A stretch of 49,343 nt of DNA from assembly GCA_003022725.1 (NCBI GenBank), contig PXSQ01000030.1:1-49343 (forward strand). Reading direction: 5' to 3'. The notes beneath the pieces were generated by a model, which had not been told where the DNA came from, searched no databases, and saw nothing but the letters and a program-made list of their open reading frames with translations. Origin of the DNA: Halobacteriales archaeon SW_7_65_23. Its GTDB lineage: Archaea; Halobacteriota; Halobacteria; Halobacteriales; Haloarculaceae. The position numbers and the translations under genes are program-made. Position 1 is the first letter of the stretch. The number at the start of each line of letters is the position of its first letter. Shown piece after piece: positions 1 through 49,343 of this stretch.

Positions 1-264
1 CGTATCGACCGAGAGCTGATGGACGAACCCCACCTCCGGGGCCATCGCGTCTCGGTCCGGCGCGTCCACGCACTCGTCGAGGAACGCGGCCTCGAACCCC
101 GTACCGTTGCCGACCGACTCGGGCTGGCTCTGGCGGATGTCTACCGGGCGCTGGCGTACTACCACGACAACCCCGGGGAGATGCACGAACTCGAACAGCG
201 CCGAGCAGAACGGATCGAACAGTCACGCGAGAGTGGGGCGATCAGGGGACCCGAGGACCTGTAA
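1..264 (+). CDS. DUF433-family antitoxin, 5' end outside the window
   Basis: The frame is open from base 1 (RIDREL before the ATG at 19), so the gene starts upstream of the window and the ATG at 19 is probably internal. Aligned by eye with the complete DUF433 protein at 14483-14782 it keeps the same skeleton: a basic GHRVSVRRV block matching GRRIGVHHV, then an HTH-like segment ending in LADVYRALAYYHDNP matching IADIYRALVYYYDHA, and a C-terminal IRGPEDL matching IRGPDDL. DUF433 proteins are usually the antitoxin partner of DUF5615 PIN-like toxins, with the antitoxin first. Here the stop codon abuts an ATG at 265 that opens a short DUF5615-like stub, so the pair looks broken. The family call is good; the antitoxin role is inferred from the family and from the intact pair downstream. 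Confidence 0.8.
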   Translation, partial: RIDRELMDEPHLRGHRVSVRRVHALVEERGLEPRTVADRLGLALADVYRALAYYHDNPGEMHELEQRRAERIEQSRESGAIRGPEDL

Positions 265-396
265 ATGGGCGTTTCGCTGTTGCTCGACGAAATGAATGGC
301 AGGGTCAGTTCACGCTCCGAATTCGAGGAGGCTACACTCGATCGACTCTCCCCCCGTCGACGTGCGTGTGCCTCCGGAGAGACCGTTCCGCTGTAG
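265..396 (+). pseudogene. Remnant of a DUF5615 PIN-like toxin gene
   Basis: The ATG immediately follows the stop of the DUF433 gene and encodes 43 residues starting MGVSLLLDEMNG. The first ten resemble the N-terminus of DUF5615 toxins (the intact one at 14779 begins MRLLADEHIP), including the conserved acidic LLLDE segment. After that the sequence no longer resembles the family, and the reading frame ends at TAG 394-396, far short of the usual 100-120 residues. I read it as a toxin gene that lost nearly all its body, probably joined to unrelated downstream sequence. It is too short for the ORF track. It could instead be a chance ORF, but its position directly behind a DUF433 gene favours a relic. 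Confidence 0.5.
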
Positions 397-609
397 TGGT
401 CAGGGAACGTCTCCAAAAGATACGATATCCGAGAAGAATTTACCCTACGCTGGTATCCCTAATTTGGGGTACCGGGATACCTATCCCGTAATGAGTCAGT
501 TCGTCAGTTGCGGGAATGAACCGCACCCGAACACGTCGTCTCACGGGCTGAAACACCCTTCCGGGGTCGCACGGAGCGCGACTGGAACAGGGCCGCATCG
601 GAATCACAG
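397..609. other. Intergenic region upstream of the giant surface protein
   Basis: About 210 bp without a convincing gene. It holds overlapping palindromes at 452-488 (listed separately), locally AT-richer sequence around 431-470 that could contain the promoter, and otherwise nothing recognisable. The 108-aa ORF in the track (296-622) has no protein-like character. Confidence 0.5.
452..488. promoter_or_regulatory. Overlapping palindromes upstream of the surface protein gene
   Basis: GGTATCCC (452-459) is the reverse complement of GGGATACC (474-481), and CGGGATA (473-479) is the reverse complement of TATCCCG (482-488). The same GGGATA half-site therefore occurs three times within 37 bp, in alternating orientation. 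It lies about 120-160 bp upstream of the surface protein start. This arrangement suits a multi-site operator or an RNA hairpin switch. I do not recognise the motif. Confidence 0.35.
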
Positions 610-3210
610 GTGGTCGGCGTGAAACGCCGCGCGCTGGTGCTGGCAACGGTACTCGTCGTCTCGCTGGGCGTGGGCGTCACTGCCTTCTCCGGAACGGTAG
701 CAGCCGGAGCGCCGAACTGTGCCGATGTCGGCTACGAGGGAGCTGGAACGTCCGACAACCCGTATCAAGTCGGTAATGTCTCCCAACTCCAGTGTATCGA
801 GGAGCAGGGTCTCGATAATCACTACAAACTCACGCAGGATATCGACGCCAGCGGGACGAGCAGTTGGAACGACGGCTTCGATCCGATCGCAAACGACAGC
901 GAGTTTACGGGGACGTTCGACGGCGATGGACACACCGTCTCCGGTCTGACGATCGCACGACCCGCCGCAAACGAGACGGCACTGTTCGGTAGGGTCGGCG
1001 GCGACGGGACCGTCGAGAACCTCACGCTCGCCGACGCCGATATAACCGGACAGAACCAGGTCGGGACGGTCGTCGGCAACAACACCGGCGGCACCGTGCG
1101 GTTGGTCTCGGCCAGCGGCACCGTCAGCGGTGAGAACGACGCCGGCGGCCTCGTCGGCCGCAACAGCGGGACCGTCAACCGCTCGAACGCGTCGGTGGCA
1201 GTCGAGAGTTCGGGCGGGAGTGTCGGCGGACTCGTCGGCGGGAATATCGCCGGATCGGTGACGGAGTCCTACGCCACGGGCGACGCCGGAGCCCCCAGCG
1301 CGACATCAGTCGGTGGGCTCGTCGGGCTCTCCACGGCAGGGACGGTGAACGAGTCTTACGCCATGGGCAACGTGACAGGCGATTCGTATGTCGGCGGGCT
1401 CGTCGGTGACGTGCGGACTGAGGCCGGCAGTACGAGTGTCGTCGAACGCTCCTACGCGACGGGCACCGTGACGGGGAACACGAACGTCGGCGGTGTCGTC
1501 GGTGGGATGGCAGGTGCCTCGTTCAGCGACGAGTCCGTCCTCCGCGATTCCTATTTCGACGAACTGTCGACGAACCAATCGAGTGCGGTCGGATTCGCGT
1601 CGTTCGGGACGACCGTCGAAAACAACCAGGGATTCAATACGAGCGACGGGACGGGACGAGCGACCGAGATGACCGGTGTGGACGCGCCGGATAACATGAC
1701 CGCACTCGCCTTCCCCGGAACGTGGGCAGTTCGATCCGACGGGTATCCAGCGTTGGCGTGGCAGACAGTCGGTATCCAAGAACCAGCCGTTTTCGAGGTG
1801 AACGTCACCGATACGAACGCTCCCGTCACCGAAAGTGAGACACTGATAGTCACTGCGAACATCACCAACACGGGTTACGTCCAAGACACCCAGACGGTGA
1901 CGCTGAACGATACCGGCTTCAGTGACACCGAGCGGGACGCGGTTGACGTGACGCTGGCAGGTGGCGCGTCCAACGAATCGGTCGTGCTTGAGTGGACGAC
2001 CAGCGAGGGCGACGCCGGGACTGGTGATGTGACCGTCGCCAGCGAAAACGACTCCGCGACCCAGTCGGTCACCGTTCAGGAGCCGGCGAACTTCACCGTC
2101 GACGTGGTCGGGACCAACGAGCCAGTCGTCGAGGGTGACACCCTGGAAGTGACAGCCAACGTCACTAACACCGGTGACGTCCAGGCCACCCAGACCGTCA
2201 CGCTGACTGACACTGGATTCGCCGACTCACAGCGGGACGCCGTCGACGTGACGCTGGCAGGTGGCGCGTCCAACGAATCGGTCGTCCTGGAGTGGACGAC
2301 CAGCGAGGGCGATGCCGGCACCGGCGATGTCACGGTCGCGAGCGAAAACGACTCCGCTACTCAGTCCGTCACGGTCCAAGAACCGGCGAACTTCACCGTC
2401 GACGTCCTCAGCACGACCGCACCCGTTACCGAGGGTGACACTCTGGAAGTGACTGCCAACGTCACCAACACCGGCGACGCTCAGGCCACGCAGTCGATTA
2501 CCCTCACCGACACCGGATTCGCCGACTCACAGCGGGACGCCGTCGACGTGACGCTGGCGGCTGGCGCCTCCAACGAGTCGGTCGTGCTTGAGTGGACGCC
2601 GGCGAGCTTCACCGTCGACATCCTCAGCACGACCGCTCCGGTGACGGAGGGCGACACCCTGCAGGTGACCGCCAACGTCACTAACGCCGGTGACGTCCAG
2701 GCGACTCAGACCATCACGCTGACTGACACTGGATTCGCCGACTCACAGCGGGACGCCGTCGACGTGACGCTGGCAGGCGGCGCTTCCAACGAATCGGTCG
2801 TGCTTGAGTGGACGACCAGTGAGGGTGACGCCGGCACTGGTGACGTGACCATCGCGAGCGAAAACGACTCGGCTACCCAGTCCGTCACCGTCCAGGAACC
2901 GGCAGAGTTCACGGTTGATGTCATCAGTACGACTGCACCCGTTACCGAGGGTGACACCCTGGAAGTGACCGCCAACGTCACAAACATCGGCGACGCTCAG
3001 GCCACGCAGACCATCACCCTCACCGACACCGGATTCGCCGACTCACAGCGGGACGCCGTCGACGTGACGCTGGCGGCTGGCGCCTCCAACGAGTCGGTCG
3101 TGCTTGAGTGGACGCGTGGAGGGCGAGACCCTCGAAGTGACGGCGAACGTCACCAACACCGGAGACGTACAGGACACCCAGACGGTGACGCTGAACGATA
3201 CCGGGTTTGA
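610..3210 (+). CDS. Giant surface protein, segment 1: signal peptide, GLUG and CARDB repeats
   Basis: N-terminal part of a very large extracellular protein. The track start is a GTG at 610; the GTG at 619 (MKRRALVLATVL...) gives a cleaner signal peptide with a basic start, a hydrophobic core and an AxA-like cleavage region before GAPNC. Residues about 30-390 carry GLUG-type repeats (VGGLVG followed by SYATG-like strands), typical of secreted adhesins. From about residue 392, CARDB-like beta-sandwich repeats of roughly 100 residues begin (xFxVDVxxTxAPVxEGDTL...VTANVTNTGD...QSVTVQEP). One repeat near base 2597 is shortened in frame by about 28 residues. The native frame ends near base 3113 inside a repeat; residues after that (RGGRDPRSDG...) are out of frame, and the repeat continues in the next segment. 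Abundant N-x-S/T sequons fit an N-glycosylated S-layer-associated or adhesin-type protein. Confidence 0.8.
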   Translation: MVGVKRRALVLATVLVVSLGVGVTAFSGTVAAGAPNCADVGYEGAGTSDNPYQVGNVSQLQCIEEQGLDNHYKLTQDIDASGTSSWNDGFDPIANDSEFTGTFDGDGHTVSGLTIARPAANETALFGRVGGDGTVENLTLADADITGQNQVGTVVGNNTGGTVRLVSASGTVSGENDAGGLVGRNSGTVNRSNASVAVESSGGSVGGLVGGNIAGSVTESYATGDAGAPSATSVGGLVGLSTAGTVNESYAMGNVTGDSYVGGLVGDVRTEAGSTSVVERSYATGTVTGNTNVGGVVGGMAGASFSDESVLRDSYFDELSTNQSSAVGFASFGTTVENNQGFNTSDGTGRATEMTGVDAPDNMTALAFPGTWAVRSDGYPALAWQTVGIQEPAVFEVNVTDTNAPVTESETLIVTANITNTGYVQDTQTVTLNDTGFSDTERDAVDVTLAGGASNESVVLEWTTSEGDAGTGDVTVASENDSATQSVTVQEPANFTVDVVGTNEPVVEGDTLEVTANVTNTGDVQATQTVTLTDTGFADSQRDAVDVTLAGGASNESVVLEWTTSEGDAGTGDVTVASENDSATQSVTVQEPANFTVDVLSTTAPVTEGDTLEVTANVTNTGDAQATQSITLTDTGFADSQRDAVDVTLAAGASNESVVLEWTPASFTVDILSTTAPVTEGDTLQVTANVTNAGDVQATQTITLTDTGFADSQRDAVDVTLAGGASNESVVLEWTTSEGDAGTGDVTIASENDSATQSVTVQEPAEFTVDVISTTAPVTEGDTLEVTANVTNIGDAQATQTITLTDTGFADSQRDAVDVTLAAGASNESVVLEWTRGGRDPRSDGERHQHRRRTGHPDGDAERYRV

Positions 3211-3694
3211 CAGCGCCCAGCGAGACGCGGTGGACGTGACCCTGGCGGGTGGCGCCTCCAATGAATCGGTGACACTGGAGTGGGCGACTGTCGACGGCGA
3301 CACGGGCACGGGTAATGTGACTGTCGCCAGCGAGAACGACACGGACACGGAGCCGGTGACAGTGCAGGAACCGGCGTCGTTCGCGGTGAACGTCACGGAC
3401 ACGACCTCGCCGGTGGCTGAGGGTGAGACGCTGACTGTCACAGCCAACGTGACCAACGTGGGCGACGTCCAGGCCACCCAGACCGTGACGCTGGAGGACA
3501 CTGGATTCGACAGCCTCGAACGTGACGCGGTGGACGTGACGCTGGCGGCTGGCGCCTCCAACGAGTCGGTCGAACTCGAATGGGCGACTGCCGATGGCGA
3601 TGCGGGCACGGGCGACGTGACCGTCGCCAGTGAGAACGACACTGCGACCGAGTCATCACGAACACAGGTGACGTGCAGGAGACCCAGACGGTGA
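3104..3694 (+). CDS. Giant surface protein, segment 2 (shifted frame): two CARDB repeats
   Basis: Continuation of the same protein in another reading frame. The first residues overlap segment 1 out of frame; recognisable repeat sequence starts at VEGETLEVTANV near base 3116 and runs through one CARDB repeat and most of a second to ENDTATES near 3655, where the frame is lost again. Compared with intact repeats, roughly 45 residues are missing at the left junction and about 30 at the right junction, and neither loss is a multiple of three bases. There is no separate start signal, so this is not an independent gene. Either internal recombination between repeats or collapsed assembly of repeats would produce exactly this pattern. 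Confidence 0.6.
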   Translation: MSGRVEGETLEVTANVTNTGDVQDTQTVTLNDTGFDSAQRDAVDVTLAGGASNESVTLEWATVDGDTGTGNVTVASENDTDTEPVTVQEPASFAVNVTDTTSPVAEGETLTVTANVTNVGDVQATQTVTLEDTGFDSLERDAVDVTLAAGASNESVELEWATADGDAGTGDVTVASENDTATESSRTQVTCRRPRR

Positions 3695-6600
3695 CGCTGG
3701 AGGACACTGGGTTCGGTGGCGCCGAGCAGGACGCAGTCGAGGTGACGCTGGCGGGCGGCGAATCCAACGAGTCGGTGGTTCTGGAGTGGACCACTGCCGA
3801 TGGCGACGCGGGGACTGGTGACGTGACCGTCGCGAGTGAGAACGACACCGCGACTGAACCCGTAACTGTCGAAGAGCCCGCATCCTTCGACGTGGCGATC
3901 ACGGATACGAACGAACCAGTCATCCAGGGCGAGACCCTGTCGGTGACGGCGAACGTCACCAATACCGGAGACGCCCAGGCCACCCAAACGATCACGCTGG
4001 AAGACACTGGGTTCAGTGGCACCGAGCAGGACGCGGTAGACGTCACCCTGGCCGGCGGTGCCTCGAACGCGTCGGTGACTCTGGAGTGGGCAACAAGCTC
4101 GGGTGACGCCGGTAGCGGCGATGTTACGGCCGCAAGCGAGAACGACACCGATAGCACGCTAGTGACGGTGCAGGACCCGGCGTCGTTCGCGGTCGAAATC
4201 GTCGATACCACCTCGCCGGTCGTGGAGGGCGAGACGCTGTCGGTCACCGCGAACGTGACGAACACAGGTGACGTGCAGGAGACCCAGACGGTGACGCTGA
4301 ACGATACCGGGTTCGGTGGCGCCGAGCAGGATGCGGTGGATGTCACCCTGGCTGGCGGAGCGTCCAATGCGTCCGTGGTTCTGGAATGGACGACGGCGGA
4401 CGGCGACGCAGGCACGGGCGATGTTACGGTCGCCAGCGACAACGACACCGAATCCCGAAGCGTGACCGTCGAGGAGGCCCGGGCGAACTTCTCGGTGTCC
4501 ATCGACAACACGAGCGCACCCGTCGTCGAGGGTGATACCCTCTCGGTCAACGCCACCGTCAAGAATGTCGGCGACGCGACCGGCGCCCGGGATGTCAACC
4601 TCACCGACTTCGACGGGGCGGAGGTCGATACCCAGTCCGTGAGTCTCGCGGCGGAGGAGAAAACGACGGTCACGCTCAACTGGAGCACGAGCACCGGCGA
4701 CGCCGGCTCCGACAACGTGACGGTCGCCAGCGACAACGACAGCGCTTCACGGAACGTGACGGTCAACGCACCCGCGTTCTTCGCAGTCACGATCGACAGT
4801 GCCAACGCCTCGGTAACCGAGGGCGAGGATGTCGTCGTCGACTACACCGTCGAAAACACTGGCGGCGTATCCGATACCCAGGACATCATTTTCCGGGTGA
4901 ACGGGACGCAGAACGACACGGAATCCGGGGTTACCCTGAACGCTGGCGGGACGTTCAGCGACTCCTTCGTCTACCCGACGGGGGACAGTGATGTCCCCGC
5001 GATCACGGTGAACGTCAGCAGCGACGACGACGGCGCCGAGCGAACCGTCACCGTCAACGGCGTTCTGACAGCCCAGAACGACAGTTACACGGTTGACGAA
5101 GACGGGTCGCTGTCAGTGTCGGAATCGAACGGAACACTCGACAACGACACCGATCCCGACGGTGACTCGCTGTCGGCGTCGCTGGATTCGGATGTCTCGA
5201 ACGGGACCCTGACGTTGCACGACAACGGGAGCTTCGAGTACGTTCCAGACTCCGATTTCAACGGCGAGGACAGCTTCACCTACAAGGCTGACGACGGGGC
5301 GGGCGGGACCGACACCGCGACGGTGACGATCACGGTCAACGCGATCAACGACGCACCGACAGCCAACGACCTCTCGGTTACGACTGACGAGGACACCGCA
5401 GTCTCCGGAACATTCGACGCGAGCGATCCTGACGACAGTTCGCTGTCGTACTCGATTGCGAGTGCTCCGAGCAACGGAACAGTGTCGGTTAGCGGTGACG
5501 GATTCACCTACACACCTGATTCCGACTACGCTGGCAGTGATTCGTTCACATACGAGGTCAGCGACGACGACGGCGCGACGGACATGGCGACGGTGACGAT
5601 CACGGTCAACGCGATCAACGATGCGCCGATCGCAGCCAACGATAGCTACACCGTTGACGAGGACGGAACGCTGTCAGTGTCGGAAGCGAACGGCACGCTC
5701 GCCAACGACACCGATCCCGACAGCGGCGCGCTGTCGGCAACGCTGGCCTCGGATGTCTCGAACGGCTCGCTGACGCTGTACGCCAACGGGAGCCTCACGT
5801 ACACGCCCGACGACGGGTTCACTGGAACGGATTCATTCACCTACGAGATAACCGACGGCAACGGCGGCTCGGATACAGCGACAGTGACGTTCAACGTCAC
5901 AGCGACTGCGACCTCACAGTTGGACCAGGACGAGTACGTCCTGGAGTCCGACAGCGGCCAGACGATCACCGGCACCTCCACGAAGGCCGCCGGTAGCGAG
6001 GTCACTGTCCGCATCGAGAGTGAGGACCTGAACAACCCGTTCGTTGACCGCCAGACGGTCAGCGTCGAATCCGACGGCACCTTCAGTGCCGAGTTCGACG
6101 TGAGCTCCCTGCCGGAGGGAACGAACCTCACGGTCCAGCTCTTCAACTCCAACGGCAACGAGATCGACACCGCGACGGCTCGCATCGCGCAGCCGGCGAG
6201 CTTCGAGGTCTCCAACCTCGACGCCCCGTCGACCGCGGTGATCGGCGACACCGTCACGGTGACGGCTGACGTCACGAACACCGGTGACGTCGAAGGCACG
6301 ACGGACGTCGAGTACGTCTTCGCCGGCGACGTCATCAGTGAACTGACGCAGTCGGTCACGCTCTCGGGTGGCGCGACGGAGACCGTCACCTTCGAGATCC
6401 TGATCATCGAGGACATCCCGCCGGGCACCTACGAGCACGGTGTTCGGGCTGGCGACGGCTCGCGGTTCGCGGAGATCACGATCCTGGAGGAGCAGCCGGC
6501 GAGCTTCGAGGTCTCCAACCTCGACGCCCCGTCGACCGCGGGGTTCGGCGACACCGTCACGGTGACGGCTGATGTCACGAACACTGGCGACATCCAAGGC

Positions 6601-9600
6601 AGGACGGTCGTCGAGTACGTCTTCGCCGGCGACGTCATCAGTGAACTGACGCAGTCGGTCACGCTCTTTGGTGGCGCGACGGAGACCGTCACCTTCGAGG
6701 TGCCGATCAGCGAGGACGTCCCGCCGGGCACCTACGAGCACGGTGTTCAGGCTGGCGACGGCTCGCAGTTCGCGGAGATCACGATCGAGGAGCAGCCCCC
6801 GCCGACCGCCGAGAACGACAGCTACACTGTCCCGGAGGACGCGACGCTGTCGGTGTCGACGGAAAACGGCACGCTAGCCAACGACACCGATCCCGACGGC
6901 GACGCGCTGTCGGCGACGCTGGTTTCGGACGTCTCGAACGGCTCGCTGACGCTGTACGCTAATGGAAGCTTCGAGTACGTTCCAGACCCCGATTTCAACG
7001 GTGAGAACAGCTTCACCTACGAGGCGAGCGACGGGTCGGGCGACACGGATACAGCGAGTGTCACGATCACGGTGTCGGCGGTCAACGACGCCCCGGAGAT
7101 CACGTCCGGGCCCGCGAACGCCACTATAGACGAGGAGAACGCGACGGTACTGTCAGTGGCCGCGAACGACGCCGACGGGGACGCACTCTCCTACGACTGG
7201 AATCTGAGCGGGATCGGAAGCCTGAACGCGACGTCCGGGGCCTCGGTCAGATACGACGCCCCCGACGAACTGGCTTCGGAAGATACCGCGACGATAACGG
7301 TCACTGTCAACGACAGTACCACCGAGATCACGGCGACGGCCACGATTACCGTGCGTCCAGTCAACGACGCCCCGGAGATCACGTCGCCACCGATGAACGC
7401 GACGGTCGATGAGGAGAACAGTACCGTTCTCTCGGTGACTGCGACCGACAACGACACTACCGATACGCTCTCCTACAACTGGACCCTGACCGGCAACGGC
7501 AGCCTAAATACGACGACCAGCACGTCCATCAGATACGACGCCCCCGAGGAACTCACCTCGAACGGGACCGCGACAGTGACGGTCTCGGTCAACGACAGCG
7601 AGGCGAACGCGACCGCCACGGCCACGATCACGATTGTAGCGGTCAACGGCGCGCCAACCGCAGCCAACGACAGCTACACCGTCGACGAGGATGGGACGCT
7701 ATCCGTGTCGGCAGCGAACGGTACGCTTGCCAACGATACCGACCCAGAGGGCGGCTCGCTGTCGGCGTCGGTCGTCTCCTGGCCCTCTAACGGCAGCCTG
7801 ACGCTTTTCGCAAACGGCTCCTTCGAGTACACGCCCGATACTGACTTCAACGGCCAGGATAGCTTCACCTACGAGGCGAGCGACGGGTCGGGCGGCACGG
7901 ATACAGCGAGTGTCACGATCACGGTGTCGGCGGTCAACGACGCCCCGGAGATCACGTCCGGGCCCGCGAACGCCACCCTCGATGAGGAGAACAGTACCGT
8001 TCTCTCGGTGACGGCGACCGACAACGACACTACCGATACGCTCTCCTACAACTGGACCCTGACCGGCAACGGCAGCCTAAATACGACGACCAGCACCACC
8101 GAGGTCACAGCGACGGCCACGGTCACGGTCAATCCAGTCAACGACGCCCCCAAGATCACGTCCTCGCCTGCGAGTGCTACCGTCGACGAGGAGAACAGTA
8201 CCGTTCTCTCGGTGACGGCGACCGACAACGACACTACCGATACGCTCTCCTACAACTGGACGCTGACCGGCAACGGCAGTTTGAACGCCTCCTCGGGAAC
8301 AGCCGTCAGATACGACGCCCCCGACGAACTTGCCTCGCAGGAGGACGTGACGCTGACCGTCACTGTCAATGACAGCATCACAGAAGTCACGGCGACGGCG
8401 ACGGTCACGGTCAATCCAGTCAACAACGCTCCCGAGATCACGTCGGCACCCGCGAACGCCACCGTCGATGAGGGTAACGAGACCGTGCTGTCGGTGGAGG
8501 CGACCGACAACGACGGTGACGCGCTCTCCTACAACTGGACACTGACCGGTAATGGAGGGCTCAATGACACCTCCGGAACCGCCGTGCGGTACGACGCCCC
8601 CGACGAACTCGCCTCGCGGGAGAACGTGGCGGTTACCGTCACGGTCGACGACGGAACCGCGAACGTGTCGGCCAACGCTACCGTGACGGTCAATCCGGTC
8701 AACGACGCTCCCGAGATCACGTCCGGGCCAGCGAACGCCACCGTCGACAAGGGGAACACGACGGTGCTGTCGGTGACTGCGGCCGACAACGACACCACAG
8801 ATACGCTCTCCTACACTTGGACGCTGACCGGCAACGGCAGTCTGAACGCCACATCCGGGACGTCGGTCAGATACGACGCTCCGGACGAACTCGCGGCCAA
8901 CCGGACTGCGACCGTGCGAGTCAACGTGAGCGACGGGACGACGAACGCGACCGCAACGGCAACGATCACCATCGTCGCGGTCAACGATGCGCCGACCACA
9001 GCCAACGACAGCTACAGCGTTGACGAGGACGCGACCCTGTCGGTGTCGGCGGAAAACGGCACGCTGGCGAACGACACCGACCCCGACGGCGATATCCTGA
9101 ACGCCTCGGTTGTGCGTGGTCCGTCGAATGGGAGCTTGACGCTTTTCACCAACGGATCCTTCAAGTACGTGCCCGACCGCGATTTCAACGGGGAGGACAG
9201 CTTCACCTACGAGGCCAGCGACAGAGCGGGCGGGACCGACACGGCGATGGTCACGATCACGGTTTCCGCAGTGAACGACGCCCCCGAAATCACGTCGGCG
9301 CCCGCGAACGCCACGGTTGAGGAGAAGAACTCCACCGTCCTGTCGGTGGAGGCGACGGACGCCGACGGCGACACGCTCTCTTACACTTGGACGCTGGCAG
9401 GGAACGGCAGTCTGAACGCGACATCAGGCACGTCGATCAGATACGACGCCCCCGAGGAACTCGCCGCGAACGAAACCGCGACGGTGACTGTCTCGGTCAA
9501 CGATAGCACGGCGAGCGCGACCGCGACGGTGACGATCACGGTCGTCGCGGTCAACGACGCGCTGACCGCAGCCAACGACAGCTACACCGTCCCGGAAGAC

Positions 9601-11676
9601 GGGACACTGTCTGTATCAGCGGCGAACGGCACGCTCGCCAACGATACCGATCCCGACGGCGATGTGCTGAACGCCTCGGTCGTGAGCGGTCCGTCGAACG
9701 GGAGTCTCACGCTGTACGCCAACGGCTCCTTCGAGTACACGCCGGCTCCCGACTTCAACGGCGAGGACAGCTTCACCTACCAGGCAAGCGATGGAGCGGG
9801 CGGGACCGATACAGCGACGGTGACCATCAACGTTTCCGGAGTCAACGACCCACCCGAGATCACGTCCGAGCCCGCGGACGCGACCGTCGACGAAGGGAAC
9901 GCAACAGTGCTGTCGGTGGACGCGACGGACGCCGACGGAGACGTGCTGTCGTATGCCTGGAATCTCTCGGGGACCGGCAGCCTGAACGAGACGTCGGGGA
10001 CGGCAGTCAGATACGACGCTCCCAATGATATCGACGCAACGACCGACGTGACCGTGACGGTCACGGTGGACGACGGGAAGGAAACCGACTCGGCGACGGC
10101 AATCGTGACGGTCGAACCGGTCAACGAGCCGCCGACCGCCGAGAACGACAGTTACAGTGTGGACGAAGGCACGACTCTGGCGGTGTCGGCGGCGAACGGG
10201 ACGCTGGCTAATGACGCCGATCCGGACGGAGATTCCCTATCGGCGTCGGTCGTCTCCGGGCCGTCGAACGGCACGCTCACTCTCCACGCCAACGGCTCAT
10301 TCGCGTACGCGCCCGATTCGGGCTTCACCGGGACCGATTCGTTCACCTACGAAGCGAGTGACGGCAATGGTGACAGTGATACGGCGACAGTGACAATCAC
10401 TGTAACCGGATCGCAACCCACGCCAGCGAACTTCACGGTCGTGATTACAGACACGAACGCGCCGGTCGTCGAAGGGGAGACACTGACAGTCACTGCGAAC
10501 ATCACCAACACGGGCGATGTCAAAGCCACACAGACGGTGACACTGACCGATAGCGGCTTCGACGGTATCGAGCGGGACGGGATAGACGTGACGCTGGCTG
10601 GCGGCGAGTCCAACGCGTCGGTGGTTCTGGAGTGGACCACCACCGAGGGCGATGCCGGGACTGGTGATCTGACCGTCGCTACCCAAAACGATTCGACGAC
10701 TGAAGCGGTGACCATCGAGCCAGCCGACACCAACGCTCCTCCGACAGCGACTGATGATAGCTATACTGCCACCGAAGGCGAGACGCTCACGGTGAGTGTA
10801 CCAGGCGTCCTCGACAACGACACCGACCCCGATGGTGACGATCTCACCGTTTCGACGCCCGCAGAAACCGACACCGAAAACGGAACGCTCACACTGAACG
10901 CCGACGGGAGCTTCGAGTACACGCCCGATGACGGCTTCACTGGCACCGACTCATTCACCTACGAGGTGACCGACGGCAGTGGTGGGTCAGACACGGCGAC
11001 AGTAACGATCAACGTCACAGCGACTGCGACCCCGCAGTTCGCGGTCAGCATCACGAATACGAACGCACCGGTGACCGAAGGCGATACCCTCACAACGAGC
11101 GTCACCGTCAACAACGTCGGGGGTGCCGCTGGAACGCAGACGATCACGCTCGAAGCGTTCGATAGCTCCCAGGTCGACAGCCAGTCCGTCTCGCTGAACC
11201 CGGACGAAACAGCAACGATCACGCTTGAGTGGGCGACCCAAGTCGGAGACGCAGGTAGCGGCGATCTCACCGTCGCAAGCGAGAACGACACGGCGACACG
11301 GAGTGCAACAGTCAACGCTGCCGACACGAACGACCCGCCGGTCGCCAGCGACGATAGCTATACCACGCCCGAAAACGAGACACTGGCAGTCTCCGTGCCG
11401 GGTGTCCTCGAAAACGATACCGACCCGGACGGTGACAGCCTCACTGTGACGGTCCTCAACGCACCGTCGAACGGCGGACTCGACCTAAGAGCTGACGGCT
11501 CATTTGAGTACACGCCCGACGCAGGGTTCACCGGCCTCAGCACTCTCTGGACTCTCAATCGCCGGTCAGGGAATGTCGGCGACGATCACCGAAGGCGACG
11601 ACGAGAACGTCGCAGTCACCGTCGAAAACACGGGCGAGCAATCCGGGGCGTTCACGGTCACGCTCAATATCGGTAA
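3673..11676 (+). CDS. Giant surface protein, segment 3: CARDB, cadherin-like and Ig-like repeat array
   Basis: Central 2667-residue segment, open for 8 kb. Real sequence starts near base 3660 in the middle of a CARDB repeat. In order: CARDB repeats to about base 5070; three cadherin-like/VCBS-type repeats (NDSYTVDEDGxLSVS...NGTLxNDTDPDGD...FTYEASDG); a different beta domain near 5920; two nearly identical CARDB-like repeats at about 6190 and 6500; then an alternating array of cadherin-like repeats and Ig/REJ-like repeats (NDAPEITSxPANATVDE...LSYNWTLTGNGSLN...YDAPDEL) to about 10400; then CARDB and cadherin-like repeats again. The Asp/Asn-rich DTDPDGD loops look like calcium-binding linkers. 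One Ig-like repeat is truncated in frame near 8095. The frame is lost near 11533 inside a cadherin-like repeat, just after GFTG. The likely role is a long extracellular stalk or adhesin. Confidence 0.8.
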   Translation: MQETQTVTLEDTGFGGAEQDAVEVTLAGGESNESVVLEWTTADGDAGTGDVTVASENDTATEPVTVEEPASFDVAITDTNEPVIQGETLSVTANVTNTGDAQATQTITLEDTGFSGTEQDAVDVTLAGGASNASVTLEWATSSGDAGSGDVTAASENDTDSTLVTVQDPASFAVEIVDTTSPVVEGETLSVTANVTNTGDVQETQTVTLNDTGFGGAEQDAVDVTLAGGASNASVVLEWTTADGDAGTGDVTVASDNDTESRSVTVEEARANFSVSIDNTSAPVVEGDTLSVNATVKNVGDATGARDVNLTDFDGAEVDTQSVSLAAEEKTTVTLNWSTSTGDAGSDNVTVASDNDSASRNVTVNAPAFFAVTIDSANASVTEGEDVVVDYTVENTGGVSDTQDIIFRVNGTQNDTESGVTLNAGGTFSDSFVYPTGDSDVPAITVNVSSDDDGAERTVTVNGVLTAQNDSYTVDEDGSLSVSESNGTLDNDTDPDGDSLSASLDSDVSNGTLTLHDNGSFEYVPDSDFNGEDSFTYKADDGAGGTDTATVTITVNAINDAPTANDLSVTTDEDTAVSGTFDASDPDDSSLSYSIASAPSNGTVSVSGDGFTYTPDSDYAGSDSFTYEVSDDDGATDMATVTITVNAINDAPIAANDSYTVDEDGTLSVSEANGTLANDTDPDSGALSATLASDVSNGSLTLYANGSLTYTPDDGFTGTDSFTYEITDGNGGSDTATVTFNVTATATSQLDQDEYVLESDSGQTITGTSTKAAGSEVTVRIESEDLNNPFVDRQTVSVESDGTFSAEFDVSSLPEGTNLTVQLFNSNGNEIDTATARIAQPASFEVSNLDAPSTAVIGDTVTVTADVTNTGDVEGTTDVEYVFAGDVISELTQSVTLSGGATETVTFEILIIEDIPPGTYEHGVRAGDGSRFAEITILEEQPASFEVSNLDAPSTAGFGDTVTVTADVTNTGDIQGRTVVEYVFAGDVISELTQSVTLFGGATETVTFEVPISEDVPPGTYEHGVQAGDGSQFAEITIEEQPPPTAENDSYTVPEDATLSVSTENGTLANDTDPDGDALSATLVSDVSNGSLTLYANGSFEYVPDPDFNGENSFTYEASDGSGDTDTASVTITVSAVNDAPEITSGPANATIDEENATVLSVAANDADGDALSYDWNLSGIGSLNATSGASVRYDAPDELASEDTATITVTVNDSTTEITATATITVRPVNDAPEITSPPMNATVDEENSTVLSVTATDNDTTDTLSYNWTLTGNGSLNTTTSTSIRYDAPEELTSNGTATVTVSVNDSEANATATATITIVAVNGAPTAANDSYTVDEDGTLSVSAANGTLANDTDPEGGSLSASVVSWPSNGSLTLFANGSFEYTPDTDFNGQDSFTYEASDGSGGTDTASVTITVSAVNDAPEITSGPANATLDEENSTVLSVTATDNDTTDTLSYNWTLTGNGSLNTTTSTTEVTATATVTVNPVNDAPKITSSPASATVDEENSTVLSVTATDNDTTDTLSYNWTLTGNGSLNASSGTAVRYDAPDELASQEDVTLTVTVNDSITEVTATATVTVNPVNNAPEITSAPANATVDEGNETVLSVEATDNDGDALSYNWTLTGNGGLNDTSGTAVRYDAPDELASRENVAVTVTVDDGTANVSANATVTVNPVNDAPEITSGPANATVDKGNTTVLSVTAADNDTTDTLSYTWTLTGNGSLNATSGTSVRYDAPDELAANRTATVRVNVSDGTTNATATATITIVAVNDAPTTANDSYSVDEDATLSVSAENGTLANDTDPDGDILNASVVRGPSNGSLTLFTNGSFKYVPDRDFNGEDSFTYEASDRAGGTDTAMVTITVSAVNDAPEITSAPANATVEEKNSTVLSVEATDADGDTLSYTWTLAGNGSLNATSGTSIRYDAPEELAANETATVTVSVNDSTASATATVTITVVAVNDALTAANDSYTVPEDGTLSVSAANGTLANDTDPDGDVLNASVVSGPSNGSLTLYANGSFEYTPAPDFNGEDSFTYQASDGAGGTDTATVTINVSGVNDPPEITSEPADATVDEGNATVLSVDATDADGDVLSYAWNLSGTGSLNETSGTAVRYDAPNDIDATTDVTVTVTVDDGKETDSATAIVTVEPVNEPPTAENDSYSVDEGTTLAVSAANGTLANDADPDGDSLSASVVSGPSNGTLTLHANGSFAYAPDSGFTGTDSFTYEASDGNGDSDTATVTITVTGSQPTPANFTVVITDTNAPVVEGETLTVTANITNTGDVKATQTVTLTDSGFDGIERDGIDVTLAGGESNASVVLEWTTTEGDAGTGDLTVATQNDSTTEAVTIEPADTNAPPTATDDSYTATEGETLTVSVPGVLDNDTDPDGDDLTVSTPAETDTENGTLTLNADGSFEYTPDDGFTGTDSFTYEVTDGSGGSDTATVTINVTATATPQFAVSITNTNAPVTEGDTLTTSVTVNNVGGAAGTQTITLEAFDSSQVDSQSVSLNPDETATITLEWATQVGDAGSGDLTVASENDTATRSATVNAADTNDPPVASDDSYTTPENETLAVSVPGVLENDTDPDGDSLTVTVLNAPSNGGLDLRADGSFEYTPDAGFTGLSTLWTLNRRSGNVGDDHRRRRRERRSHRRKHGRAIRGVHGHAQYR

Positions 11677-14428
11677 CGGGACCGTCACCGAATCAGCGAC
11701 GACTGCCGAACTCGCTGCTGACGAAACGGACACCGTCACATTCGAAAACGTCACGGGGAGCCTCAGTCCCGGAGAATACGAGGTTGATGTGACGACTCCA
11801 GATGACGAACTGACCGGAACCCTATCGGTCTCTCAAGAACTGGAGCCAGCGACGTTCGACGTCACGATCGATACCATACCCGATACCGTTACTGCCGGTG
11901 AAGAGCTGGTCGTCGAGTACACCGTCGAGAACACTGGTGACGAGACCGCAACGCAGGACATCGTGTTCCAGATCAACGGGAGTCAGACAGCAGTTGACGA
12001 TACCGTCCAACTATCGGGTGGAGAGAGTAGCACTGGACAGTTCACCTACCGCACCGACGAGAGTGATATCCCGACCGTTGAAGTAACAATACTCAGCGAC
12101 GATGACGCGGCAACTACGAGTGTCTCCGTCGACACGACAGAGACTAACTCCCCGCCCGAGGCAAGCAATGACAACTACACCGTCTTCGAAAATGAAACAC
12201 TCTCAGTGAATGCGCCGGGTATCCTCGCCAACGACTCCGACCCCGACGGCGACGATCTCACGGTCTCGATACCGGCTACAACACCGCCCGACAACGGAAA
12301 CCTCTCTCTGAACGCCAACGGGAGTTTCGCGTACACGCCCGATAATGGCTTCACTGGCGAGGATACGTTCGCCTATGAGGTGACCGACGGCAACGGTGGG
12401 TCGGACACAGCGACAGTAACCATCACTGTGACGGAGGGAGCGGCTCCTGCCGAACCGGCACTCTCCGACCTCTCGATCGCTGGTCAAGGCACGTCGGCGA
12501 CGATCACCGAAGGCGACGACGGGAACGTCGCAGTCACCGTCGAAAACGTCGGCGAAACCAGTAGCACGTTCACGGTCACGCTCAATATCGGTAACGGGAC
12601 CGTCACCGAATCAGCGACGACTGCCGAACTCGCCGCCGACGAAACGGACACCGTCACCTTCGAGGGAGTCACTAGCGGTCTCGCGCCCGGTGAGTACGAT
12701 GTTGCAGTTACAGCCGATGACGCGAACCAGACCGGCGCGTTGACTATCTCCGAGGCATCTGACCCACCGGAGCCCGATCCCGCCGAATTCGATACGACGA
12801 TCACCAACGTGAACGACTCGGTCGTCGCTGGTGATACCGTTACGGTCGCCTATACCGTCGAAAACGTTGGCGATGAGACCGGCACGCAGGATGTCACGTT
12901 CACAGTGAACGGAACCGTCGAGACAACGGTTGCGGATATCGCTCTCGACGGGAGTGAATCGACGACTGGAACGGTCACGTACGAGACGAACGCCAGTGAC
13001 ACACCGGCCATTTCGGTTGCTATCGAAAGCGACGATGACACCGCGACTGAGACAGTCACCGTCCAAGGCGTTCCCGAACTCACCATCGGCGAGTTCGATG
13101 ACGAGTTCCCGAACGCGACGGAAGAGACCAACTACGGAACGGTTGCAATTCCGGTCGCAGAAACCGCTGGCGTCGAATCGTCGAATCTCACTGTCCAGTT
13201 AGTCATCGCGGGCGACGACGGTGAGCTCGTCAACGAGACGATCGCCGACCGTGAACTGGCGAACGAATCCGCAACGTTCGAGTTCGATGTCGGAACGATC
13301 GATGCCCCCGACGAGTACACGGCAACTGTGAGCGTCGACGCCGAAACCGCAGACTCAGTCTCCGCACGCCACGTCTTTGCGGTTGCTGCTGACGACGATA
13401 GTTCTGACTCGGACGATAGTTCTGACTCGGACGACAGTTCAGACGACGAGTCGGAACTTGAGATCGACCAACGTGACGACGGCTCGGCAGAGCGTCTGCT
13501 CCTGACGGTCCAGAATCCCGCCGACGGGGAGCAATTCGAGATCGATCTCGCAGCCGAAAACCGCCCACTAGCGACAGACATTGTGACTATCGACGCACTC
13601 ACATTCAATGCATCGAGCCAGCAGGACCTGGAGCTGACGCTCACTGCGACCTCGACGCCGACGGAGACGACACCGAATCAGACTGTGCCAGCCCAAAGCG
13701 ACGTGACGCTCGGGTATCTCAGCGTCGAGAACGGCTCCGCCGTCGAGAACGTCTCCTTCGAGTTTACACTCGACGAAGAGACGCTTGACGAGCAGGGCGC
13801 ACCGCCCGAGACGGTCGTCTTCCACCGGTACAACGAAACGTCCGAGACGTGGGTAGCGAAGAACACGACGCTCCAGAACCGCTCGAACGGAGAACTACGG
13901 TACCGGACGGTCGTCGAGTCGTTCTCCGAGTGGGTGGTGACCGCCGACCGGCCAGAGCTTACGGTGACGAACACGGCGGTTGCGACGACGACGGCTACCC
14001 CCGGTGAGTCCGTTGCGGTCGACGTGACGGTCACAAACGACGGGAATGCTGCTGGCAACCGGACGGTCGAACTGATCGCTGACGGGCAGGTCGTTGCCAC
14101 CGAAACGGTCAGTCTCGACGGGGGAGAGACACGGGACGTGTCGCTTTCGACAACGTTCGACGACCCGGGTGAGTACGACCTCGCAGTCGGCGACACTACT
14201 GTTGGCTCGGTCACGATCCAGTCCGAGACTGGCACTCCCTCAGATCCAGGAACGCCAACGGATGGGACCGACGAACCGACAGAAACGAACGAACCTGACA
14301 CGGAAACAGAGCCGTCCGACGGCGACGGAAGTGGATTCCCGTGGTGGACGGTTGTTGTCGGTATCGTGCTCACCGCCATCATCGCAGCTGCCGCCCTCTG
14401 GTACCGGAACGACAAGACTACGGAGTAA
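11504..14428 (+). CDS. Giant surface protein, segment 4: CARDB repeats, acidic linker, C-terminal membrane anchor
   Basis: C-terminal part of the same protein in a shifted frame; authentic sequence starts near base 11545 (ALSGLSIAGQG, repeated almost exactly near 12460). It carries CARDB-like repeats, one cadherin-like repeat near 12140, a low-complexity acidic linker (SDSDDSSDSDDSS, residue about 630), a domain resembling the pre-PGF region found before haloarchaeal surface anchors (VVESFSEWVVTADRP), a last CARDB repeat, a Thr/Pro/Glu-rich stalk, and one transmembrane helix (WWTVVVGIVLTAIIAAAALW) followed by a short charged tail. A canonical PGF motif for archaeosortase is not visible, so simple membrane anchoring is likelier than sortase processing. 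The stop at 14426-14428 is followed by a promoter for the DUF433 gene. Confidence 0.8.
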   Translation: MSTRPTQGSPASALSGLSIAGQGMSATITEGDDENVAVTVENTGEQSGAFTVTLNIGNGTVTESATTAELAADETDTVTFENVTGSLSPGEYEVDVTTPDDELTGTLSVSQELEPATFDVTIDTIPDTVTAGEELVVEYTVENTGDETATQDIVFQINGSQTAVDDTVQLSGGESSTGQFTYRTDESDIPTVEVTILSDDDAATTSVSVDTTETNSPPEASNDNYTVFENETLSVNAPGILANDSDPDGDDLTVSIPATTPPDNGNLSLNANGSFAYTPDNGFTGEDTFAYEVTDGNGGSDTATVTITVTEGAAPAEPALSDLSIAGQGTSATITEGDDGNVAVTVENVGETSSTFTVTLNIGNGTVTESATTAELAADETDTVTFEGVTSGLAPGEYDVAVTADDANQTGALTISEASDPPEPDPAEFDTTITNVNDSVVAGDTVTVAYTVENVGDETGTQDVTFTVNGTVETTVADIALDGSESTTGTVTYETNASDTPAISVAIESDDDTATETVTVQGVPELTIGEFDDEFPNATEETNYGTVAIPVAETAGVESSNLTVQLVIAGDDGELVNETIADRELANESATFEFDVGTIDAPDEYTATVSVDAETADSVSARHVFAVAADDDSSDSDDSSDSDDSSDDESELEIDQRDDGSAERLLLTVQNPADGEQFEIDLAAENRPLATDIVTIDALTFNASSQQDLELTLTATSTPTETTPNQTVPAQSDVTLGYLSVENGSAVENVSFEFTLDEETLDEQGAPPETVVFHRYNETSETWVAKNTTLQNRSNGELRYRTVVESFSEWVVTADRPELTVTNTAVATTTATPGESVAVDVTVTNDGNAAGNRTVELIADGQVVATETVSLDGGETRDVSLSTTFDDPGEYDLAVGDTTVGSVTIQSETGTPSDPGTPTDGTDEPTETNEPDTETEPSDGDGSGFPWWTVVVGIVLTAIIAAAALWYRNDKTTE

Positions 14429-14452
14429 ACGGCTGCTCGCTACCCGCCAGCC

Positions 14453-14460
14453 TTTATTAT
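14453..14460 (+). promoter_or_regulatory. TATA-like element of the DUF433/DUF5615 operon
   Basis: TTTATTAT sits about 27 bp before the ATG at 14483, the spacing expected for an archaeal TATA box with a leaderless or nearly leaderless transcript. No Shine-Dalgarno-like sequence precedes the start codon. Confidence 0.5.
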
Positions 14461-14482
14461 TGGCAGGGCCGTAGTTTTCTCT

Positions 14483-14782
14483 ATGGCTGAAATCGTCTCG
14501 ACGGCTGATACGCTGGGTGGTGCGCCCCGGATCAAGGGCAGGCGTATCGGCGTCCATCACGTCGCCAAACGGGTAATCGATGCTGGCGAATCTCCCGAAC
14601 AGGTTGCCGCCGACTACGACCTCGATATCGCTGACATCTATCGTGCTCTCGTGTACTACTACGATCATGCTGAAGAGATGCGGCGGGTTCAAGCCGAACG
14701 GCAGACCGCCTCTGACGAGTTCTCTGTTATTCGCGGTCCTGACGATCTCGACACAAAGACCCAGTCAGAGCCCGAAGCATGA
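14483..14782 (+). CDS. DUF433 antitoxin of a type II toxin-antitoxin pair
   Basis: A 99-residue DUF433 protein: N-terminal VSTADTLGGAPRIKG segment, then a helix-turn-helix-like region (GESPEQVAADYDLDIADIYRAL) and a Tyr-rich VYYYDHAEEM helix. Members are typically antitoxins that bind and neutralise a DUF5615 PIN-like nuclease and probably autorepress the operon. The toxin gene follows with a 4-bp ATGA overlap, so the two are translationally coupled. A leaderless promoter lies just upstream. The first residues (MAEIVSTADTLGG) are complete, unlike the relative at the left edge of the window. Family assignment is firm; DNA binding is inferred from the family. Confidence 0.85.
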   Translation: MAEIVSTADTLGGAPRIKGRRIGVHHVAKRVIDAGESPEQVAADYDLDIADIYRALVYYYDHAEEMRRVQAERQTASDEFSVIRGPDDLDTKTQSEPEA

Positions 14783-15114
14783 GGCTCCTGGCTGACGAAC
14801 ACATCCCGCCAGCGATCGTTTCTGCACTCCGTGGTGAAGGTCACGATATCGCAGTTGTCGGGGATGATATCGACCTCGGAGCTGAAGATACAGTCCTCTT
14901 GGAATACGCACGTGACACGGACCGTCTCATTCTGAGCGAAGATACTAACTTTCGCGGAGCCGATCCTGACCTGGATGTCGAGGATCAGCCGGGGATTCTT
15001 GCGTGTGAGACGGCTGCCTCACCGGGAGAAATCGCTGCGGCAATCCGTCGAATCGAGACATTCACTGACGACCTCACGGGGACCGTTCTGTACGTGCCGG
15101 GTGACTGGCTGTGA
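14779..15114 (+). CDS. DUF5615 PIN-like toxin
   Basis: 111 residues with the PIN-like DUF5615 layout: an N-terminal acidic motif in MRLLADEHIP, a central conserved acidic/Asn motif SEDTNFRG on a strand-loop, and a C-terminal region ending with a Trp (YVPGDWL). In PIN-fold nucleases these acidic residues bind the metal used for RNA cleavage. Length and start fit the family, and the start overlaps the antitoxin stop by 4 bp. This pair lies directly downstream of the giant surface protein gene, and a damaged homologous pair lies directly upstream, all on the same strand. The toxin function is inferred from family and operon. Confidence 0.82.
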   Translation: MRLLADEHIPPAIVSALRGEGHDIAVVGDDIDLGAEDTVLLEYARDTDRLILSEDTNFRGADPDLDVEDQPGILACETAASPGEIAAAIRRIETFTDDLTGTVLYVPGDWL

Positions 15115-15183
15115 GAATTCGCTCCAGTTCGGAGCTATCCAGACATCCTACCACCTTTCAGAATTATTACGTAATCAATGTCG

Positions 15184-15336
15184 GGGCACTGTCTAGTTCA
15201 GCCATCGGCGATCTGCGATTTATCGTAACCTGAACGCGAATATGGCAACAGAAGCGTTCTGCCGCTCGAAATAGTAACCCTCACAGAGAAAATTACGGTA
15301 ATTTCCCGAACCGCCTCGCTCAACTAGACAGTACCC
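15184..15336. mobile_element. Non-autonomous inverted-repeat element (153 bp) with 5-bp target duplication
   Basis: The left end GGGCACTGTCTAGTTCAGC and the right end, read on the other strand, GGGTACTGTCTAGTTGAGC match at 17 of 19 positions. The element is flanked directly by TGTCG at 15179-15183 and 15337-15341, consistent with a 5-bp target site duplication. The interior (about 115 bp) has no coding capacity. This is the structure of a MITE mobilised by a transposase encoded elsewhere. I do not name the parent IS family with confidence. Confidence 0.7.
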
Positions 15337-15394
15337 TGTCGGTAATCTCGGAAATTCACTGATACAGTTGATAGTATGATAAGAAAGGCCGCTG

Positions 15395-15504
15395 ATACTG
15401 GTGGCTGTAAGTACGTGAAAACTCGAATTAAGAATCCAGGCGGAGCGGGTCTGTATCCGCAGATAGCAGGGACTGGTGAGTAAAAGAATTACAGCCACCA
15501 GTAT
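15395..15504 (-). mobile_element. 110-bp MITE, copy 1 (family with ATACTGGTGGCTGTAA ends)
   Basis: Perfect 16-bp terminal inverted repeats: ATACTGGTGGCTGTAA at 15395-15410 and TTACAGCCACCAGTAT at 15489-15504. Read on the minus strand, the interior matches copies 2 and 4 (45523 and 49150) over nearly its whole length with a few substitutions. No target duplication is obvious. Non-coding; the ORFs that run out of it (for example the long N-terminal extension of the cupin ORF) are artefacts. Confidence 0.8.
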
Positions 15505-15646
15505 GAGAAGGGATCCGAAGCAGTTTCTGATCGCGGATTTGGGCGAGACTACGCATCACAGTCTCCCTATACCCCGTGTAGTCTCAACTTCCATGGTCCC
15601 TCGGCGAGGAAAATGGTATGTTCGGTGCGGGTGTAGCGTGATCTGT

Positions 15647-15964
15647 ATGTCATACAATCAGCAACACTACAGCAACGTCGAAGAACTGGCACCGGGAATG
15701 CACTTTCTCAGGGACGAACTCGACTGCGAGAACCTGGGGATCACCGTCCTGGATGTCGACGGCAAGTGGGAGGGGAAACAGCACGATCACGCCGACGAAG
15801 GGCAAGAAGAGGTCTACCTGCTCATGGAGGGATCCGGTTCGCTCACAGTCGACGGCGAAAAGATCACACTCGGACCAGGCAAAGCGGTTCGGGTAGACCC
15901 GGAGGCTACGCGCAAACTCTTCTTCACAGAAGAGAGTACGATGGTAATCGTCGGCGCGCCATAG
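15647..15964 (+). CDS. Small cupin-domain protein
   Basis: A single-domain cupin of 105 residues (MSYNQQHYSNVEEL...). Cupin motif 1 is visible as KQHDHADEGQEEVYLLMEGSG, giving the His, His and Glu metal ligands, and motif 2 is partly visible around GPGKAVRVDPEATRK. Such proteins bind a divalent metal or a small ligand; the substrate cannot be told from sequence. I chose the ATG at 15647 because the track ORF otherwise starts inside a MITE and its extra residues do not look like protein. The gene is convergent with purB and separated from it by 16 bp. It appears monocistronic. An 8-bp inverted repeat lies about 60 bp upstream. Confidence 0.8.
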   Translation: MSYNQQHYSNVEELAPGMHFLRDELDCENLGITVLDVDGKWEGKQHDHADEGQEEVYLLMEGSGSLTVDGEKITLGPGKAVRVDPEATRKLFFTEESTMVIVGAP

Positions 15965-15980
15965 CGAGCTCCGGCGCCCT

Positions 15981-17366
15981 CTAGTCCAGATTGTCCACGA
16001 GTTCGTCCGCAATCCCGACGTACTCCGCGGGCGACAGCGCCTCCAGTTCTTCCCGGACCTCCGCCGACACGTCGAGATCGTCGAACAGCTCCCTGAACTC
16101 CGCGAGCGACATTGTCTCGCCGCGAGTGAGCTCTTTGACCTGCTCGTAGGCGTCCGCGTGCCCCTCCCGACGGAGGATGGTCTGGACTGCCTCCCCGATC
16201 ACCGCCGGGTTCGCCTTCAGGTCCTCGCGCATCACTGCTTCGTCGGGGACGACTTTCGACAGCCCAGTCCCGAGTTTCTCGTAACCGATCAGGCAGTGGG
16301 CGAGCGCTGCCCCGAGGTTTCGCTTGACAGTCGAGTCCGAAAGGTCCCGCTGGAGCCGCGATTTCGTGAGATAGTCGCCCAGGAACGCCAGATCGGCGTT
16401 CGCCTTCGAGAGGTTTCCCTCGCTGTTTTCGAAGTCGATCGGGTTCACCTTGTGGGGCATCGTCGACGATCCGGTCTCGCCGGCGGTCGCCTCCTGGCCG
16501 AGGTACCGGTCGGAGACGTACAGCCACACGTCGAGGTCTAGATCCAGCAGGACGTTGTTGATCCCCCGCAGCGCGTCACAGAGTGTGGCCAGGTCGTCGC
16601 AGGGGTTGACCTGCGTGGTCAGCGGTTCGTGGTCCAGCCCGAGGTCGGCAACGAACGAGCGGGCAAAGGCTTGCCAGTCGACGTCCGGATAGGCGGCAGT
16701 GTGGGCAGCGTAAGTCCCGCTGGCTCCCGCGAGTTTCCCCGAGAGCCCGGACACTGCGCGCTCGACCCGGCCGAGTTGTCGCCCGAGCCGGGAGGCGTAC
16801 ACCGCCATCTCCTTGCCGAACGTTGTGGGCGTGGCTGGTTGACCATGCGTGCGCGCGAGCATCGGGACTGCCCGATACTCGCGGGCCATTCGAGTCAAGG
16901 AGTCGCGAACCTCGCGAACTGACGGCACGAGGACATCCTGCACCGCCGGTCCGAGCAGCAGCCGGTAGGCGAGGTTGTTGACATCCTCGCTAGTCAGCCC
17001 GAAGTGGATCCACTCCTCACAGTCGAGATCAGCCGGCAACCGCTCGCGGACGAAGTATTCGACGGCCTTGACATCGTGATTCGTCGCCGGGTACTCGCCG
17101 TACCCCTCCGTTTCGAGCTGCTTGAGGAGCGCCGCGTCGTCACCGTCGAACTCCCGGTAGAGGTCCCGTAACTGCTCGCGTTCCTCGGATGGGACCTCCA
17201 GTGGGGTCGTCTCAAGGTCGGCGAGCGCGAGCAGATACTCTACCTCGACTTCGACGCGGGCGCGGATCAGCGCCCGTTCGCTCGCGTACTCCGTGAGCGG
17301 TTCCGTGTATCGTGCGTAGCGGCCGTCCAGTGGCGAGACAGCCTCGAGCGGCCCCCGGTGGCTCAT
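15981..17366 (-). CDS. purB: Adenylosuccinate lyase
   Basis: 461 residues, full length. It catalyses two fumarate-releasing steps: SAICAR to AICAR in de novo purine synthesis, and adenylosuccinate to AMP. The N-terminus AVSPLDGRYARYTEPL and the fumarase/aspartase superfamily signature GSSTMPHKVNPIDFEN, whose Ser lies in the mobile catalytic loop, are characteristic. TSEDVNNLAY and RTHGQPATPTTFG (catalytic His) are also present. The pattern is that of the E. coli-type PurB subgroup. The start at 17366 (MSHRGPLEAVSPLDG) fits the family. It is divergent from the UPF0179 gene with about 90 bp between, which must hold both promoters. Confidence 0.96.
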   Translation of the reverse strand: MSHRGPLEAVSPLDGRYARYTEPLTEYASERALIRARVEVEVEYLLALADLETTPLEVPSEEREQLRDLYREFDGDDAALLKQLETEGYGEYPATNHDVKAVEYFVRERLPADLDCEEWIHFGLTSEDVNNLAYRLLLGPAVQDVLVPSVREVRDSLTRMAREYRAVPMLARTHGQPATPTTFGKEMAVYASRLGRQLGRVERAVSGLSGKLAGASGTYAAHTAAYPDVDWQAFARSFVADLGLDHEPLTTQVNPCDDLATLCDALRGINNVLLDLDLDVWLYVSDRYLGQEATAGETGSSTMPHKVNPIDFENSEGNLSKANADLAFLGDYLTKSRLQRDLSDSTVKRNLGAALAHCLIGYEKLGTGLSKVVPDEAVMREDLKANPAVIGEAVQTILRREGHADAYEQVKELTRGETMSLAEFRELFDDLDVSAEVREELEALSPAEYVGIADELVDNLD

Positions 17367-17455
17367 GCTCGTACGTCCACGACTCGCTCGAAAAAGCCTG
17401 CCGATAGCCGGTCGAGATGCGGAGCTTTAATCGGTTCCGGCAATTACTGGATCTC

Positions 17456-17908
17456 ATGGGAAGCGTGACGCTGATCGGGACGCGGCTTGCCGAGGCCGGC
17501 GAGGAGTTCGTGTACAACGGCGAATCGTCGGCCTGTGAGGGCTGCCCGTACCGCGATCAGTGTCTCAATCTCACCGAAGGCCGCAGGTACAAGGTGTCCG
17601 AGGTCCGGAACGGTGCCAAGACCCTGGAGTGTGCGGTCCACGACTCAGGCGTCACTGCCGTCGAGGTCGAACCGGTGCCAATCCGGGCGAACGTCCCCTC
17701 GAGTGTCGCGTTCGCCGGGAGCAAAACGTCGCTGGCGGGGCCGTGCCCGCACACGAGCTGCCCCAGCCACGAGTTCTGTGTGCCGTCGGGCGCGGAGTTC
17801 GACGAGGAGTACCGTATCGACACCGTCGTCGGCGACCCGCCCCACGAGCACTGCGAGCTGGACCGCGACCTCATGATGGTCGAGTTCGAACCACCCGACG
17901 ACGCCTGA
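17456..17908 (+). CDS. UPF0179 family Cys-rich protein
   Basis: 150 residues from the ATG at 17456 (MGSVTLIGTRLAEAG), which matches the conserved N-terminus of the archaeal UPF0179 family; the track start adds 13 unlikely residues. The protein has several Cys pairs (CEGCPYRDQC, CPHTSCPSHEFC, and a late HEHCELD), suggesting zinc or Fe-S binding. The function is unknown; the family is conserved across Euryarchaeota. It is divergent from purB. An AT-rich CTTTAAT lies about 25 bp upstream of the ATG, suitable for a leaderless promoter. Confidence 0.88.
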   Translation: MGSVTLIGTRLAEAGEEFVYNGESSACEGCPYRDQCLNLTEGRRYKVSEVRNGAKTLECAVHDSGVTAVEVEPVPIRANVPSSVAFAGSKTSLAGPCPHTSCPSHEFCVPSGAEFDEEYRIDTVVGDPPHEHCELDRDLMMVEFEPPDDA

Positions 17909-17966
17909 CTACTGGAGTATTTTCCCCGAGGGCCAACTTCAAGACGGTGCCTCGCCAACTGCGTCC

Positions 17967-18152
17967 ATGGTGACGATCGATCCGCCGACAGAACGCCGCT
18001 GTGAACGCTGTGGCCGCGTCGAAACCTGGGACGAGGGCACGGACGCCTGGGTCGCGGTGGAACGCGACGGCGACGTTCTCCGCGGGAACCCCCACTGCGT
18101 TCACGTCTGGAACATCACCGGCTCGTACAACCCGATCGGGAACACGAGCTAG
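17967..18152 (+). CDS. Small zinc-ribbon-like protein of the haloarchaeal HEWD type
   Basis: 61 residues. It has one Cys pair near the N-terminus (RRCERCGRVETWDE) and a later Cys-His pair (PHCVHVWNITGSYNP). Haloarchaeal HEWD-family miniproteins have the same layout with a C-terminal HEWD motif, here changed to HVWN. Cys2-Cys/His metal binding is likely; the function is unknown. It lies 58 bp after UPF0179 on the same strand, with a possible TATA-like GAGTATTTT upstream, so it may have its own promoter. Confidence 0.7.
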   Translation: MVTIDPPTERRCERCGRVETWDEGTDAWVAVERDGDVLRGNPHCVHVWNITGSYNPIGNTS

Positions 18153-18198
18153 CGGCGTCACCGATTACGGGGGGAACGCACTCTGAAGCCCATGTTCG

Positions 18199-19275
18199 TC
18201 AGATTTCCGGGTACGGGACCGGACCGGCGTCGAACACACCGGCCGCGACGAGCACCGCCAGCAGGAGGCTCGTCAGGACGATCGAGACAGCGGGCGGGTC
18301 GATGTGGGTGTCGCCGTGGGCGTACAGCGTCCGCTGTGCAAGTTCGCCGGCAAGTGCCCCGATTGCGCCGAAGGCGCCGGCAACCAGGAGTGCGCCGACA
18401 GCGGAGTCCGCGTCCACGAAGAACGCAAGCGCAGCGATGCTCGCGGGCAGTGCCATGTGGTGTGTGACCGGGAGGTCGTACAGTCCGAGTGCGAGAAACA
18501 GGAGGCTGGCGGCGGTGATCCCGAACGCGAGGAAGACGCTGCCGGTAACCAGCGTGACGTACCCCGAGGCGACGCCGACGCCGCCGCCGAGGACAGCCAG
18601 CCGGACCCAGTCAGAGTGCTCGGGGAGCCACGGTTCGACGACCTGGCGGCCGCCAGTCCCCTGCGCGGTTTCGTGATCAGGCTCGCCCCACCGCTCGTTG
18701 CGGTCTGCCGGCGACATATCGAGCACCGAGGTCTGGAGTTCGCGCACCCGGCCGATCAGCGGATAGCCGAACGCAAGCCGGTGGGCGAACCCCGAGAGGA
18801 CGATCGCCAACATCACTGGGTCCACCGGAATCCCGGCGTCAGCGACGATACGTGCGACCAGGACACCGAAGAGGCCGAACGCGCCGCCGACCAGCAGGAC
18901 GTCGGGGCTGCTCCCCAGCGGCTTCGTGATCTTCTTTGCCTGGTGGTACCGGAACCCGGTGTCGATCGTCTCGCGGCGGCCGAGGTACGCTGCGGCCGCG
19001 ACCCCGCCGGCGAACGCGACGTGTGGGCCCAGCACGGGGCCGAAGCCGACGCTTCCCGCGACGCCGGTGGCCTCGAGCGGCGCCGGATCGACTCCGAACA
19101 CCTCGCCTACTGGGCCGTCGCCGGGTGACCCTACTCCCCCCAGATTTGTGACTTCCCCGACAGTGATGACGATGCCTGCGAGACTGAGCGCCGGCAGTGC
19201 GCCGACCGCGGCGCCGATCATACCACCTGCGACGCCGGCGATCACCACCTCGATCGTGAGCTGTGCGGTGACCAT
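18199..19275 (-). CDS. Polytopic membrane protein, unknown function
   Basis: 358 residues with about nine predicted membrane segments rich in Gly/Ala (for example GGMIGAAVGALPALSLAG and SIVLTSLLLAVLVAAGVF). A central cytoplasmic-type loop (RVRELQTSVLDMSPADRNERWGEPDHE) separates two groups of helices. A YHQAKKITKPLG loop and the GYPLIGRVR segment are distinctive. I do not recognise a characterised family; it looks haloarchaea-specific. It is convergent with the HEWD-like gene. Sequence upstream on the minus strand holds short coding-like fragments in more than one frame, possibly relics. Confidence 0.65.
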   Translation of the reverse strand: MVTAQLTIEVVIAGVAGGMIGAAVGALPALSLAGIVITVGEVTNLGGVGSPGDGPVGEVFGVDPAPLEATGVAGSVGFGPVLGPHVAFAGGVAAAAYLGRRETIDTGFRYHQAKKITKPLGSSPDVLLVGGAFGLFGVLVARIVADAGIPVDPVMLAIVLSGFAHRLAFGYPLIGRVRELQTSVLDMSPADRNERWGEPDHETAQGTGGRQVVEPWLPEHSDWVRLAVLGGGVGVASGYVTLVTGSVFLAFGITAASLLFLALGLYDLPVTHHMALPASIAALAFFVDADSAVGALLVAGAFGAIGALAGELAQRTLYAHGDTHIDPPAVSIVLTSLLLAVLVAAGVFDAGPVPYPEI

Positions 19276-19296
19276 CGTTACCCCCGCTGGGTCGCG

Positions 19297-19389
19297 CTAG
19301 CACGGCGATTCCTCGTCGATACGGCCGTCGCAACGAACCAGTTCTGTCCCGGTTGCATAGCCAGATGCCTCTGCGTCCAGCGGGGTCAT
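19297..19389 (-). CDS. Possible 30-residue small protein
   Basis: ATG at 19389, TAG at 19297-19299, encoding MTPLDAEASGYATGTELV and a tail with two Cys (RCDGRIDEESPC). The composition is acidic and haloarchaeal-looking, and it ends 21 bp before the membrane protein gene on the same strand. It is too short for certainty and may be a fragment of the decayed gene suspected here. Confidence 0.25.
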   Translation of the reverse strand: MTPLDAEASGYATGTELVRCDGRIDEESPC

Positions 19390-19634
19390 AGTTGTGGCGT
19401 TGTTCGGTCATCGCCGCCTGCGACCCCTCGCCACGATGCGGGGAGAGACCTTTCTCGATCAGTTTCCGTGCCGTCCCCTCGTCGTCGACGGTGACGTCGG
19501 TGTCGGGCAGCCTGACGGTCAGCACCGGACAGGTCGTGTCTGACGATCCGTTCCTGGTCGGCCGCGGCCTCCCCCAGCAGCGACGTCAGGTCCGGTGAGA
19601 TTCAGCCCCAAACCGGTCGATTCCTGTGGCCCTG

Positions 19635-19716
19635 ATAGTGATTATTGTGACTGTTTACCGGGTCGACCGCACGCAGTCGCGCGGTCGATCCCGGAACGAC
19701 TCACAATAATCACTAT
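19635..19716. repeat. 82-bp palindromic MITE-like element
   Basis: Perfect 16-bp outer arms: ATAGTGATTATTGTGA (19635-19650) and TCACAATAATCACTAT (19701-19716). The inner parts are also near-complementary (CCGGGTCGACCGC against GCGGTCGATCCCGG), so almost the whole element could fold into one long hairpin. It has no coding capacity. It lies 20 bp upstream of the first metal-type operator and could be a MITE, a transcription insulator or a hairpin terminator. Confidence 0.6.
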
Positions 19717-19735
19717 GAGATGACACTCGGAATTT

Positions 19736-19749
19736 TTAGGCAGGCTTAA
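19736..19749 (+). promoter_or_regulatory. DtxR/IdeR-like operator, degenerate copy (site A)
   Basis: TTAGG-CAGG-CTTAA, one mismatch from a perfect TTAGG-N4-CCTAA palindrome, flanked by T and A runs (TTTTTAGG...CTTAAAT). It lies about 110 bp upstream of the RGP-like gene start. It is similar to bacterial DtxR/IdeR half-sites (TTAGG...CCTAA). An auxiliary operator is likely. Confidence 0.55.
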
Positions 19750-19832
19750 ATAAGTGTACCGACGAGTGATTGATAGCCAGTCCGGAGCCGGTTTTCCTGC
19801 TCGCTGTGCCGTTGAGAGACCGACAGCCTTTT

Positions 19833-19846
19833 TTAGGCCGACCTAA
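19833..19846 (+). promoter_or_regulatory. DtxR/IdeR-like operator at the RGP-like gene promoter (site B)
   Basis: TTAGG-CCGA-CCTAA inside TTTTTTAGG...CCTAAAAA. The box ends 12 bp before the ATG at 19859, and its T-rich left arm sits at the TATA position for a leaderless transcript. A bound repressor would block TBP/TFB. Inference: metal-dependent repression of the downstream RGP-fbpAB transcription unit by a haloarchaeal DtxR-family protein (Idr/SirR type). Confidence 0.7.
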
Positions 19847-19858
19847 AAACCTGAGTCG

Positions 19859-21016
19859 ATGAGCCAGGACATCTGCGTGGTCGTCCCGACCATCAGGGAG
19901 TACGACTGTGTGCGGGCGTACGTGGAAAACGCCCGCGAGCACGGGTTCGACGTTTCCCGCCTGTACTTCCTGCTGGTCACGGAGGACTTCTGCGAGACGG
20001 ACGCGATGCGGTCGATGCTTGCGGAGGAAGGCGTCGCCGGCGAGGTGTACGACGGCACCCGGCGGGTGGAGTGGTACGACAAACAGGACATTCCGGAGTA
20101 CGGGCACGTGGTGCCAGCTGGGAGTCACGCGGAAACGAGCTTCGGCCTGCTGTACATGTGGGCGAACCCGCAGTTCGAGTACGGCGTGTTCATCGACGAC
20201 GACACGCTGCCCCACGAGGGGACGGACTTCTTCGGGACTCACCTCGCGAACCTCGGGTTCGAGGGGCGGATCCGCAGCGTCGCCTCGGACGAGCAGTGGG
20301 TCAACGTTCTCTACCAGGGCGCGGACGACCACGGCCTCTACCCGCGGGGGTACCCCTACTCCGCGATGGACGAAACAGTCGAGACGGACACTGCCGAGGT
20401 TGACGGCGGCGAGATCGTCGCCTCACAGGGGCTGTGGACGAATGTGCCGGATCTGGACGCCGTCCGAATCCTGATGGATGGCGACCTCCAGGGGCAAGCC
20501 CAGACGCGCACCACTGCGGCGGATTTCGGGGAGGACTTCGTCGCGGCACGTGGCAACTACCTCACCGTCTGTTCGATGAACCTCGCCTTCCGGCGGGAAG
20601 TGATCCCGGCGTTCTATCAGCTTCCGATGGACGACAACGAGTGGGACGTGGGGCGGTTCGACGACATCTGGAGCGGCGTGTTCCTCAAGCGCGCGTGCGA
20701 CGTTCTCGGAAAGCGCATCTACAACGGCCAGCCGCTCTGTGAGCACAACAAGGCGCCCCGCTCGACGTTCGACGACCTCCACAACGAGGTGGCGGGGCTG
20801 GAGCTGAACGAACACGTCTGGCGGCTGATCGACGACGCCGGCGCCGGCGCTGGCGACTACGTCGGGGTCTACCGGGCGATGGCCGACGCGCTTCTCGGGG
20901 CGGACGCGGAGGCGTACCGCAACGGGGAGTTCTTCCACTTCGTCGGCGAGCACATGCACGACTGGCTGGACGCGCTCGCGGCGCTCGAGCGGGTGCCGGC
21001 GGCAGCGGACGACTGA
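19859..21016 (+). CDS. Reversibly glycosylated polypeptide (RGP, GT75)-like protein
   Basis: 385 residues resembling the RGP / UDP-arabinopyranose mutase family, which in plants interconverts UDP-pyranose and UDP-furanose sugars and self-glycosylates; archaeal relatives are often labelled glucan-protein synthase. Visible features are VVPTIREYDC at the N-terminus, the acidic metal/nucleotide-sugar motif FIDDDTLP around residue 118, and GLWTNVPDLDA, close to the GLW-N-PDYDA pattern of plant RGPs. NYLTVCSMNLAFRREVIPAF is also typical. It is presumably cytoplasmic. It begins 12 bp after operator B and is followed after 26 bp by the iron-binding protein gene, so it heads the operon. The substrate is unknown; a role in surface glycan precursors is inferred from the two glycosyltransferases nearby. 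Confidence 0.8.
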   Translation: MSQDICVVVPTIREYDCVRAYVENAREHGFDVSRLYFLLVTEDFCETDAMRSMLAEEGVAGEVYDGTRRVEWYDKQDIPEYGHVVPAGSHAETSFGLLYMWANPQFEYGVFIDDDTLPHEGTDFFGTHLANLGFEGRIRSVASDEQWVNVLYQGADDHGLYPRGYPYSAMDETVETDTAEVDGGEIVASQGLWTNVPDLDAVRILMDGDLQGQAQTRTTAADFGEDFVAARGNYLTVCSMNLAFRREVIPAFYQLPMDDNEWDVGRFDDIWSGVFLKRACDVLGKRIYNGQPLCEHNKAPRSTFDDLHNEVAGLELNEHVWRLIDDAGAGAGDYVGVYRAMADALLGADAEAYRNGEFFHFVGEHMHDWLDALAALERVPAAADD

Positions 21017-21042
21017 ACCGATACCACTCAGGAGCGACAGTC

Positions 21043-22260
21043 ATGACAGATCTACCACAGACGGCACAGACCGGCGACGAGGGACAGCGCGACGGACAGA
21101 GCGGTACCGCGACCGACCGGGAGAGACAGACGAACCGACGGCGGTTCCTCGCGGGCGCCGTCGCAGCTGGCACGGCGAGCATTGCGGGCTGTGCTGGGCT
21201 GTCTAGCGACGAGAACGGCGACGGCGAGGACACCCAGTGGGAGCTCTCGGATTTCCGCGGGTCGGGACCGCTGGTGGCCGACCGCGCCGCTCCGGGCGGG
21301 ACCTCGATCTCGGACCTCCCACCCCTCGAGGGCGAACTCAGCTTCTATCTGGGCGGCGGCGAGGGCGGCCTGTACCTCGAACTCATCGAACGGTTCGAGG
21401 AGATCTACGGGGACTTCACGTTCGACCACACGATCGACAGCTCCAGCCAGCTGTCGAACCGGATCACCGAGGAGGTCGAGGCCGGCGCGAGCCAGGCCGA
21501 CCTCTTCCTGGCAGTCGACGCCGGCTCGCTCGGCAACGTGGCCGAAAACGACGCTGCACAGTCGCTTTCGGACGAGGTGGTCGGCGACGTGCCCGAACAG
21601 CTCCGCGCTGATACCTGGGTCGGCTTCGCCGGTCGCGCCCGTGCTGTGCCCTTCAACACGGAGCAGCTCAACCGGTCAGACGTGCCCGACACGGTCCAGG
21701 AGTTCCCCGATACCGAGGCGTTCCAGGACAGCATCGGCTGGGCCCCAACCTACGGCGCGTTCCAGTCGTTCGTCACCGCGATGCGGTTGCTCCGCGGCGA
21801 GGACGAGACGCGGGCGTGGCTCACCGACATGCAGGACGCCGGCGTCGAGGCGTTCCCCGACGAGTTCCGCGTCTCCAACGAGGTGGCAAACGGCGCGCTG
21901 GCCGGCGGCCTGGCGAACCACTACTACGCGCTCCGGGTCCGGAACGCCCGCGGGAACGCCCCCGTCGACCTCGCGTTCACCAGCGGCGACGCGGGCGCAC
22001 TGATCAACGTCTCCGGCGCACAGCTCATCGAGGGCGCAAGCGACGTCGAGCTGGCGGAGACGTTCATCCGTCACCTCCTCTCGGCGGAGGCCCAGGAGTT
22101 TTTCGCCACACGAACGTTCGCATACCCGACCGTCCCCGGCGTCGAGCCCGTGGCTGATCTCCCCTCGATCGAGGAGCTGAACCCTCCGGACGTGGACCTG
22201 ACCGAGCTCGCTGACACCGGACCGACGCTCGACCTCCTCGACGAAACCGGAATCCTCTAA
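21043..22260 (+). CDS. Ferric-iron-type ABC transporter substrate-binding lipoprotein
   Basis: 405 residues. A long polar N-terminus precedes a twin-arginine motif (NRRRFLAGAVAAG) and a lipobox (SIAGC, Cys about residue 49), so it is a Tat-exported lipoprotein. The mature part is an extracellular solute-binding protein of the FbpA/thiamine type: LSFYLGGGEGGLYLELIERFEE, then ADLFLAVDAGSL, GFAGRARAVPFN, and late FTSGDAGALINVSGA, where the family places the ligand site. The C-terminal HLLSAEAQEFFATRTFAYPTV motif is characteristic of Fe3+-binding members. The downstream partner is the permease, 7 bp away. The regulation shown by site B supports iron rather than thiamine. Confidence 0.85.
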   Translation: MTDLPQTAQTGDEGQRDGQSGTATDRERQTNRRRFLAGAVAAGTASIAGCAGLSSDENGDGEDTQWELSDFRGSGPLVADRAAPGGTSISDLPPLEGELSFYLGGGEGGLYLELIERFEEIYGDFTFDHTIDSSSQLSNRITEEVEAGASQADLFLAVDAGSLGNVAENDAAQSLSDEVVGDVPEQLRADTWVGFAGRARAVPFNTEQLNRSDVPDTVQEFPDTEAFQDSIGWAPTYGAFQSFVTAMRLLRGEDETRAWLTDMQDAGVEAFPDEFRVSNEVANGALAGGLANHYYALRVRNARGNAPVDLAFTSGDAGALINVSGAQLIEGASDVELAETFIRHLLSAEAQEFFATRTFAYPTVPGVEPVADLPSIEELNPPDVDLTELADTGPTLDLLDETGIL

Positions 22261-22267
22261 CTCGCCG

Positions 22268-23938
22268 GTGCCGAAGCTCCGACGAACCGGCATGGACGGG
22301 AACACAGACGAAGACACTCGCGGCGCCGGGAGGCGACTGCTCCCCGAGGCGATCCGCCGCGGACTCGGGGACGCGAGAGGGTCGATGCTGGGTCTCCTGA
22401 CTGTGCTGATCGCGCTGGTACTTTTGACGCCGTTCGCGTGGCTCGTCCTCGAAGCCAGGGGCGTCGGCCGCGATCGCGCCGTCTCGATGGTGTTCAGCGC
22501 CGACACGGCGGAGATTGTTGTCAACTCGCTTTTACTTACGGTCGGCGTGACGGGCTGCTCGATCCTGGTCGGCGTCCCGCTGGCGATTCTGACCGCCCGG
22601 ACGGACCTGCCGTTCCGGCGGTTCTGGACCGTCATGGCCGCCCTACCGCTGGTGATTCCCAGCTACATCGGCGCCTTCGCGTTCGTCTCGGCGTTCGGCC
22701 CGCGCGGCGTGTTGCAGGACGCCCTCGCCCCGCTGGGAGTCGAGGAACTCCCGGCGATCTACGGGCTGTTCGGGACGACGTTGGTCCTGACGCTTTACAC
22801 CTACCCCTACGTCTACCTGACTACCCGGGCGTCGCTTCTGTCGTTCGATGGAACCGTCATCGAGGCGGCGCGGACGCTGAACCAGACCCGCTGGGAGGCG
22901 TTCCGGCGGGTGACGCTGCCACAGATCAAACCCGGCGTCGCGGCCGGGTCGCTTTTGATCGCGCTGTACACGCTGTCGGATTTCGGGACCCCACAGATCA
23001 TGCGCTACGACGTGTTCACGCGGATGATCTACGTCTGGTACGACAACAACTTCCTCGGGCGAGCAGCGCTGCTCTCGCTGTTGTTGCTGGCGATGACGGT
23101 CGTGATCCTGGCGCTTGAGTCACGCATCGGCGCCAGCGACGAGGGCGATCACGTCTCCAGCGGTGACCGGCCGCCGGGACAGATCAAACTGGGGCGGTGG
23201 CGGTGGCCGGCACTTTGCTTCTGTGTGTCGGTTGCCGGCCTCGCGCTGGCAGTCCCGCTGGGCATCCTCGCGATGTGGCTCCGACGACCCTCGCCCGGCT
23301 ACGCCGAGGGCGGGTTCGCCTTCGAGCCCGGGTACGCGGTCAACTCGGTGAGCCTCTCGCTGGCCGCGGCGATTCTCGCCGTGACTGTCGGGTTGCCGCT
23401 GGCGTACCGCTCCGCACGGAGCACGTCGCGGCTCGGATCACTGCCCGAACGCGCGAGCTACATCGGCTACGCCACGCCCGGGGTCGTCGTCGGCCTGGCA
23501 CTGATCTTTTTCGGCCTCCGGTTTGCGAGCGTCCTCTACGGGACGGTGGTCCTCCTAGTGTTCGCCTACGTGGTCCGGTTCGTCCCGCAGGCTGTCGGGA
23601 CGATGAAGTCCTCGATTCTGCAGGTCGACCCGAAACACGTCGAGGCGGCGCGGCTGATGGGTGACGGCCCGGTCCGGTCGTTCCGGCGGGTGGTATTGCC
23701 ACAGATCGCGCCGGGGGGCGTCGCCGGCGCCGCGCTGGTGTTTCTCACGACGATGAAGGAACTGCCAGCGACGCTTTTGTTGCAGCCGCTGGGCGAGGAG
23801 ACGATCGTCACCTACATCTGGCAGATGCAGGAGGCCGCCTACTACGGCCGGGCAGCGGTCCCGGCGCTGGTTCTGGTCTGTGTCTCGGCGTTCTCGATGC
23901 TCATCATCCTCCGACAGGACGGGTACGATGGCACGTGA
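22268..23938 (+). CDS. Ferric-iron-type ABC transporter permease, double-length FbpB
   Basis: 556 residues with about 12 membrane helices, made of two fused BPD_transp_1 units. Each carries an EAA loop that contacts the ATPase: EAARTLNQTRWEAF...PQIKPG around residue 200 and EAARLMGDGPVRSF...PQIAPG around residue 460. This is the FbpB-type arrangement of Fe3+ importers. The start used is GTG 22268, 7 bp after fbpA; ATG 22292 is an alternative and would remove eight residues. No ABC ATPase gene follows, although fbpABC operons normally end with one, so the ATPase must be encoded elsewhere or has been lost. The stop at 23936-23938 is followed by 156 bp with no recognisable gene. Confidence 0.88.
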   Translation: MPKLRRTGMDGNTDEDTRGAGRRLLPEAIRRGLGDARGSMLGLLTVLIALVLLTPFAWLVLEARGVGRDRAVSMVFSADTAEIVVNSLLLTVGVTGCSILVGVPLAILTARTDLPFRRFWTVMAALPLVIPSYIGAFAFVSAFGPRGVLQDALAPLGVEELPAIYGLFGTTLVLTLYTYPYVYLTTRASLLSFDGTVIEAARTLNQTRWEAFRRVTLPQIKPGVAAGSLLIALYTLSDFGTPQIMRYDVFTRMIYVWYDNNFLGRAALLSLLLLAMTVVILALESRIGASDEGDHVSSGDRPPGQIKLGRWRWPALCFCVSVAGLALAVPLGILAMWLRRPSPGYAEGGFAFEPGYAVNSVSLSLAAAILAVTVGLPLAYRSARSTSRLGSLPERASYIGYATPGVVVGLALIFFGLRFASVLYGTVVLLVFAYVVRFVPQAVGTMKSSILQVDPKHVEAARLMGDGPVRSFRRVVLPQIAPGGVAGAALVFLTTMKELPATLLLQPLGEETIVTYIWQMQEAAYYGRAAVPALVLVCVSAFSMLIILRQDGYDGT

Positions 23939-24094
23939 GATGGGCTCCCGTGGGACTGTTCGAGCTCGGACCGCGAGACAGGCCTGTCAGCTCCGGGAGG
24001 GACTGATTCGTCGATATCCGGCGGTGCAGCCCCACAGCAGTCCGGCCGAGGATACCCCGCAGACGGCGCCACTCAGATCGCCTTCCCCTGAACG
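23939..24094. other. Spacer between the permease and the membrane glycosyltransferase
   Basis: 156 bp where an FbpC-type ATPase gene would be expected. I see no Walker A, LSGGQ-like or other ATPase fragment in any frame. No DtxR-like palindrome is present either, so the next gene may be read through from the fbp operon. Confidence 0.4.
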
Positions 24095-26152
24095 ATGAGG
24101 ACCGGTCAATCAACAGCCAGGCACGCCGGCGAACGCCTCGCGGAGGCGCGCCGATACCTGCGCGAGCGCTGGCAGATTGCGCTGGTAGCCCTGGCCGCGG
24201 GCCTGGTCGTCTTTCTCGTCGGCGAGCAGGTGTTTCCGTACCACACGTTGAACCACGACGAGGGGGTCTACCTCCAGCAGGCTGAGCTGCTGTTGGAGGG
24301 CCGGCTGTTCCTGGAGCCGCCGGTTGCCGAGTCGTTCCGGCCCTGGTTTTTCGTCGCCGACGACGGCGGGCTCTACCCGAAGTACACGCCCGTGACGGCG
24401 ACGTTCTTCGCGCTGGGCGGGCTGGTTGGGTCGTATCGGCTGGCAGTGGCCGCCATCGCGGCGGTGGCCGTGGTGCTCACCGCCGCTATCGTGACCGAAC
24501 TGTTCGACCGTCGGATCGGGTTGCTCGCGGCTGCGATCCTCGCAGTCTCCCCACTGTTTATCGTTCAGGCGGTCGTCTTTCTCCCGTACGTCCCGGCGTT
24601 CACACTGAATCTGCTGTTCGCCTGGGCGTACCTCCGCGCGGACAGAACTGACAGCGTTCGCTTCGCCGCCCTCGCTGGCGGTGCGATCGGGTTGTCGTTC
24701 TGGGCCCGGCCCTACACTGCGGTGTTGTTCGCGACGCCGTTCGTCTGTCACGCACTCTGGCGGCTGCGCTCGGTCGAACGGGCCGTACTGCTCCGACAGG
24801 GGATCACCGCCGCGCTCGGCCTGGTGGGGGTAGCGGTGGCGCTTACCTACAACGCGATCGTCACTGGCGACCCGCTGTTGTTTCCCTACGAGGCGTTCGC
24901 CCCGCTGGACGGGCTCGGCTTCGGTCACCGGGAGATCGTCGGCTACGAGCGCGAGTACACCCCCTCGCTCGCGCTGGAGGCAAACGCCCGCAACCTCTGG
25001 CAGTTCGCCACCGCGTGGGGGCCGGCGGGCTGGCTCGGCACACTCGTCGCCGTGGTGGGGCTGGCGACCGTTGCCCGCCGTTCAGAGTGGCGGGATTCGC
25101 GCGTGCTCGCGGTGCTTGCCCTGCTGGTGACGATCGCCGTGGGGAACCTCTACTTCTGGGGGACGCTGAACGTGCTGGGTGACCTCTCGGATCCGAACGA
25201 CGGGCTGATCGCTACGCTCGGCCCGTACTATCACGTCGGCCTCCTGCTGCCGACAGTGACGCTGGCTGCGGTCGGCCTCCGACGGATTGTCGATGGTGTG
25301 CGGGCAGCACGCGCCCGGATAGACGACCGCCGAGTCGCCCACTCCTTGGTCGCGGTGGCGCTCGTGCTGGCTGTGGTCGCGAGCGGTGTCGCCGCGGTCG
25401 CGCTCGCACAACCGCTTTCGGACAACTACGAGACGACCCGTCAGTACGAACGGGCATACGAACCGTTCGATGACAGGGAGTTCGAGAACGGGCTGGTGTT
25501 CTTGCCGACGCCGTACGGCGACTGGCTCAACCATCCGTTCCAGGTCCTGCGCAACGACCCTTCCTTCGACGGCGCGGCGGTGTACGCACTCCAGCACCGG
25601 GAGTTCGCCGTCGTCGACGCCTTTGCGGACCGCCAGCTATACCGGTACAGCTACCGCGGCCCGTGGCTGCCGTTCGCCGGGCAGTCAGTGACGCCGCGGC
25701 TTCGCGAGATCGAGCACGTAGCGGGTGAACGCGTCCGTCTCGATCTCTCCCTCGGCCTCCCGGATGCGGTCGAGACGGTCGACGTCAGCACGAGCGCCGG
25801 GACCGGTGCGAACGGCACCTCGGCTGCGGTCGGCTCCGAACTGAACGTGACGGTGGTCGCCGAGAACGGGACGGTAACGGCACGCTCGGAAGCGTTCGCG
25901 GAGCCCATCACGGTCGCCCACGACGGCGAGTCGCCCGTAGAACTGGTCGCGTTCGTCGATTACGGGGCCCTGGGCGGGTTCGACTACGTCGTCAGGCTGC
26001 CGCTGGTGTCCGAAGAGGGAGGGTACCGGGCGATGACACCGTATCTGGAGGTGTGTGATTCACCCGGGCTCTGTGGGGGCGAGGCCGCATACGTGCCTGG
26101 CGAACACCGCAGCGGCGTGGCGATGAACGCGACACTGTCGGCCTCCGATTAG
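24095..26152 (+). CDS. GT-C membrane glycosyltransferase (PMT/ArnT-like)
   Basis: 685 residues. A short cytoplasmic N-terminus is followed by a first helix and then an extracellular loop with NHDEGVYLQQAELL; the acidic DE after the first membrane segment is the catalytic signature of GT-C enzymes that use lipid-linked sugars. About 10-12 helices follow to residue about 440, then an extracellular domain of about 240 residues with several N-x-T sequons (NGTSAAV, NVTVVAE, NATLSAS) that looks beta-rich. Such enzymes transfer a sugar from dolichol-phosphate to a glycan or protein outside the membrane. Its 3' end overlaps by 4 bp the convergent GT2 gene, a likely source of the lipid-linked sugar. 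The acceptor is unknown. Confidence 0.75.
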   Translation: MRTGQSTARHAGERLAEARRYLRERWQIALVALAAGLVVFLVGEQVFPYHTLNHDEGVYLQQAELLLEGRLFLEPPVAESFRPWFFVADDGGLYPKYTPVTATFFALGGLVGSYRLAVAAIAAVAVVLTAAIVTELFDRRIGLLAAAILAVSPLFIVQAVVFLPYVPAFTLNLLFAWAYLRADRTDSVRFAALAGGAIGLSFWARPYTAVLFATPFVCHALWRLRSVERAVLLRQGITAALGLVGVAVALTYNAIVTGDPLLFPYEAFAPLDGLGFGHREIVGYEREYTPSLALEANARNLWQFATAWGPAGWLGTLVAVVGLATVARRSEWRDSRVLAVLALLVTIAVGNLYFWGTLNVLGDLSDPNDGLIATLGPYYHVGLLLPTVTLAAVGLRRIVDGVRAARARIDDRRVAHSLVAVALVLAVVASGVAAVALAQPLSDNYETTRQYERAYEPFDDREFENGLVFLPTPYGDWLNHPFQVLRNDPSFDGAAVYALQHREFAVVDAFADRQLYRYSYRGPWLPFAGQSVTPRLREIEHVAGERVRLDLSLGLPDAVETVDVSTSAGTGANGTSAAVGSELNVTVVAENGTVTARSEAFAEPITVAHDGESPVELVAFVDYGALGGFDYVVRLPLVSEEGGYRAMTPYLEVCDSPGLCGGEAAYVPGEHRSGVAMNATLSASD

Positions 26153-26922
26153 CGGAACCGCTCGTCGAGTGCGACCCTCAGGATCGACTTCGCGATGGCG
26201 TCCCCCCCCTCGATGGGATCGAGCTTCGACTCTCCGGCGCGCTCCCGGTAGTCGATCGGATGCTCGCGGACGTCGTACCCCCACATTAGCGGCCTGATGA
26301 GTAACTCCGCAGAGAGCCCGGTGTTCTCCGTCCACTCGATGGATTCGACGACCTCGCGTCGGTATGCGCGCATCCCCGTGGTCGTGTCGTGGACGCGAGT
26401 GCCCATCAGCACGCTCGCCGCGAGGGCGAACAGGTGGTTCCCCAGGCGGTTGAGCGCCGGCATCGCCTCGGCGCCGTGGTACAGCCGGTCCCCGCTCACC
26501 ACGTCGTACCCCTCGTTGATCAGGGCCAAAAACTCCGGCAACTGTTCCATCGGGTAGGTGTCGTCGCAGTCCGTGGTCACAACGACCGGCCGGTCAGGCG
26601 CGAGGATCGCTTCCCTGACTGCCACGCCGTACCCCTGGGGTTCCTGATCGATCACCCGGGCACCGTGCTCGCGGGCGATCTCCGGCGTCCGGTCGGAGGA
26701 ACCGTCGACGCAGACGACCTCCGCGTTCCCGTCGGTCACCGCTTCGATGTCCCTCAGGACGGTCCCGATGGCCTCCTCCTCGTTGTAGGTCCCCATCACC
26801 ACACTGACGTCCGCGAACGTGTACTCGTTGCCCGACTGCTCGCCACCGCCCGGGTCAGTTTCCCCGCTGTCGGCCCCGTCACTGACCGGAATATCGCCGG
26901 CTGTACTGGCTGTGTCGCTCAT
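26149..26922 (-). CDS. DPM1-like GT2 glycosyltransferase (dolichol-phosphate sugar synthase type)
   Basis: 257 residues. An acidic disordered N-terminus of about 38 residues precedes a GT-A fold: SVVMGTYNEEEAIG, then VVCVDGSSDRTPEIA, and the metal-binding motif VTTDCDDTYP around residue 118. TTTGMRAYRREV and the C-terminal ERAGESKLDPIEGG stretch are typical of dolichol-phosphate mannose/glucose synthases. No C-terminal membrane helices are present, so it is a soluble or peripheral type acting on the cytoplasmic face. An exact DtxR-like operator lies 35 bp upstream of the ATG. It is convergent with the GT-C gene and probably makes its donor. Confidence 0.85.
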   Translation of the reverse strand: MSDTASTAGDIPVSDGADSGETDPGGGEQSGNEYTFADVSVVMGTYNEEEAIGTVLRDIEAVTDGNAEVVCVDGSSDRTPEIAREHGARVIDQEPQGYGVAVREAILAPDRPVVVTTDCDDTYPMEQLPEFLALINEGYDVVSGDRLYHGAEAMPALNRLGNHLFALAASVLMGTRVHDTTTGMRAYRREVVESIEWTENTGLSAELLIRPLMWGYDVREHPIDYRERAGESKLDPIEGGDAIAKSILRVALDERFR

Positions 26923-26956
26923 TACTCCGGGTTCCGTGGCCGCGACGCTTAAGTTT

Positions 26957-26970
26957 TTAGGTTTGCCTAA
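26957..26970 (-). promoter_or_regulatory. DtxR/IdeR-like operator at the GT2 promoter (site C)
   Basis: TTAGG-TTTG-CCTAA in TTTTTAGG...CCTAAAA, a perfect half-site palindrome lying between the GMC gene end (26983) and the GT2 start (26922). Read on the other strand it is identical over 14 bp to site D at 29144. Downstream of it on the minus strand is AACTTAAG, a possible TATA element. Confidence 0.7.
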
Positions 26971-26982
26971 AATACTGGCGGG

Positions 26983-28596
26983 CTACCGGAGTGCAGCGTC
27001 GACGGCGTCGGCCACACGCAGCGCGAGCGCCGCGATAGTGAGCGTCGGGTTCATCGCCCCGCCGGTCGGGAAGACGCTGCTGGACGCGATCCAGCAGTTC
27101 TCGAGGTCGTGGGTCCGGCAGGCGGGATCGACGACGCTGTCGGCGGGATCGGTGCCCATCCGCGTCGTTCCCATGTGGTGGTACGCCGGCCCCGTCTCGT
27201 CGGGGCCGACAGTCCAGGTGACCTCCGCGCCGAGTTCTTCCAGGATCGACCGCTGAATCTCGTTGGCCCGTTCGATCGTCCGCAGCGCGCGGTCGCCGAC
27301 GTGCCAGTGGACATCCGGCACCCGGTTGCCGCGGTCGTCGGTCCGCTCGGGAGCCAGTCCGACGTAGCTGTCCTCGCGGGGCAACTGCTCGACGAGGGCA
27401 CCGACGGCGACGTGGTTGCCGTACTCCGACCGGAGCCGCTCGAGCAGGTCGTCACCCCAGTCCTCGCCCGTCAGCGCCAGTTCGACCGGCGACGGCCCGG
27501 CGTAGTTGAAAAACTCCAGCTTGAACGGCCCGATATCCTCGCCGGCATCGTCGTAGAACTGGTGGGACTCGCTGGTCAGAAAGCCGACGTGGTTCTGGCG
27601 GGTCGGTTCGTCGAGTATCCCGCCGACGCCGGCGAACAGGTGGTCCATGAAGTACTTGCCGACCAGCCCGCTTTCGTTCGCCAGCCCGTCGGGGAACTGA
27701 TCGGAGTCGGACATGAACAGGAGTCGTGGTATCTCTACACCGCCGCAGGCGAGCACGAACGCGTCGGCCTCCTGGCGGTGCCTGGCGCCGTCCGGTGTGG
27801 TGTACGTTGCCGCCCGGATGCTGTCCGCATCGTGGGCCAGCTGTTCGACCCGCGCCCTGTCGATGACAGTCGCGCCCTGCTCCGCGGCGGATTCGACGTG
27901 GACGGTGGCGTCGTACTTCGCGCCCGACGGGCAGACGGGCTGGCAGGTCCCGTAGCCGACGCACTCGCTCCGGCCGTCGTAGGGCTCGGAGTTGCGCGCG
28001 TTCGGGACCGAGTGCATCGCGATGCCGAGTTCGTTGCAGGCCTCGGCGAACAGCGAGTCGCTGTATGACGGCCGAAATGCGGGCATCGGGTGGGGCTGCT
28101 CCCGCGGCGGTGCGAACGGGTTGTCGGCCCCGCCTGCCACGCCGAGTTCGCGCTCGGCCGCAACGTAGTAAGGGGGAAGGTCGGCGTAGTCGATCGGCCA
28201 ATCGGGACCGACGCCGCGCTCGGTGCCCGAGTTGAAATCGGCCTCGTGGAGTCGCATCACCATCCCCTGCCAGTGAAGCGTCGATCCGCCGATTCCCTTG
28301 ACTCGGGCGTGATTGAGGGGGTAGAACCACTCGCCGCTTGCGGCGTGGGCGTCGCGCTCACCACCCATTTCCCAGACGTCAGGCCGATCGTACGCCGGTC
28401 TGATTGCCCGCTCCTGGCGTTCCAGACGATCCGCCTCGTCGAACCGTGGCCCCGCCTCCAGCACCACGACCTCGTGTTCATCCGCGAGGCTGTCGGCGAC
28501 CAGCCCGCCTGCGGGCCCGGCCCCGATCACGCACACGTCGGCGTTGGGCACCGGTGACCGGTCACGCTCCTGTCCCCGGTTTGCGCTCTCCGTCAT
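26983..28596 (-). CDS. GMC oxidoreductase, gluconate-dehydrogenase-type flavoprotein subunit
   Basis: 537 residues from the ATG at 28596; the track start adds 80 residues that belong to another frame. An N-terminal FAD-binding Rossmann motif (VIGAGPAGGLVADSL) and EAGP are followed by GIGGSTLHWQGM, a Cys cluster (SECVGYGTCQPVCPSGAKYD) and the C-terminal GMC domain with HHMGTTRMG and FPTGGAMNPTLTI, where the active-site His and Asn lie. It is related to the FAD subunits of membrane-bound sugar and gluconate dehydrogenases. It has no signal of its own, but its start overlaps by 4 bp (ATGA) the stop of the Tat-signal-bearing small subunit, so it is probably exported as a folded partner. The substrate is unknown, probably an alcohol or sugar. 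Confidence 0.85.
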   Translation of the reverse strand: MTESANRGQERDRSPVPNADVCVIGAGPAGGLVADSLADEHEVVVLEAGPRFDEADRLERQERAIRPAYDRPDVWEMGGERDAHAASGEWFYPLNHARVKGIGGSTLHWQGMVMRLHEADFNSGTERGVGPDWPIDYADLPPYYVAAERELGVAGGADNPFAPPREQPHPMPAFRPSYSDSLFAEACNELGIAMHSVPNARNSEPYDGRSECVGYGTCQPVCPSGAKYDATVHVESAAEQGATVIDRARVEQLAHDADSIRAATYTTPDGARHRQEADAFVLACGGVEIPRLLFMSDSDQFPDGLANESGLVGKYFMDHLFAGVGGILDEPTRQNHVGFLTSESHQFYDDAGEDIGPFKLEFFNYAGPSPVELALTGEDWGDDLLERLRSEYGNHVAVGALVEQLPREDSYVGLAPERTDDRGNRVPDVHWHVGDRALRTIERANEIQRSILEELGAEVTWTVGPDETGPAYHHMGTTRMGTDPADSVVDPACRTHDLENCWIASSSVFPTGGAMNPTLTIAALALRVADAVDAALR

Positions 28597-29132
28597 TGTG
28601 GCCCTCGCTGATACGTGTCGGTCCCCCCTGGGTGTCCCTGCGGGTTCTCGATCCCCACCAGTTCGCCGCCAGTCGGCGACGCGTACAGCGCCAGCAGGAG
28701 GTCGTTGACGAGGTAGTACCTGACGCGCTCGGCCACGGTCCCCTCGGGGTCCTCCTCGGCGGTATCCGTCCCCAGTTCCCGTAGCACCCGATCCCGCGTG
28801 TTGTCGTCCAGATTGACGTACTGCTCGCCGTGCCACTGCTGTGCGTGATCGTCCACCGTCGCGACTGCCTCACGAACGCCGTCACTGTGACCCTCCCGCG
28901 ACAGGCGCGCACTCAGAAACTCCGAGACGAACTCATCGACGCCCGTCACTGCCGAGGGGTACAGCACTTCCGCCACGGCGACCGCGACGGCTTCGACGTG
29001 GGCGTCGTCGGGGAGCTCGGCTTCGGGCGGGCCCTCGGACCCGGAGTCGCCGACCTGTGAGATGCCGACGGCTCCGGCGCCGATTCCCAGGGCGGCCAGC
29101 GCCGCGACCGCGTCCCGCCTCGACAGCTCCAT
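28593..29132 (-). CDS. Gluconate 2-dehydrogenase subunit 3-like protein with Tat signal
   Basis: 179 residues. The twin-arginine-type N-terminus MELSRRDAVAALAALGIGAG is followed by a family-typical helical body (AVAEVLYPSAVTGVDEFVSEFLS, RVRYYLVNDLLLALYASPTGGELVGIEN, ending GHPGG). Gluconate_2-dh3 proteins are the small subunits of FAD-GMC dehydrogenase complexes and carry the export signal for the large subunit. The GMC gene follows with an ATGA overlap. The promoter is metal-type: minus-strand GATATAAG (about 29159-29166) is followed directly by operator D and then the ATG at 29132, so the box would sit on the transcription start. Confidence 0.85.
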   Translation of the reverse strand: MELSRRDAVAALAALGIGAGAVGISQVGDSGSEGPPEAELPDDAHVEAVAVAVAEVLYPSAVTGVDEFVSEFLSARLSREGHSDGVREAVATVDDHAQQWHGEQYVNLDDNTRDRVLRELGTDTAEEDPEGTVAERVRYYLVNDLLLALYASPTGGELVGIENPQGHPGGTDTYQRGPQ

Positions 29133-29143
29133 TGTCGGCCGAG

Positions 29144-29157
29144 TTAGGCAAACCTAA
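29144..29157 (-). promoter_or_regulatory. DtxR/IdeR-like operator at the GMC operon promoter (site D)
   Basis: Plus strand TTAGG-CAAA-CCTAA, exact reverse complement of site C. It lies 12 bp before the start of the Gluconate_2-dh3 gene and just after a TATA-like ATATAAG on the minus strand. The same AT-rich stretch reads TTATAT on the plus strand and could also serve a rightward promoter. Confidence 0.72.
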
Positions 29158-29190
29158 AACTTATATCCGTCGGAGCGAGCCCGACCAGGT

Positions 29191-29280
29191 ATGGAGAGTG
29201 GCGGAGGCGAGTCCAGGATCGCCGGCTACAGAGGCTGCTTCCGGATGAAAGATACTTACCCCGGGCTTGCCTATATATGA
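29191..29280 (+). CDS. Possible 29-residue small protein at a divergent metal-type promoter
   Basis: ATG 29191 to TGA 29278-29280, encoding MESGGGESRIAGYRGCF and a short tail. A TTATAT element at about 29160-29165 is about 25 bp upstream, right for leaderless transcription, and operator D lies just before it. It ends 3 bp before the JAMM gene start. Too short to be sure; it may simply be leader sequence. Confidence 0.25.
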   Translation: MESGGGESRIAGYRGCFRMKDTYPGLAYI

Positions 29281-29283
29281 TCG

Positions 29284-29853
29284 ATGGACCTGTTCCGATC
29301 GAACGAGCTGCTGGGGATCGCCGGGGAGACGCTGGATTTCATCCTGCGCGCCTCCGAAGACACTCACCCGAACGAGTACATGGGGTTTCTCCGCGCGACG
29401 GACGGGGCCCACCTCGACCTCGACAGGGACGGGCAGGTGATCACGGACGTGCTGGTCATCCCCGGAACGGAATCGAGCCCGACCAGCGCGACAGTCCAGG
29501 AGTTCATGCGGCCGAACAACGTCCAGTCCGTCGGGTCGGTCCACTCCCACCCCAGCGGCGTGCTCCGGCCGAGCAACGCCGATCTGGGCACGTTCGGCCA
29601 GGGCGACGTCCACATCATCGTCGGCGCCCCCTACGGCTGGACCGACTGGCAGGCGTTCGACAACGACGGCTCGCCGGTCGAGCTGGACGTGATCGACGTC
29701 GAACTCCCCGACGACGAGTTTTTCGAAGCCACCCGGGAGGCGCTGGGCGAGGATGTGCCGGCGACGGCCGATCTTGACGGCCGGGACACAGCACGAGAGG
29801 AACCGGACGAGCGGGAGAGAGGCGGCGGGTTCCTCTCGTGGCTGCTGCGCTGA
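29284..29853 (+). CDS. JAMM/MPN-domain metalloprotease (desampylase-like)
   Basis: 189 residues. The zinc-binding JAMM motif is complete: HSHPSGVLRPSNAD fits HxHP-x6-SxxD, and an upstream Glu (PNEYMGFL) supplies the catalytic acid. Archaeal proteins of this type include JAMM peptidases that remove ubiquitin-like SAMP modifiers. The JAMM domain covers residues 1 to about 140; the tail is charged and ends GGGFLSWLLR, possibly membrane-associating. Cytoplasmic. The likely promoter is GATACTTAC about 30 bp upstream. It is convergent with NfeD. Whether it is a true desampylase cannot be told from sequence alone. Confidence 0.85.
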   Translation: MDLFRSNELLGIAGETLDFILRASEDTHPNEYMGFLRATDGAHLDLDRDGQVITDVLVIPGTESSPTSATVQEFMRPNNVQSVGSVHSHPSGVLRPSNADLGTFGQGDVHIIVGAPYGWTDWQAFDNDGSPVELDVIDVELPDDEFFEATREALGEDVPATADLDGRDTAREEPDERERGGGFLSWLLR

Positions 29854-29874
29854 GCGGCGGGCCCCACTGGGACG

Positions 29875-30406
29875 CTATTCGGCCGACTGGCCTTCTGACA
29901 TCTCCCGGTCGCGTTCGAGTTCGCGGTCGATCTCGTCTCTGACGTTCGCGAACGATTCGACTGTCAGGACGTTCCCCCCGCCGGGATCGACCACCACGAC
30001 TTCTTCACCCTCCTCGATCTCGCCGTCGACGCTCCGGGCCTGGTAGTAAGGGTTGAACCCGCCTTCGTTCACCTTGACCTCCCCACTCGTGGGGGTCACG
30101 CGCTCGGTCACCCGGCCCGTCTGCCCGCGGAGTGAGGAGGAGTCTTTGGTCTGTCCTTCGCCCGTTCCACCCCAGATGTCCATCCGGCGGTAGGCGAACA
30201 ACGTCGCTGCCGCCGAGGCGATCACGACGAAACACTGCGAGCGGACCTGTAACGGGGAGGAGGTACCCCACGAGGCCAGCCGCGAACAGGGCGACCCCGA
30301 CGACGAAGAAGTGGGCACCTGGTGCGAACGCCTCCGCGATGATCAGGCCTGCTCCCACGAGTACCAGAAACAGTGGAAGATTACCCAGCACGAGGTCCAG
30401 TACCAT
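29875..30406 (-). pseudogene. NfeD-like membrane protein, frameshifted
   Basis: Two frames together make one NfeD family protein. The N-terminal part from 30406 (VLDLVLGNLPLFLVLVGAG, membrane helices to VGYLLP) is in one frame; the C-terminal part (FVVIASAAATLFAYRRMD, then a soluble OB-fold-type domain GQTGRVTERVTPTSG...GEEVVVVDPGG) is in another. Removing one base from the GGGG run at 30254-30257 (CCCC in the gene) restores VGYLLPLQVRSQCFVV and a continuous protein of about 176 residues. NfeD proteins partner with stomatin/SPFH proteins in membrane quality control; no SPFH gene is adjacent. Either a real frameshift or a homopolymer sequencing error. Confidence 0.8.
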
Positions 30407-30510
30407 ACTGGAACTTACGATGGAGAACAGATAACAGTTCGGGGTTGATTTCTGCGGCGGCCCCCACAGCGTCTGTCATCCGTCCCGGCATCGCGTGGAT
30501 CTCACATCGA

Positions 30511-30726
30511 TTACCAGTAGGGGGTCCGTTTCCGCCGGCGCCAGGGTCGTCCGGCTGCCGCGAACGTGACGAGCGTGACCAGGACGATTCCCAGCGAGAG
30601 GGCGGCTGCGAACTGCCAGTCCGAGCCAGTAAACAGGTCGTTTTCCGTCAGGAAGTTCGCCAGGATGCCGCCGACCGCCCCCGCAACGAGCACGACTGCG
30701 AGGCCGCTTCCAATCCGGGTGAGCAT
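30511..30726 (-). CDS. Small membrane protein, two helices, unknown function
   Basis: 71 residues with two hydrophobic segments (GLAVVLVAGAVGGILANFL and AAALSLGIVLVTLVTFAAAG) separated by a short polar loop (TENDLFTGSDWQ), and a basic C-terminal tail RPWRRRKRTPYW, which predicts that end to be cytoplasmic. I do not recognise a family. It is divergent from the DUF2064 gene; the 62-bp spacer contains AATAATAAACG, suitable as a TATA element for the rightward gene. The 104 bp towards NfeD hold nothing recognisable. Confidence 0.6.
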   Translation of the reverse strand: MLTRIGSGLAVVLVAGAVGGILANFLTENDLFTGSDWQFAAALSLGIVLVTLVTFAAAGRPWRRRKRTPYW

Positions 30727-30788
30727 AGTGGGGCTATCGAACGCGAGGAATAATAAACGCCAAGGATCCAGGCAGCGGACGGGGAGGT

Positions 30789-31517
30789 ATGACTACAGTA
30801 GTGGTGCTGGCCGAGCCGCCGGTGGCGGGCGAGACGCTGCCGGAACTGCACGACGCGCTCTCGGCGGCGGGAGCCAACTCGCTGTACGCCGCGATGCTCG
30901 CCGACGTTTGCGAGACGCTCCAGCACGGTGAGGCCGAAGTGGTGGTCAATTATCCGCCCGTGGACGAGGTCCCGGACGGCGTCGACCCCGAGGAGGCGCT
31001 CCGGGACGTGCTCGACCCTGCCGTGCCATCACCGGAGGACCTGCGCTACGAGGTGCAGGTGGGCACGGGCACGGCGGCGCGGGTCGGCAACGCTGTGACG
31101 CACCTACTCGAAACCGAGGGCTCGGAGACGGCCGGCGTCGTCGCGCCTACGGCGCCGTTCCTGCGACGTGAGCACGTCGGCAGCGCGGCGATGAAACTCC
31201 GGTCGAGCGACGTGGTGGTCGGGCCGGCGACCGACGGCCGGATCACCTTCGCCGCGGTCCGCGAGCCGATCGACTTCACCGACGTGTTCGCGCCGCCGGC
31301 CGTCGAGACTGTGACGGATCGCGCCGTCGACGCGGGTCACGACGTCGACTTCCTGGCGCTCCTTCCGCGAGTCGAGCGACCGTCGGATCTCGCGACCGCT
31401 CTCCCGCTGTTGGGAGCCAGGCAGTCGGCCGGTCGCCTCGTCCCTGCCCGGACGGCCGGCGTTCTCGCCGACCTCGACGTGCCGACGGAGCTCCACTCGG
31501 AGACGGGGCCAGCCTGA
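30789..31517 (+). CDS. DUF2064-like (GT-A-type) protein
   Basis: 242 residues, with a haloarchaeal layout like DUF2064 / rSAM-selenodomain-associated transferase 1 proteins, which have a nucleotide-sugar-transferase-like fold: TVVVLAEPPVAGETLPEL at the N-terminus, a central VVAPTAPFLRREHVGSA segment at the usual nucleotide-site position, and SSDVVVGPATDGRITFAAV (GPA.DGG-like motif). No catalytic activity has been established for close relatives that I know of. The stop lies in the loop of an 11-bp hairpin (31500-31530). It appears monocistronic with its own leaderless-type promoter. Confidence 0.65.
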   Translation: MTTVVVLAEPPVAGETLPELHDALSAAGANSLYAAMLADVCETLQHGEAEVVVNYPPVDEVPDGVDPEEALRDVLDPAVPSPEDLRYEVQVGTGTAARVGNAVTHLLETEGSETAGVVAPTAPFLRREHVGSAAMKLRSSDVVVGPATDGRITFAAVREPIDFTDVFAPPAVETVTDRAVDAGHDVDFLALLPRVERPSDLATALPLLGARQSAGRLVPARTAGVLADLDVPTELHSETGPA

Positions 31518-31530
31518 TCGGCCCCGTCTC
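31500..31530. terminator. Strong GC hairpin at the end of the DUF2064-like gene
   Basis: GAGACGGGGCC (31500-31510) and GGCCCCGTCTC (31520-31530) form a perfect 11-bp stem with a 9-nt loop containing the stop codon. No T-run follows; instead a MITE end begins at the next base. It could stabilise the 3' end or terminate transcription, but archaeal termination normally depends on T-tracts, so this is tentative. Confidence 0.4.
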
Positions 31531-31567
31531 ATACTGGTGGCTGTACGTACGTGAAAACTCGAATTCA
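31531..31567 (-). mobile_element. Solo end of the 110-bp MITE family (copy 3, remnant)
   Basis: ATACTGGTGGCTGTA-GTACGTGAAAACTCGAATT matches the first about 36 bp of copy 1 at 15395 with one or two changes, then similarity stops; the other terminal repeat is absent. A truncated or decayed copy abutting the hairpin. Confidence 0.7.
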
Positions 31568-31705
31568 AACTCCCGTTCACAGACCTGCCGAGTTTCCCAC
31601 ACGGACAGTTAAGTGACAGGCCGCCCTACGTCGATGTAGGAATCACTCGGAACGGAGCGGATTCCGAACCGTCCTCCGGATGTAGACGGAACCGAGAGCC
31701 GAGCG

Positions 31706-32308
31706 ATGACGGACGGGACACCCTGGAAGGGGATCGAGGCAGTACTGTTCGACCTCGACCACACGCTTGTGGAGTACAGACGGACGTCGGGCGAACTGCT
31801 CGCGGCGAGTTTCGAGGCGTGCGACCTCGAACCGCTGTTCCCCGTGGGAGCGTACTACGAGCGGTTCGACGACCTCCGGGAAGAGCACGACTCGATCGAG
31901 GCGCTCCGGGCGGCCTGTTTCGCGGAGTTGGCAGCCGAGCGCGGCCACGACCCGGACCTGGGACGGCAGGTGGCGGCTGCGTACTCGGAGATGCGCGACC
32001 AGACGAACGTCGCGTTCGTCGACGGGGCCCGGACGGTGCTGGTGTACGCCGGCGAGGAGGTGCCGGCGAAGCCGGCCATCGCCCCGTTCGAGCGCGCGCT
32101 GGATCGCCTCGACGCCGAGCCGGAGTCGACGATCCACGTCGGCGATTCGCTGTCCAGCGACGTCGCCGGCGCGAACGCCGCCGGGCTGCGCTCCGTCTGG
32201 CTGGCCGACACTGACAATCCGACCGGCGCTGACGGCGCTGCCGAACACGCGCCGGCACACCGGATCAACGCCATCGACGAGTTGCTTCCGCTGCTGGGCG
32301 TGGAGTAG
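31706..32308 (+). CDS. HAD-superfamily hydrolase with an internal deletion
   Basis: 200 residues. Motif I is intact (VLFDLDHTLVEY, with both Asp residues), motif III Lys is in EVPAKPAIAPF, and motif IV is GDSLSSDVAGANAAG. The alpha-helical cap is present (residues about 25-105). However, between RTVL and VYAGEEVPAKP the usual strand with motif II (Thr/Ser, typically LVTNG...) plus the following helix, about 30-35 residues, is missing in frame. Comparable haloarchaeal HAD proteins are about 230 residues. Loss of motif II should impair phosphatase activity. Same strand as cysK; the substrate is unknown. Confidence 0.75.
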   Translation: MTDGTPWKGIEAVLFDLDHTLVEYRRTSGELLAASFEACDLEPLFPVGAYYERFDDLREEHDSIEALRAACFAELAAERGHDPDLGRQVAAAYSEMRDQTNVAFVDGARTVLVYAGEEVPAKPAIAPFERALDRLDAEPESTIHVGDSLSSDVAGANAAGLRSVWLADTDNPTGADGAAEHAPAHRINAIDELLPLLGVE

Positions 32309-32389
32309 TCCCTTGCGTCCGCCGCAGCAGGGTGGCACACACTGCCGGTGTCACCGGGGATTTACTACGTCGGGTCGTAGGCACGGTCA

Positions 32390-33207
32390 GTGAAGGGGAA
32401 CATCCTCGAGACGATCGGCTCGCCGCTGGTCGAGGTCAGCTCCCCGGCGGGGACGACTATCGCCGCGAAAGTCGAGTCGTTCAACCCCGGCGGCTCGGCG
32501 AAGGACCGGCCGGCGCGAGCGATGGTCGAGGCGGCCGAAGCAGAGAGGGCGCTCGAACCCGGCGACACCATCGTCGAGGCCACGAGCGGCAACACCGGGA
32601 TCGGGCTGGCGATGGTCGGCGCCGCGAAAGGGTACGACGTCCGGCTGGTGATGCCGGAGGGCCGCTCCGCCGAGCGCCAGCAGATCATGCGGGCCTATGG
32701 CGCCGATCTAGAGCTGATCGACGGTACCATCAGCGACGCACGCGACCGCGTCCGGGACCTCGCTTCACAGTCGGATTACGTCGGGATGAAGCAGTTCGAG
32801 AACCCGGCCAACCCCGACTCGCACTACCGGGCGACCGGTCCCGAGATCCTCGACCAAATCGGCGACCGGACCGTCGACGCGCTCGTGGCCGGCATCGGCA
32901 CCGGCGGCACGATCAGCGGGGTTGGCAGGGGATGGGGCCGGGGTTCGTCAGCGAGAATCTCGACCGGGAGCTGCTCGACGGCGTCGAGACCGTCCCACTC
33001 CCGGAGGCGGAGGCGGAGTGTCGCCGCCTCGCCCGCGAGGAGGGGATCTTCGTCGGGCAGTCCTCCGGCGGGTCGAACCTCGCCGCCAAGCGCGTCGCCC
33101 GCCGCCTGCGCGACGACGGCGATGGCGAGGAGCCGTTCGTGATCACCGTCTTCTGGGACTCCGGCGAACGGTACGTCTCGACCGGGATGTTCGAGGATCC
33201 GGAGTGA
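32390..33207 (+). pseudogene. cysK: Cysteine synthase, internal deletion plus frameshift
   Basis: PLP enzyme converting O-acetylserine (or O-phosphoserine in some archaea) and sulfide to cysteine. The first frame (from GTG 32390, MKGNILETIGSPLVEV) has the PLP-lysine segment NPGGSAKDRPA, TSGNTGIGLA and the GIGTGGTISGVGR phosphate loop. Near base 32925 the frame is lost; the remainder, GMGPGFVSENLDRELLDGV...GQSSGGSNLAAKRVA...WDSGERYVSTGMF, is in another frame to the stop at 33207. Complete haloarchaeal homologues have about 35-40 more residues between GVGR and GMGPGF. So one deletion that is not a multiple of three explains both facts. As written the gene cannot make a working enzyme. Confidence 0.85.
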
Positions 33208-33338
33208 TTGGAAACGAGAGTCTCTGGAGCCAGCTGCTCGCGACGGCGATCCGTGGGCCGGCCACGGGGACGGAGCTGGCACTCGTCGGCTCCACCACGT
33301 CGACCTGGGACGCCTGGCTCGAACACTACCCAGGTTGA
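33204..33338 (+). CDS. Possible 44-residue small ORF after cysK
   Basis: GTG 33204 overlaps the cysK stop (GTGA) and opens MIGNESLWSQLLATAIRG, ending at TGA 33336-33338 (DAWLEHYPG). The composition is protein-like but no family is recognised; it could be a coupled small protein or a fragment. Confidence 0.3.
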   Translation: MIGNESLWSQLLATAIRGPATGTELALVGSTTSTWDAWLEHYPG

Positions 33339-33382
33339 GTTAGGGGCAAAAATACTTGCACTGCCGGGACTGAGTACCGACA

Positions 33383-34198
33383 ATGGAAGGCAGCGAGGCG
33401 TCGGATGCCCGGACGGAGCTACTCCGGAGCAAGCGCAACGCGACCCGGTACCAGATCCTCGTCCAGATCGCGGAGCGCCAGCCGGCAGTGAGCCAGCAGG
33501 AGATCGCCGGGGCGATCGACATCACCGCCCAGGCGGTGAGCAACTACCTCCAGGAGCTGATCGAGGCGGGCCACGTCGAGAAACACGGCCGCGGCCGCTA
33601 CGAGATCACCAAGGAGGGCGTCGACTGGCTCATCTCCCGGACAGACAACCTCCGTTCGTTCGTCGACCACGTCTCCGAGGAGGTGATCGGCCAGGTCGAC
33701 GTCGAGAGCGCCATCGCGGCCGGCGGCGTGACCGAGGGCCAGCGCGTCTCCCTCGCGATGCGCAACGGATACCTGCACGCGCTCCCCAAAGAAGACACCG
33801 GCGCGACAGCCGTCGCGGTCACCGACGCCGCAACTGGGCAGGAAGTTGGCCTCACCGATTTCGAGGGCGTCGTCGACTACGACCTCGGGACGGTCACCGT
33901 GCTCTCGGTCCCGTCGATCCGCAACGGCGGGAGCGCTGCCGTCGAACCCGACGTCGTTGCGCGGTATACCGGCGACCAGGACTTGATCGCTGTCGCCGGC
34001 GCGGAGGCGCTCGCGGCCGCCCGCCGCTGCGAACTCGAGCCCGACGTCCGCTTTGGCACCCCGGAAGCGGTCCGCGAGGCCGCGACAAAAGGGCTCGACG
34101 TCCTCCTGCTGGTTGTGACCGGCCAGCTCTCCATACACACCGACACGCTCCGGGACGGCAACATCAGCTACGAAGTGATCGACGCAACTGACGAGTGA
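33383..34198 (+). CDS. Winged-helix transcriptional regulator heading the cobalamin operon
   Basis: 271 residues. The N-terminal winged helix-turn-helix (residues about 18-80: VSQQEIAGAIDITAQAVSNYLQELIEAG, wing HGRGRYEITKEG) is MarR/ArsR-like. The C-terminal part (about 95-265) is a separate alpha/beta domain found in archaeal HTH proteins of this type, with DFEGVVDYDLGTVTVLSVPSI and DVLLLVVTGQLS, likely for ligand sensing. It is followed after 8 bp by cbiB and is thus first in the cob operon; control of cobalamin genes is inferred from position only. A TATA-like AAAAATACTT lies about 30 bp before the ATG. Confidence 0.75.
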   Translation: MEGSEASDARTELLRSKRNATRYQILVQIAERQPAVSQQEIAGAIDITAQAVSNYLQELIEAGHVEKHGRGRYEITKEGVDWLISRTDNLRSFVDHVSEEVIGQVDVESAIAAGGVTEGQRVSLAMRNGYLHALPKEDTGATAVAVTDAATGQEVGLTDFEGVVDYDLGTVTVLSVPSIRNGGSAAVEPDVVARYTGDQDLIAVAGAEALAAARRCELEPDVRFGTPEAVREAATKGLDVLLLVVTGQLSIHTDTLRDGNISYEVIDATDE

Positions 34199-34206
34199 TC
34201 GCGGCC

Positions 34207-34926
34207 ATGACGCTCCAGTTCGGACCTGTCGGCGTGCCCGCGGCCACGCTCGCCGTCGCCGTTGCTCTTTCCCTCGACGGCATCTGGGGTGAACCCCCAG
34301 CGAGCGTCCACCCCGTCGCGCTTTTCGGTCGCCTCGTCGGTCGGGTCGATCGGCAGTACGCGCGACCGGGCCCCGCCGGGGTCGCGATCGCGGCCCTCCT
34401 GCCAGTGGGGTTCGCGGTTGCCCTCGCGGCGCCGACCGAGGCAGCCCTGGCGCTGCACCCGTTTGCCGGTGCGATCGTCGGGGGCACCGCGCTGTTCGTG
34501 ACGCTGAGCTTGCGGCTGCTCCTGTCGGAGGGGCAATCAGTGATCGGACTGACCGAGAGTGATCCCGTGGAGGCCCGGACTGCGATCAGATCGCTCGTCG
34601 GGCGGGACACTGCCGACCTCACGCCGGCGGAGCTCCGCAGCGGCGCCGTCGAGAGCCTTGCGGAGAACCTCGCCGACGGCCTGGTCGCGCCGCTGTTCGG
34701 GTTTCTGATCGGCGCGCTCGTCTCTCTCCCGGTCGCCGTCGCCGCCGCGGCCTGGATCAAGGGAGTAAACACGCTGGACTCGATGCTCGGCTACCCCATC
34801 AAACCGGTCGGGCGCGCGAGCGCACGCCTGGACGATGCCGTGATGTGGCTACCGGCGCGGGCGAGCGCACTGCTGCTCGCTCTCGCCGCCCGCACACCCA
34901 GCGCGCTTGCTCGGGCCTGTCGGTGA
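34207..34926 (+). CDS. cbiB: Adenosylcobinamide-phosphate synthase CbiB, C-terminus lost
   Basis: Integral membrane enzyme that attaches aminopropanol (or its phosphate) to adenosylcobyric acid. Family hallmarks are LSLDGIWGEPPASVHPVALFGRLV at the N-terminus, DTADLTPAELRSGAVESLAENLADG in the middle, and WIKGVNTLDSMLGYPIKPVGRASARLDD. The protein has 239 residues against roughly 310-320 for the family; the C-terminal Asn-Pro-containing region is absent. The end ALARACR runs straight into cobS sequence that itself lacks its start, so one deletion removed both. The stop TGA overlaps the next ATG (TGATG), which is probably coincidental. GTG 34195 is an alternative start overlapping the HTH gene. 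Confidence 0.85.
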   Translation: MTLQFGPVGVPAATLAVAVALSLDGIWGEPPASVHPVALFGRLVGRVDRQYARPGPAGVAIAALLPVGFAVALAAPTEAALALHPFAGAIVGGTALFVTLSLRLLLSEGQSVIGLTESDPVEARTAIRSLVGRDTADLTPAELRSGAVESLAENLADGLVAPLFGFLIGALVSLPVAVAAAAWIKGVNTLDSMLGYPIKPVGRASARLDDAVMWLPARASALLLALAARTPSALARACR

Positions 34927-35429
34927 TGCGCGACACGACCGTCGGCGTCGGTGCTTTCCTCCTGATCACCCTCGCGGTCGCCGGACTCACGCTCGCGGGC
35001 CTCGCACTGGCCGGGGAGGTGTCGACGGCGAGCATTATCATTGAAGGGGGTTCCTTCGAAGGAATCGAATCTGCGGTCACAGCGCTCGGCGTCGTCGTCG
35101 CGGCGGAGGTCGGTGCCAAACTCGTGATGGTCCTCCTGGTGTGTGCCGGGACGGCGACCCACGAGGGGATGGCCGCAGAACTGCTGGGGGAGGCGGGTCC
35201 GCGGGACGCTGTCCTCCCGGCGCTGCTCGCGCTCCCTGCCGGTGCACTGACCTGGCCGCATCCGGCTGCGGCGGTCGCGCTGGCCGGCGCCCTCCTCGGG
35301 GCGGTCCCCGTCTGGCTCTGGTCGACACGGAATCTCGGTGGTCTGAGCGGTGACGTGATCGGCGCGAGCAACGAGATCGCCCGACTTGCCGGGCTCCACG
35401 CGGGGGTGATCGCATGGACGGTCTGGTGA
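34926..35429 (+). CDS. cobS: Cobalamin-5-phosphate synthase CobS, N-terminus lost
   Basis: Membrane enzyme joining adenosylcobinamide-GDP and the alpha-ribazole ligand. What remains begins at MRDTTVGVGAFLL, which in complete CobS follows a conserved DGLAD-x2-DA segment; that catalytic N-terminal third (about 90-100 residues, with two helices) is missing. The remaining 167 residues have about five helices and the normal C-terminus (GGLSGDVIGASNEIARLAGL, the second conserved Asp motif). The track extension to 34845 translates cbiB out of frame. As written the enzyme should be inactive. The 3' end overlaps cobY by 16 bp. Confidence 0.82.
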   Translation: MRDTTVGVGAFLLITLAVAGLTLAGLALAGEVSTASIIIEGGSFEGIESAVTALGVVVAAEVGAKLVMVLLVCAGTATHEGMAAELLGEAGPRDAVLPALLALPAGALTWPHPAAAVALAGALLGAVPVWLWSTRNLGGLSGDVIGASNEIARLAGLHAGVIAWTVW

Positions 35430-36022
35430 TGTGTGGCGGCCGCGGCACCCGCCTCGACGCCACTGTCGAGAAGCCACTGTTCGAAATCGCGGGCACTCCG
35501 ATGATCGAGCACGTCTACGACGCACTCGCGGGGAGCGACCTCGGTACGGTGTACACAGCCCCGTCACCACAGACGCCGGACACCCGCGAGTTCCTGAACT
35601 CCCGAGCGATCCCCTATCTCGGGACACCGGGAGAGGGGTACGTCGCTGATCTCGACGCCGCACTCTCCGAACTGGACGGGCCCGTGCTGACTGCCGCCGC
35701 CGACCTGCCGTTGCTCTCGCCGGACCCCGTCGATCGCATCCTCGCCCGGCACGATCGCGGCTCCCTCGCGGTCGCCGTCCCGGCGGCGCTCAAGAAGGCC
35801 CTCGGCGTCAGCTACGACCACTCGTTCGATCACAGGGGCCAGGAGGTGGTGCCGGCAGGGATCAACGTGGTCGGCGACGCGGAGGAGGAGACCACGGTTG
35901 TCTCCCACGACGCACGCTTCGCCGTGAACGTGAACCGCCGCTCCGACGCCCGGATCGCGGAGATTTTGATACCCACGAGGGAAGAAAAATCTTCGGGGTC
36001 CGATGGAAGGGATCAGCCGTGA
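35414..36022 (+). CDS. cobY: GTP:adenosylcobinamide-phosphate guanylyltransferase
   Basis: 202 residues. The archaeal replacement for bacterial CobU, using GTP to activate adenosylcobinamide-phosphate. The nucleotidyltransferase signature MCGGRGTRLDATVEKPLFEIAG lies at the N-terminus, and the metal-binding Asp motif TAAADLPLLSPD around residue 97. GQEVVPAGINVVG and FAVNVNRRSD are typical of CobY. Start ATG 35414 overlaps the end of cobS, indicating coupling. The C-terminal tail (EEKSSGSDGRDQP) is variable. Confidence 0.9.
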   Translation: MDGLVMCGGRGTRLDATVEKPLFEIAGTPMIEHVYDALAGSDLGTVYTAPSPQTPDTREFLNSRAIPYLGTPGEGYVADLDAALSELDGPVLTAAADLPLLSPDPVDRILARHDRGSLAVAVPAALKKALGVSYDHSFDHRGQEVVPAGINVVGDAEEETTVVSHDARFAVNVNRRSDARIAEILIPTREEKSSGSDGRDQP

Positions 36023-36052
36023 TCGGAAGTCGGTGCCGGGAGGTGGTCAGCT

Positions 36053-37063
36053 GTGGATCCTGAATCCATCGATAGCGTGGCGCCGGTCACGCACGGCAGC
36101 AGCGACGACCCCGACCTGCTGGATTTCAGTGCGAACACCAACCCGGTGATTCCGGAGGGAGTGGAGAACGTATACCGGGACGCCGTCGAGGCCTCGACAC
36201 GTGCTGAGTTCCCGTCTATCGAGCAGTTTCGGAGAGTAGCTGCCGCGGCCGTCGACTGTGACCCGACGGCTATCGTCCCGACGTGGGGCGGCATCGAGGC
36301 GATCCGGCTCGCGGTCGCGCTGACGGTCACACCCGGCGACTCCGTGCTCGTGCCGGCACCGAGTTTCGGCGAGTACGCCCGCGAGGTCGAACTCCAGGGC
36401 GGGACGCCGACGTTCGCGCCGGCCGAGGGGATCGTCGACGAGGATCCCGCGGACCACGCCCTGGTGATCGTCTGCCAGCCGAACAACCCGACCGGGCGAG
36501 CCGTCGACGCCGACCGTCTCCAGTCGTTTGCCGCCCGGTGCCGGGCGGCCGACACGCCGCTGTTGATCGACGAAGCGTTCCTGGACTTCACCGGCCGTGA
36601 CTCCCTGGCGGGGGTCCCGGGCGTGATCGTCGCTCGCTCGCTGACCAAGATGTACGGTCTGCCAGGTCTGCGGGTCGGCGACGCCGTCGCAACGGGGACT
36701 CTCGGAGAACGGCTGCGAACGGCGAGCCAGCCCGGGGCCATCTCGCCACCCGCGCTAGCCGTCGGCACGCACTGCCTGCAGCAGGAGGAATTCGTCGCCG
36801 AGACGACGCGTCGAGTGCGGTCTGAACGCGAACGGATCCGGGAAGAACTCTCCGAGCAGTTCGACGTGTACCCCTCAGAGGCCCCGTTTCTGCTGCTGGA
36901 CGTGGGTGAGCGTGACGTCGACGGCCTGCTCGCGCGGGCACGCGAGCGAGGGCTCGCACTCAGGGACGCGCGGACGTTCCGGCGGTTGGACTCGCACGTC
37001 CGCATCGCTGTTCGTCTTCCTGAGGAGAACGACCGACTGCTGGAGGCCCTGAGTGATGTTTGA
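36053..37063 (+). CDS. cobD: L-threonine-O-3-phosphate decarboxylase CobD-like aminotransferase-fold enzyme
   Basis: 336 residues, fold type I PLP enzyme that makes aminopropanol phosphate for the nucleotide loop. Visible features are LDFSANTNPVIPEGV at the N-terminus (shared with CobD and HisC), VCQPNNPTGRAV, DEAFLDF, and the PLP-lysine motif ARSLTKMYGLPGLRVG around residue 200. The start is GTG 36053 (MDPESIDSVAP), 30 bp after cobY. HisC (histidinol-phosphate aminotransferase) is the close alternative, but the operon context decides for CobD. The 3' end overlaps cbiZ by 8 bp. Confidence 0.85.
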   Translation: MDPESIDSVAPVTHGSSDDPDLLDFSANTNPVIPEGVENVYRDAVEASTRAEFPSIEQFRRVAAAAVDCDPTAIVPTWGGIEAIRLAVALTVTPGDSVLVPAPSFGEYAREVELQGGTPTFAPAEGIVDEDPADHALVIVCQPNNPTGRAVDADRLQSFAARCRAADTPLLIDEAFLDFTGRDSLAGVPGVIVARSLTKMYGLPGLRVGDAVATGTLGERLRTASQPGAISPPALAVGTHCLQQEEFVAETTRRVRSERERIREELSEQFDVYPSEAPFLLLDVGERDVDGLLARARERGLALRDARTFRRLDSHVRIAVRLPEENDRLLEALSDV

Positions 37064-37814
37064 GGCGACCGTCAGCGAAGGCGTGCTGTGCGTCCGCCGG
37101 CCCCGAACCCGCTGGCTCTCGACCGGGTGGAACGGCGGTTTCAGCGAGGGGAGCGCTGCCTACAACGTCTCCGTCCCCGAGGGCTGGCCCGAGGTCGACC
37201 TCGCGGTCTACACCCGGGAGCGGCGCCGCAAGGCCGGCTTCGGGGATCCGGGCCCGACGCTGCTCACGGGCGTCGCCCTCGAACACGCCCGCTGTGCGCG
37301 CCTGGACTCGGTTGCGGTGTTCGCCACGGCAGGGCTGTCCAATCCCGCACCGCTCCCGATGAATCCGACCGGTGGAGACGGGACGGGTGACTCGTCGGCG
37401 CCTGGAGAGGAGTCACCGAGGTCGGAGGACGACTCACTGCCGGAGCCGGGCACGGTGAACCTGCTCGTCGGCACGGACCGGGCGCTCGACGACGCCGCGA
37501 TGGCCAACCTCGTCGCGGTCGCCGCGGAGGCGAAAGCCGCGACGCTGCTCGCCGAGACCGGCTTCCCGGGGACGACCACCGACGCGGTCGTCGTCGGCTG
37601 TGACCCGGACGGGGAGCCGGCGGCGTTCTCCGGGAGTGCGACGGCCATCGGCGAGGCGGCGCGAGTCTGCGTGCGCGATGCGGTCCGGGCGAGTCTCCAG
37701 TCGCGCTATCCCGACAAGTCGTTTCCCGAATCTGTCGAGGCCGCCGAGCACGGGAGCCGGGTCGACCGCGAGTCGACAGTCTCACCGGTCCGGGGCGACG
37801 AGAGTGAGCCATGA
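37056..37814 (+). CDS. cbiZ: Adenosylcobinamide amidohydrolase CbiZ
   Basis: 252 residues from ATG 37056. It hydrolyses adenosylcobinamide to adenosylcobyric acid so that archaea can use cobinamide taken from outside. Family motifs are WLSTGWNGGFSEGSAAYNVSVPEG, LLTGVALEHA, VFATAGLSNPA and, late, GTTTDAVVVGC. A variable acidic stretch (about residues 105-135, with GEESPRSEDDS) is inserted in the middle, as often in halophiles. It overlaps cobD at the start and cobA at the end (ATGA). Its presence shows that this operon serves salvage as well as synthesis. Confidence 0.92.
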   Translation: MFEATVSEGVLCVRRPRTRWLSTGWNGGFSEGSAAYNVSVPEGWPEVDLAVYTRERRRKAGFGDPGPTLLTGVALEHARCARLDSVAVFATAGLSNPAPLPMNPTGGDGTGDSSAPGEESPRSEDDSLPEPGTVNLLVGTDRALDDAAMANLVAVAAEAKAATLLAETGFPGTTTDAVVVGCDPDGEPAAFSGSATAIGEAARVCVRDAVRASLQSRYPDKSFPESVEAAEHGSRVDRESTVSPVRGDESEP

Positions 37815-38521
37815 GCGAGTATACCCACGCGAGCGATGAGAGCGACGAAACTCGTGTCGACGGCGGAACTGACGGGGCGGAGGCAGAGCCGCTCGAACCG
37901 CAGCCGATCGAACCGGCCGCACCCGAGGAGTTCGGGCTGGTCCAGGCCTGGTGGGGCGACGGCAAGGGCAAGACGACCGCGGCGCTGGGGATGGGGTTCC
38001 GGGCCGCGGGTCACGGCTACCGCGTCCACATGCTCCAGTTCCTGAAGGGCGGCACCGCCAGCGTCGAGGACGTCCGCGGCGAGTACAACGCCGTCGCGCA
38101 GTTCCCCGGCTTCAGCTACGAGAACTCGGGCCACTACGGCTGGCACAGGCTCCCCGACGGCTCCGACGACGAGCGCCACGAGGCGAACGCCCGTGCCGGC
38201 TTCGAGCGGGCCGAGGAGCTGGTCGAAGCCGCCGACAAGGCCGATCTCTCCGGCCCGCTCGCACTCGACGGGCCGCCCGAAGACGGCTGTCACATGCTGA
38301 TCCTCGACGAGATCCTCTACGCGCTGGGCCGGGGGCTCGTGAGCGCCAAGGAACTGATCGAACTGATCGAGGCGAAGCCGGAGGACCTCGAACTCGTGTT
38401 GACCGGCGGGCACGACGAGCCCGCCGCCATCGTGGAGCACGCCGACCTGGTGACCGAGGTCAGCAAGGGGAAACACCCGATCGACGCCGGACAGCCCGCG
38501 CGGAAGGGCACCGAATTTTAG
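37811..38521 (+). CDS. cobA: Corrinoid (cob(I)alamin) adenosyltransferase, CobA/BtuR type
   Basis: 236 residues. It transfers the adenosyl group of ATP to the cobalt of reduced corrinoids. The P-loop GDGKGKTTAALGMGFRA follows an acidic extension of about 45 residues not found in bacterial homologues. HMLQFLKGG, the YGWHRL segment and HMLILDEILYALGRGLV (Walker B-like) match the CobA family. It is last in the operon with an ATGA overlap with cbiZ, and is convergent with leuS with 15 bp between. Confidence 0.93.
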   Translation: MSEYTHASDESDETRVDGGTDGAEAEPLEPQPIEPAAPEEFGLVQAWWGDGKGKTTAALGMGFRAAGHGYRVHMLQFLKGGTASVEDVRGEYNAVAQFPGFSYENSGHYGWHRLPDGSDDERHEANARAGFERAEELVEAADKADLSGPLALDGPPEDGCHMLILDEILYALGRGLVSAKELIELIEAKPEDLELVLTGGHDEPAAIVEHADLVTEVSKGKHPIDAGQPARKGTEF

Positions 38522-38536
38522 CGAGTCGCCGCGGGC

Positions 38537-41323
38537 CTACTCCTCGATCTGGATGCCGGGCCGGCCGGACGTCGCCTTCGCCGCGAGGTCCTCGGGCGCC
38601 TCGCCGGGCTCGGAGACGACCACCTCGGCGTCGAACTCGCGTTCGAGCAGCCAGACCGCGCGCGTCAGCGCCTCGTACTCGCGCTCGGGCGGGAGCTGTT
38701 CGTCCAGGTGGCCCTCGCCGGCGAGGGCCTTCGCGTAGTCGGCGGCGGCCTCGCCGTGGCGCTGGAGCCGCTCGTCGCCCATCAGCTGGCCGACGACGTT
38801 TCCGTCGAGGTCGCGGGCCTGCTGGCGGGCGTAGTGCTTCCACTCGGGGGCGACCGCGATCTCGATCAGCGACGGGTCCTCGATGCCCGCCACGCCGACG
38901 ATGTCCCGGACGTCCTCGCGGGTGTTCTCGACGAGCAGGCGCGCAGTCTCGTAGCCTGCCGGCTCGTCCGCCTCGGGCCAGTCAGCCTCGGCGATCAGGC
39001 CGTCGTGGCCGAGGTGGTCCCACAGCTCCTCGGCGACGTGGGGCGCAACCGGCGCGAGCAGCCGCGAGACGGTCGACAGCCCGCGCTCGAACGTCCCCCC
39101 GTCGGGCTCGGTGTAGTCGACGTAGCGGCGCAGCAGCGACACCAGCTCGCGGATCGCCTGCAGCGCGTGGTTGAAGCGGAACGCCTCGAACTCCTCGGTC
39201 GCCGTGGCGGCCGTCGCCGTGATCTCACGGGCGACGTACTCGTCGATGGTGCCGCCGTCGCCGGCCGCGGCGGCGTCGCGGGTGTCGATCGCCCCCTCTG
39301 CGTACCGAGCGACCAGGTCGTGGACGTTCTGCAGGAACGCGTGGGCGGACTCGGCGCCCTCTTCGGTCCAGTCCAGCGCCTTCTCGGGCTGTGCGGCGTT
39401 CAGCATGAACAGCCGGCCGGTGTCGGCGCCGAACCGCTCGACGAACGGCGCCGGCGAGACGACGTTGCCCGACGAGGAGCTCATCGCCTCCCCGTCCTTG
39501 CGGACCATCCCCTGTGTGAGCAGGTTCTCGAACGGCTCGCGGACCCCGTCGAGCATCTCCAGGTCGTCGAGCACCTTCGTGAAAAAGCGCGAGTAGATCA
39601 GGTGCATCGTCGCGTGCTCGATGCCGCCGACGTACTGGTCGACCGGCATCCAGTCGGTGGCCTGCTCGCTGTCGAACGGCGCGTCATCGAGGTCCGGCGA
39701 GATGAAGCGCAGGAAGTACCACGACGAGTCGACGAACGTGTCCATCGTGTCGGTCTCGCGCTGGGCCGGCCTGCCGCAGTCCGGACAGGTCGTCGTCTTC
39801 CACTCCTGGGCCGCGTCCAGCGGGTTGCCAGTCGTCCGGATGAACTCCGGCAGTTCGATCGGCAGATCCTCCTCGGGCACCGGGATGTAGCCACAGTCCG
39901 GGCACTCCACGAACGGGATCGGCGTCCCCCAGTAGCGCTGGCGGGAGATACACCAGTCACGGAGGCTGAACTCCGTCCGGTGCTCGCCGTCGAACGCCTC
40001 GACGAACCGATCGCGGGCCTCGGCGCTATCTAGCCCGTCGAACTCGCCGCTGTCGACCAGCACGCCGTCGGACTCGTCGCTGTTGACCAGCACGCCGTCG
40101 GACTCACTTCGCTCGTCCGATGAACCCTCGATCTCCCCGAGATCGAGGACGCCGTCCTCGGTGTAGGCTGCCTCCTGGACGTCGACCTCCTCGGGATCGA
40201 CCGCTGTGTTCCCGGCCGGCTCGACAACCTGCTGGATCGGGATGTCGTGCTCCTCGGCGAACGCGTGGTCGCGGTCGTCGTGGGCGGGGACGGCGTACAG
40301 GGCGCCGGTGCCAATGTCCTCGAGTACGTAGTCCGCGACGTAGACGGGGATCTCCTCGTCGGTCGCGGGATTGGTCGCGTACTCGTCGGTGAACACGCCC
40401 GAGGTCTCGTCGATCTCCTCCTCGTCGGCGTGCTCGACGCGGTGGATGTACTCGGCGATGTCGTCGTCCTCAGCAGCGAGTTCCTGTGCGACCTCGTGAC
40501 CGGGCGAGAGTGCGAAAAACGTCGCGCCGTGGATGGTGTCGAGCCGGGTCGTGAAGATGTCGACGCTGTCGCCGGTCGTCAGCTCGAACTCGACGGAGGT
40601 GCCCTCCTGCTTGCCGATCCAGTTGTGCTGCATCTCCCGGACGTTGTCCGGCCAGCCGTCCATCTCGTCGAGTTCGTCGTACAGTTCGTCGGCGTAGTCG
40701 GTGATCGTGAAAAACCACTGTTCGAGTTCGCGGTGCTCGATGGCGGTGTCACACCGCCAACAGATCTCGACGCCACCTTCGGTGTTGACGTTCTCGTCGG
40801 CCAGCACCGTCTCGCAGCTGGGACACCAGTTGAGTTCCGTTTCTTTTCGCTCAACCAGCCCTGCCTCGTAGAACTCCTGGAACAGCCACTGGTTCCACCG
40901 GAAGTACTCCGGCTCGCAGGTCGTGACCTCCCGCTGCCAGTCGAACCCCAGGCCCATCACGTTCATCTGGTCTTTCATTGCGGCGATGCAGTCCATCGTC
41001 CACCCGCGGGGGTCGACGTCGCGCTCGTTGGCAGCGTTCTCCGCGGGGAGCCCGAACGAGTCCCAGCCCATCGGGTGCAACACTGCCTCGCCCTGCATCC
41101 GCTTGTAGCGGGCGAACGCGTCGGTGATCGCGTAGTTGCGGACGTGGCCCATGTGCATCTCGCCCGACGGGTAGGGGAACATCGCGAGGACGTAGCTGGG
41201 GTCCTCGGCCCCGTCTTCGATGTGGAACACCTCCTCGTCGTCCCACCGCTGTTGCCACCGCGGCTCGATCTCCGCCGGATCGAACCGTCGCTCCTCCTGA
41301 TCCGTCGCGTCGGCTCTACTCAT
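38537..41323 (-). CDS. leuS: Leucyl-tRNA synthetase
   Basis: 928 residues, class I synthetase. HIGH motif variant HMGH at residues 57-60 (PYPSGEMHMGHVRNY), zinc-type Cys pairs (CPSCETVL...CWRCDT), a CP1 editing domain, RQRYWGTPIPFVECPDC, MDTFVDSSWYFLRF, and a KMSKS-loop variant EAMSSSSGNVVSP in which both lysines are replaced. Several signatures (WDSFGLPAENAAN and DSSWYFLRF) are those of bacterial-type LeuRS, suggesting ancient transfer; a phylogeny is needed. A 30-bp direct duplication (40055-40105) encodes an acidic repeat DGVLVNSDESDGVLVD between the editing and catalytic parts. The start at 41323 (MSRADATDQEERRF) is acceptable. Confidence 0.95.
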   Translation of the reverse strand: MSRADATDQEERRFDPAEIEPRWQQRWDDEEVFHIEDGAEDPSYVLAMFPYPSGEMHMGHVRNYAITDAFARYKRMQGEAVLHPMGWDSFGLPAENAANERDVDPRGWTMDCIAAMKDQMNVMGLGFDWQREVTTCEPEYFRWNQWLFQEFYEAGLVERKETELNWCPSCETVLADENVNTEGGVEICWRCDTAIEHRELEQWFFTITDYADELYDELDEMDGWPDNVREMQHNWIGKQEGTSVEFELTTGDSVDIFTTRLDTIHGATFFALSPGHEVAQELAAEDDDIAEYIHRVEHADEEEIDETSGVFTDEYATNPATDEEIPVYVADYVLEDIGTGALYAVPAHDDRDHAFAEEHDIPIQQVVEPAGNTAVDPEEVDVQEAAYTEDGVLDLGEIEGSSDERSESDGVLVNSDESDGVLVDSGEFDGLDSAEARDRFVEAFDGEHRTEFSLRDWCISRQRYWGTPIPFVECPDCGYIPVPEEDLPIELPEFIRTTGNPLDAAQEWKTTTCPDCGRPAQRETDTMDTFVDSSWYFLRFISPDLDDAPFDSEQATDWMPVDQYVGGIEHATMHLIYSRFFTKVLDDLEMLDGVREPFENLLTQGMVRKDGEAMSSSSGNVVSPAPFVERFGADTGRLFMLNAAQPEKALDWTEEGAESAHAFLQNVHDLVARYAEGAIDTRDAAAAGDGGTIDEYVAREITATAATATEEFEAFRFNHALQAIRELVSLLRRYVDYTEPDGGTFERGLSTVSRLLAPVAPHVAEELWDHLGHDGLIAEADWPEADEPAGYETARLLVENTREDVRDIVGVAGIEDPSLIEIAVAPEWKHYARQQARDLDGNVVGQLMGDERLQRHGEAAADYAKALAGEGHLDEQLPPEREYEALTRAVWLLEREFDAEVVVSEPGEAPEDLAAKATSGRPGIQIEE

Positions 41324-41384
41324 ACTTCTCCCTGGGACGTGCCCGGATTTCTATCTTTTGACAGCGCCGCCACAGCCGTGCCGG

Positions 41385-43301
41385 CTACTCAAGCTCCGCA
41401 ACGGCCGAGACGCCGGTAATCTCGAAGCGGGCACCGCCCGCGTTGCTCTCCGTGACCTGGATCTCCCAGCCGTGGGCCTCGACGACGTTCTGGACGATCC
41501 CCAGCCCGAAGCCCGTCCCGTCCTCGCTGGTCGTGTACCCCGAGTCAAACACCTGCTCGCGCTCCTCGGCCGGGATGCCGGGGCCGTCGTCGGCGGCGTA
41601 GAAACCCTCATCGAGGTCGCCGACTGTGACGGTCACGTCGCTCCCGCCGGCACCCGGATCGTCAGCCGGAGGCTGTCGGCTCGTGGAACCGTGTTCCACG
41701 GCGTTGCGAAACAGGTTCTCGAACAGCTGCTGGAGGCGGTCCGGGTCGGCGCTGATCGTCGCCGTGGTGGTGACAGAAAGCGTCGCGTCGCCAGTGTCGA
41801 CCGTCTCCCAGGCCCGCCGTGCGACCGCCGCCAGCTCGACCGGCTCCACGCCGCCGATGGTCTCGCCGGCACGGGCCAGCCCGAGGAGCTCCTCAATCAG
41901 CGTCTCCATTCTGTCGTGCGATCGCTCGACGGCCTCGAGATGCTCCCTGCGGTCGTTGGTGTCGTCGATCGCCAGTGCCATTTCGAGTCGGCCCTGGGCC
42001 ACGTTCAGCGGGTTCCGGAGGTCGTGCCCGACGATGCTGGCGAACTCCTCGAGCCTGTCGTTCTTCCGTTTCAGCTCCCGCTCGCGTTCGATCCGGTCGA
42101 GCGCGCTCCGCGTGTGGCTCAACAGCAGTTCGGCGAACTCGACGTCGTCGTCGTCGAAGGCGGCGCGCTCGGTCCGCACCGCCTGGAACACCCCGTGGTC
42201 ACCGATCGGGACGCTGATCCCCGAACGGTAGTGCTCTTTCGCCGGATCCGTGTCCTCGTCCGCCGCGGCGTCGTCGACGATATACGACTCCCGCGTCTGA
42301 TAAGTCTTGCCCGCCAGCCCCAGTTCGATCCGCATCGGGCGGCTGCCGTCGGGGAGCATCTCCGAAGAGGTCGCTCTCGGGACGAGCCACTCGCCTTCGC
42401 GGATCACCACAGTACAGAGGTCCATGTTGAGAATCTCGGTTGCAGCCTCGACGGTCTGGCCACAGATCCCCTCGACGCTGTCCTCGGCCTGGATCGCCGG
42501 CGCGACCCGGTGGAGCGCGTGAAGCACCGTCTGGCGCTGCTTGCGGGCGGTGATGTCCTGGATCGACCCACGGACACTGACGACCTCGCCGTCGACCGTC
42601 TCCGGGGAGCCACGACTCCGGATCCAGCGTCGCTCGCCGTCGTCGTCGATCAGCCGCAGCTCGAGGTCGTACGGTTCCTGCGCCTCGATCGCGCGCTCAA
42701 ACGCCGCTCGGATCGTCGGCTGATCGTCCGGGTGGTAGTACTCCTGGAACTTCTCCGGAGACAGGTCCGCCCCGGGGTCGAGCCCATGGATGCGCAACAC
42801 CTCGTCGGTCACGTACGATGTGTCTTCCCGCACGTTGTACTCCCAGACGCCGATGTTCGCGACTTCCTCCGCCTCCGTCAGCAGGTCCAGCTGCTGCTCC
42901 AGCGCCTGTTCCGTCCGGTACCCCTCGACGGCGTTGCGGATCCGGTTGAGCAGCAGCTCGTACTGCTCGGTCCCGCCCCGCTTCTGCAGGTAGTCGGTCA
43001 CACCCGCCGAGATCGCCTCGCTCGCCACCGTCTCGCTGCCTTTCCCGGTGAACAGGACGAACGGGAGATCCGGATACACTGCCCGCACCTGTTCGAGGAA
43101 CTCGATCCCGTTCGCCCCTGGTATATCGTAATCGCTAACGACGGCGTCGTACCGCTCGTCGCCGAGCATGTCGAGGCCGTCGCTCGCATTCGTCGCTGTC
43201 TCGACTGTCACCTGCTCGTCCTCGCGTTCGAGCACTGTCGTGGTCAACTTCCCGAAGTCCGGGTCGTCGTCCACGTGCAGCACTCGAATCCCGCGCTCCA
43301 T
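41385..43301 (-). CDS. Hybrid sensor histidine kinase: REC-PAS-GAF-HisKA-HATPase
   Basis: 638 residues from ATG 43301 (MERGIRVLHVDDDPDF); the track extension upstream is not protein-like. Order: receiver domain (1-125, acidic pocket VDDDPD, phospho-acceptor SDYDIPG, Lys in FTGKG), PAS (about 140-255, ITARKQRQ end), GAF (about 260-400, LNMDLCTVVIREGEWLVPRA), HisKA with the H-box IVGHDLRNPLNVAQG, and a HATPase with N-box ENLFRNAVEH, G1 DDGPGIP and G2 GTGFGLGIV. There is no transmembrane segment, so it is cytoplasmic. The N-terminal REC is typical of haloarchaeal kinases. It is divergent from rqcH; its promoter region contains CTATACTC about 30 bp upstream. Confidence 0.93.
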   Translation of the reverse strand: MERGIRVLHVDDDPDFGKLTTTVLEREDEQVTVETATNASDGLDMLGDERYDAVVSDYDIPGANGIEFLEQVRAVYPDLPFVLFTGKGSETVASEAISAGVTDYLQKRGGTEQYELLLNRIRNAVEGYRTEQALEQQLDLLTEAEEVANIGVWEYNVREDTSYVTDEVLRIHGLDPGADLSPEKFQEYYHPDDQPTIRAAFERAIEAQEPYDLELRLIDDDGERRWIRSRGSPETVDGEVVSVRGSIQDITARKQRQTVLHALHRVAPAIQAEDSVEGICGQTVEAATEILNMDLCTVVIREGEWLVPRATSSEMLPDGSRPMRIELGLAGKTYQTRESYIVDDAAADEDTDPAKEHYRSGISVPIGDHGVFQAVRTERAAFDDDDVEFAELLLSHTRSALDRIERERELKRKNDRLEEFASIVGHDLRNPLNVAQGRLEMALAIDDTNDRREHLEAVERSHDRMETLIEELLGLARAGETIGGVEPVELAAVARRAWETVDTGDATLSVTTTATISADPDRLQQLFENLFRNAVEHGSTSRQPPADDPGAGGSDVTVTVGDLDEGFYAADDGPGIPAEEREQVFDSGYTTSEDGTGFGLGIVQNVVEAHGWEIQVTESNAGGARFEITGVSAVAELE

Positions 43302-43384
43302 ACCAGTTGTATTCGACTTGGTGAGTATAGTGTTTGGGCCGCTGACCGGTCCCGAGTCGTCCGGCCAGCGACACCTCTTTGCCG

Positions 43385-43402
43385 CGCCTCCTGAAAGAGG
43401 CG
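43385..43402 (+). promoter_or_regulatory. rqcH: Hairpin covering the Shine-Dalgarno-like site of rqcH
   Basis: CGCCTC-CTGAAA-GAGGCG forms a perfect 6-bp stem with a 6-nt loop and ends 3 bp before the ATG at 43406. The right arm contains GAGG, the only SD-like sequence, so folding would hide the ribosome binding site. This suggests translational control. Confidence 0.4.
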
Positions 43403-43405
43403 GGT

Positions 43406-45523
43406 ATGGAAGCGAAGCGGGAGCTGACGAGCGTCGACATCGCGGCCCTCGCGGGCGAGCTTGGCGCCTACGAGGGCGCCCGCCTGGAGAAGGCGTACCT
43501 GTACGACGACGGGTTCGTCCGGCTGAAGCTGCGCGACTACGACCGCGGCCGCCTCGAGCTGTTGATCGACACCAGCGACACCAAACACGTCCGGCTCGCC
43601 GAGCCCGAACACGTCCCGCCGGCACCCGAGCGGCCGCCGAACTTCGCGATGATGCTGCGCAACCGCATGGAGGGTGCCACCCTCTCGGGCGTCGAGCAGT
43701 TCGAGTTCGATCGCATCCTCCAGCTATCCTTCGAGCGCGACGACGGCCACACCACGCTCGTCGCGGAGCTGTTCGGCGACGGCAACCTCGCCGTGCTGGA
43801 CGGCGCCGGCGAGGTGATCGACTGCCTGCAGACGGTCCGGCTCAAGTCCCGCACCGTCGCGCCGGGGGCACCTTACGAGTTCCCCGACGCCCGGTTCAAT
43901 CCGCTGTCGGTCGACCGCGAGGGGTTCGCGGCCAGGCTCCGCCAGTCCGACACCGACGTCGTCCGGACGCTCGCAACGCAGCTGAACTTCGGCGGGCTCT
44001 GGGCCGAGGAGCTGTGTACCCGCGCCGGCGTCGAGAAGACCCTCGACATCGAGGAACTCGGAGACGACGACGTCGACCGCCTGTACGAGACCGTCGGCGA
44101 CCTCGCCGACCGCCTGCGCGCCGGCGACCTCGATCCGCGGGTGTACCGCGAGGACGACCGCCGGGTCGACGTCACGCCCGTGCCGCTGGAGGAGCACGCT
44201 GCCCTCGACGCCGACCGGTTCGATGCGTTCACTGCCGCGCTCGACGACTACTTCACGCACTTCGAGACGGACGCCGACGAGGAGCCGGTCGACAGCGGGC
44301 CGGACAGGCCGGACTTCGAGGCCGAGATCGAGAAGAAACAGCGGATCATCGAACAGCAGGAGGGTGCCATCGAGTCCTTCGACGAGCAGGCCGAGGCCGA
44401 GCGCGAAAAGGCCGAACTGCTGTACGCCAACTACGACCTCGTCGACGAGGTGCTGTCGACGATCCGCGGCGCCCGCGACGAGGGGGTCGGTTGGGACGCG
44501 ATCGCCGAGCGGTTCGAACAGGGCGCCGAACAGGGGATCGCCGAGGCGGAGGCCGTCCAGTCGGTCGACGGCAGCGAGGGGACGGTCACCCTCCGGATCG
44601 ACGACCACGACGTCACGCTTGACGTCTTCGAGGGCGTCGAACGCAACGCCGACCTCCTCTACCAGGAGGCAAAGCGGGTCGAAGAGAAAAAAGAGGGCGC
44701 CAAGGCAGCCATCGAGAACACCCGCGCGGAACTCGAGGAGATCAAAGAGCGCCGCGAGGAGTGGGAAGCACGCGACCGAAACGGCGACGACGGGAAGGGC
44801 GGCGACGACGAGGACGAGGAAGCGAAAGACATCGACTGGCTCGCACGCGCGTCGATCCCGATCCGCAAATCCGAGGAGTGGTACGAGCGGTTCCGGTGGT
44901 TCCACACCAGCGACGGCTTCCTGGTGATCGGCGGGCGCAACGCCGACGGGAACGAGGAGATCGTCAAGAAGTACCTCGACCGCGGCGACCGGTTCCTGCA
45001 CGCCCAGGCCCACGGCGGCCCGGCCACTGTGCTGAAGGCGACCGGACCCAGCGAGTCCTACGACGACGACGTCGAAATTCCACAGACCTCGCTGCAAGAG
45101 GCCGCGCAGTTCGCGGTCTCATACTCCTCGGTCTGGAAGGACAGCAAGTACGCCGGCGACGTGTACGTGGTCGACGACGACCAGGTGTCGAAGACGCCCG
45201 AGAGCGGCGAATATCTGGAGAAGGGCGGCTTCGCAATCCGCGGGGACCGCACGTACTTCGACGACATAGCCGTCGGCGTCGCGGTCGGCATCACCTGCGA
45301 GCCGGAGACGCGGGTGATCGGTGGCCCGCCGTCGGCGATCGACCCCCGCGCCGAGACCACGATCGCGGTCGAACCCGGGAAGTTCGCCCAGGGTGACGTG
45401 GCCAAGCGGTGCTACCGTGAGTTCCGCGGGCGGTTCGCCGACGAGTCGTTCGTCCGGAAAGTCGCCAGCCCCGACCTGATCCAGGAGTTCCTGCCGCCGG
45501 GGACGAGCACCATCTCCGAGTGA
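43406..45523 (+). CDS. rqcH: Ribosome rescue / quality-control factor RqcH (NEMF/Rqc2 family)
   Basis: 705 residues from ATG 43406. It binds the large ribosomal subunit with stalled peptidyl-tRNA. NFACT-N domain at the N-terminus (LTSVDIAALAGELGAYEGARLEKAYL; NFAMMLRNRMEGATL), a helix-hairpin region, then long coiled coils (about residues 300-350 and 425-470), an acidic Gly/Asp/Glu-rich linker, and the NFACT-R domain (about 490-620: WFHTSDGFLVIGGRN, DRFLHAQAHGGPATV). The C-terminus lacks a large extra domain. It is divergent from the kinase gene. A 110-bp MITE begins at the last base of the TGA stop codon, so the reading frame is just intact. Confidence 0.92.
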   Translation: MEAKRELTSVDIAALAGELGAYEGARLEKAYLYDDGFVRLKLRDYDRGRLELLIDTSDTKHVRLAEPEHVPPAPERPPNFAMMLRNRMEGATLSGVEQFEFDRILQLSFERDDGHTTLVAELFGDGNLAVLDGAGEVIDCLQTVRLKSRTVAPGAPYEFPDARFNPLSVDREGFAARLRQSDTDVVRTLATQLNFGGLWAEELCTRAGVEKTLDIEELGDDDVDRLYETVGDLADRLRAGDLDPRVYREDDRRVDVTPVPLEEHAALDADRFDAFTAALDDYFTHFETDADEEPVDSGPDRPDFEAEIEKKQRIIEQQEGAIESFDEQAEAEREKAELLYANYDLVDEVLSTIRGARDEGVGWDAIAERFEQGAEQGIAEAEAVQSVDGSEGTVTLRIDDHDVTLDVFEGVERNADLLYQEAKRVEEKKEGAKAAIENTRAELEEIKERREEWEARDRNGDDGKGGDDEDEEAKDIDWLARASIPIRKSEEWYERFRWFHTSDGFLVIGGRNADGNEEIVKKYLDRGDRFLHAQAHGGPATVLKATGPSESYDDDVEIPQTSLQEAAQFAVSYSSVWKDSKYAGDVYVVDDDQVSKTPESGEYLEKGGFAIRGDRTYFDDIAVGVAVGITCEPETRVIGGPPSAIDPRAETTIAVEPGKFAQGDVAKRCYREFRGRFADESFVRKVASPDLIQEFLPPGTSTISE

Positions 45524-45632
45524 TACTGGTGGCTGTAATTCTTTTACTCACCAGTCTCTGCTCTCTGCGGAGACAGACCCGTTCCGCCTGGATTCTCAAT
45601 TCGAGTTTTCACGTCCTTACAGCCACCAGTAT
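45523..45632 (+). mobile_element. 110-bp MITE, copy 2, inserted at the rqcH stop codon
   Basis: Perfect 16-bp terminal inverted repeats (ATACTGGTGGCTGTAA at 45523-45538; TTACAGCCACCAGTAT at 45617-45632), extended here by GTG/CAC outside. The interior matches copy 1 in inverse orientation and copy 4 directly. It is likely to form the 3' UTR of rqcH. Confidence 0.82.
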
Positions 45633-45800
45633 CACTTGAGGCGGAGACGACAGCGAACGTACATTGGGACCCCGAAGTCGCAATTGTCGCCCCATAGACA
45701 GGTTGTATCTCGGTTCGGACGTCACCCCGAGAACAGATGTCTTTACGGGAACGCCGATACAATCCGGGCTGACACGACTGGTAGACGACGTTGCTGGCGC

Positions 45801-47012
45801 CTACACGAGGCCTTTACCCTGGAGTTCGCGGGCGATGATGTTCTTCTGGATCTCGGTGGTGCCCTCGTAGATCTGGGTGATCTTCGCGTCGCGGTAGAGG
45901 CGTTCGACATCGAAGTCGTCGACGTAGCCGGCACCGCCGTGGATCTGGACCGCCTCGTCGGCGACGTCGACGGCGATCCGTGAGCCGTACTCCTTGGCCA
46001 TCGACGCCAGCATCGTCAGGTCGTCGTCGTTGCCGGTGTCGTCACACCAGGCGGACTTGTAGGTGAGCAGGCGCGCGGCCTCGATCTTCGTGAACATGTC
46101 CGAGAGCTTGTGCTGGATCGCCTGGAACTCGCCGATCGACTGGCCGAACTGCTCGCGCTCCTCGGCGTACTCGAGGGCGCGCTCGGCGGCGCCGCGGGCG
46201 ATGCCGACGCCCTGTGCGGCGACGGCGGTCCGCGTCTCGTCGAAGAACTGCATCTGCTGGAGGAAGCCGGCGCCGCGGTGGCCCACGAGGTTCTCCTCGG
46301 GCACGCGCACGTCGTCGAGGATCAACTCGGCGGTGTCGGAGGCCCGAATGCCCAGCTTTCCGGTGATCTTCTCGGCGGTGAACCCGTCGCGGTCAGTCTC
46401 GACGATGATCTGGGAAAAGCCGTTGTACCGTCCCTCCGCATCGGGGTCGGTCTGGCAGAGCATCACCACGTAATCGGCGACGGTGCCGTTGGTGATCCAC
46501 ATCTTGTTGCCGTTGATCACCCACTCGTCGCCGTCCTGGTTCGCCTCCGGCGAATCACGGCTCGGTGAGCTCTGCTCGGCGGTGTCCTTCTCGGCGCGGG
46601 TCGAAATCGAGGAGACGTCCGACCCTGCGTGGGGTTCGCTGATCGCCGCGCCGGTGATCGCCTCGCCGCGCGCGACGGGTTCGAGGAACTCCTCTTTTTG
46701 CTCCTCGCTGCCGTGGCCGACGATCGCCTCCGTTCCGAACGACGTCGAGAGGACCGACAGCCCGATCCCGGGGTCGGCGGCGAACAGCTCCTCGGTGATG
46801 ATCATCATGTCCAGCGTCGAGTAGCCGGCGCCGCCGTACTCGACGGGGATCGCGGCCCCGGTTAGCCCCATCTCCGCGGCCTTGTCGACGACCTCGTGAG
46901 GGTACTTTTCCTCGCGGTCGTACTCGCTTGCAACCGGCTTGATCTCGTTTTCGGCGAACTTCCGCACCTCGTCTCTGATCTGTTTCTGTTCCGCTGAGAG
47001 CCCAAACTCCAT
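45801..47012 (-). CDS. Acyl-CoA dehydrogenase
   Basis: 403 residues from the ATG at 47012 ([16 protein letters not shown]); the track ORF extending to 49178 translates the neighbouring gene and is not real. FAD flavoprotein that forms trans-2-enoyl-CoA. The N-terminal helical domain is followed by the middle beta domain ([27 protein letters not shown]) and the C-terminal helices with [15 protein letters not shown], QIHGGAGY and [16 protein letters not shown] (catalytic Glu). An acidic insertion of about 20 residues ([18 protein letters not shown]) sits before the WVINGNK strand. Probably short/medium-chain specific, not determinable from sequence. Divergent from the hydratase-dehydrogenase fusion, its pathway partner. 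Confidence 0.93.
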
Positions 47013-47132
47013 GTGTGGGTCCAACGCGGGAACGCTGATAACCGTTTTCGCACGACTGGAACGTTTACGATAGTTTCCGGGCGCAAAAAAGACAACGTTA
47101 AAATCTCGCGCGGGTGTGGTCCCAGACGAATC
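47013..47132. promoter_or_regulatory. Divergent promoter region of the beta-oxidation pair
   Basis: 120 bp shared by acyl-CoA dehydrogenase (leftward) and the fusion enzyme (rightward). The rightward TATA candidate is CGTTAAAATC (47095-47104), about 30 bp before the ATG at 47133. An imperfect inverted repeat GGAACGTTTACGATAGTTTCC lies between the two genes and could bind a shared regulator. Confidence 0.4.
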
Positions 47133-49100
47133 ATGGAACTCGATGACATCGAACGGATCACTGTTCTCGGCGCTGGAACGATGGGCCACGGGATCGCCGA
47201 AGTGGCCGCGCTCGCCGGTTACGAGGTGAATCTGCGGGACATCAACGAGGAGCTGGTGTCGGACGGCTACGAGCAGATCGAGTGGAGTCTCGACAAGCTC
47301 GCCGAAAAGGACCGGATCAGCGAGGAGGCGCGCGACGCGGCAAAGGAGAACGTCACGCCGATCGTCGACCTCGAGGAAGCCGTCGAGGACACAGATGTCG
47401 TCATCGAGGCGATCGTCGAGGAGATGTCCATCAAGCAGGAGGTCTACGAGGAACTCGACGGGTATGCGCCCGACCGGACGATCTTCGCCTCGAACACCTC
47501 CAGCCTCTCGATCACCGACCTCTCGGAGGTGACCGACCGGGCCGAACAGTTCTGCGGGATGCACTTCTTCAACCCGCCGGTCCGGATGGAGCTGGTCGAG
47601 GTCATCAGCGGTGCCCACACGAGCGAGGAGACGATGGACGTCGTCGTCGACCTCGCCGAGTCGATGGACAAGACGCCGGTCCGCGTCCGCAAGGACCGCC
47701 CGGGCTTCATCGTTAACCGGATCCTCGTCCCGCTGATGAACGAGGCCTGCTGGATCGTCGAGGAGGATGTCGCCTCCATCGCGGAGGTCGACTCCACCAC
47801 CAAATACGGGATGGGCCTGCCGATGGGGTCGTTCGAACTCGGCGACCAGGTCGGCAACGACGTCTCCCTGCACGTCCTGGAGTACATGCACGACGTGCTC
47901 GGCGCGGCCTACGAGCCCTGCCCGCTGCTCGAACGCAAGGTCGACGACGAGGAACTCGGCAAGAAGACCGGGAAGGGCTTTTACGACTACGAGAACGGCG
48001 GCGTCGACATCCCGACCGACGCCATCCGCGAGGACGTCACCGGGCGCCTGCACGCCGTCCTCGCCAACGAGACAGGCAAGCTGCTCGCGGAGGACGTCGC
48101 CCCCATCGAGGACATCGACAAGGCTGTCACGCTCGGCGCGGCGTTCCCGAAGGGCCCGGGTAAGCTCTGTGACGAGGCCGGCCTCGACTCGATCGTCGCG
48201 ACGCTCGAAGAACTCCAGGAGGAGGTCGACGAAAACCGCTACGCCGTCTCCGACGGCCTGCGCGAGGCCGCCGAAGATGGTGGCTTCTACGGCGGCGACG
48301 AGGAGGACGACACCGTCGAGTTCGACACTGTCCGCCTCGAGTACCCGACCGAGATGGTCGGCCACATCGTGCTCGACCGCCCCCAGCAGATGAACACCGT
48401 CAACCCCGAGATGCTCGAGGAGTTCTCGCAGGCGGTCGACCTGCTGGAGGACGACGACGGCGTCCGCTCGATCCTCGTCACCGGCGCAGGCGACCGCGCA
48501 TTCAGCGCCGGCGCCGACGCGATGGGGATGGCCGGCTCCGCGAACCCGATCGACGCGATCAAGCTCTCCCGGAAGGGTCAGCAGGCCTGGGGCAAGCTCG
48601 AGGAGTCCGCGATGCCGGCGGTCGTCGGTATCGACGGCTACGCACTGGGCGGCGGCATGGAACTCGCGACCTGCGCGGACATGCGGATCGCCACCGAACG
48701 CTCGACGTTCGGCCAGCCCGAGTTCGACCTCGGCCTGCTGCCCGGCTGGGGCGGCACCCAGCGGCTTAAACACCTCATCGGCGAGAGCCGGGCCCGCGAG
48801 ATCATCTTCACCGCCGACCACTACGACGCCGACACGATGCACGACTGGGGCTTTGTCAACCGTGTCGTCGGCAACGACGAACTCGAAGAGAAAGCGATCG
48901 AACTCGCCGACGACCTCGCCCGCGGCCCGCCGCTGGCGATGGAGTACACCAAGAAGGCGATGCTCGCCGGCCGCGACGACACCGACGCCGGCCTCGAAGT
49001 CGAGGCCCAGGCCTTCGGCCACCTCATCCACACCGACGACGTAATGGAGGGCATCTCCAAGCTCCAGAGCGACGAGGACCCCGAGTTCGAAGGGAAGTAA
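47133..49100 (+). CDS. 3-hydroxyacyl-CoA dehydrogenase / enoyl-CoA hydratase fusion
   Basis: 655 residues from ATG 47133 ([13 protein letters not shown]). Residues 1 to about 290 form the NAD-dependent dehydrogenase: [21 protein letters not shown], catalytic His in [15 protein letters not shown], and PGFIVNRI. A second dehydrogenase C-domain-like segment follows to about 390. Residues about 405-655 are a crotonase with the oxyanion-hole [27 protein letters not shown] and [20 protein letters not shown], in which both catalytic Glu residues are kept. The order dehydrogenase-then-hydratase is the reverse of bacterial FadB and matches archaeal crotonyl-CoA hydratase/3-hydroxybutyryl-CoA dehydrogenases. 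It catalyses two consecutive steps of beta-oxidation after the adjacent acyl-CoA dehydrogenase. Confidence 0.94.
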
Positions 49101-49149
49101 GCATCGGGTAGTAAGTCGCTCGCTGAGCGATCCGACTCTGTACTTTCTC

Positions 49150-49343
49150 ATACTGGTGGCTGTAATTCTTTTACTCACCAGTCTCTGCTAGACAGCCAGA
49201 CGTGATTCAGATACGCCATGCCGTCCCAACTCCCGTTGTTCGGGCCATGACACAGCCGATGGACTGTCCTGGCACTGGACGGAGTCACGTCTGGCTGTCT
49301 ATCTGCGGAGACAGACCCGTTCCGCCTGGATTCTCAATTCGAG
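49150..49343 (+). mobile_element. 110-bp MITE, copy 4, interrupted by another element and cut by the window end
   Basis: The left end ATACTGGTGGCTGTAA (49150-49165) and the following TTCTTTTACTCACCAGTCTCTG match copy 2 exactly. The match resumes at 49302 (TCTGCGGAGACAGACC...) and runs to the end of the window. The right terminal repeat should lie just outside. Between them is the nested element at 49191-49299. Confidence 0.82.
49191..49299. mobile_element. Nested 109-bp MITE with TA target duplication
   Basis: Perfect 15-bp terminal inverted repeats GACAGCCAGACGTGA (49191-49205) and TCACGTCTGGCTGTC (49285-49299), flanked by TA on both sides. Copy 1 of the host MITE has a single TA at the same place, so the TA was duplicated on insertion. 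TA duplication is typical of IS630/Tc1-mariner-type transposition. The interior is non-coding. Confidence 0.82.

Follow-up and report, generated by a model that had tools for sequence, protein, structure and literature searches.

A nested MITE at the end of a haloarchaeal contig is one copy of a composite family that most likely moves as a unit

The feature at positions 49189–49301 of the window is one copy of an established composite MITE, in which an inner element is nested in an outer one, and not a fresh local insertion. The window is the whole stretch of 49,343 nucleotides that was analyzed, contig C30 of a 2.63-Mb assembly with 115 contigs and 79% completeness. The nested MITE family is real and well supported, and the two nested elements most likely move together, as one unit, by way of the outer ends. 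An earlier note on this DNA described a MITE inside a MITE with an exact TA duplication, which both the sequence and an empty site confirm. The note also took the insertion to be readable as a local event. That view gives way to one of a repeated family with 3-bp TSA duplications of its own.

The order of sequences at the site is read directly as ...CTCACCAGTCTCTGC-TA-GACAGCCAGACGTGA...TCACGTCTGGCTGTC-TA-TCTGCGGAGACAG..., and the features are listed in Table 1. The inverted ends of the inner element are exact over 15 bp. The outer MITE is 108 bp long and the composite 219 bp, and the outer right end is absent from the window because the contig stops at 49343.

Table 1. Positions of the composite element, its parts and the related outer copies in the window
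Feature	Position	Strand	Remarks
Left 3-bp target duplication of the composite, TCA	49148..49150	.	right partner lies past the contig end
Outer MITE, left arm, TACTGGTGGCTGTAATTC...GTCTCTGC	49151..49188	+	98% to the copy at 15464-15509
Inner target duplication, left TA	49189..49190	.	sequence and empty-site comparison
Inner MITE, 109 bp, terminal inverted repeats GACAGCCAGACGTGA	49191..49299	+	ends pair in the predicted single-strand fold
Inner target duplication, right TA	49300..49301	.	sequence
Outer MITE, right arm, truncated at the contig end	49302..49343	+	sequence and repeat comparison
Outer MITE copy with empty TA site, flanks TCA/TCA on the minus strand	15393..15506	-	sequence
Outer MITE copy without inner element, site TC, flanks TGA/TCA	45521..45634	+	sequence
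Outer MITE, right-end fragment	31518..31573	-	sequence comparison

The outer copy at 15396–15503 (minus strand) reads CTGC-TA-TCTGCGG without interruption; therefore, exactly one TA is duplicated at 49189–49301. The copy at 45524–45631 (plus strand) reads CTGC-TC-TCTGCGG, with TC where TA is expected. Both copies had been proposed as empty sites; the former serves as one with an exact TA, but the latter does not match. In about 774 kb of the window's genome, the intact outer sites are TA in 21 cases and TC in 8. No excision footprint was found among them, and empty outer sites differ from filled ones by exactly one TA.

The inner family is not a product of chance, because its ends gave 170 matches in the 2.63-Mb genome with up to two mismatches, compared with 7 for a reversed control pattern. 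The outer ends gave 311 matches with up to one mismatch, compared with 3 for the control. At least 40 near full-length inner copies are present in the window's genome, and the element has the properties of a MITE, being short, non-coding and multicopy, with inverted repeats and a target duplication. The family is also abundant in the same-genus Halobacteriales archaea QS_4_66_20 and SW_10_66_29, and diverged inner copies occur in a further genome, QH_2_65_14. When the genome collection was scanned with TATACAGCCAGACGTGA, the haloarchaeal MAGs with matches were only these three, and six scattered matches were judged to be chance; two viral ones are likely chance too. The three MITE-rich genomes (that of the window, QS_4_66_20 and SW_10_66_29) are all incomplete as assembled, and the public collection labels two of the three as MAGs. 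The outer MITE also occurs, at 92–96% identity, in G137 and G115, which belong to two further genera of the family, and this suggests recent transfer or MAG contamination.

Other repeats in the window should be noted. A fourth short foldback element of 88 bp lies at 19632–19719, with 42-nt arms that are 81% complementary; copies are found at L092 4362–4450, L111 14974–15060, L102 1645–1732 and elsewhere, many at 94–98%. The long stretch at 1782–13067 contains direct repeats of 300 bp and 570 bp, probably those of a very large repetitive surface protein.

Among the inner copies read with their flanks, composites with both outer arms number 46 in three genomes, 36 with the inner element in one orientation and 10 in the other, and both orientations are present in each genome. 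The composites thus found in three species lie at different genomic places with different outside flanks. In addition, 12 half copies have an outer arm on one side of the inner element only, and about 54 inner copies stand alone at unrelated sites. All inner copies within outers occupy one TA, at position 39 of the outer consensus, and no stand-alone inner copy is found in any of the four other internal TAs of the outer element. The TA used is in the loop of an 8-bp hairpin, GTCTCTGC-TATCT-GCGGAGAC. This hairpin appears in the predicted single-strand folds of the outer consensus and of the copy at 45524, and is not in the predicted fold of the copy at 15396, whose arms carry changes. The targets of stand-alone inner copies are at most slightly palindromic: the mean length of the longest palindrome arm is 4.54 as compared with 4.29 (sd 0.14), a weak excess that 7 of 200 controls reached.

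The target duplications distinguish the inner element from the others. TA directly precedes 103 of 115 inner ends, and TA flanks both sides of 42 of the 54 stand-alone copies, the remainder being mostly changed on one side. The lack of TA flanks at other copies, which had been set beforehand as the observation that would count against the insertion, is accordingly not what is seen. In outer copies without the inner element, the three bases that flank the two ends are identical direct repeats in 46 of 56 copies, and the repeated triplet is nearly always TCA or TGA. The composites have exact 3-bp duplications of the same kind (TCA/TGA) in 12 of 17 cases, and a third family, with ends TACTGTCGGACGTAA, has exact 3-bp duplications in 19 of 25. 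None of these three sets has more than one exact 2-bp repeat. Two empty sites show the 3-bp duplication directly, by the loss of TGA at one outer site and of TCA where a third-family copy had inserted into an outer. Orthologous empty sites in other species, those of a single stand-alone inner copy and a single outer copy, had diverged too far to show a duplication. A composite bordered by its own 3-bp duplication fits insertion as a unit by machinery that recognizes the outer ends. The same flanks result when an outer element inserts first and is filled later; the weight given to transposition as a unit comes from these duplications together with the low diversity of the composites and their shared end bases, as described below.

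The third family is nested in outers too. In L107 (16398–16688), the inner element is at its usual TA and a third-family element is at a TCA in the right arm of the same outer, and the outer in L295 (2860–3190) also holds both. Therefore, nesting in one copy dates no family against another, and the nested set is a network of families active over overlapping times. Nesting had been expected to give the relative age of the two families. It is no such marker, because the inner element lies in many outers in both orientations and the third family is nested as well. As a separate observation, a third-family element is found repeatedly at the same TCA in the outer left arm, beside the inner element, in the composites of L092, L122, L124 and L295, suggesting a hot spot or an amplified three-layer element.

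The origin of the composites can be explained in several ways. The contig of the window ends within a repeat of a draft assembly, where an assembler might have joined repeats of two families. However, composites are found by the dozen in the interior of contigs in three separate assemblies, where their flanks are unique and their 3-bp duplications match, and such an artefact is extremely improbable. A biological alternative is that each composite arose independently, when the inner element inserted at a strict hot spot in an outer already in place, and that the pair never transposes. The presence of both orientations and several inner lineages at a single TA agrees with this scheme; the hairpin loop is a possible target feature, the insertion of Haloquadratum SMR-A elements offers a precedent, and the 3-bp duplications around composites are equally expected if the outer arrived first. 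The scheme does not agree with the diversity of the inner sequences. The mean pairwise difference is 0.051 in the majority-orientation composites, compared with 0.08–0.10 in the stand-alone copies. Moreover, both inner ends have G as the outermost base in 39 of 46 composites and in none of 53 stand-alone copies (Fisher p 1e-20, a value that ignores relatedness), as for a family derived from few founders. We regard independent insertion in every case as improbable.

At the other extreme, the inner element may have inserted once, been inverted by recombination between its inverted repeats of 15–20 bp and altered by gene conversion, and then spread with the outer as a unit. The perfect inverted ends of the inner element would permit such an inversion, the G..C ends are present in both orientations, and the existence of half copies, in which an outer arm is joined to unique sequence, suggests that recombination takes place at inner copies as well. 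The tree of the 109-bp inner sequences is poorly resolved, but a single clade is rejected by the AU test both for the composite inners taken together (p 0.016) and for the minority orientation (p 0.007), and is not rejected for the majority orientation (p 0.07). Recombination between copies can mimic several entries, as the half copies indicate, and could cause these rejections. A single insertion is rather less probable and is not the reading we favor. That inner lineages are mixed and both orientations occur points to more than one entry into the TA, or to exchange between copies. The most economical explanation is that a few entries into the same TA were followed by amplification of the composite and by sequence exchange among composites through their shared arms.

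In the mechanism that we propose, a 109-bp inner element of the TA-duplicating IS630/Tc1-mariner type would have entered the hairpin-loop TA of a 108-bp outer MITE, which itself would move with 3-bp TSA (TCA or TGA) duplications. A transposase supplied in trans would then have acted on the outer ends and mobilized the resulting 219-bp composite, as a unit, many times over. The inner element may have entered the same TA more than once, in both orientations, or its sequence may have been exchanged between copies. We consider this account as a whole, with an IS630-type outer, a TA-type inner and a composite mobilized in trans, to be probable. A further-reaching proposal, which we make tentatively and hold to be doubtful in its full form, is that the inner element repeatedly and specifically enters one hairpin-loop TA of the outer in both orientations and in several species, that the composite is a new mobile unit in which the inner end bases have changed from T..A to G..C, which may fix the inner element where it is, and that an IS630 subgroup duplicates TNA in place of TA.

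IS630 elements usually duplicate TA. The earlier note pointed to an IS630/Tc1-mariner-type transposase acting in the genome, and the involvement of such enzymes in trans is plausible by analogy of the ends and duplications. No DDE_3 (PF13358) gene is found in the MITE-rich genomes, namely the window's genome, G008 and G011, all of which are incomplete. The proposed search for an IS with GACAGCCAGACGTGA ends also found none; the G in those ends is typical of composites, and the stand-alone copies start with T. In the DNA stretches of the MITE-rich genomes, pairs of inner, outer or third-family ends about 800–3100 bp apart enclose no recognizable transposase.

Related elements are found in other genomes of the family. 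Among IS630 elements read there with both ends, in a search that favored matching duplications, five with transposases 68–99% identical to the L164 protein have ends like TACTGTCGGCTGAAAATTCT and 3-bp TNA duplications (TGA, TTA, TTA, TCA and TGA), whereas twelve more distant ones (41–54%) have TA duplications. The end positions agree across copies, giving 1070 bp in four of the five and 1055 bp in most of the twelve. The IS630-family elements with TNA duplications in place of TA lie in L372, L373, L375, L377 and L379, and have a length of about 1070 bp (1114 bp in L379). The L164-type transposase matches the NCBIfam IS630 model (NF033545). The right end of the outer MITE has TAAGTACGTGAAAA in common with an IS630 end in L164, and its left end resembles the other end of that element. 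The match to the L164/L372 element ends, as judged by eye, is partial (approximately 13 of 17 bases on the left and 19 of 26 on the right). The outer element thus shares IS630 ends but has 3-bp TSA duplications in those 46 of 56 copies instead of the canonical 2-bp TA, and on these sequence features it is best seen as a putative MITE of the TNA-duplicating IS630 subgroup. The inner element has the 2-bp TA duplication of IS630/Tc1-mariner elements. No autonomous element with its ends and a DDE_3 transposase was found; by eye, 11 of 15 end bases match one end of an IS630 element in L384. The inner element would fit a TA-duplicating IS630 relative whose gene the assemblies lack.

These elements provide a natural, highly replicated archaeal case in which the fusion of two MITE families has given a composite that most likely spreads as a unit, and the mechanism can be read from sites both empty and filled and from inner elements in either orientation. 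The results also point to a haloarchaeal IS630 subgroup with 3-bp TNA duplications, which departs from the TA rule used in classifying such elements, and nested MITEs should not serve as simple relative-age markers. The way in which one TA came to be occupied repeatedly, and the 3-bp rule seen in the IS630 subgroup, deserve to be followed up.

In the open-licence literature, we found no closer case of nested MITEs in archaea than the one described below, and the word "nested" is absent from a review of prokaryotic MITEs (PMC10969869). In that literature, no paper that brings IS630 and TNA duplication together turned up either, which is weak evidence of novelty. The closest precedent is SMR-A of Haloquadratum walsbyi. 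These elements measure about 110 bp, have inverted ends and insert at palindromes within PATEs and IS605-type elements, making no target duplication (PMC3119063). The inner element is like SMR-A in its size, prominent inverted ends, high copy number and location at a palindrome inside another small mobile element. Unlike SMR-A, it duplicates TA, and its host is a MITE with inverted ends and 3-bp duplications, whereas the hosts of SMR-A are PATEs and IS605-type elements with near-terminal palindromes. Compared with the MITEs of IS630/Tc1-mariner elements, the inner element is alike in its TA duplication, though no autonomous partner was found for it. The outer is alike the IS630 elements of haloarchaea in its ends, but the outer and its likely subgroup duplicate 3 bp (TNA), not TA. 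General nested MITE clusters also have one MITE inside another. In contrast to these, the nested pair described here was itself multiplied and carries target duplications of its own, and the third family adds a further layer in L107 and L295.
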